The position numbers and the translations under genes were made by a program. Positions 1 to 32,786 of a DNA stretch of 32,786 nt are shown piece after piece (position 1 is the first letter of the stretch; each line of letters starts with the position of its first letter). The notes beneath the pieces were generated by a model. That model had not been told where the DNA came from. It made no database searches and saw only the letters and a list, made by a program, of their open reading frames with translations. The DNA is from an uncultured Eubacterium sp. (GTDB lineage Bacteria > Bacillota > Clostridia > Lachnospirales > Lachnospiraceae), in contig CATLIX010000039.1 in assembly GCA_949959185.1 (NCBI GenBank), positions 1 to 32,786 of the forward strand, written 5' to 3'.

Positions 1-300
1 GTTGGAAAAAAATCTGATTCCCCGGTGCGTCTGTTTTTCTTTCCCGTCCTCTGCTGTCTGCGTCTGTTTTTCTTTCCCGTCCTCTGCTATCTGTATCTGT
101 TTTTCTTTCCCGTCCTCTGTTGTCTGTATCTGTTTTTCTTCCGTATCATTCTCCTGATTTTCACTGGCAGCCTTCTCATCTTCTCTGAGCATTAGCTCCA
201 CCAATTCTTTCTTCTTCAATCCGGAAAGATGTCTCAGACCTCTTGCTTTCGCCACCTCCCGCAATACCGTTACTGATAAACTCTCATACTTTTCTCTCAT
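1..300 (-). CDS. rho: Transcription termination factor Rho, N-terminal part (runs off the window)
   Basis: The first 100 codons of a minus-strand gene whose remainder lies beyond the window start. Residues 1-40 (opening MREKYESLSVTVLREVAK, then RGLRHLSGLKKKELVELML) match the Rho N-terminal/SAP-like helical domain that precedes the RNA-binding fold. The rest is a charged linker with three 11-residue repeats of the type EKQTQTAEDGK, as is common for the variable linker of clostridial Rho. Start chosen at 300 because AAAAGGAGAAAGAA lies directly upstream. A -10 box (TATAAT, 401-406) lies about 100 bases upstream with no good -35. The RNA-binding and ATPase domains are not visible, so another SAP-like N-terminus remains possible. 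Confidence 0.72.
   Translation of the reverse strand, partial: MREKYESLSVTVLREVAKARGLRHLSGLKKKELVELMLREDEKAASENQENDTEEKQIQTTEDGKEKQIQIAEDGKEKQTQTAEDGKEKQTHRGIRFFSN
28..126. repeat. Three 33-bp tandem repeats inside the rho linker
   Basis: Units at 28-60, 61-93 and 94-126, with a partial fourth unit to about 143. They differ at only a few positions and keep the reading frame, each encoding 11 residues (EKQ-x-Q-x-AEDGK type). Near-identical DNA suggests recent duplication and possible copy-number variation between strains. Confidence 0.85.
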
Positions 301-400
301 TTCTTTCTCCTTTTGACTGCCATTATTTGGGAATCTCTGTCAGACCAGACAATGATTTTACTCCGCAGCAGAACTTGCAAAGCAAATTTCAATAAGCTAC

Positions 401-406
401 ATTATA
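401..406 (-). promoter_or_regulatory. -10 box for rho
   Basis: TATAAT on the minus strand about 100 bases upstream of the rho start. No convincing -35 lies 16-18 bases further up, so the promoter is only half supported. Confidence 0.35.
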
Positions 407-440
407 CACTATCTTTTTCCAAATAGGAAGTCCTTTTTTC

Positions 441-469
441 TTGATTTGTATTTTTTTTCATGCTATGCT
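441..469 (+). promoter_or_regulatory. Promoter of the malic enzyme operon
   Basis: TTGATT (441-446), 17-base spacer, TATGCT (464-469). The expected transcript begins about 45 bases before the chosen start at 521. The promoter is bracketed by a perfect 9-bp inverted repeat, AGTCCTTTT at 429-437 and AAAAGGACT at 470-478, a plausible operator. Confidence 0.55.
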
Positions 470-520
470 AAAAGGACTGAACAAAATGGGAATTTAAAGA
501 AAGAAAAGGAGCGGTTCATT

Positions 521-1675
521 ATGACAACCAGTGAAAAAGCAGTTTTTTTACATAAAGAATGGAACGGCAAAATCGAAACCATTTCCAAATCTCCGGTAAA
601 AAACAGAGAAGATCTGGCTATTGCCTATACCCCAGGGGTGGCGGAGCCATGCAAACTGATTGCAGAACATCAGGAAGATGCTTATATCTACACTATGAAA
701 GCCAATACCGTAGCTGTTATTTCAGACGGAAGCGCTGTCCTCGGACTTGGAAATATCGGCCCTTATGCCGCCATGCCGGTTATGGAGGGAAAATGCGTCC
801 TGTTTAAGGAATTCGGCGGTATCAATGCGGTTCCCATCTGCCTGGATACCCAGGATACGGAAGAAATCATCAAAACCGTCACTCACCTGGCTCCCGGTTT
901 TGGCGGCATTAATCTGGAAGATATCTCTGCTCCCCGCTGTTTTGAAATAGAGGAACGTCTGAAAGAGACATTGTCCATCCCTGTATTTCATGACGATCAG
1001 CACGGGACAGCTATTGTAGTTCTTGCAGGCATTATCAACGCCCTGAAAGTGACAGGAAAGAAAAAAGAACATTGCCGGGTGGTGGTAAACGGCGCAGGCT
1101 CCGCAGGAATCGCCATTTCCAGACTGCTGCTGACGTATGGATTCAAACATCTGACCATGTGCGACCGCCACGGAATCATCCACACAGATTATCCGGATTT
1201 AAACTGGATGCAGCAGAAGATGACAGAACTCACCAATCTGGAAGGAAAAACCGGCACACTGGCAGACGCCCTGACGGGAGCGGACATTTTTGTCGGGGTT
1301 TCTGCTCCCGGTATCGTTACACAGGAAATGGTTGCTTCCATGAACCATGACGCTATTATATTTGCCATGGCCAACCCGGTACCGGAAATCATGCCTGATC
1401 TGGCCAAAGCTGCCGGAGCAAAAGTCGTGGGCACTGGCCGCAGCGATTTTCCCAATCAGGTGAACAATGTGGTGGCGTTTCCGGGCATTTTCAAGGGAGC
1501 GCTGGAAGGCCGGGCTTCTCAGATTACCGAAGAAATGAAACTGGCCGCTGCCATTGCCATTGCAGACCTTGTGCCAGAAGACCAGCTCAGTGAAGATTTC
1601 ATTATGCCGGAAGCCTTTGACCCGCGGGTTGCTCAGGCAGTCAGCCAGGCAGTGAAATCTCATATTTCCAGGTAA
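521..1675 (+). CDS. Malic enzyme (malate dehydrogenase, oxaloacetate-decarboxylating), short bacterial form
   Basis: Oxidatively decarboxylates malate to pyruvate in the cytosol, reducing NAD(P). The 384-aa product carries the family blocks in order: AYTPGVAEPCK, the YTMKANTVAVISDGSAVLGL block followed by GNIGPYAAMPVMEGK, EDISAPRCFEIEERL, VFHDDQHGTAIV (metal and substrate site), the Rossmann motif GAGSAGIAI and MANPVPEI. Length fits the 380-410 aa class lacking the C-terminal phosphotransacetylase-like domain. An in-frame ATG exists at 446, but 521 has AAAAGGAGCGG at proper spacing and begins with the usual MTTSEKA-type N-terminus. The radical SAM gene follows after 4 bases, so they are probably co-transcribed. 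Cofactor preference cannot be read with confidence. Confidence 0.93.
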   Translation: MTTSEKAVFLHKEWNGKIETISKSPVKNREDLAIAYTPGVAEPCKLIAEHQEDAYIYTMKANTVAVISDGSAVLGLGNIGPYAAMPVMEGKCVLFKEFGGINAVPICLDTQDTEEIIKTVTHLAPGFGGINLEDISAPRCFEIEERLKETLSIPVFHDDQHGTAIVVLAGIINALKVTGKKKEHCRVVVNGAGSAGIAISRLLLTYGFKHLTMCDRHGIIHTDYPDLNWMQQKMTELTNLEGKTGTLADALTGADIFVGVSAPGIVTQEMVASMNHDAIIFAMANPVPEIMPDLAKAAGAKVVGTGRSDFPNQVNNVVAFPGIFKGALEGRASQITEEMKLAAAIAIADLVPEDQLSEDFIMPEAFDPRVAQAVSQAVKSHISR

Positions 1676-1679
1676 CACC

Positions 1680-2609
1680 ATGTTCTGGGATGAAAAACGT
1701 TACTACTCCCTGGACTGCTATCTCAAACGTACGTTTGGCGAAAAAGTCTATCGTCTGGCTTTAAACGGCGGAATGACCTGTCCCAACCGGGACGGCAGGG
1801 TGGGCGAAAGGGGCTGCATTTTCTGCAGTACTGCAGGAAGCGGGGATTTTGCCCAGAAAGGCTGCCTTCCTGTTAAAAAGCAATTAGCTGCTGCCAAAAA
1901 ACAGATTCAGGAAAAACGGAACTGCCGGAAATTCATCGCCTATTTTCAGGCCTACACCAATACTTACGCCCCGGCGGAATATCTGCGGCAGATTTTTACG
2001 GAAGCCATCTCCGACCCGGACGTGGTCATCCTGTCCGTTGCCACCCGGCCGGACTGCCTGTCAGAAGAAATCCTGGACCTGCTGGATGAATTAAACCGGC
2101 AGAAGCCGGTTTGGATTGAACTGGGACTGCAGACCATCCATCCACAGACCAGCCGCTTTATCCGCAGCGGATTTACTCTGGAGTGTTTTCACCAGGCAGT
2201 ACAGCAGCTTACCAGACGCCGGATTCCTGTTATCGTCCATGTGATTCTGGGCCTTCCCGGCGAAACCGGAGCGCAGATGCTGGAGACGGTTTCCCATGTG
2301 GGGCACCTGCCTGTTTTCGGTATCAAGCTGCAGCTTTTGCATGTGCTGTCCGATACTGACCTCGGCGTTTTATACCGGAAGCATCCCTTTCCGCTTTTTT
2401 CTCAGGAAGAATACTGTGAAATGATTGCCAACTGCCTGGAAATTCTGCCGGAAACCATGACCATACACCGGCTCACCGGAGACGGACCCAAACATCTGCT
2501 GATTGCTCCTGAATGGAGCAGCGCCAAACGCAGCGTTCTGAATCAGATTCAGAAAACTTTAAAATGCCGGGATACCTGGCAGGGAAAATATTACGTTCCA
2601 AATTCATAA
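1680..2609 (+). CDS. TIGR01212-family radical SAM protein (YhcC-like)
   Basis: 309 residues. The N-terminus has the family cysteine cluster at about C34, C46 and C49 (CPNRDG...GCIFC), a longer C-x11-C-x2-C spacing than the classic CxxxCxxC, as known for this family. Downstream blocks IAYFQAYTNTYAP, ATRPDCLSEEILDLL, WIELGLQTIH and HVILGLPGE match the radical SAM barrel. It should bind a 4Fe-4S cluster and S-adenosylmethionine; the substrate is unknown, though a role in RNA modification has been suggested for relatives. It begins 4 bases after the malic enzyme stop and ends 12 bases before the DUF4364 start, giving a compact three-gene operon. Confidence 0.9.
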   Translation: MFWDEKRYYSLDCYLKRTFGEKVYRLALNGGMTCPNRDGRVGERGCIFCSTAGSGDFAQKGCLPVKKQLAAAKKQIQEKRNCRKFIAYFQAYTNTYAPAEYLRQIFTEAISDPDVVILSVATRPDCLSEEILDLLDELNRQKPVWIELGLQTIHPQTSRFIRSGFTLECFHQAVQQLTRRRIPVIVHVILGLPGETGAQMLETVSHVGHLPVFGIKLQLLHVLSDTDLGVLYRKHPFPLFSQEEYCEMIANCLEILPETMTIHRLTGDGPKHLLIAPEWSSAKRSVLNQIQKTLKCRDTWQGKYYVPNS

Positions 2610-2621
2610 GGAGTGATAAAA

Positions 2622-3137
2622 ATGGCAGACGCCCTGACTCAATACAAACTGATTGTGTTATACATGCTGGACCATGTGGATTTCCCGCTGACCAACACAC
2701 AGATTTCCAACTTCGTCCTGGAAAATGAATATACCACTTATTTTACCATCCAGCAGGCCATCAGCGAACTGACCAGCGCAGAACTGGTACAGCCGGAATC
2801 CACCCACAACAACACCTGTTATCACATTACTCCTGCCGGAAGGGAGACCCTTTCCTATTTTCCGGACAAAATATCCGACGCCATCAAGACGGACGTACTC
2901 TCTTATTTTGCAGAAAATAAAATCCGGCTGAAACAGGAAATTTCTGTCCTGGCAGATTACGATAAAACCACGTTTCAGGAATATGCGGTCCGCTGCCGTA
3001 TCAGAGAAAAGGAACGTTCTCTGATTGATCTGACCATCACAGTCCGAACAAGAGAACAGGCGGAAGCAGTCTGCGCCAACTGGAAAAAGCAGAATGAAGA
3101 AGTGTATGGTTATCTGATGGATTTACTTATGAAATAG
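2622..3137 (+). CDS. DUF4364 family protein, winged-helix-like
   Basis: 171 residues, function unknown. The start LTQYKLIVLYMLDHVDFPLT and the following TNTQISNFVLE...YFTIQQAISELTSAELV read as a winged-helix DNA-binding-like fold, as annotated for DUF4364 proteins found mainly in Clostridia. The C-terminal half (residues 90-171) is charged, mixed alpha/beta. A GTG at 2613 is in frame, but ATG 2622 sits 9 bases after AAGGAG, so the shorter form is preferred. Third gene of the malic enzyme operon. The family is inferred from sequence pattern; no DNA target is suggested. Confidence 0.8.
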   Translation: MADALTQYKLIVLYMLDHVDFPLTNTQISNFVLENEYTTYFTIQQAISELTSAELVQPESTHNNTCYHITPAGRETLSYFPDKISDAIKTDVLSYFAENKIRLKQEISVLADYDKTTFQEYAVRCRIREKERSLIDLTITVRTREQAEAVCANWKKQNEEVYGYLMDLLMK

Positions 3138-3162
3138 AAGTGCAAAGGGGATTCACATTTTG

Positions 3163-3214
3163 GCGCGCGAGCGGATTGCGCAGCAATAGATTTCCTCTCC
3201 GCGAGCTGCGCATC
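3163..3214. repeat. Dispersed 52-nt structured repeat, copy 1
   Basis: Begins GCGCGCGAGC and contains GATTGCGCAGCAATAGATTT. The second copy, at 16614-16665, matches at 48 of 52 positions. GCGCAGC pairs with a downstream GCTGCGC within the repeat. Both copies lie just past the 3' end of a plus-strand operon facing a minus-strand gene. Confidence 0.8.
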
Positions 3215-3259
3215 CCGCCCGGAGGGCTTTATCTATAGGGAATCCATATGATTTATCAC

Positions 3260-3291
3260 TTCACAGTGACACGGTATTTCCTATAAGATAA
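3260..3291 (+). repeat. Short dispersed motif beside a terminator, copy 1
   Basis: A 32-base stretch opening TTCACAGTGACA and closing TTTCCTATAAGATAA, immediately before the A-run and hairpin at 3301. Near copies are at 22936-22967 (full length) and 16572-16588 (second half only), also beside terminator hairpins. Confidence 0.6.
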
Positions 3292-3293
3292 AA

Positions 3294-3320
3294 TAAAAAC
3301 CCCCGCGGAACTCCGCGGGG
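3294..3320 (-). terminator. Rho-independent terminator of the zinc-ribbon gene
   Basis: Perfect 9-bp GC-rich stem (CCCCGCGGA / TCCGCGGGG, 3301-3320) with a tiny loop, followed on the minus strand by a TTTTTATTTTAT run. On the plus strand only a broken T tract follows, so it may serve the DUF4364 operon weakly in the other direction. Confidence 0.85.
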
Positions 3321-3338
3321 ATTCTGCTTTTCTGAGAA

Positions 3339-3752
3339 TTATTGTTCCTCATTATCCAGAAATCGCATTCTGTGATCTTCAGCACCTTCCTGGAAAGCTG
3401 CAAATCCTGTTCTCTCCAGATTATTCAGTTCACGGTAACATTTCTGACAAAGGTGCCCGAACGTGATTGGCGTTCCGCAATGGGCGCAATGGAGGGAATC
3501 GAGCTTTTCTTCTTCTTCCTTATACTCAATCCTTCCTTCCGTAATCCACTTCTTAACCAGTCTCCGCGGAATATTAAAATATTCCGCCACCTGATATTCC
3601 GTTACATCCCCGGCACGGATATACTCCTTCACCTCAGAAAACAACTGATTCTCTTTACAGGCGGGACACAGTTCGTCTTCATAATCCAGTGGAAGGGCGC
3701 CACGGCATATTGAACAAAATTTTACATTTTCAAATAATAATGCTCGTTCCAT
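3339..3752 (-). CDS. Zinc-ribbon / HTH / zinc-ribbon protein, resembling YvyF-type proteins
   Basis: 137 residues. Two Cys4 pairs are visible: C13/C16 with C29/C32 and C89/C92 with C102/C105, each likely binding one zinc. Between them residues 50-75 (VTEYQVAEYFNIPRRLVKKW) form an excisionase/MerR-like helix-turn-helix. This layout resembles the TIGR03826/YvyF proteins often annotated as flagellar, but no flagellar gene is adjacent. ATG 3752 is chosen because AAGGAAG precedes it by 8 bases; an in-frame GTG at 3770 adds six residues. It lies alone, with a TATAAT box at 3863-3868 upstream. Function not known; DNA or RNA binding is inferred. Confidence 0.7.
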   Translation of the reverse strand: MERALLFENVKFCSICRGALPLDYEDELCPACKENQLFSEVKEYIRAGDVTEYQVAEYFNIPRRLVKKWITEGRIEYKEEEEKLDSLHCAHCGTPITFGHLCQKCYRELNNLERTGFAAFQEGAEDHRMRFLDNEEQ

Positions 3753-3888
3753 AAAAACCACTTCCTTCACTTGTATTTTTGTAATTTTGGCCTGCCAGTC
3801 CGCCAGAGGCAGCCATATCTGTCCGATTATGCTGCAATAATTCCACAGCAGTATCCTCTTTTATTATATCATTTTCAATATCATTCTT

Positions 3889-4569
3889 CTACTGTTTTCT
3901 GATATTTTTCCGTATACTGTAACCAAAGGTTCCAAGCGCATGGTTCAGGTCAAAATACGTTCCATGAGAATATGCCACAGGTTCCGCCTGTTCCAGATGA
4001 AAAGCCCCTTTTTCATCTATATAAATTTCTGACACATGAACTGCCACAACTTCTGCCAGAAACATATGATGGGAACCAAGGGGCATACATTCTGTTATTC
4101 TGCACTCAATGTTCACCGGACTTTCCCCTATCAGAGGCGGGACAACTTCTGCCGCCTTCTGCCTTGTCAGACGCAGTTCCTGAAATTTGTCCACTTCCCT
4201 GCCGGATTTCACACCGCAGTAGTCTGCGGCAAATGCCAGTTCTCTGGTGGTCAGATTTATTACAAACTCGCCGGTTTCCTGCAGCATATGGTAGGAATAC
4301 CGCTCCGGACGAACAGAAATATATGCAATAGGAGGATTGGTACATATCGTTCCTGTCCAGGCTACGGTAATAATGTTGTCCCTTCCCTGTCTGTCTGACA
4401 CGGTCACCATTACCGCCGGAACCGGATAAATCATATTACCTGGCTTCCACTGCTGCTTTTTCTGAACAGTGTTATGTAATGCCGGGCTTCCGGCCTTTGG
4501 CTGATTTTTTGCCGCCCTTTTTCCCATGGTTTTCCGTTGTTTTTTCTTCACAGATTTCCCGCTGTTCAT
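3889..4569 (-). CDS. Flavin reductase family protein (FMN-binding split barrel) with basic N-terminal extension
   Basis: 226 residues. Residues from about 45 onward (WKPGNMIYPVPAVMVTVSD, then ITVAWTGTICTNPPIAYISV, YSYHMLQETGEFVINL and GVKSGREVDKF) match the flavin reductase-like split barrel that binds FMN; electron donor and partner are unknown. The family usually begins near residue 40. Here about 38 lysine-rich residues precede it, beginning NSGKSVKKKQRKTMGKRAAK. The strong AGGAG is positioned for the first ATG, so the extension is probably translated; M15 is an alternative start with weak SD. It lies 4 bases after the pyrophosphatase stop and is surely co-transcribed with it. Confidence 0.88.
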   Translation of the reverse strand: MNSGKSVKKKQRKTMGKRAAKNQPKAGSPALHNTVQKKQQWKPGNMIYPVPAVMVTVSDRQGRDNIITVAWTGTICTNPPIAYISVRPERYSYHMLQETGEFVINLTTRELAFAADYCGVKSGREVDKFQELRLTRQKAAEVVPPLIGESPVNIECRITECMPLGSHHMFLAEVVAVHVSEIYIDEKGAFHLEQAEPVAYSHGTYFDLNHALGTFGYSIRKNIRKQ

Positions 4570-4573
4570 GATT

Positions 4574-6229
4574 TTATTTCTCCTGCAGAGTGAGCATAAG
4601 AGCCGGAATCAGCTGCTTCTTTCTGGACACCACGCCTTTCAGCCACAGGCTGTCTCCCCGGTCGGCTGCATGGCCATGGAAGGCTTTCCAGGCAGTTTCC
4701 TTTGCAGAATCACCTACAAAAATAAGTTCTGAACTTTCTTCCAGAATATTGGTAAGCATTACATAAATCATATCCAGTTTCCGCTCATGGCGTACCTGCT
4801 GAATATAAGGCAGCAGCTTTTTCTTCACTTCCTGCAGTTCTTCATCACTCATGGCGCTTAACTGACCCACGCCAAATTCCATTTCTTCAGTGGAAAAGGT
4901 TTTAAAATCCTGATTTAAAATCTCATCGGCTGTTTTCGCCTTAAAGTTGCTTCCCGCCTGGAACATACCTTTTGCATGTTCTTCAATTCCGATTCCCGCA
5001 ATATCTGCCAGGGCTTCCGCAGCCATTCTGTCCATCTGCGTACAGGTGGGGGAACGGAACATCAGCGTATCGGAAATAATCGCGGAACATAAAAGCCCTG
5101 CAATCTGTTTCGGAATCACCACGCCATGCTCCTGATACATCTGGTAAATAATCGTGGAGGTACAGCCCAGCGGCTGATTACGGAAAAATACAGGGGAAAT
5201 GGTTTCCAGGCTTCCCAGTCTGTGATGGTCGATGATTTCCAGTATTTCCGCCTCGTCTACCCCTTCTACCGCCTGGGTTTTCTCATTATGGTCCACCAGA
5301 ATAATCTGCTTCCGCTTCATATTCAGCAAATTCCTGCGGGAAATCATCCCCATATATTTTCCTTCTTCATCCAGAACCGGAAAATCCCTGTGCCGCTCTC
5401 TGGACATGATTTCTCTTACATCATCCACATATTCTTCCATTTCAAAGGTTACCAGGTTCTCCCGGCGCATAAAATATTTCACCGGCATACTCTGGTTAAT
5501 CAGTCTGGCCACCGTATAGGTGTCGTACGGCGTGGTAATAATCACACAGCCCCTGTCCTCTGCCAGCTTCTGTATGGTTTTGGACACTTTGGCATCGGAA
5601 CAGACAATAAGACAGCTTGCATTCATTTCAATGGCGCAGAGCTGAACCTCATACCGGTTCCCCAGGATTACCATATCATCATCCTCGATATATTCTTCCA
5701 TCAGCTCAGGACTTTCTGTGGCTGCCACTACTTTTCCCCTGATAAAATATCCATGGGCATTTCCCACAAACACTTCTCCTTCCAGGGTTTCCGCAATATT
5801 TTTATACTGAGTCCTGGCTTTGGCCAGTATCCGGTTATCATACACATCCATGTAGGATGTGGCAATATCTCCTGTGATAATCAGTCCTTCCAGCAGCCCG
5901 CTCTGACTTATAATGGGAAGCGTCACCACATTCTGGGCTTTCATGGTCTCCCAGGCCGTTTTCAGAGAAATGTGGCTGCTGATTCCTGACGCTTTGCGGA
6001 TTTCAATATCTTTTACCTGGGCTCCCACATCCGACACATACTCCGGCACAGGGACCTGAAAGTAATCCAGCACATATTTGCTTTCTTCATTGATTCGTCC
6101 GGCACGTCTGGCCTCATATCTGGCATTTCCAATTTTATTTTTCAAATCCGCATAGGCAATGGCCGCGCAGACAGAATCGGTATCCGGGTTTTTATGCCCG
6201 ATGACCCATATACTTTTTTCCTGTTCCAT
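4574..6229 (-). CDS. ppaC: Manganese-dependent inorganic pyrophosphatase with regulatory CBS and DRTGG domains
   Basis: Hydrolyses pyrophosphate to phosphate in the cytosol. The 551 aa give the full CBS-type family II layout: DHH half with HKNPDTDS (12-19), CBS 1 (about 70-130), DRTGG (about 145-250), CBS 2 (about 250-305), then the rest of DHH with LVDHNE (311-316) and DHH (334-336), and the DHHA2 domain (about 430-545) ending SRKKQLIPAL. Metal-binding His and Asp residues are all visible. In related enzymes, adenine nucleotides bound to CBS domains change activity, and DRTGG forms bind diadenosine polyphosphates; that is family knowledge. Start supported by GAGGGAACTGA. First gene of a pair with the flavin reductase. 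Confidence 0.95.
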   Translation of the reverse strand: MEQEKSIWVIGHKNPDTDSVCAAIAYADLKNKIGNARYEARRAGRINEESKYVLDYFQVPVPEYVSDVGAQVKDIEIRKASGISSHISLKTAWETMKAQNVVTLPIISQSGLLEGLIITGDIATSYMDVYDNRILAKARTQYKNIAETLEGEVFVGNAHGYFIRGKVVAATESPELMEEYIEDDDMVILGNRYEVQLCAIEMNASCLIVCSDAKVSKTIQKLAEDRGCVIITTPYDTYTVARLINQSMPVKYFMRRENLVTFEMEEYVDDVREIMSRERHRDFPVLDEEGKYMGMISRRNLLNMKRKQIILVDHNEKTQAVEGVDEAEILEIIDHHRLGSLETISPVFFRNQPLGCTSTIIYQMYQEHGVVIPKQIAGLLCSAIISDTLMFRSPTCTQMDRMAAEALADIAGIGIEEHAKGMFQAGSNFKAKTADEILNQDFKTFSTEEMEFGVGQLSAMSDEELQEVKKKLLPYIQQVRHERKLDMIYVMLTNILEESSELIFVGDSAKETAWKAFHGHAADRGDSLWLKGVVSRKKQLIPALMLTLQEK

Positions 6230-6251
6230 TCAGTTCCCTCACTGCTGTTTT

Positions 6252-7640
6252 CTAAAAAACTCCAAGCAAATGTGCCGCAATCCCGGCAACTCCTGCAAGA
6301 TTTACTGCTGTCAGAACCAGTATTGCCTTAAAATATCCCTTTACAGCGTTCATGCTGCTCCGACCAAGCTCGACAGTCTCTGTTTTCTTCTCCAGTTCTT
6401 CAATCAATGTCTGAACATTACGGTAACATTTCACATTCTCGCTGTGAACCTTTTCACTGAGTTCAGCCTTCACATCATCCAGTTTATCCGCAACTCCGCT
6501 TTGCGTAAGCTCTGTGATTTTTGCAATCTCTCCGTTTACCTCTTCCAGCTTCGCAGAAAGTTCTTTCCGGGCAAATTCTGTCAGGCCGGAAAAATCTGCC
6601 TTCGTATCATCCAGCCTGCCTGTCAGGTCTGCTTTTGTTTCCTCCAGTCTGCCTGTGAACTCCGCCTTTGTTTCCTCCAGTCTGCCTGTCAGGTCTGCCA
6701 TCAGTGTTTTCAGAGTTCCTGTCTGTTCATCAAACTTCCGTTCCACCTGATCTGGAATATGCTGCAGCCGCTTATCCACTGCCTCGGACATATTCCCCAC
6801 TCTCAAATCCACCACCTGGGACATGTCATGCATTTTCTGTCCCACCAGTTCCGAAATGTTCTGCATTTTTTTGTCCACTGTACCGGACATATCCTGCATA
6901 TTCTGTTTTACGGTTTCGGTAACCTCGCTCAGCCGACAGTCTGTGGTTTCGGATGCATTCTGCATATTTGTTCCCACCGCAGCGGTAATTTCCTCCAGTT
7001 TCCGGTCTACCGTTCCGGCAATTTCTTCCAGCTTCCGGTCTGCTGTCCCTGACAGGTTATCCAGCTTCCGGTCTACTGTTCCGGTAACTTCTCCCAGCTT
7101 CCGGTCTACTGTTCCGGTAACTTCTTCCAGCCTCCGGTCTGCTGTCCTGGTAACTTCCTCCAGCTTCTGCTCCATATGCTCAGAATTCTGTCTCATGTTC
7201 TGTTCCATGGCTGCAATTCCCTGCCGGGAAGTATTATCCAGTTCTTCCATCTGACCGGAAATTTTTTCATCCAGTATATTAATCTCCGAATGGATGGTTT
7301 CATCCATTACTTTAATCTGTCTGTCAATTCTGGCAATCAGAGTGTCAATCTGCCTGTGCACTGCCTGCACCAGCAAATCTGCTTCCTGCTGCTGTTCCTC
7401 CAGTACCTGCTGAAGCTGCTTCGCCTGTTCTTCCCGTTCTTCCAGTACCCCCTGAAGTTCATCCACTTTATTCTCCTTGGTCACCAGAATGGTCTGGAGC
7501 TGTTTTGCTTTCTCCTTAAATTCATCAATCTGTTTTAATAAAAAATCATCCTGCTGCATTCTGCTCAGTATTTTCTCCCGTTCCGGATCCTGCTCTCTGA
7601 TTTTTGTCTGCTTCTGTAACTTATCCATAATGTTTCCCAT
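6252..7640 (-). CDS. Tail-anchored coiled-coil protein with 29 consecutive 11-residue repeats
   Basis: 462 residues, no recognised family. Residues 1-110 are charged helix with heptad-like coiled coil (KQLQTILVTKENKVDELQGV). From residue 113 to 431 the sequence can be cut into 29 uninterrupted 11-residue units without an indel, for example DRKLEEVTGTV-like units early, DKKMQNISELV-like in the middle and EETKADLTGRL-like later. Such hendecads form near-straight or slightly right-handed coiled coils. The last 31 residues hold one hydrophobic segment (AILVLTAVNLAGVAGIAAHL), so the rod is probably membrane-anchored at its C-terminus and faces the cytoplasm. Start supported by AGGAGGAAAGA; a strong promoter lies at 7730-7758. 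Function unknown; spacer, scaffold or envelope tether is inferred. Confidence 0.8.
   Translation of the reverse strand: MGNIMDKLQKQTKIREQDPEREKILSRMQQDDFLLKQIDEFKEKAKQLQTILVTKENKVDELQGVLEEREEQAKQLQQVLEEQQQEADLLVQAVHRQIDTLIARIDRQIKVMDETIHSEINILDEKISGQMEELDNTSRQGIAAMEQNMRQNSEHMEQKLEEVTRTADRRLEEVTGTVDRKLGEVTGTVDRKLDNLSGTADRKLEEIAGTVDRKLEEITAAVGTNMQNASETTDCRLSEVTETVKQNMQDMSGTVDKKMQNISELVGQKMHDMSQVVDLRVGNMSEAVDKRLQHIPDQVERKFDEQTGTLKTLMADLTGRLEETKAEFTGRLEETKADLTGRLDDTKADFSGLTEFARKELSAKLEEVNGEIAKITELTQSGVADKLDDVKAELSEKVHSENVKCYRNVQTLIEELEKKTETVELGRSSMNAVKGYFKAILVLTAVNLAGVAGIAAHLLGVF
6580..7195. repeat. 33-bp periodic coding repeats in the hendecad gene
   Basis: The 11-residue periodicity is also seen at DNA level, best preserved at about 6590-6700 (CTGCCTGTCAGGTCTGCC units) and 7000-7165 (TTCCGGTCTACTGTTCCGG units), where neighbouring units are nearly identical. 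This indicates growth by tandem duplication. Confidence 0.7.
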
Positions 7641-7698
7641 TCTTTCCTCCTGTACTAAGATTCCGTATGCCGAAAGGACTGCACCGACGGCTCAGGCG

Positions 7699-7723
7699 AA
7701 GAATCCTGTACCGCAGGATTCTT
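7699..7723 (-). promoter_or_regulatory. Hairpin at the predicted 5' end of the coiled-coil mRNA
   Basis: Perfect 10-bp stem (AAGAATCCTG / CAGGATTCTT) with a 5-base loop. It lies directly at the predicted transcription start of the promoter at 7730-7758. On the plus strand it is followed by TTTTTT and would look like a terminator, but no plus-strand gene leads into it. Confidence 0.55.
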
Positions 7724-7729
7724 TTTTAC

Positions 7730-7758
7730 ATTGTAGCATTTCATATACTCTTTTGCAA
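7730..7758 (-). promoter_or_regulatory. Promoter of the coiled-coil gene
   Basis: Minus strand TTGCAA (7753-7758), 17-base spacer, TACAAT (7730-7735). Predicted start near 7723, giving an 80-base leader. Confidence 0.65.
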
Positions 7759-7820
7759 GGAATTGATTTATACAGGTGTGTTTTGCAAACGACGAGGGCT
7801 GAACGGTTACCTTCCGTCCG

Positions 7821-8264
7821 CTACGGTATGTAATTCTGTATCTGGTCCTTATATTTGTCATACAGTCCCTGCAGTTCCTGCCTGTCTTCTTCACTTATCT
7901 GGCCTTCTGCCAGATTTCTGAGTCCCCCCGCATCTCCGCTGGCCGCCATATCCGCCGCCTGTCTGATATTTTCCGGAGAAATATACTTTTCTGCAATTTC
8001 CGTTACTTTTTGTATATCTTCCTCATCCATCTGTTCTTCTATCTGAGCGGCGATATCGGAAACATCTGCTTCCTGTCCGCCAATCTGAACCGTCTGCCCA
8101 ATCTGCGCTTCCAGCATTTTTCTGCCGATTTCCACAGCAGCTTTCGTTTTTATGTTTTGTATAATAACGTGGCGGCCTGCAAACAATACTCCCGCAGTCA
8201 CAACCAGGACTGTCGTGACTGCCAGCAATGTCATATGTTTTTTCCGCTTTTTCTGCTTTCCCAT
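7821..8264 (-). CDS. Membrane-anchored helical protein of unknown function
   Basis: 147 residues. A short basic head (MGKQKKRKKHM) is followed by one hydrophobic stretch (TLLAVTTVLVVTAGVLFAG, residues 12-30), a signal anchor with no clear cleavage site. The remaining 115 residues are acidic and predicted helical (QIEEQMDEEDIQKVTEIAEK, then SGDAGGLRNLAEGQISEEDR), likely outside the membrane. I do not recognise a family. Start supported by AGGAGGTATTAGA. It lies upstream of the coiled-coil gene but about 180 bases away, across a separate promoter, so the two need not be one operon. Confidence 0.7.
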   Translation of the reverse strand: MGKQKKRKKHMTLLAVTTVLVVTAGVLFAGRHVIIQNIKTKAAVEIGRKMLEAQIGQTVQIGGQEADVSDIAAQIEEQMDEEDIQKVTEIAEKYISPENIRQAADMAASGDAGGLRNLAEGQISEEDRQELQGLYDKYKDQIQNYIP

Positions 8265-8284
8265 TCTAATACCTCCTGAAAGTC

Positions 8285-8344
8285 AAAAAACCCGCAGCAG
8301 TCTGGAGGACGTCAATCCTGACATACTTCAGGCTGCCGGGGTTT
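8285..8344 (-). terminator. Terminator after the 28-aa membrane peptide gene
   Basis: On the minus strand AAACCCCGGCAGCCTG pairs imperfectly with CAGACTGCTGCGGGTTT, followed by TTTTTT. It separates the small peptide gene from the gene at 7821-8264. Confidence 0.7.
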
Positions 8345-8361
8345 CCAGCATGTTCTGAATT

Positions 8362-8448
8362 TTATTTTGCTGCGCGATAGCCGGCAAACAAAGCACCTGC
8401 TGCTGCCAGAACCACCAAAATCAAAATGAAACCTTTTTTCTTTCGCAT
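8362..8448 (-). CDS. Small membrane peptide, 28 aa
   Basis: A short reading frame encoding three lysines after Met-Arg, a hydrophobic run (GFILILVVLAAAGALFAGY) and a basic end (RAAK). It has a textbook ribosome site (AGGAGG, 8 bases before ATG 8448) and is followed 18 bases later by a strong terminator, so it is very likely expressed although tiny. The layout is a single-span membrane peptide with its N-terminus probably inside. No family recognised. It lies between the membrane-anchored protein gene and the FeoB-associated peptide gene. Confidence 0.65.
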   Translation of the reverse strand: MRKKKGFILILVVLAAAGALFAGYRAAK

Positions 8449-8551
8449 AAACAGCACCTCCTGAATTAATGTTAGAACAAATCTGTGCATGTTTATCATA
8501 ACATAATTTCAGAAGGTGTGTTTTATAACTTTCTTAATATTTTATAAACTT

Positions 8552-8704
8552 TTACATTTCCTGTTTCTCAAAACAGTTCTTTCCGCATCCGCTGCACCCG
8601 CCGCAGCCTCCGCCGCATTTTCCCGCTTTTCTGTCTCTGTATATGCTGGCTGCCGCACCTGCGGCAATTATTAATACGATTCCACCGACAATAAATGTTC
8701 CCAC
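8552..8704 (-). CDS. FeoB-associated Cys-rich membrane protein, 50 aa
   Basis: GTG start with AGGAGGAGAAAAA upstream. Residues 1-20 are a membrane span (GTFIVGGIVLIIAAGAAAS); residues 29-43 are Cys/Gly rich (KCGGGCGGCSGCGKNC), with five cysteines able to bind metal. This matches the small peptides that accompany ferrous-iron transporter FeoB in Firmicutes (PF12669). No feoA or feoB lies within the window, so this copy is an orphan. Its promoter (8751-8779) overlaps a palindrome like those of DtxR-family metal regulators, supporting an iron-linked role. Start codon choice is firm because no ATG lies near. Confidence 0.75.
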   Translation of the reverse strand: MGTFIVGGIVLIIAAGAAASIYRDRKAGKCGGGCGGCSGCGKNCFEKQEM

Positions 8705-8745
8705 TTTTTCTCCTCCTGTTCTTTCTGAGAATGGTTTTCATTCAG

Positions 8746-8765
8746 TAGTTAGTATATGCTAACTA
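8746..8765. promoter_or_regulatory. Palindromic operator over the -10 of the Cys-rich peptide gene
   Basis: TAGTTAGTATATGCTAACTA: 9 bases in each arm are complementary except one central pair. It covers the -10 box of the promoter at 8751-8779. The TTAG...CTAA arms resemble DtxR/IdeR/MntR-type sites, which would give repression by metal-loaded regulator. Confidence 0.6.
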
Positions 8766-8779
8766 TCAGGAAATGTCAA
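8751..8779 (-). promoter_or_regulatory. Promoter of the FeoB-associated peptide gene
   Basis: Minus strand TTGACA (8774-8779), 17-base spacer, TATACT (8751-8756): near consensus, as expected for a strong promoter held off by a repressor. Confidence 0.75.
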
Positions 8780-8922
8780 GAGGAAATACTCGTATCTGTT
8801 CGGAATAAGTAACAGTTTTTAAATTATCATTCCGGCTATATTCCTAACCAAACAGCGTCATCTGTGTAATATCTGTGACAATAAATTTTTGCCTGAGAAC
8901 AACATGGCAACCGTATACATAG

Positions 8923-9642
8923 TTACACCCGATAAGCTGTCTCCAGCGCAATTTCAATCATTTTTCCAAATCCTGTCTGCCTCTGTTCAGCAGTAAGCTG
9001 CTCCGGCCTGTAAATATGGTCGGAAATAGTCAGAATACACAGCGCGCGTTTACCTGCTCTGGCCGCGTTCAGATAAAGGGCTCCGCTCTCCATCTCCACA
9101 GCAAGCACACCCATTTTCCGGAAACAGTCTTTGCTGTTCGGACGGTCCGTATAAAATGCGTCCTCCGACAGAATATTTCCTACCCTTACCGGAGTTCCCA
9201 GATCCTTCGCGCTCTCCACTGCTGTACTCAGCAGAGTATAGTCTGCCAGAGGGGCCAGATGACCGGGGCAGTCAAACTGATCCGGATAATCTGATACAAT
9301 GGAAGCGCCCATTCCGATTACCACATCCAGCACATTCACATCATCCAGAATAGCACCTGCAGAGCCCACCCGGATGATATTATCCACATCATAAAAATGG
9401 TACAGTTCATAGGAATAAATTCCTATGGAAGGCATTCCCATGCCGGAGCCCATCACAGACAGCTCTTTCCCTTTATAAAGTCCGGTATATCCCAGCATTC
9501 CCCGTACCTGATTCACACATCTTACCTGTTCCAGATACGTCTCGGCAATATACCTGGCACGCAGGGGATCCCCCGGCATTAACACAGTTTTTGCAAAATC
9601 TCCGGCTTTTGCCTCAATATGAGGTGTTGGTATGTTTGACAT
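8923..9642 (-). CDS. deoD: Purine-nucleoside phosphorylase, DeoD type
   Basis: Splits purine (deoxy)nucleosides with phosphate into base and (deoxy)ribose-1-phosphate. The 239 aa show the hexameric DeoD hallmarks: PTPHIEA at the start, VLMPGDPLRA (phosphate loop), GSGMGMPSIGIYSYEL, IRVGSAGA, and LAVEMESGALY followed by TISDHI (the catalytic Asp region). Length is normal. GGGAGG lies just upstream, and a promoter at 9677-9705 gives it its own transcript, starting within about 35 bases of the azlD stop. No deoABC or nucleoside transporter neighbours are present. Confidence 0.95.
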   Translation of the reverse strand: MSNIPTPHIEAKAGDFAKTVLMPGDPLRARYIAETYLEQVRCVNQVRGMLGYTGLYKGKELSVMGSGMGMPSIGIYSYELYHFYDVDNIIRVGSAGAILDDVNVLDVVIGMGASIVSDYPDQFDCPGHLAPLADYTLLSTAVESAKDLGTPVRVGNILSEDAFYTDRPNSKDCFRKMGVLAVEMESGALYLNAARAGKRALCILTISDHIYRPEQLTAEQRQTGFGKMIEIALETAYRV

Positions 9643-9676
9643 GATTTTTCCTCCCTTCCCTGTAAATCACAGTTCC

Positions 9677-9705
9677 ATTGTAACACGGTTTCCTGCCACT
9701 GTCAC
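9677..9705 (-). promoter_or_regulatory. Promoter of deoD
   Basis: Minus strand GTGACA (9700-9705), 17-base spacer, TACAAT (9677-9682), lying just after the azlD stop. Confidence 0.55.
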
Positions 9706-9713
9706 TTCCTTAT

Positions 9714-10028
9714 TTACAGGCCCGGTATCAGGCTCACAGCAAAGGCTGTTATGCTGGCACAGACCGCCACGGCAAACAGCCCCTTTCCCCGCCAGGCTGC
9801 CGCAAAAGCCGCCGCTACCCCGGCTATGGCTGTCACCGGAGAGCCGGTGGCATAGAGCACAGCCGGAAAAGTCATTGCACCCAGCACCGTATAAGGGATA
9901 TATGCCAGAAAAGAACGCACATACCGGTTTTCAATCTTTTTATGAAATGCCACAAAGGGAAGTACCCGGATGAGATAAGTCACCCCAAACATCACCAGCA
10001 GATATATCCGGAAATTTCCTGATTCCAT
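9714..10028 (-). CDS. azlD: AzlD-like branched-chain amino acid export subunit
   Basis: 104 residues, almost entirely hydrophobic with about four membrane spans (YLLVMFGVTYLIRVLPFVAF, then SFLAYIPYTVLGAMTFPAVL, AIAGVAAAFAAAWRGKGLFA and VAVCASITAFAVSLI). Matches the small AzlD subunit that works with AzlC in export of branched-chain amino acids or analogues. The start is placed at 10028, where ATG overlaps the azlC stop by one base (TAATG), the usual coupled arrangement. A longer in-frame form starting at 10079 would run inside azlC and is unlikely. Confidence 0.88.
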   Translation of the reverse strand: MESGNFRIYLLVMFGVTYLIRVLPFVAFHKKIENRYVRSFLAYIPYTVLGAMTFPAVLYATGSPVTAIAGVAAAFAAAWRGKGLFAVAVCASITAFAVSLIPGL

Positions 10029-10747
10029 TATGTGTCCTCCTGTCCGTCCTTTTCTTTTTCTTCTTCCATGGGAAAACACAGGGCTCCAACTGCCGAAGCG
10101 GCCACTGCGCAGATAATAATGGCAAAGCCCTGGGAAATTCCCCGGAACAGGGGAATATAGTAAATGCAGCAGCTCAAAACTACTGCCAGTATCACCATTT
10201 TCAGAATTTTAGCTTCTTTTTTCATGGCAGGCACGATAATGGCAATAAACATCCCGTATATGGCCAGGCCAAGAGCGTCGCTGATCTGTTTTGGAAGAAT
10301 GTTCCCGCAGACTGCCCCGGCCAGTGTCCCGGACGTCCAGCCCAGATAAGGCAGTACCGCAAGACCGGCAAAATAGCGGCTGTTTACCTCCCCTTCCCGG
10401 CTCATGGCCACTGCAAAAATCTCGTCCGTATTCGCAAAACCCAGAACCAGTTTTTTAGCGGCGCCGAACCGGCTGTCCACTTTCTGAGACAGAGAAATAC
10501 TCATCAGCGCATACCTGAGATTAATGACAAACTGAGACACAGCCATTTCCAGATAAGAGCCTGCGGCAGCCATCACCGTAATGCCCGCAAACTGCCCGGC
10601 AGAAGTCATATTCATCATGGAAACCAGCAAAGCCTCCCACCATCCAAGACCGGAGGCAACTGCTGCCAGCCCAAAGGTAAAGGAAACGGAAAAATACCCG
10701 ATTCCAATAGGACTTCCATCTTTTATTCCCTGTAAAAACTGTTTCAT
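10028..10747 (-). CDS. azlC: AzlC family branched-chain amino acid exporter, large subunit
   Basis: 239 residues with the AzlC signature near the N-terminus (GIKDGSPIGIGYFSVSFTFG, then SMMNMTSAGQFAGI) and at least five membrane spans, ending in a charged tail (PMEEEKEKDGQEDT). Forms an inner-membrane exporter with AzlD, translated from the same message with a one-base overlap. Substrate is by family only: leucine-type amino acids, analogues or azaleucine. GAGGATGAGAAA precedes the ATG. No Lrp-type regulator is adjacent, and the promoter upstream is not clear to me. Confidence 0.9.
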   Translation of the reverse strand: MKQFLQGIKDGSPIGIGYFSVSFTFGLAAVASGLGWWEALLVSMMNMTSAGQFAGITVMAAAGSYLEMAVSQFVINLRYALMSISLSQKVDSRFGAAKKLVLGFANTDEIFAVAMSREGEVNSRYFAGLAVLPYLGWTSGTLAGAVCGNILPKQISDALGLAIYGMFIAIIVPAMKKEAKILKMVILAVVLSCCIYYIPLFRGISQGFAIIICAVAASAVGALCFPMEEEKEKDGQEDT

Positions 10748-10819
10748 TTTCTCATCCTCTTATCTATTATTCCGAACAGTTCCCATCATGGAAATCAACA
10801 GAGCTTTCCAAATTAACCC

Positions 10820-10848
10820 TTGCCAAACCGGTATGTTCAGGCTATGAT
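10820..10848 (+). promoter_or_regulatory. Promoter of the 86-aa membrane protein gene
   Basis: TTGCCA (10820-10825), 17-base spacer, TATGAT (10843-10848). The leader then holds a GCGCC-GGCA-GGCGC hairpin (10885-10898) just before the ribosome site. Confidence 0.6.
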
Positions 10849-10913
10849 AAGAACGGAACATAAACCATATGTACGGTTCATTTGCGCCGGCAGGCGCAGG
10901 AATGGAGGAAATC

Positions 10914-11174
10914 ATGAAAAAAGTACAGCGTATCCTGGCAGTTCTCGGCGTTATCCTGCTCCTGGGCCTTTACCTTGCCACCCTGATTTTCGCCCTGCTG
11001 GGAAAAAATTTCTTCCCCATGTTCATGGCGGCTCTCTTTTCCAGCTTTGTGCTTCCGGTACTTCTCTGGGTCTATGGATTTGTCTACCGTCTGATTAAGA
11101 AAAATACTTCCGAAGATACCGTAACCCATGAGGCTCAGTCTTCCGAAAACAACGGAGACACCCCTTCCCTGTAG
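10914..11174 (+). CDS. Small two-span membrane protein of unknown function
   Basis: 86 residues: a basic head (MKKVQR), two hydrophobic segments (ILAVLGVILLLGLYLATLIF, residues 7-26, and FFPMFMAALFSSFVLPVLLW, residues 33-52) and a polar acidic tail (TSEDTVTHEAQSSENNGDT). Many Clostridia have such proteins downstream of or beside tRNA or transport genes, but none is named. Start at 10914 because GGAGG lies 5 bases upstream; an in-frame ATG at 10869 precedes the ribosome site. It has its own promoter and is the only plus-strand gene between azlC and the LysR divergent region. Confidence 0.7.
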   Translation: MKKVQRILAVLGVILLLGLYLATLIFALLGKNFFPMFMAALFSSFVLPVLLWVYGFVYRLIKKNTSEDTVTHEAQSSENNGDTPSL

Positions 11175-11281
11175 ACAATATGCAGCTCATGGAGCGTCCC
11201 TGCCATGGCGGATAACCGGCTGTATCTGGTATGCCTGACCGGATAAACATAATATATGCAGACGCGGACAGATGCAAAGGG

Positions 11282-11887
11282 TTACGCTTCCACTCCCAGG
11301 CTGCGCAGTTCTTCTTCCGCCTGAGACTTTGTATGAAAGTGGATGGTTGCCATGCCGAGCTGATTTGCGGCAATGATATTGCCCCTGTTATCATCCAGAA
11401 ATACACATTCCGTCGCATCCAGATGATATTTTCTCAGCAGCGCCTCATAAATCTCCGGCTCCGGCTTGGTGGCCTGCACTTCATAGGAGAAAATGGCTCC
11501 GTCCACCTCCTCCACAAAGGAAAGTTCTTCTATACTCTGAGAATAGAGCCTTCTGGGATAATTGGAAAGAAGATATACCTTATATCCCTGAGCCTGCAGA
11601 CTCCGAATCCAGTCATGAGCATAATCATACCGTCTGATACAGTTGCCAAGATTGTCCCAGAACCGCATAATTTCCGCTTCACAGTCCGGCGCTTTCTCCA
11701 GAAATCCCTGAAGAATTTCTTCATCTGACATTCTGCTCCGGTCAAATTCATTCCACAGCTCCGACAAAACGGTGGCACTGGCCACTTTCTCATAAACTTT
11801 CGGCGGAAAATCCAGGGTATCCATAAATCCCTGCCAGTCAAAATCCACCAGTACCTTTCCCACATCAAACACAATATTTTTTATCAT
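11282..11887 (-). CDS. HAD-superfamily phosphatase (YihX-like)
   Basis: 201 residues in the preferred form. Motif I is VFDVGKVLVDFDW (the second Asp of the usual DxD is replaced, reading DVGKVL as in the YihX/acid-phosphatase-like subgroup), motif II LLSNYPRRL, motif III ATKPEPEIYEALL, motif IV CVFLDDNRGNIIAA. It should be a cytosolic sugar-phosphate or nucleotide phosphatase; substrate unknown. The start MIKNIVFDV at 11887 is typical, with AAGGG 8 bases upstream; 11909 (MENKGKS) is an in-frame alternative. It lies 10 bases after the purA stop and is probably co-transcribed. Confidence 0.85.
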   Translation of the reverse strand: MIKNIVFDVGKVLVDFDWQGFMDTLDFPPKVYEKVASATVLSELWNEFDRSRMSDEEILQGFLEKAPDCEAEIMRFWDNLGNCIRRYDYAHDWIRSLQAQGYKVYLLSNYPRRLYSQSIEELSFVEEVDGAIFSYEVQATKPEPEIYEALLRKYHLDATECVFLDDNRGNIIAANQLGMATIHFHTKSQAEEELRSLGVEA

Positions 11888-11897
11888 ACTTTTTCCC

Positions 11898-13181
11898 TTA
11901 TTTTCCATTTCGGTAAATAATATCCTCCCTGCCCGGTCCATTGGAAATCATGGTTATGGGGAAACCGATTTTTTCCTCCACAAATTCAATATACTTCCGG
12001 CAGTTTTCCGGCAGTTCCTCATATCTGCGGATACCGCGGATATCGCATTTCCATCCCGGAAGGGTTTCCAGCACCGGTTTCGCTTTCTCCAGTTTCACGG
12101 TAGCCGGAAACTCCGTAGTAATTTCCCCGTCTATATCATATGCGGTACACACCGGAATTTCATCCAGATATCCCAGTACGTCCAGCACTGTAAAAGCCAC
12201 ATCGGTAGTGCCCTGAATACGACAGCCGTATTTGCTGGCCACCACATCGAACCATCCCATACGTCTGGGCCTTCCTGTGGTTGCTCCGTACTCTCCCCCG
12301 TCGCCGCCCCGGCGGCGCAGTTCATCTGCTTCCTCGCCGAAAATTTCGCTGACAAAGGCTCCTGCCCCCACTGCGGAGGAATAGGCTTTGCATACGGTAA
12401 TAATCTTTTTAATCTCATAGGGGGGAAGCCCGGCCCCGATAGCCCCGTAAGCCGCCAGTGTGGAAGATGAGGTAACCATAGGATAGATTCCGTGATCCGG
12501 GTCTTTTAACGAGCCCAGCTGGCCTTCCAGCAGAATATTTTTGCCGGTTTTTACCGCCTCCCACAGGTACGCGGAAGTATCGCACACATAAGGCTCCACC
12601 ATAGTCCTGTATTCTTTCAGCTCTTTCAGCAAATCTTCCGGATTCAGCAGAGGCTTATGATACAGGTGTTCCAGCAGCACATTTTTCGTCTCGCAGATAC
12701 GCTCTGCTTTTTCTTTCAATGCCTCTTCTTCAAACAGTTCACTGACCTGGAACCCGATTTTTGCATATTTATCAGAATAAAAGGGCGCAATTCCTGATTT
12801 GGTGGAACCGAAGGATTTTCCTCCCAGCCGTTCCTCCTCATACTGGTCAAACAGAATATGGTAGGACATTACCATCTGAGCCCGGTCGGACACCAGAATC
12901 TTCGGCCGGGGTACTCCTCTGTCCACAATGGAGCGGATTTCTTCAAAGAGTACCGGAATATTCAATGCCACTCCATTTCCGATAATACTTGTGGTGTGGC
13001 CATAAAATACGCCGCTTGGCAGGGTGTGCAGTGCAAATTTCCCATAATCATTGACAATGGTATGGCCTGCATTTGCCCCTCCCTGAAACCGCACAATAAT
13101 GTCAGCTTCTTTTGCCAGCATATCGGTAATTTTTCCTTTTCCCTCGTCTCCCCAGTTTGCACCAACAATTGCATTTACCAT
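11898..13181 (-). CDS. purA: Adenylosuccinate synthetase
   Basis: Joins IMP and aspartate using GTP to give adenylosuccinate, the first committed step to AMP. 427 aa, the usual length. GANWGDEGKGKITDML (start of protein, GTP loop), RFQGGANAGHTI, LPSGVF, GSTKSGIAPFYSDK, LLEGQLG, PMVTSSSTLAAY, GEYGATTGRPRRMGWFD and ISNGPGREDII are all present. Start at 13181 fits AAGGAGGAACTTTAC. A 37-residue in-frame upstream extension begins before this ribosome site and has no family match. A 14-bp tandem array lies upstream of the promoter. Confidence 0.97.
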   Translation of the reverse strand: MVNAIVGANWGDEGKGKITDMLAKEADIIVRFQGGANAGHTIVNDYGKFALHTLPSGVFYGHTTSIIGNGVALNIPVLFEEIRSIVDRGVPRPKILVSDRAQMVMSYHILFDQYEEERLGGKSFGSTKSGIAPFYSDKYAKIGFQVSELFEEEALKEKAERICETKNVLLEHLYHKPLLNPEDLLKELKEYRTMVEPYVCDTSAYLWEAVKTGKNILLEGQLGSLKDPDHGIYPMVTSSSTLAAYGAIGAGLPPYEIKKIITVCKAYSSAVGAGAFVSEIFGEEADELRRRGGDGGEYGATTGRPRRMGWFDVVASKYGCRIQGTTDVAFTVLDVLGYLDEIPVCTAYDIDGEITTEFPATVKLEKAKPVLETLPGWKCDIRGIRRYEELPENCRKYIEFVEEKIGFPITMISNGPGREDIIYRNGK

Positions 13182-13280
13182 GTAAAGTTCCTCCTTATTT
13201 CCCTTCTTCCAGAGGGAATCCTTTGCTTTCTGTTCGTTACTTCCTGGATTATGCCGGAAATATTTCCCGGACACCAGTTT

Positions 13281-13309
13281 AGTATACCCCAATTCTCTGT
13301 ATAAGTAAA
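13281..13309 (-). promoter_or_regulatory. Likely promoter of purA
   Basis: Minus strand TTTACT (13304-13309), 17-base spacer, TATACT (13281-13286). The predicted leader is about 95 bases. Confidence 0.45.
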
Positions 13310-13346
13310 ATCAATGTTTATTATATTTAGCATAAATTCTTATTAT

Positions 13347-13442
13347 GGCAGTCTTCTCACGACAGTTTTCTTTTGACAGTCTTCTCACGACAGTTTTCTT
13401 TTGACAGTCTTCTCATAACAGTTTTCTTTTGACAGTCTTTCC
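13347..13442. repeat. 14-bp tandem array upstream of purA
   Basis: Consensus GACAGTYTTCTYWY in 14-base steps, six full copies plus a partial one. Alternate copies (TCTTCTCAC versus TTTTCTTTT endings) give a 28-base higher-order unit at 13347, 13375 and 13403. It lies between the LysR stop and the purA promoter and contains no gene. Confidence 0.85.
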
Positions 13443-13462
13443 GGAAAGGAATAGCTTTTCTT

Positions 13463-14374
13463 CTACCGTTTTTTCTTTTCTCCATGCCTTTCGTCTATCA
13501 TTTCCAGCAGCTTTCCGGCAGCAGCCGGCACCGGTATCCGCTCGTCCGTCACCACACAGAATTCCCGGAAAGGAATCTTTTCTTCAAATTCAAGCAGAAA
13601 CAGTTCCCCTGTGCGCAGAAATTCTTCTGCAAAATCCTTCATCACACTGGCAATTCCCATCCCTTTTCTGGCAAACTGGATGAGCATATTGCTGGTGGCC
13701 AGTTCAAATTCCGGAGAAAGCACCACACCGTTTTTTTCCAGAAATCCATCCACATAATTCCGTGTGGAGGTATTTTTTTCCAGGCAGAGCACCGGCAGGC
13801 GTCCCAGCTCCTGATAAGAGAGCACCTGATTTTGCAGGAAACTGAATTTTTTTCCGGCTACAAACACGTCTTCAATCTGACGCACCTTTTTCACATTCCA
13901 GTCCCTGCGGTTGTTCAGGGGCGTACTCACCACGCCGAAATCAATTTTCCCGTCCTGGAGATGTTTCAGAGTCTCCGGCGTAGGCGCATTGGTCACCGCC
14001 ACCTTAATACCGGGAAACTGTTCGTGAAACTGTTCCAGCACTTCCAGCAGATAAAACTGCAATGTCATATCGCTGGCTCCGATTCGGATTTCCCCTGTTT
14101 CCAGATTCAGCATTTCCCGAAACTTCCGCTCTCCCTGCCGGATGTACTCGTATCCCCGCTGCACAAAGGAATAGAGCATTTCTCCTTCCGGTGTGAATCG
14201 GACGCCTCTGGGATTTCGGACAAACAGCGGACTGCCCAGGGATTCCTCCAGATGCCGGACCGCCTGACTTACCGCAGGCTGGGAGACGGACAGTTCTTCC
14301 GCCGCCAGAGTAATGCTTCCGGCTCTGCCCACATAATAAAAAATTTTATAATACTCCAGATTGATATCTACCAT
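13463..14374 (-). CDS. LysR-family transcriptional regulator
   Basis: 303 residues. The N-terminal winged helix is clear (YYKIFYYVGRAGSITLAAEE, LSVSQPAVSQAVRHLEESLG, PLFVRNPRGVRFTPEGEML), followed by a two-lobed substrate domain (GEIRIGASDMTLQFYLLEVL, DFGVVSTPL). The effector is unknown. The start MVDINLEYYKIF at 14374 has a GGGG stretch 8 bases upstream; an in-frame ATG at 14437 has no ribosome site. It is divergent from the TRIC/MATE operon, the normal position for a LysR regulator and its target. A candidate box lies at 14469-14490. Confidence 0.92.
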   Translation of the reverse strand: MVDINLEYYKIFYYVGRAGSITLAAEELSVSQPAVSQAVRHLEESLGSPLFVRNPRGVRFTPEGEMLYSFVQRGYEYIRQGERKFREMLNLETGEIRIGASDMTLQFYLLEVLEQFHEQFPGIKVAVTNAPTPETLKHLQDGKIDFGVVSTPLNNRRDWNVKKVRQIEDVFVAGKKFSFLQNQVLSYQELGRLPVLCLEKNTSTRNYVDGFLEKNGVVLSPEFELATSNMLIQFARKGMGIASVMKDFAEEFLRTGELFLLEFEEKIPFREFCVVTDERIPVPAAAGKLLEMIDERHGEKKKR

Positions 14375-14468
14375 ACATGCCGCCCCTGTTCCTGCCTTCA
14401 GGTACTGAATATTCTCTACTGTTCCTGTTACCATCATATTTTTTTATTATACAGCAGGCATGAGCAAA

Positions 14469-14490
14469 AATCGACACCTTTCTTTCGATT
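14469..14490. promoter_or_regulatory. Candidate LysR-type binding box
   Basis: AATCGA (14469-14474), 10 bases, TCGATT (14485-14490), containing a T-N-A core. Its centre is about 69 bases before the predicted TRIC transcript start, where LysR recognition sites usually lie. Confidence 0.4.
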
Positions 14491-14512
14491 ATTCTGTTAT
14501 GGTATTTTTCTA

Positions 14513-14541
14513 TTGTATTTTGCACCCGCATTCTGTATAAT
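14513..14541 (+). promoter_or_regulatory. Promoter of the TRIC-MATE operon
   Basis: TTGTAT (14513-14518), 17-base spacer, TATAAT (14536-14541), 31 bases before the start codon. Confidence 0.65.
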
Positions 14542-14572
14542 GATAGAATTCACTGAATCAAAGGAGTTTTTT

Positions 14573-15223
14573 ATGTCTTACTCAGAACTTTTTATTTTTC
14601 TTCTGGAAATCATCGGCACCATTGCCTTTGCTTCCTCCGGCGCCATGCTGGGCATCCGGAAAAATATGGATATTTTCGGCATCAATGTGCTTGGAATCAC
14701 CACGGCAGTGGGCGGAGGCTGTGTCCGTGATGTGCTTCTGGGCATTCATCCACCCAAAATGTTCCGGAATTTTGCCTATGTGGGAACCGCCATTCTGACT
14801 TCCTGCCTGTTGTTTCTTCTGTTCTATCTGAAAAAGGAACTGCTGGAAAGCACGTTTCTGGAGCGGTACGAACGCCTGATGAGCACGCTGGACGCTGTGG
14901 GACTTGGGATTTTCACAGTGATGGGTATCCGTACCGCCATGGAACTGGAAAGCAGCCACAGCCATAACCTGTTTCTTCTGGTTTTTGTGGGTGTGGCAAC
15001 GGGTATCGGCGGCGGCATGATGCGGGATATTATGGCAGGCGATACGCCTTTTGTCTTTGTCAAACATGTATATGCCTGCGCTGCACTGGCCGGAGCCTTT
15101 CTGTATATTTTCCTGTACAGACTGATTCCGGATATTGCCGCCATGCTCGTCAGTTCTGCCGCTGTGGTGGTGATTCGGCTGCTGGCAGCCCGTTACCGCT
15201 GGAACCTGCCCCGCATTCGATAA
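14573..15223 (+). CDS. TRIC/UPF0126 family membrane channel (YicG-like)
   Basis: 216 residues with seven predicted spans and the two tandem UPF0126 repeats: NVLGITTAVGGGCVRDVLLG (about residues 40-60) and FVGVATGIGGGMMRDIMAGD (about 140-160). The paired GGG...RD motifs are the family hallmark. Relatives are trimeric intracellular-cation-type channels; older annotation calls them glycine transporters. Substrate here is not known. Start at 14573 with AAGGAG 7 bases upstream; long in-frame extension upstream is antisense to the LysR gene and rejected. MATE follows after 12 bases, so both are probably one operon. Confidence 0.9.
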   Translation: MSYSELFIFLLEIIGTIAFASSGAMLGIRKNMDIFGINVLGITTAVGGGCVRDVLLGIHPPKMFRNFAYVGTAILTSCLLFLLFYLKKELLESTFLERYERLMSTLDAVGLGIFTVMGIRTAMELESSHSHNLFLLVFVGVATGIGGGMMRDIMAGDTPFVFVKHVYACAALAGAFLYIFLYRLIPDIAAMLVSSAAVVVIRLLAARYRWNLPRIR

Positions 15224-15235
15224 GGAGGAATCAAT

Positions 15236-16570
15236 ATGACAAAAGATATGACAACGGGAAATCCCTGGAAAATCATTATTTTCTTTTCCATCCCTGTGCT
15301 GCTGGGCAATTTATTCCAGCAGTTTTACAATATGGCAGACGCTGTGATTGTAGGCCAGTTTCTGGGAGAGGATGCTCTTGCGGCCGTTGGCTCCACCGGC
15401 TCCATTATGTTTCTGGTACTGGGCTTTGCCATGGGCATTGCGCAGGGGTTCGGCGTTCTGATTTCCCATGCTTTCGGCGCCAGAGACGAAAGACGTCTGA
15501 AACATTACGTGGCTGTTTCTCTGATTCTTGGCCTGGCGGTATCTTTACTCATCACCGCCCTGACCATTACGGAATCCAGGAACCTGCTGCTGTTTATGAA
15601 AACACCGGAAAATATTCTGGATATGGCAAATGATTATATCACCATCATTTACGGCGGAATTGCCGCCACCATGGCATTTAATATTTCCGCTTCCATATTA
15701 AGAGGGGTAGGGGACAGCAAAACACCTCTGTATTTTCTGATTTTTGCTTCTTTTTTGAATATTCTTCTGGATTTATTTTATATTGTAGTGCTTCATTCCG
15801 GACCGGAAGGAGCGGCCTGGGCAACCATCATCGCACAGGGAATTTCCGCTCTGCTGTGCTTTTTCTATATGTTTGCCCGCATAGATTTGCTGAAACTGCA
15901 GCGAAAGGATTTTTATTTTGACTGGAAAAGCATCCGGGATCTGTTGTCCGTGGGCATTCCCATGTCCGTCAATTACTCGGTAACCGCAGTGGGCGTTATG
16001 ATTCTGCAGGGCGCTGTAAATGTATTCGGCTCCAGTGTGGTGGCTTCCTATACAGCCGCTTCCAAAGTAGAAAATCTGGCTACCCAGACCATGCCTGCGC
16101 TGGGAACCACCATGGCCACCTATTGCGGACAGAATCTGGGCGCCAGAAAATACGAGCGTATTTTCGACGGAATGCGAAAAGGATTCCTGCTGGTACTGGT
16201 GATATCCCTGTTGGGTACTGTCATTACCGCAGGATTCGGAAAGTATATTGTATGTCTTTTCCTGAAAAATCCTTCTGATACGGTACTGGAATATGCTGTC
16301 GCTTACCTGAACACGGTGTCCTTCTTCTTCATACCGCTGGCCATGATTTTTCTGTACCGCAGTTCTTTGCAGGGACTGGACCAGACTTTTATTCCTGTAA
16401 TGAGCGGCGTACTGGAGCTGGTATGCCGGGTATTTGTGATTGCGCTGTTTCTGGAGCCTTTCGGTTACCAGGCGGTATGCTATACCAATCCTGCTGCATG
16501 GGCCGCAACAGGTATACTTCTGCTGTTCACCTATCTGTTCTGGAAACAGAAAGCCCGCAGGCTGCTGTAA
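15236..16570 (+). CDS. MATE family efflux transporter
   Basis: 444 residues, about twelve membrane spans. N-terminal block PWKIIIFFSIPVLLGNLFQQ then FYNMADAVIVGQFLGEDALA, followed by VGSTGSIMFLVLGFAMGIAQ and GFGVLISHAFGARDE, and in the second half VASYTAASKVENLATQTMPA followed by AYLNTVSFFFIPLAM, are typical of NorM/DinF-like MATE exporters, driven by sodium or protons. The drug or metabolite exported cannot be told. AAGGAGGAATCAAT lies before the ATG. It ends the operon; two terminators and a dispersed repeat follow. Confidence 0.95.
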   Translation: MTKDMTTGNPWKIIIFFSIPVLLGNLFQQFYNMADAVIVGQFLGEDALAAVGSTGSIMFLVLGFAMGIAQGFGVLISHAFGARDERRLKHYVAVSLILGLAVSLLITALTITESRNLLLFMKTPENILDMANDYITIIYGGIAATMAFNISASILRGVGDSKTPLYFLIFASFLNILLDLFYIVVLHSGPEGAAWATIIAQGISALLCFFYMFARIDLLKLQRKDFYFDWKSIRDLLSVGIPMSVNYSVTAVGVMILQGAVNVFGSSVVASYTAASKVENLATQTMPALGTTMATYCGQNLGARKYERIFDGMRKGFLLVLVISLLGTVITAGFGKYIVCLFLKNPSDTVLEYAVAYLNTVSFFFIPLAMIFLYRSSLQGLDQTFIPVMSGVLELVCRVFVIALFLEPFGYQAVCYTNPAAWAATGILLLFTYLFWKQKARRLL

Positions 16571-16571
16571 G

Positions 16572-16588
16572 TATTTCCTGTAAGATAA
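16572..16588 (+). repeat. Short dispersed motif beside a terminator, copy 2
   Basis: TATTTCCTGTAAGATAA, matching the second half of the elements at 3260-3291 and 22936-22967, again directly before an A-run and a hairpin. Confidence 0.55.
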
Positions 16589-16612
16589 AAAAGAATGCGC
16601 TTGCGCATTCTT
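16587..16612 (-). terminator. Terminator hairpin, minus direction
   Basis: Perfect 10-bp stem (AAGAATGCGC / GCGCATTCTT) with a two-base loop, followed on the minus strand by a T run. It backs up the hairpin at 16673-16717 and protects the MATE end. Confidence 0.7.
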
Positions 16613-16613
16613 C

Positions 16614-16665
16614 GCGCGCGAGCAGATTGCGCAGCAATAGATTTTCTCTCCGCGGGCTGCGTATC
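16614..16665. repeat. Dispersed 52-nt structured repeat, copy 2
   Basis: Matches copy 1 (3163-3214) at 48 of 52 positions. The differences include C-to-T and G-to-A changes that largely keep the internal GCGCAGC / GCTGCGY pairing (via a G-U pair). Confidence 0.8.
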
Positions 16666-16670
16666 TTAAC

Positions 16671-16717
16671 AAAAAGCTGCTGTACCCATGGCGTTTTATC
16701 ACCGGTACAGCAGCTTT
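16671..16717 (-). terminator. Bidirectional terminator of the chemoreceptor region
   Basis: 14-bp stem (AAAGCTGCTGTACC / GGTACAGCAGCTTT) with a T run on the minus strand and a weaker T-rich tail on the plus strand. Confidence 0.8.
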
Positions 16718-16741
16718 GCATTTATTATCCGTATTTCGTTT

Positions 16742-18212
16742 CTACACTTTCTTAAACCGCTCTACCTCATCGCGCAGTTCTTCAGAAATTGTCTGATTGT
16801 TCTCTGCCTCCTGCTTGATATGTGCCATTGATTCCACCAGACTGCCGGCGCTTTCCGCCGCATTGGTAACGCCTCTGGCACTTTCATCTACAGTAACGGA
16901 AATATTATTGATTCCCGTATTAATCCGCTCCATAATCTCTTCCGTCTCTGCAGTTCTGTCTGCAAATTCTGTTACCAGATCATTCACGCTTTCCGCATCC
17001 TTCTGGTAATAGTTGGCAAGCTCTACAAATTTATCGTAATCCTTCAGTACGCTCTCATCAATAAATTTCAGCATACTCTCCGCATTTCCCGCCAGTTTTT
17101 CCACCGCACCGGTAACCATTCGGCTGATATCCTGAATATTATTGGCCGTATCTCTGCTGTTATCTGCAAGGACACGTATTTCGTCCGCCACAACTGCAAA
17201 TCCCTTTCCCGCGTCTCCGGCGCGGGCTGCTTCTATGGAAGCATTTAATGCCAGCAGGTTCGTCTGGCTGGTAATATCCAGTATCTCTCCCGTCAGTTCG
17301 TTAATGCGCTCCACGCTGCGGCTCTCGGTAACTGCTTCTTCCAGCGTATTTCGGATATCCACCAGCATTTTATTGACAGCCATTTTATTTTCTACCGTAC
17401 GTTTTCTCACATCCTGATCCCTGTTCTTAATCTGCTCCACCAGCTCAGAACCGTTTTCAGCCCCCTCGGCCATGGATTTTACTTTCGCATAAACTCCGCC
17501 GCTTCCTTCGGCAATCTGCTCCAGAGTGGCGGAAACTTCTTCCATGCTGGCTGCCAGTTCTTCCATGGAAGCCGATACATTCGTTACATCTTCATTGGAG
17601 GAGTACACCCGATTGTTGATATTATTAACCGAGTCAAACATCTGTTCCAAACGGTCTTTTAACTTCTACATAACCATCTGAAGCTGCTCTATAAAGCCAT
17701 TAACTCCCTGAACAAGCTGTCCCACTTCGTCTTCCGTCTGGATATCAATACGCTCCGTCAAATCTCCTTCGTTCTTCTGAATCTTCTCCACAATCTGGCT
17801 CAGATGGCCGCTGGCATTCTTCGCCGGATTTGCCACGGTGCGTATTACAATCAGCATAGTGACAGCCAAAAACACCAGAAAAATCACAATGGCTATCACA
17901 TCAAAGACAAACGTACCGGATATTTTTATATCTATTTTATCGGAAACATACTGGATTCTGTTCTCCAGATCTTCCGTATAGGCAATTTTGCTCTCTTCAA
18001 GGGACGCAATCAACTTTGCCCGCTCTTCCACCACAGGCGCCAGACTTTCCATATCACCCGCCAGTACCGCATTGGCAATCTGCATTCCCAGATTCAGAAA
18101 TTCCTCCATCTGTTCCTGTATGGACTTCATTTTGTCTTCCAGAAACTCCGGACCTGCCGCCTGAATATCCTCCGGCTCCTTATACAGCCACAGTTCCTAT
18201 ACGCTTTTTCAT
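16742..18212 (-). pseudogene. Methyl-accepting chemotaxis protein, broken
   Basis: Three separate lesions. The ribosome site AAAGGAGGAGGAACAC and start at 18212 give MKKRIG, then the frame runs into a stop after nine codons. The receptor frame resumes one base off (ELWLYKEPEDIQ...), without the first membrane span and most of the sensor domain. Next come one span (FVFDVIAIVIFLVFLAVTML) and a HAMP region (RTVANPAKNASGHL...). At 17666-17668 an in-frame TAG interrupts the frame, which continues unshifted as [13 protein letters not shown]. The signalling tip is intact ([20 protein letters not shown], then [18 protein letters not shown]). The end lacks a CheR-tethering pentapeptide. Fragments at 17666-18130 and 16742-17650 could be made but not a full receptor. 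Confidence 0.88.
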
Positions 18213-18242
18213 GTGTTCCTCCTCCTTTGTAAAATCCGGCTG

Positions 18243-19115
18243 TCAGTCGGAAGAAAGTTTTCTGGCACATGCAAGCGCCAGAGCTCCCGGCCCAATATGA
18301 CATGCCACGCTCAAAGACAGAGGGTCTGCCATCTGAATATCCCCGTCGGGAAATGCTTCCTGCACCTGAGCTTTAAATTCCAGAGCTGTCTCCCGGTCTT
18401 TGGTATAGGCAATAAAAAGATTCATGTTTTCTCCTGTTTCGTCTCCGAAACGTTTGACAAAATCATTTTTCACAGCTTCAATCATAATATTCTTTGCCTG
18501 CTTCAGAGTTCTGGCCCTGGCAAAGGCGTCCAGCTTTTCCCCCTGAATCTGGAGCACCGGCTTTAATTTCAGCAGTGTGCCCAGGGCTGCCGCTGCCGGC
18601 GTAATTCTTCCGCCCTTTTTCAGATAATACAGAGTGTCTACCATAATATAAATACTGGAATCGTATTTCGTCTTTTCCAGATAATTTTTGATTTCTTCTG
18701 CTTTTAATCCCCGCTTTACCAGTTCCGCCGCATCCAGTACAGACTGTTTCTGGGTAACGGAAATACGCTGATTATTTACCACCTGAACACGTCCGTCATA
18801 GTCCTGAGACAACATAATGGCTGTCTCACAGGAGCCACTCAGCCCGCTGGACATGGGAATATGAACGATTTCCTCATACTCTTTCAGCAAACTGTCCCAC
18901 AAATCCGTCACAGAACCCACCGCCGGCATGGAAGTGGAAATTTCCGCATCGCTTTCCAGTTTTTCATAAAATTGTTCCTGGGTTAAATCAATATCTTCAA
19001 AATATGTCTCTCCATTGATAAAAAATGGCATGGGCAGCACATTTACTCCGTATTCTTTCGCCTGTTCCTGGGTAATTCCGCTGTTACTGTCTGTTACAAC
19101 TGCAATTTTTCCCAC
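18243..19115 (-). CDS. DegV family fatty-acid-binding protein
   Basis: 290 residues. VVTDSNSGIT at the N-terminus, LPMPFFINGETY, ISTSMPAVG, HIPMSSGLSGSCETA (the Ser-rich lipid-carboxylate loop), KKGGRITPAAAALG and the C-terminal HIGPGALALA all match DegV. Relatives bind a fatty acid and, as FakB, present it to the kinase FakA for phosphorylation; no fakA lies here. GTG start with AAAGGAGGACAACTCAG upstream. A promoter at 19149-19177 makes it independent of the FapA operon. Confidence 0.93.
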   Translation of the reverse strand: MGKIAVVTDSNSGITQEQAKEYGVNVLPMPFFINGETYFEDIDLTQEQFYEKLESDAEISTSMPAVGSVTDLWDSLLKEYEEIVHIPMSSGLSGSCETAIMLSQDYDGRVQVVNNQRISVTQKQSVLDAAELVKRGLKAEEIKNYLEKTKYDSSIYIMVDTLYYLKKGGRITPAAAALGTLLKLKPVLQIQGEKLDAFARARTLKQAKNIMIEAVKNDFVKRFGDETGENMNLFIAYTKDRETALEFKAQVQEAFPDGDIQMADPLSLSVACHIGPGALALACARKLSSD

Positions 19116-19148
19116 CTGAGTTGTCCTCCTTTGATTTTTCTACCCATC

Positions 19149-19177
19149 ATTGTATCACAATCTTTCTTTCGGTACAA
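19149..19177 (-). promoter_or_regulatory. Promoter of the DegV gene
   Basis: Minus strand TTGTAC (19172-19177), 17-base spacer, TACAAT (19149-19154). Confidence 0.6.
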
Positions 19178-19192
19178 TGGTACATATTTCTT

Positions 19193-19549
19193 TCAGCCCA
19201 TTTTCTGAATCACGTCCATGACGCTGTTATAAGCAGCCCGCACTTCTTCCATGTCTGCTTCAAGCCCATCGTAATTCTGGCTGCGCAGCTTCTCCACCAC
19301 CACAATATCCGCTTCCATCAGTTTTTTCATGCCCAGATTTCCCGCTACTCCTTTCAGCGTGTGGGCACAGTGAAAGGCTTCCTCATAATTCTGCTCTCCC
19401 AGCGCTTTTTCCAGCCCTGGGAAATTCTTATCCGCCTTAAATTTAATCAGCAGCCTCTCCAGCAGCATTTCGTTGTTCATCAGCCGCTCCAGTGCCTCTT
19501 TCATATTTACGCCTGCTGCACTTAATCCTTCTTTTATCTCCTGATTCAT
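19193..19549 (-). CDS. Histidine phosphotransfer (Hpt) domain protein
   Basis: 118 residues, a stand-alone four-helix Hpt domain. The phosphoaccepting histidine is H63 in CAHTLKGVAGNLG, the classic HTLKG motif. Such proteins pass phosphoryl groups between hybrid kinases and response regulators. Its ATG overlaps the stop of the response regulator gene by four bases (ATGA), so the two are translationally coupled and the regulator is the likely partner. No histidine kinase is present in the window. Last gene of the FapA operon; I see no clear terminator hairpin after it. Confidence 0.9.
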   Translation of the reverse strand: MNQEIKEGLSAAGVNMKEALERLMNNEMLLERLLIKFKADKNFPGLEKALGEQNYEEAFHCAHTLKGVAGNLGMKKLMEADIVVVEKLRSQNYDGLEADMEEVRAAYNSVMDVIQKMG

Positions 19550-20649
19550 AATTTTTCCTCCCTTTCCTCTGAATTTATTGCTTCAATTTCTCTTCTGGAC
19601 ATGCGGAAACATTCCATAATTTTCGGTGAAAAAATCCCGCATTCACCGCCCAGAACCATATAATATGCTTCTTCTTTGGGATATGCCCGCTTGTAAATAC
19701 GTTCGCTGATCAGCGCATGGTAGGCGTCCACCACAGATACAATCTGGGCGGAAATTGGTATCTCATCTCCTTTCAGCCCTTCCGGATACCCTTTTCCATC
19801 GTAACGCTCATGATGATAACGACAGATTTCCATACTTTTCCTGTGGTCGTCAGGAGTCTGAATACCTTTCATCATTTTCATAATTTCACAGCCTTTGGCC
19901 GTATGGGATTTCATATATTCTTTTTCTTCTCTGGTAAGTTTCGCCGGTTTGAACAGCACATGATCTGAAATCAGAAGTTTGCCGATATCCCTGAGAGCTG
20001 CCAGCTCTGCAATGGCTTCCACATCTGCGTCTGTCAGCTTATATTCCGGATAATGGGCCTGCACTTTTCTCCCGATAATCCTGCTGATTTCCCTTACGGT
20101 CTGTGTATTTTCATCAAATTCCGGATAATGATGTTCCAGAATATTACATACAATGTCGATCATCTGCTGGCTGGATTTTTTCAGCTTATCTGCCTGCAGC
20201 TTCATTACCGCATACTGTTTCCGCAGAATCTGGTTCTGTTCCTGCACTTTTTCTTCCATATGGTTTTTATGCTGATACAGAGATATATTATTGTCTACCC
20301 GTTTCCGGATTACATCCGAATCAAAAGGCTTGCGTATCATGTCGGCGGCTCCCAGCCCGATACACTGTTTTTCTGTATCTATGGACTGTTCTGCGGTAAC
20401 CACCAGTACCGGAATATGATTCATCCAGCCTTTTTGTTTCATTTCCTCCAGTACCCTGCTTCCATCTTCTTCGGACAGGTGCCAGTCCAGCAGCACTGCC
20501 GCTGTCTCTCCGGAACTTTTCTCCAGAATCTGCAAAGTGGTTTTTACATCTGAGGCTTCCAGAATCTGGTAATCTCTGCGAAAAATTTCTGCCAGAATCA
20601 TGCGGTTGCTTTCCACATCATCCACAACCAATATTTTATGACGATTCAT
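19546..20649 (-). CDS. Response regulator with degenerate HD-GYP output domain
   Basis: 367 residues. Receiver domain 1-120: acid pocket D10-D11, phosphoacceptor D55 in VLLDWHL, T85, K107 in IRKPF. A coiled linker (120-165) leads to an HD-GYP-like domain (about 170-335). The GYP loop is intact (DGKGYPEGL, G287-P289), as are H249, HH279-280 and D308, but the HD pair reads R220-D221 (ALRDIGKL rather than ALHDIGKL). The upstream His also appears to be missing (ENTQTVREISR). Active relatives hydrolyse cyclic di-GMP; loss of metal ligands suggests binding or scaffolding only. Start fits AAGGAGGAAACAGT. Lies 12 bases after fapA. Confidence 0.9.
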   Translation of the reverse strand: MNRHKILVVDDVESNRMILAEIFRRDYQILEASDVKTTLQILEKSSGETAAVLLDWHLSEEDGSRVLEEMKQKGWMNHIPVLVVTAEQSIDTEKQCIGLGAADMIRKPFDSDVIRKRVDNNISLYQHKNHMEEKVQEQNQILRKQYAVMKLQADKLKKSSQQMIDIVCNILEHHYPEFDENTQTVREISRIIGRKVQAHYPEYKLTDADVEAIAELAALRDIGKLLISDHVLFKPAKLTREEKEYMKSHTAKGCEIMKMMKGIQTPDDHRKSMEICRYHHERYDGKGYPEGLKGDEIPISAQIVSVVDAYHALISERIYKRAYPKEEAYYMVLGGECGIFSPKIMECFRMSRREIEAINSEEREEKL

Positions 20650-20661
20650 ACTGTTTCCTCC

Positions 20662-22779
20662 TTAATTCCGAAATACACCTATTTCTTTGCCGGACAGGCG
20701 CACCGTGACATTTCTCACGGAGCTGGCTGCTGTCCACTGCAGTCCGTTCATCTGCACTGCAGTCCCGGCGTTCAGGATACCGTATACCATCATTTTTGCT
20801 TCATTTGCTTTCTTCCGCTTTTCTTCCAGTTCTTTTGTACGTTCTACCTGCTGCTCCATCTGCTTGCGCTTGATATAAGTCGCCTGTTCCACTTTCAGGT
20901 ACAGTTCCATTTCATTCCGCACTTCCAGCGGATACTGCTTCTGGAGCTTCCTGTATGCTTCCTCGAAGATTTCCAGCTCAGACTGGAGCTTTTTCAGTTT
21001 TATCTCTGCTTCTTCTTCTTTTTCAATCATGGCCTTGCTGACGCCCAGGGAGATATTGGTAAGAAGTCCGGCACGGTTTCCGATGTGATGGGCTTTAATC
21101 CCATTAACTGCCGCCGCATTTCCGCCGATAATTGCCCCTTTGCTGCCGGAAATTTCAATTTCTTTTCCTGCTATCAGGTTACTGTTCATTACATAATTGG
21201 CGTAAATCCCTCCATTGGCAGTCAGCGTCGCTCCTTCAAAAAATTTCCCATGAATATCCTCGGCAGATTCTATTACCGCCATTCCGCCTCCGGATACACC
21301 GTTTTTTATCACAATCCGCTTCCCGCTCTGTAAACGGGCAGCTTCCACATTTCCTTCAATAATCAGTTCATCTTTTGACTGAATCACCACGCCGCTTCCC
21401 ACATTTCCTTTTACCCAGATACTGCCGTTAAACCGCAGATTTCCGGTGGATATCGTCACTTCTGTTACCACCAGCAGGGGCTGAATGGTGATTTCATTGT
21501 TTTTCAGCTCGATTTTTCCGGATTCCCGTGCAATATAGGTCTTTTTGTCCTGGGAAAGAAGGAATCCTCTTCCTTTCAGAATTTGCTTTTCCTGCCCGTT
21601 CTGAGCAGGGAGTTCCGTTCCGTCTACGGTTCTTCCCCCAATCCCCGGCTGGGCTTCATGGTACACTGCGATTACCTGACCGGCTTTTACCTGTTCAAAA
21701 TATACCGTGTTCTGGTAGTCAATGGAGCCATCCTGTCGGACTGCCGGAATCTGCGGAATTCCTGTCCGAAAGAAATATTCATAATATCCGTCCCGGCCCC
21801 GCTCCGGCCGCACTCCTTTTGCCGCCAGAAATCTTCTGGTACTTTGCTCTGCTTCTTTCAGATTCTTTTCTATTTCATCCTGTTTTATTCCGAATACAAC
21901 GTTTTCTCTGGCCAGAAGCCGCATGATTTCATTCTTACTTTTGGAAGTGCCTTTCTCCAGGGTAACATACACTTCCATTCTATCCCGGCTTACAGTCACC
22001 ACACATTCCGATGCCTGCCGGGCCTGTTCTTCCAGCAGCTCTATCTGAAAATCTGTCTGTTCCACCTGACGAGCCTGTTCCTGCATTTTCATGCGTATCT
22101 GCCGCATTTCTCTGGCTGAATACATCAGGCTCTTATAGGCAGATACGTCCAGACCCTTCTCAAGACCCAGACGGATTTCTCTCATCTGCTGCCAGCGGTA
22201 CAGTTCTTTTGCATACAGGGACACATCCACACGCCGTTCCAGGCCCAGGCGGATTTCCCGCATCTGCTGCCAGCCAAAATAGATTCTGGCATAAACGGAC
22301 ACATCCAGACCTTCTTCTACTCCCAGACGGATTTCCCGCAAGGATTCTCCAAGAAATTCTTTGATCAGATACCGGCTGATATCTGCCTTATGCTCCAGAC
22401 CCAGACGGATTTCTTCTAACTGATCCGGCTCGTATCCCGCCTCAATGTAAGAAAAAATATCCACGTGGCCCATTTTTGCCTTGCGTATCTGGCGCAGATA
22501 TCCGGCTTCCAGTTCCTGATGTCCGGACAAATCCACTCCTTCTTTCAGGCCCTTGCGTATCTGGCGCATACGGTCATAGGAAATTTCAGGTCTGGCATAG
22601 ACAGACACATCCAGCCCCCGTTCCAGTCCCTTTTTAATTTCTTCCATCTGAAACCAGTCATAATTTACAGAAGTATACCAGGACACATCCAGCCCTTTTT
22701 CCAGTCCCTGGCGGATTTCCTCCACCTGCCCCTTATCAAACCCCATCGCTTCATATTTTCTGACAAGCCTACTGTTCAC
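20662..22779 (-). CDS. FapA (DUF342) family protein with eight N-terminal 26-residue repeats
   Basis: 705 residues. Residues about 15-228 are eight repeats, consensus MREIRLGLE-x-GLDVS-x-YA-x(8); the conserved Ile falls at 22, 48, 74, 98, 124, 150, 176, 202 and 228, a 26-residue step with one 24. Residues about 260-600 are the FapA/DUF342 beta-helix region (GGRTVDGTELPA, GSIWVKGNVGSG, EGNVEAARLQSGKRIVIKNG, IGGNAAAVNGIKAHHIG), followed by a coiled coil (600-660) and a small C-terminal domain. FapA proteins are often called flagellar assembly proteins on weak grounds; they are cytoplasmic polymers-like in appearance. GTG start with GGAGAAAGGGAAGAA upstream. First gene of the operon with the response regulator and Hpt. 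Confidence 0.85.
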   Translation of the reverse strand: MNSRLVRKYEAMGFDKGQVEEIRQGLEKGLDVSWYTSVNYDWFQMEEIKKGLERGLDVSVYARPEISYDRMRQIRKGLKEGVDLSGHQELEAGYLRQIRKAKMGHVDIFSYIEAGYEPDQLEEIRLGLEHKADISRYLIKEFLGESLREIRLGVEEGLDVSVYARIYFGWQQMREIRLGLERRVDVSLYAKELYRWQQMREIRLGLEKGLDVSAYKSLMYSAREMRQIRMKMQEQARQVEQTDFQIELLEEQARQASECVVTVSRDRMEVYVTLEKGTSKSKNEIMRLLARENVVFGIKQDEIEKNLKEAEQSTRRFLAAKGVRPERGRDGYYEYFFRTGIPQIPAVRQDGSIDYQNTVYFEQVKAGQVIAVYHEAQPGIGGRTVDGTELPAQNGQEKQILKGRGFLLSQDKKTYIARESGKIELKNNEITIQPLLVVTEVTISTGNLRFNGSIWVKGNVGSGVVIQSKDELIIEGNVEAARLQSGKRIVIKNGVSGGGMAVIESAEDIHGKFFEGATLTANGGIYANYVMNSNLIAGKEIEISGSKGAIIGGNAAAVNGIKAHHIGNRAGLLTNISLGVSKAMIEKEEEAEIKLKKLQSELEIFEEAYRKLQKQYPLEVRNEMELYLKVEQATYIKRKQMEQQVERTKELEEKRKKANEAKMMVYGILNAGTAVQMNGLQWTAASSVRNVTVRLSGKEIGVFRN

Positions 22780-22817
22780 TTCTTCCCTTTCTCCTCTACT
22801 TATTTTCCTGTTTCTTA

Positions 22818-22846
22818 ATTTTATGGTAAAATTACCGGACTGTCAA
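22818..22846 (-). promoter_or_regulatory. Promoter of the fapA operon
   Basis: Minus strand TTGACA (22841-22846), 17-base spacer, TAAAAT (22818-22823). The spacer holds GGTAA-TT-TTACC, a short inverted repeat that could be an operator. Confidence 0.7.
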
Positions 22847-22935
22847 GAACAAAGCACCTGCGGCAATGAGACATATGTTCTGACGCCATACATATACTGG
22901 CCCATAACGAATCGGCAAAGTATATTGTTTGATAA

Positions 22936-22967
22936 TTCACAGTAACAAGATGCTTCCTGTAAGATAA
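22936..22967 (+). repeat. Short dispersed motif beside a terminator, copy 3
   Basis: Opens TTCACAGTAACA and closes CTTCCTGTAAGATAA; 32 bases aligning without gaps to 3260-3291, again directly before an A-run and hairpin. Confidence 0.6.
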
Positions 22968-22968
22968 T

Positions 22969-23010
22969 AAAAAGGAACTGCGGAAATAAATACTTCCACA
23001 GTTCCTTTTT
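22969..23010 (-). terminator. Bidirectional terminator after groEL
   Basis: Long stem AAAAAGGAACTG(C)GGAA / TTCC(A)CAGTTCCTTTTT, with T runs in both directions. It ends the groES-groEL transcript 24 bases past the groEL stop. Confidence 0.88.
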
Positions 23011-23033
23011 ATTTTTTATAACATCTTCAGGAA

Positions 23034-24674
<1,641 letters not shown>

Positions 24675-24750
24675 TTATTTGTGTTCTTTACATATTTTAA
24701 TTAAGGAAGTTCCATTTTTATACTTCCGGTTCCCAAAAGCACCGGTTGCT

Positions 24751-25050
<300 letters not shown>

Positions 25051-25084
25051 TTATTGAGTTCCTGTTCTGTACTTATTACATTTA

Positions 25085-25111
25085 TTAGCACTCATTTATG
25101 TCGAGTGCTAA
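25085..25111. promoter_or_regulatory. CIRCE operator (HrcA site)
   Basis: TTAGCACTC, nine bases, GAGTGCTAA: a perfect match to the HrcA operator. It lies downstream of the promoter at 25126-25154 in the 5' leader, as in other Firmicutes, so groESL should be HrcA-repressed and heat-induced. hrcA itself is not in the window. Confidence 0.97.
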
Positions 25112-25125
25112 CTGTTTCTGTACAT

Positions 25126-25154
25126 AATTTAGCACTCCCTATTTTCTTTGTCAA
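25126..25154 (-). promoter_or_regulatory. Promoter of groES-groEL, with an extra CIRCE half-site
   Basis: Minus strand TTGACA (25149-25154), 17-base spacer, TAAATT (25126-25131). A lone CIRCE arm (TTAGCACTC on the plus strand, 25129-25137) overlaps the -10 and spacer. Confidence 0.75.
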
Positions 25155-25193
25155 TATCCATTTTCAGATTTTATAAAAAGTTTAGATTTAAAG

Positions 25194-25353
25194 TTACAGT
25201 TCACACCTTAGCCCGCATGGGAAAATGCATGTTTACATGCGATTTTCCCCATACGGGCTAAGGAAGGGAACACCATATTATGAGCAAAGTTAGCTGCATG
25301 GCAGCGAGAAAGCGCCGAAGGCGCCTTTGCGAATGGTGTGTTGTGAACTGTAA
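25194..25353. repeat. 160-bp nested palindromic element between groES and the C_GCAxxG gene
   Basis: A perfect 12-bp outer stem (TTACAGTTCACA, 25194-25205, with TGTGAACTGTAA, 25342-25353) encloses two arms. Arm A (25206-25263) is a long hairpin, CCTTAGCCCG / CGGGCTAAGG extended by ATGGG and GCATGT segments. Arm B is closed by ACACCAT (25270-25276) / ATGGTGT (25333-25339), then GCAAAG (25284-25289) / CTTTGC (25325-25330), which encloses two small hairpins (GCTGC-ATG-GCAGC and GCGCC-GAA-GGCGC). No protein of note is encoded. It reads as a MITE-like element or an unknown structured RNA. Confidence 0.85.
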
Positions 25354-25368
25354 ATGCTGCCAGGCTGC

Positions 25369-25382
25369 TCAAATTTATTTGA
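25369..25382. repeat. AT-rich palindrome shared with the LUD leader
   Basis: TCAAATTTATTTGA, identical as reverse complement to the core of 31751-31772. Read on the minus strand, 18 bases agree with that site with one mismatch. Confidence 0.6.
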
Positions 25383-25401
25383 TAAAGGCTGCGTTTTCAT
25401 C

Positions 25402-25872
25402 TCAGTCCAGGGGATGTTCTTCTATATACTGCTCCATAATAGCAGCGGCCATCCGGACTAATTTCCCGCAGGGACGTTTTTTATAGTATTCTTCTGTTCG
25501 TTCCGCCGGTGTCGGCTCATCCTTTTTCCGGTTCAGCCCCAGCAGTTCCCGGCAGACAATGGAGCCATTTTCCTGCTCAAAGGCCGCCGCAAGCTGCTGG
25601 ATTCTCTCATAGTGCTCTTTTTTACCCTGCATGTCTCCCGGCGTATCATATCCATACAGGATTCCCGCTGTCAGAAACATACCGCTGACGGAGCCGCAGA
25701 CCTCCCGCAGCCTGCCCATTCCCCCGCCGAAAGAGGAACTGAGCCTGGCCGCTGTTTTCTCATCCATACCATGCAAATCTGAAAAGGCCAGAAAAACCGC
25801 CTGGCTGCAATTATATCCTTTTTTGAAATTGTCTTCTGCTATCTGTCCGTATCGGCTCTCTTCAAAATACAT
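25402..25872 (-). CDS. C_GCAxxG_C_C family redox/metal protein
   Basis: 156 residues. The family cysteines are C22 (GYNCSQAV), C59 (VCGSVSGM, the GCAxxG-like site), C107 (SIVCREL) and C135 (RPCGKLV), in the order that names the family (PF09719). These proteins probably bind a metal or cluster and often neighbour redox genes; the reaction is unknown. Length is typical. AGGAGAAGAAAA lies before the ATG. It is the last gene of the run ABC exporter, DUF2156, CobW, CobW fusion, C_GCAxxG, all on one strand with gaps under 50 bases. Confidence 0.88.
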   Translation of the reverse strand: MYFEESRYGQIAEDNFKKGYNCSQAVFLAFSDLHGMDEKTAARLSSSFGGGMGRLREVCGSVSGMFLTAGILYGYDTPGDMQGKKEHYERIQQLAAAFEQENGSIVCRELLGLNRKKDEPTPAERTEEYYKKRPCGKLVRMAAAIMEQYIEEHPLD

Positions 25873-25901
25873 TTTTCTTCTCCTGATTCATAATCACTTT
25901 A

Positions 25902-26843
25902 TCAGCTGAAATAAATCAGCTCATCTTCCGGCTTCTCCGCCGGCTGTATCTCCAATGCGTACAGGACAGGGCCTTTTCCCCGGTATTCCAGTGCAAATTC
26001 ATTCTTCATTTCCGCGGTAATGGTAATCCAGGATTTATGAGAAATCTCTGCGGCTTTGTCATATTTGCATTTGAAGCCCACAAAGGTAATATCATCCGCA
26101 CAGCAGGTCATGGCAAACCTTCCCGGAATAAACACGCCTTTTTTCAGCTTCTCCGGACGGTACACCAGAGCCAGGAACCGCACCTTTTTTCCCTCATATT
26201 TTTTTGGATCATCCAGAGCATCCATATACCAGATGCCATAATCCATGTCTGTAATCTCAATCACATCCTGATTCAGGTCATAGGGCAATTCTTCCATATC
26301 ATTCTCGTCTATGGTTCCGTTCTCCCGCTCATAGGCAATCTGAGCTTTCCGGTTCAGCACCTTGATGGCCCGGCGAAATTTCCCTTTGGGAGTGTCATCG
26401 GTACAACGGTTGATAATAACCACATCTGCCGCAAAAAGCTGTTCCATAATCATGGCCCGCATATTGGCCAGATACATTTCAAAGGTGGAAGCGTCCACCG
26501 TAGCCAGAGACTGTACCAGCACCCAGTTTTTGGGCAGCTTCATCTCCAGAAATGTGGACATCTGCCAGGTTCCGTTGTATTCGATAAATACCTGATCCGG
26601 GCGGTATGCTTTGCCAAGCTCCTCCAGTTTTTCTCCGGTAAATCCTTCCTCTTCTTCTATTATTGCCAGTTCGGTGTTTACGTTCCGTAATTCCTCTTCT
26701 TCAAATTCCACTTCTCCCTCTTCACAGAGAATCAGCAGCGTTTTTCCATTTTCGCTGAAATTTCCGTCAATCAGCGTCTCCCGTATCAGAGAGCTTTTCC
26801 CGCTGTCCATAAAGCCGGAAAACAAATATACCGGAATTTCCAT
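25902..26843 (-). CDS. CobW/G3E GTPase fused to a TIGR03943-like C-terminal domain
   Basis: 313 residues. The N-terminal half is a G3E P-loop GTPase (Walker A GFMDSGKSS, residues 10-18; NRCTDD at 145-150 in place of NKxD). It lacks the CxCC metal site of CobW/ZNG1 proteins; the same position reads LCEEGEVEFEEEEL. Residues about 218-313 (VRFLALVYRPEKLKKGVFIP, GRFAMTCCADDITFVGF) resemble the conserved C-terminal part of TIGR03943/YcgQ proteins, which partner a permease in metal-related clusters. Next to a canonical CobW protein (15 bases apart), a partner role in metal delivery is inferred. Start fits GGAAGGGTGTGAAAAG. Confidence 0.78.
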   Translation of the reverse strand: MEIPVYLFSGFMDSGKSSLIRETLIDGNFSENGKTLLILCEEGEVEFEEEELRNVNTELAIIEEEEGFTGEKLEELGKAYRPDQVFIEYNGTWQMSTFLEMKLPKNWVLVQSLATVDASTFEMYLANMRAMIMEQLFAADVVIINRCTDDTPKGKFRRAIKVLNRKAQIAYERENGTIDENDMEELPYDLNQDVIEITDMDYGIWYMDALDDPKKYEGKKVRFLALVYRPEKLKKGVFIPGRFAMTCCADDITFVGFKCKYDKAAEISHKSWITITAEMKNEFALEYRGKGPVLYALEIQPAEKPEDELIYFS

Positions 26844-26858
26844 CTTTTCACACCCTTC

Positions 26859-28016
26859 CTATATTCCAAACAGCTCTGCCAGTTTTTCTTCTTTCATGTC
26901 CGTTCCAATTACACAGAGCCTTCCGGTGTAATCCGGTTCCCCGGTGCGCAGCTCATACTCTCCGTCTACCATATCAAAATAAATCCAGGTACCGTCTTCT
27001 GCCGGAACCATGCCCTTTGCCCTTAAAATGGTACCATAATCTTCCGTATCACAAAATGCTTTCATGGCATGTTCAATGGTATCTCTGGTAAATACGTGAG
27101 GCGTCTCTCTGCCCCAGCTTGTGAAAATTTCATCTGCATGATGGTGATGATCATGGTCGTGACAGCCGCAGGTACAGTCCGGCCCATGGTCGTGCTCATG
27201 ATGGTCGTGTTCATGCTCATGATGATGGTCATGGTCATGCTCATGCTCGTGATGATGATCATGGTCGTGATGATCGTGCTCATGATGGTGCTCATGCTCG
27301 TGATGCTCATGCTCATGATGGTCGTGTTCATGCTCATGATGATGGTCGTGCTCATGCTCATGATGATGGTCGTGCTCATGATGGTGTTTCTGTTCTTCCA
27401 CCAGTTCTTCTTCCAGTGATTTCTGCTGTTCGATTACTTTATAAATCTGTTTTCCGTCAATCTCATCCCAGGGCGTGGTAATCACAGCGGCATCCGGATT
27501 TTTCTCCCGGATGGTTTTTACCACCAGTTCCGTCTGCTCCGGTTTCACATTCTGTGTACGGCTTAACACAATTACCGTGGCGTATTCAATCTGGTTATTG
27601 AAAAATTCACCGAAGGCTTTCATCTGCCTGATGGCTTTGGCTGTATTAACCACGGTAATCCGTCCGTTCAGCTTCACTTCGTTCTCCGCTTCCACTTCCC
27701 GTACAGATTTCATTACATCAGAAAGTTTTCCCACGCCGGAGGGCTCAATGAGAATCCGGTCCGGATGAAATCGCTCCATCACTTCCCGCAGGTTTTTCCC
27801 GAAATCCCCCACCAGGGAACAGCAGATACAGCCGGAATTCAGCTCGCTGATTTCAATACCGGAATCTTTCAGAAATCCTCCGTCAATGCCGATTTCTCCA
27901 AATTCATTTTCAATCAATACGATTTTTTCACCCTGAAATACATCCTCCAGCATTTTTTTGATAAAGGTTGTCTTTCCTGCGCCTAAAAATCCTGAAATAA
28001 TATCAATCTTCGTCAT
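26859..28016 (-). CDS. CobW family GTP-binding metallochaperone with a very His-rich insert
   Basis: 385 residues. Walker A GFLGAGKTT (9-17), the CobW metal motif CICC (C62, C64, C65 in ELNSGCICCSL), ILIEPSGVG, then between GTPase and C-terminal domain an insert at residues 210-292 with 48 histidines among 83 residues, the rest mostly Asp and Glu, plus C280, C282 and C284 (CTCGC). The C-terminal CobW domain follows (about 295-385). NKxD is replaced by SRTQ. Relatives transfer zinc or cobalt to target enzymes, often under zinc limitation. No Zur box is obvious to me. Start fits GGAGGGAAAAGA. Confidence 0.92.
   Translation of the reverse strand: MTKIDIISGFLGAGKTTFIKKMLEDVFQGEKIVLIENEFGEIGIDGGFLKDSGIEISELNSGCICCSLVGDFGKNLREVMERFHPDRILIEPSGVGKLSDVMKSVREVEAENEVKLNGRITVVNTAKAIRQMKAFGEFFNNQIEYATVIVLSRTQNVKPEQTELVVKTIREKNPDAAVITTPWDEIDGKQIYKVIEQQKSLEEELVEEQKHHHEHDHHHEHEHDHHHEHEHDHHEHEHHEHEHHHEHDHHDHDHHHEHEHDHDHHHEHEHDHHEHDHGPDCTCGCHDHDHHHHADEIFTSWGRETPHVFTRDTIEHAMKAFCDTEDYGTILRAKGMVPAEDGTWIYFDMVDGEYELRTGEPDYTGRLCVIGTDMKEEKLAELFGI
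27137..27385. repeat. Low-complexity CAT/GTG-rich tandem coding repeat
   Basis: DNA of the His-rich insert: near-identical ATGATGGTCGTGCTCATGCT blocks in many copies. It should be unstable in length by slippage or recombination while keeping frame, since most steps are multiples of three. Confidence 0.8.
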
Positions 28017-28035
28017 TCTTTTCCCTCCATCTTAA

Positions 28036-28953
28036 TTACAATAGCGAATCACAACAGGTTACCATTCCTTTTTCCACCAGAAATACCGGCCGGTAAGACA
28101 GCTTCGCTTTCCGAAGCCCCTCTGCTCCTGTGTCCTCCTCCCGGTTCACATATCGGTAATCCTGGGCCTCATGAGCCACAAACTGCTGATTTATCATGGG
28201 ATACGCCCCCTGAATCTCCGCAAAGGCTTTTTCAATATGCACCACAAAGGTATCGGGATTCAAGGGTTCCCCGATGGTAAATGCAACAATTTCCCCTTCC
28301 GGCTCTGTCCGCAGCAGGCCGCCCTTTAACTGCAGCTCCTCCAGAAGGCGCAGGGCATTCAGAGTTACACACATCTCCGCCCGCTTTTCTTCATCCTGGT
28401 CGCATTCCGCTTCTTCACGCCATTTCAAAGCCATCTGGAAACATTCTTCCACATTTTCCCCGGTCACAGGTTCGTACACCCAGTCAGGATAATTTTCCTT
28501 AAATTTATTGATATGGTTCCGTTTTCCATGGAGCTTTTTGCCTGCAAGGGTGGTAAGTTTCTCCGTTTCGTACACATAATCGGCGGAATCCCTGTCGTAT
28601 GCAATCTGAAATTTTCCCGGATACCACTGTTCCAGCAGTTCAAATTCCTGCTCCTGTACCAGGTGCATGTGAAATTCCTTCTGCTGCTGCCGGAACCATT
28701 CCATCATCACATCCATTGCTTTCCGAATCTGTTCCGGCTCCCCTGCCGGAAAGGTAATGCTGGGTTCCCCGTTATCCAGAGTTCCCCGAAATACCAGCGT
28801 ATCTTCCACCACCGCAAAATCCGTGGGATATTTCCGGCTCCAGAGGTAAATATTCGGGAAAATCAGTTCGCAGCTCCGATATGTTTTCCGGTTCAGATAG
28901 TTCTCAATTAATTCCCGGTCTTCCAGTCCGATTTTCTTAAATTCGATTTCCAT
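28036..28953 (-). CDS. DUF2156 family protein (GNAT-like, lysyl-phosphatidylglycerol synthetase C-terminal domain-like)
   Basis: 305 residues. The pattern FPNIYLWSRKYPTDFAVVED at the N-terminus, KLHGKRNHINKFKENYPDW in the middle, GEIVAFTIGEPLNPDTFVVH and HIEKAFAEIQGAYPMINQQF, then RYVNREEDTGAEGLRKAKLS, is that of DUF2156 proteins common in Clostridia, two tandem GNAT-like folds. Substrate unknown; aminoacyl transfer is only a family analogy. No membrane span. AGGAGATTT lies before the ATG. Between it and the ABC gene sits a GGCGGC-CGGAA-GCCGCC hairpin (28965-28981) without a T run. Second gene of the five-gene run. Confidence 0.82.
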   Translation of the reverse strand: MEIEFKKIGLEDRELIENYLNRKTYRSCELIFPNIYLWSRKYPTDFAVVEDTLVFRGTLDNGEPSITFPAGEPEQIRKAMDVMMEWFRQQQKEFHMHLVQEQEFELLEQWYPGKFQIAYDRDSADYVYETEKLTTLAGKKLHGKRNHINKFKENYPDWVYEPVTGENVEECFQMALKWREEAECDQDEEKRAEMCVTLNALRLLEELQLKGGLLRTEPEGEIVAFTIGEPLNPDTFVVHIEKAFAEIQGAYPMINQQFVAHEAQDYRYVNREEDTGAEGLRKAKLSYRPVFLVEKGMVTCCDSLL

Positions 28954-28998
28954 AAATCTCCTGTCCGGCGGCTTCCGGCCGCCTTCTTCTCTTATCTT

Positions 28999-30735
28999 CT
29001 ATCCGGCAAACTGCATACTGTAGAGCTTTGCATAAATGCCGTCTTTTTCCAGTAATTCTCTGTGGCTTCCTTCTTCTTCGATTCCGCTGTCTGTCAGCAC
29101 CAGTATTTTCTCTGCATTCCGTATGGTAGACAGGCGGTGGGCAATCACAAAGGTGGTACGGTTTTTCGCCAGTTTTTCCAGAGATTCCTGCACCACTTTT
29201 TCACTTTCGTTATCCAGCGCTGAGGTTGCCTCGTCAAATATCAGTATGGGCGGATTTTTCAAAAATACCCTTGCAATAGACAATCTCTGCTTCTGGCCGC
29301 CGGAAAGTTTCACGCCCCGCTGGCCGATATCCGTATCATACCCGTCCGGCAGGGCCATAATAAATTCATGGGCATTGGCGCTTTTGGCCGCTTCCATTAC
29401 TTCCTCTCTGGTAGCTCCCGGCCTTCCGTAACGAATATTGTCCATGACCGTACCCACAAACAGGTACACATCCTGCTGCACAATGCCAATCTGACTGCGC
29501 AGGCTCTTTAAAGTCACATCCCGGATGTCCTGTCCGTCAATTTTCACGGCGCCGCCCGTCACATCATAGAACCGGGGAATCAGGCTGCACAGGGTACTTT
29601 TTCCTGCACCGGAGGAACCCACCAGAGCCATGTAAGCCCCTGCTTCTACCTCCAGGTTAATGTGGTTCAGCACCGTTTCCGTATTTTCTTCATAATGAAA
29701 AGATACGTTGTCAAAGGAAATATCTCCTTTGACATGTTTCAGCTCCACAGCCCCCGGCCGGTCCGCAATATCCGGCGCAATAGCCATCATTTCCATAAAA
29801 CGCTCGTATCCGGTATAGCCGTTCTGGAACTGCTCCGTGAAGTTAATCAGCTTTTTCACCGGCTCCGTAAAGGTATTAATATACAGAAGAAAGGTAATCA
29901 AATCTGTCACATTGACCTGACCGTTGGTAATCAGCACTGCGCCGGATACCAGCACCACAATGGTTATCAGTGTGGTCAGGGCGCCGAGACCGGAATGATA
30001 TCCGGCCATGTAGCGGTAACTGTTCTTTTTGGCCGCCAGAAATCCCTGATTTCCTTCTTCAAACTTGTCCAGTTCCACTTCCTCATTGGCAAAGGATTTC
30101 ACCACCCGGATGCCGGACAGGTTATCCTCAATCTGGCTGTTGATTTCTGCAATTTTTACCCGGTTCCGCTTAAAAGCCCGTTTCATCCTGGTATTAAAAT
30201 ACATGGCGTACACCAGCATGACCGGTATAAAGGCAAAAGCTATCATGGTGAGTTTCACATCAATATTCAGTAAAATTACAAAGGAACCCACAATCTTGAT
30301 GACAGAAATCACCAGATCCTCCGGCCCGTGATGCAACAGCTCGCTGATGTCAAACAAATCACTGGTGATTCTGGACATAAGCTGTCCCACTTTCTGATTG
30401 TTGAAAAAAGAGAATGACAGCTTCTGGTAGTGACCGAAAATCTCCGCCCGCATGTCATACTCAATCTTTGCTCCCATCACATGGCCGTAATTGGCAATAA
30501 AATAATTGCAGAAACATTCCACCGCAACAAGCACCAGCATCAGAACTGCCAGTCCCGCAATCTTATGCAGCGCCGCCCCCGCTTCCATGGTAATCACATG
30601 ATTTGTAATATAACGTACAATCAAAGGAATTACTAATGTCACCCCTGCACCCAGAATTGCAAAAAACATATCTGCAAGAAATAAGGGCAGGTAGGGCCTG
30701 TAATAGGATGCCAGCTTTTTCAGTTTTCGTTCCAT
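28999..30735 (-). CDS. ABC exporter half-transporter (fused membrane and ATPase domains)
   Basis: 578 residues from the preferred start. Six membrane spans (about 15-310) followed by an ATPase domain with Walker A GSSGAGKST, Q-loop VQQDVYLF, signature LSGGQKQRLSIARVFL, Walker B ILIFDEATSALD and H-loop IAHRLST. One gene only, so it probably works as a homodimer; substrate unknown (lipid or drug type by family). ATG 30735 has AAAGGGGATTTTA upstream; the in-frame extension to 30831 overlaps the promoter. It heads the run leading to the CobW genes. Confidence 0.95.
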   Translation of the reverse strand: MERKLKKLASYYRPYLPLFLADMFFAILGAGVTLVIPLIVRYITNHVITMEAGAALHKIAGLAVLMLVLVAVECFCNYFIANYGHVMGAKIEYDMRAEIFGHYQKLSFSFFNNQKVGQLMSRITSDLFDISELLHHGPEDLVISVIKIVGSFVILLNIDVKLTMIAFAFIPVMLVYAMYFNTRMKRAFKRNRVKIAEINSQIEDNLSGIRVVKSFANEEVELDKFEEGNQGFLAAKKNSYRYMAGYHSGLGALTTLITIVVLVSGAVLITNGQVNVTDLITFLLYINTFTEPVKKLINFTEQFQNGYTGYERFMEMMAIAPDIADRPGAVELKHVKGDISFDNVSFHYEENTETVLNHINLEVEAGAYMALVGSSGAGKSTLCSLIPRFYDVTGGAVKIDGQDIRDVTLKSLRSQIGIVQQDVYLFVGTVMDNIRYGRPGATREEVMEAAKSANAHEFIMALPDGYDTDIGQRGVKLSGGQKQRLSIARVFLKNPPILIFDEATSALDNESEKVVQESLEKLAKNRTTFVIAHRLSTIRNAEKILVLTDSGIEEEGSHRELLEKDGIYAKLYSMQFAG

Positions 30736-30819
30736 TAAAATCCCCTTTCTTATAAAATTTTTATTGGGCTTATTCCCCACCGGCATTATGCCATATGCAA
30801 TTTTGCGCCCACAGGGCAT

Positions 30820-30847
30820 ATTATAACACAACTGGTATTTTTTTCAA
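30820..30847 (-). promoter_or_regulatory. Promoter of the ABC exporter operon
   Basis: Minus strand TTGAAA (30842-30847), 16-base spacer, TATAAT (30820-30825). A GGGCATA...TATGCC pairing lies just downstream of the -10. Confidence 0.65.
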
Positions 30848-30937
30848 ATCTTTTGAGGGAAGTCTTTCTCTGCATTATTTTTATCCAGTTCAGGAGCATT
30901 CATTACACGATATTGTTGCATTTTAAAATTGAGCTCT

Positions 30938-31003
30938 CGTTTTTTCTGTCACTTTTTTCTGTCGCTTTTTTTCTGTCGCTTTTTTCCGTCACTTTTTTTC
31001 TCC
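30938..31003. repeat. 13/14-bp tandem array with poly-A tracts at the methyltransferase end
   Basis: On the minus strand GCGACAGAAAAAA-type units repeat about four to five times, each with six or seven A. The first unit overlaps the last codons and stop (TGA, 30989-30991) of the methyltransferase gene; the rest lies downstream. Confidence 0.8.
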
Positions 31004-31546
31004 TGCAATTGAAATTTTACTGCCCTCTTTCAATTCCTGATAGCTTTCATAATCAAACTGCCGCCGGAACTCTGCCCCCAGCCATTGAAATGCTTTTACA
31101 AACAGCTTCACCCTTCCTTTTCTTTCTATATTTATATAGGTAGGTATGATCACATTTCCGCCTGGTTTGCATACCCGTTCCAGTTCCCATATGGCCAGAC
31201 GGGGGTCTTCCAGCAGATGAATCACATTTCCGGCCACAACTTTGTCAGCAGCATTGTCTCTGCATTTTAAATTTGTCATATCTGCCCGCCTGATTTTTAC
31301 ATTGGAATATTTTCTGCATTTCCGTTTTGCCTGTCTGAGCATTCCCAGGGAATAATCGGTGGCAATCACTTTACGGCACAACGACGCTATCTGCCCTGTA
31401 ATTTCTCCGGTTCCGCAGGCGCATTCCAGCACGGTGTCCTCCGGCTCTATCCATTCAGCCACATCTTTTCCCAGCTGTGCATAAACTTTTCCGTTATATA
31501 ACGTCTCAAACAGGTCATACATACCTGATACCTTGTCCCAAAACAT
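30989..31546 (-). CDS. Class I SAM-dependent methyltransferase, short C-terminus
   Basis: 185 residues. Motif I LECACGTGEITG (about 40-51), IATDYSLGML (motif II), RRADMTNL (motif III), KVVAGNVIHLLEDP (motif IV) and ERVCKPGGNVIIPTYI (motif V) are clear; substrate unknown. Relatives run about 20 residues further, ending in a conserved strand after a ...VEGR-type turn; here FDYESYQE is followed by LKEGSKISIAGEKK and a stop inside a tandem poly-A array, so the end looks rebuilt or truncated. Start at 31546 with AGGAGGTAAAACAT; an in-frame GTG at 31609 is less likely. Divergent from the LUD gene. Confidence 0.88.
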   Translation of the reverse strand: MFWDKVSGMYDLFETLYNGKVYAQLGKDVAEWIEPEDTVLECACGTGEITGQIASLCRKVIATDYSLGMLRQAKRKCRKYSNVKIRRADMTNLKCRDNAADKVVAGNVIHLLEDPRLAIWELERVCKPGGNVIIPTYINIERKGRVKLFVKAFQWLGAEFRRQFDYESYQELKEGSKISIAGEKK

Positions 31547-31625
31547 ATGTTTTACCTCCTGGTTCCTGTCAAAAGAAAAATAATTGTCTGTCCTCCGGCT
31601 GTGATACACCGCTCCATATTTTTTT

Positions 31626-31654
31626 ATTATATTCTTTTACCGGCAGAATCTCAA
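31626..31654 (-). promoter_or_regulatory. Promoter of the methyltransferase gene
   Basis: Minus strand TTGAGA (31649-31654), 17-base spacer, TATAAT (31626-31631). Confidence 0.7.
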
Positions 31655-31673
31655 GGTAATTTCCATAATAAAA

Positions 31674-31702
31674 TTGACGCACGGAAGCTGATATTTTATA
31701 AT
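31674..31702 (+). promoter_or_regulatory. Promoter of the LUD gene
   Basis: TTGACG (31674-31679), 17-base spacer, TATAAT (31697-31702). Its -35 is 19 bases from that of the divergent methyltransferase promoter. The leader of about 100 bases contains the palindrome at 31751-31772. Confidence 0.75.
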
Positions 31703-31742
31703 ATAGAAAATATGTAACTATTCAAAACCCAATGAAAACCTG

Positions 31743-31782
31743 ACGCCAGACTGTTCAAATAAATTTGAACAGGGTCTGATGG
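31743..31782. promoter_or_regulatory. Palindrome in the LUD leader
   Basis: CTGTTCAAAT (31751-31760), AA, ATTTGAACAG (31763-31772): perfect 10-bp arms. Flanking AGA/TCT and GCC/GGC pairs extend it as a bulged hairpin ending before TTTATT. It could be an operator, an attenuator-like hairpin or part of a dispersed repeat; the core recurs at 25369-25382. Confidence 0.65.
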
Positions 31783-31807
31783 CTTTATTCCTGAAAGGAG
31801 CAGACTT

Positions 31808-32446
31808 ATGACCCCAGCAGAAACTTATTACGAAAACCTTGCCAAAACCACCATGAAAAATCTGGAAAAGCGCCATTTTGAATGCCATTACTGCAAAACT
31901 GCCGAAGAAGCTGTAACACTTGCTTCTGAACTGGTGCCCTCCGACAGTACCGTTTCTTTCGGAGGCTCCATGACTCTGGCAGAATCCGGTATGGCTGACG
32001 CGTTAAGACAGCGCGATGATATTACGCTGCTTGACCGCAGCAAAGCCGGCACCCCGGAAGAAGTAAAGGAAATTTACCACAAATCCCTGAATGCCGACTA
32101 TTATTTTATGAGCAGCAACGCCATCACGGCCGAGGGGGAACTGGTGAACATCGACGGCACCGGAAACCGGGTGGGCGCCCTGATTTACGGGCCGGAACAT
32201 GTGATTATCCTGGCAGGTATGAACAAAGTAAGTCCCACACTGGAAGAAGCAGTTTCCCGTATAAAAAATGTGGCTTCTCCCCTCAATGCCAACCGCCTGA
32301 ACCGGAATACCCCCTGTGCCGCTACCGGATTATGCGCCGACTGTTTGAGTCCGGACTGTATCTGTTCTCATACGGTCATCACCAGAAAAAGTGCGCCGGA
32401 AAAGCGGATTAAAATCATTTTAATCGGGGAACCTCTCGGATATTAA
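31808..32446 (+). CDS. LUD domain protein (LutC/YkgG-like, DUF162)
   Basis: 212 residues. The LUD pattern is plain: LASELVPSDSTVSFGGSMTL (about 40-58), DADYYFMSSNAIT-type block (actual NADYYFMSSNAITAEGELVN), IDGTGNRVGALIYGPEHVII and AGMNKV. The C-terminal 40 residues carry a Cys cluster (NTPCAATGLCADCLSPDCIC) typical of the stand-alone clostridial form and possibly metal-binding. Relatives take part in lactate utilisation with iron-sulfur partners; no lutA/lutB lies next to it here, so the role is open. AAAGGAG precedes the ATG by 8 bases. Single-gene transcript. Confidence 0.9.
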   Translation: MTPAETYYENLAKTTMKNLEKRHFECHYCKTAEEAVTLASELVPSDSTVSFGGSMTLAESGMADALRQRDDITLLDRSKAGTPEEVKEIYHKSLNADYYFMSSNAITAEGELVNIDGTGNRVGALIYGPEHVIILAGMNKVSPTLEEAVSRIKNVASPLNANRLNRNTPCAATGLCADCLSPDCICSHTVITRKSAPEKRIKIILIGEPLGY

Positions 32447-32563
32447 AACATCCGATTCGCCGTCTCGCACAGGCTTATGTCTACAGGGAGCAATGCCGGC
32501 CTTTTGGAATATATGAAGGTGACACTATCATTGATGATACAGTAACAATTTCCATCTATCATT

Positions 32564-32593
32564 CGGCAGGTAATTGCCCGGCAGGCAATTGCG
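32564..32593. repeat. Two direct 15-bp repeats
   Basis: CGGCAGGTAATTGCC followed at once by CGGCAGGCAATTGCG. The inner halves also form a 7-bp hairpin (AATTGCC / GGCAATT). No T run follows. The 260 bases between the LUD stop and 32706 hold this, the terminator at 32653-32700 and no supported gene. Confidence 0.6.
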
Positions 32594-32652
32594 AAACTAT
32601 CCAGTTATCAAAATTTCATGTACAATTGCTACAGTTTCTCTTAAATATTTTC

Positions 32653-32700
32653 CGCATACAAAAGGCCGAAATGCCAGACGCATCGGACATTCCGGTAAGC
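32653..32700 (-). terminator. Probable terminator of the partial minus-strand gene
   Basis: On the minus strand CCGGAATG pairs with CATTTCGG (one G-U pair) and AGG with CCT, followed by CCTTTTG. It lies directly after the stop at 32707. Confidence 0.5.
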
Positions 32701-32706
32701 CTCCGA

Positions 32707-32786
32707 CTACAGATAACCATGTTCAGCAAAGGCTTCCATGGTTATCTGAGTCTTACCTCCATGGTGCTGAAATGCATTTCTCACCT
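32707..32786 (-). CDS. C-terminal fragment of an unidentified minus-strand gene
   Basis: The frame is open from the window edge for 25 codons and ends TAG at 32707-32709, reading VRNAFQHHGGKTQITMEAFA then EHGYL. I do not recognise the family. Support comes only from the open frame, sensible composition and a terminator-like hairpin directly downstream; 25 codons could be chance. Being cut by the window end, nothing can be said of its start or length. Confidence 0.35.
   Translation of the reverse strand, partial: VRNAFQHHGGKTQITMEAFAEHGYL

Follow-up and report, generated by a model that had tools for sequence, protein, structure and literature searches.

A dispersed palindromic element, most likely a MITE of Lachnospiraceae, in front of groES

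Among the MITE-like repeats of bacteria, ERIC/IRU, RUP, NEMIS/Correia and RPE have been reviewed together (Delihas 2007, PMC2229807). The section of the review that characterises them describes non-coding, intergenic sequences of less than 200 bp with terminal inverted repeats and stable stem-loops, flanked in several cases by target duplications (PMC2229807), and in these features they resemble the element treated here. The same section gives most of these repeats TA tips and places them in other bacteria, and by this description they are set apart from the present element (PMC2229807). The tips of the element read GTWAC, and the TA termini of ERIC/RUP-type repeats are absent from it. The element differs further from the ERIC/RUP type in its 8-bp duplications, in the several interiors that occur behind one set of ends and in having been found only in the family sample of Lachnospiraceae.

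Another likeness is offered by QMITE1 and QMITE2 of Coxiella burnetii, MITEs that are themselves long palindromes. According to the part of the publication that describes them, QMITE1 measures about 400 bp and has inverted ends of 21-28 bp, while the direct repeats of QMITE2 measure 7-9 bp and shorter versions of it occur as well (PMC5896051). Compared by that description, the element departs from both in its 8-bp duplication and in the several interior types behind one end set (PMC5896051). MITEs are a known kind of element, and the family to which the present one belongs was not recognised in the open full-text literature searched.

The nested palindrome between the preceding gene and groES

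The window, which is the whole stretch of 32,786 nucleotides analysed here from an uncultured Eubacterium sp., holds a palindrome at 25194-25353, in the small gap between the gene that precedes groES and the groES promoter. Its outer arms, TTACAGTTCACA (25194-25205) and TGTGAACTGTAA (25342-25353), form a perfect 12-bp inverted repeat, which a preliminary description made from the letters of the window had read as an outer stem. The long hairpin and the pair of short hairpins, each with a 3-base loop, that had been reported inside this stem are likewise present in sequence and folds (Table 1), and no T run follows the element on either strand, again as reported. Folding of 25190-25360 on both strands, as that description had proposed, gave -79.5 kcal/mol on the plus strand against a shuffle mean of -46.3 (z -8.29) and -83.4 kcal/mol on the minus strand against a shuffle mean of -42.2 (z -10.99), with 0/200 shuffles folding as well on either strand. 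The nested palindrome is real and far from chance.

Relatives ending in GTWAC...GTWAC place the best borders of the element at 25193-25354 on the minus strand, one base further out on each side. On this strand the element runs from the end GTWACAGTTCA through a core and a long hairpin, H, to the end TGAACTGTWAC. The core is composed, in this order, of CGCCATTCGCAAAG, hairpin P4, a linker, hairpin P5 (GCTGC-NNN-GCAGC), TAACTTTGCTCATAA and GGCG, and H most often ends in ATGCAAGCAT. Across copies the terminal inverted repeat GTWACAGTTCA is common to both ends and the core hardly varies. H does vary, and 58 copies fall into 24 clusters at 0.8 similarity.

The terminal G is replaced in the window copy, and the flanking 8-mers match at 2/8 positions, so that the earlier remark that no clear target-site duplication can be seen is right for this copy. 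Having neither the terminal G nor the 8-bp duplication, the window copy is old or rearranged. The element comprises about 160 bp with no transposase gene inside, and a mechanical ORF of 68 aa (25280-25486) overlaps it.

Table 1. Parts of the element in the window, with position, strand and basis of assignment
Feature	Position	Strand	Basis
Whole element, probable type A MITE	25193..25354	-	Strand reading TTACAGTTCAC...CATTCGCAAAG...GTGAACTGTAAC; alignment with relatives, end analysis, dispersed family
Left terminal inverted repeat, terminal G replaced	25342..25354	-	Sequence; consensus GTWACAGTTCA
Conserved core: outer core stem, GCAAAG/CTTTGC stem, two small hairpins	25268..25338	-	71 distinct cores (that of the window included); alignment A1
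Small hairpin P4, GCGCC-TTC-GGCGC on the minus strand	25312..25324	-	Folds; pair changes in relatives
Small hairpin P5 (minus-strand GCTGC-CAT-GCAGC), almost unchanged throughout alignment A1	25293..25305	-	Folds
Long variable hairpin, module H	25206..25263	-	Folds; 24 sequence clusters among 58 copies
Right terminal inverted repeat	25193..25205	-	Sequence; end comparison with relatives

Dispersal, target duplications and placement among genes

Searched as DNA, the own genome yielded the full copy itself, a second match at E 1e-8 and nine others that are chance-like (E 0.9 or worse). Within the genus, matches at E 0.01 or better occur in 17/29 genomes, and a single genome has as many as 24 matching stretches. 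The core pattern, scanned against the genome collection, gave 59 stretches, 47 of which are located in records titled Lachnospiraceae, Eubacterium, Roseburia, Agathobacter, Lachnospira or Acetatifactor, and the remaining 12 in records with wider names, for example Clostridiales, Eubacteriales, Clostridia or Bacillota. With a relative as the query, matches were obtained in at least 41/397 genomes and at least 37/334 genera of the family sample, and in a class-wide sample of 291 genomes, which includes a few members of this family, nothing matched except the window's own genome; as at most two candidates were scored per genome, both surveys give lower bounds. With this many sampled genera of a major gut family carrying it, those who annotate small RNAs and terminators there will meet the element. 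Searches for mobile carriers gave no match in the plasmid collection, three partial matches in unannotated fecal records of the phage collection, and in viral contigs no match to the core pattern or to a 48-78 bp end-to-end pattern.

The end motif GTWACAGTTCAGCC, with one mismatch allowed, has 93 matches in the own genome (49 + 44), the reversed control having 0 + 0. A lone end-like motif, GTAACCGTTCAGCC, is found on the minus strand at 7797-7810 of the window and is possibly the remnant of another copy.

Flanks were analysed for 58 distinct copies out of 102 core hits, the other hits being left out for unreadable ends, repetition of the same flanks or closeness to the end of the locus. In these 58 copies the flanking 8-mers agree at 59.7% of positions versus 34.8% for shuffled partners, and only length 8 stands out, flank lengths of 3-7 and 9-12 being at or near background. 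Exact 8-bp repeats flank 12/58 copies (shuffle mean 0.24, maximum 2 in 1000), and 19/58 show an identity of at least 7/8 (shuffle mean 0.60, maximum 3). The right end is misplaced in two of the 58 rows, L122 and the first L034 copy; leaving these out, exact repeats are found in 12/56, and both rows remain in the mismatch, neighbour-gene, close-copy and strand counts.

An empty site was found for a diverged type A copy on contig C2 of the own genome (L209:2272-2435), where AAAAAGGA[element]AAAAAGGG stands against a single AAAAAGGG in the relative G004. The left flank of the G004 site aligns up to the junction; on the right, AAAAAGGGTGAAA (about 13 bases) matches and is followed by extra G004 DNA before the alignment resumes.

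The preliminary description had left two readings side by side, a MITE-like element and a new RNA conserved at groES, and had proposed a search of the same genome and of other Lachnospiraceae. This search brought up many dispersed copies, which supports the MITE-like reading, and the common terminal inverted repeats, the 8-bp target duplications and the one empty site bear out the same half of the alternative. At a probability of about 0.92, the window element is an old copy of a non-autonomous, dispersed MITE of Lachnospiraceae. A transposase provided in trans would recognise the inverted ends GTWACAGTTCAGCC, and insertion into 8-bp targets would create the 8-bp direct repeats seen at the copies and at the one empty site. 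The interior is non-coding and palindromic, and most copies are intergenic, many of them directly behind the 3' end of a gene. The strongly folded intergenic sequence, which could be mistaken for a new regulatory RNA, is explained in this way.

The msr-msd region of retrons also consists of outer repeats, short hairpins and a long hairpin. A retron-like region would share with the element this general layout only, and the many dispersed copies with 8-bp target duplications speak against it to a degree that leaves it next to no probability.

Neighbouring genes were taken from a simple ORF caller for 52/58 MITE copies, those with an ORF on both sides, and overlap with an ORF of at least 150 aa was seen in 5/52. 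Of copies adjoining the 3' end of an ORF, 23/38 are located within 11 bases or overlap it versus 5.6 expected from uniform placement in their own gaps, and the same test gave 4/48 versus 7.1 expected for copies adjoining a 5' end. Between co-directional genes 34 copies were found, 21 in the orientation of the genes and 13 in the opposite one.

At groES, a type A copy precedes the promoter in 5/29 genus genomes (G000, G026, G010, G011 and G019), loose core-pattern hits without ends in G002, G007, G009 and G024 having been taken as chance in this survey. The 24/29 groES loci without a type A copy mean that conservation at groES across relatives is absent, and the second of the two early readings, that of a structured RNA conserved at this gene, is not supported. 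In the four lineages concerned (G000 with G026, G010, G011 and G019) the copies have the same orientation and a right end within one base of the same promoter distance. This regularity, which persists although the upstream gene of G019 differs by reading, would be in line with retention of the copy between upstream gene and groES promoter as an insulator or terminator. Such a role is nevertheless very unlikely, as so many groES loci do without the copy, as no T run follows the element, as a short gap before a promoter also simply tolerates inserts and as the 3' ends of genes are favoured by the family in general. The copies of G018, G020 and G025 include the hairpin type of G019, and none of them is at groES; because these three genomes are without a groES copy and the ends of the G019 copy are intact, the latter is suggested to be a separate, later insertion. 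The groES site is read here as tolerated and repeatedly used by the MITE, with no dedicated role proposed in groES expression, and it may attract different inserts.

In G004 (L042) another element, with ends like TTCAGAACCCC...GGGGTTCTGAA, is located upstream of groES just before the promoter, and a similar right end is present in G028. At a greater distance upstream, G004 also has an element with the ends of the MITE.

Pairing and strand signals

In alignment A1, 24/45 consensus pairs have at least one sequence in which both sides are changed and the pair is kept. Close copies differ by 49 both-sided Watson-Crick changes versus about 8 expected by independence, a comparison that is descriptive as copies and contexts are not independent. 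The preliminary description had held that compensatory changes, in few copies conserved at groES, mean an RNA or regulator. The changes are indeed seen, but for this element they are not decisive because palindromes can also be kept at the DNA level.

Selection on an RNA would be expected to tolerate G-U over A-C on the RNA strand. Single mismatches inside helices were counted after Watson-Crick-only folding, which for whole elements gave G-T 23, A-C 22 and others 59 on the element strand and G-T 21, A-C 22 and others 59 on the reverse strand. The variable hairpin, with one representative for each of the 24 H clusters, gave G-T 8 and A-C 8. As a control, 22 distinct tRNAs from the same loci gave G-T 5 and A-C 0 in sense and 0 and 4 in antisense, a small number with the right outcome. 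If G-U is admitted in the folding, the G-U pairs of H number 55 on the element strand and 61 on its opposite. H stays paired with no signature of G-U over A-C, arguing against selection on one RNA strand. Where compensatory-looking changes are met in bacterial intergenic hairpins, this strand test (G-U versus A-C) is advisable before an RNA is claimed.

The long hairpin, which changes its sequence freely yet stays paired, is most likely maintained at the DNA level, for example by homogenisation of the arms through template switching in replication or because a DNA hairpin is required. Template switching has been published as a mechanism by which hairpins can remain paired and, in the part of that work which describes it, changes both sides of a pair at once without RNA selection (Monttinen and Loytynoja 2022, PMC8794818). 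It differs from the systems above in being a mutation mechanism and not an element family, and it may have acted on H.

The conserved core, on the other hand, leans to one strand, the one opposite to the element strand, a signal that is ambiguous as to an RNA role. The opposite strand folds better in 49/58 copies (by a mean of 4.9 kcal/mol; H alone in 37/58), and the G-U pairs of the core number 110 on the opposite strand versus 19 on the element strand. One-sided changes between close copies amount to A-C 52 and G-T 21 on the element strand, and the mismatches of H on this strand to 32 pyrimidine-pyrimidine versus 4 purine-purine. These strand counts are not independent, as copies share ancestry, and the strand signals may be largely inherited from common ancestors.

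The better folding and the higher number of core G-U pairs on the opposite strand are what a structured RNA would show, stand-alone or cis-acting, passenger or functional, in which the two-hairpin core is held in one stem and for which the likelier strand is the one opposite to the element (window plus). Consistent with it are also the near-invariance of the core, at some unpaired positions too, in records from several genera, a conserved internal loop that in the cores as read on the opposite strand has GA opposite GA, a type B core that differs in sequence and keeps the topology, and the excess of both-sided Watson-Crick changes between close copies. Core conservation may, however, only reflect recent spread, the variable hairpin is without preference for G-U over A-C, and the 21 versus 13 of 34 copies between co-directional genes amount to no clear orientation bias. 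Rfam had no family at gathering score in the window, where four weak matches near the element lie far below the cut-offs, and none in seven relatives; in nine further loci only tRNAs scored above the gathering score, and three sRNA families scored below theirs. A structured RNA is a very unlikely reading of this sequence.

Interiors behind the same ends and candidate movers

The ends of the MITE are not tied to the type A interior. Among the loci scanned, 26 distinct elements, 24 of which belong to the own genome, have no type A core that could be recognised; their lengths range from 73 to 698 bp. Type B possesses another core sequence that folds into the same topology, one stem with two small hairpins, plus a long hairpin, while further interiors behind the same ends are type C (142-143 bp), a 133-bp type and hairpin-only forms of 73-86 bp; L174 is a mixed form with a decayed A-like core. 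Type B also occurs in tandem, with copies arranged head to tail that have the junction GTTAGTAAC in common; the own genome has two of them (L209:3339-3686) and the sister strain G026 three (L216:1178-1699).

At the upper end of the size range are two giant hairpins with the same ends, one of 698 bp in G018 (L189:1093-1790; exact 8-bp duplication, z -18.6) and one of 579 bp in the own genome (L190:637-1215; flanks 5/8, z -17.7). Inspection of ORFs in the two giants found only short overlapping ones, none readable as a transposase, and beyond the ends the two are weakly similar (best E 6.5e-4). Exact 8-bp duplications flank several other non-A elements as well.

This build, modular and wholly palindromic, is unusual. 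A tentative and rather unlikely extension would see in it a modular superfamily in which one set of ends carries exchangeable folding interiors of 73 to 698 bp, with cores A and B differing in sequence but of one topology, and in which the folded shape itself is selected, as single-stranded DNA or as opposite-strand RNA. If so, the folded shape could for example be a substrate recognised by the mobilising enzyme.

With respect to the mover, duplications of 8 bp point to a transposase of the DDE type. Four families were tried (IS66, IS256, IS1595 and ISL3), and in none of them was a parent transposase with the ends of the element seen. The 208 loci (862 kb, mostly stretches of 3-8 kb) held no end pair longer than 698 bp with a flanking repeat, and the only long end pair with such a repeat is the 698-bp hairpin. 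An IS256 parent is not supported, as this family is present in 4/10 genomes without paired ends like those of the element, nor are IS1595 and ISL3 parents, with no match in the 10 genomes searched.

IS66 insertion sequences have a GTAA tip and an 8-bp duplication, a likeness to the element of which one exact example was found among the loci. On these features the element might have arisen by deletion from an IS66-type insertion sequence and be mobilised by an IS66 transposase, the more so as IS66 genes are present in 16/29 genus genomes and as 7/30 IS66 loci have a flanking inverted pair starting with GTAAGCG, one of them with an exact 8-bp repeat. All seven recognised ends, however, read GTAAGCG further inward and not GTWACAGTTCAGCC as in the element; 0/30 IS66 loci have a border pair like GTWACAGTTCAGCC, and 23/30 are without a recognised GTAAGCG pair. 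The GTWACAGTTCAGCC matches listed at IS66 loci differ at up to 4 places and, by reading, are not paired at the borders. In addition, the element-bearing genomes G010, G011, G012, G018, G020, G025 and G028, some of which are incomplete drafts, have no IS66 match at 1e-10. An IS66 parent is thus not supported, and descent of the MITE from IS66 is improbable.

The contig of the own genome that carries the filled counterpart of the empty site (C2) also holds two repeats of other kinds. At L209:5745-6034 lies a second dispersed palindromic element of 286 bp with the ends CAGGTAATTGCGAAACT...AGTTTCGCAATTGCCTG, which in the own genome has CATGAAATGACA on both flanks and in the sister genome G026 more than 20 matches. 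A third dispersed repeat, at L209:4003-4191, starts with a TTTTATCTTACAGGAAAG hairpin and has many matches in G004 and G003.
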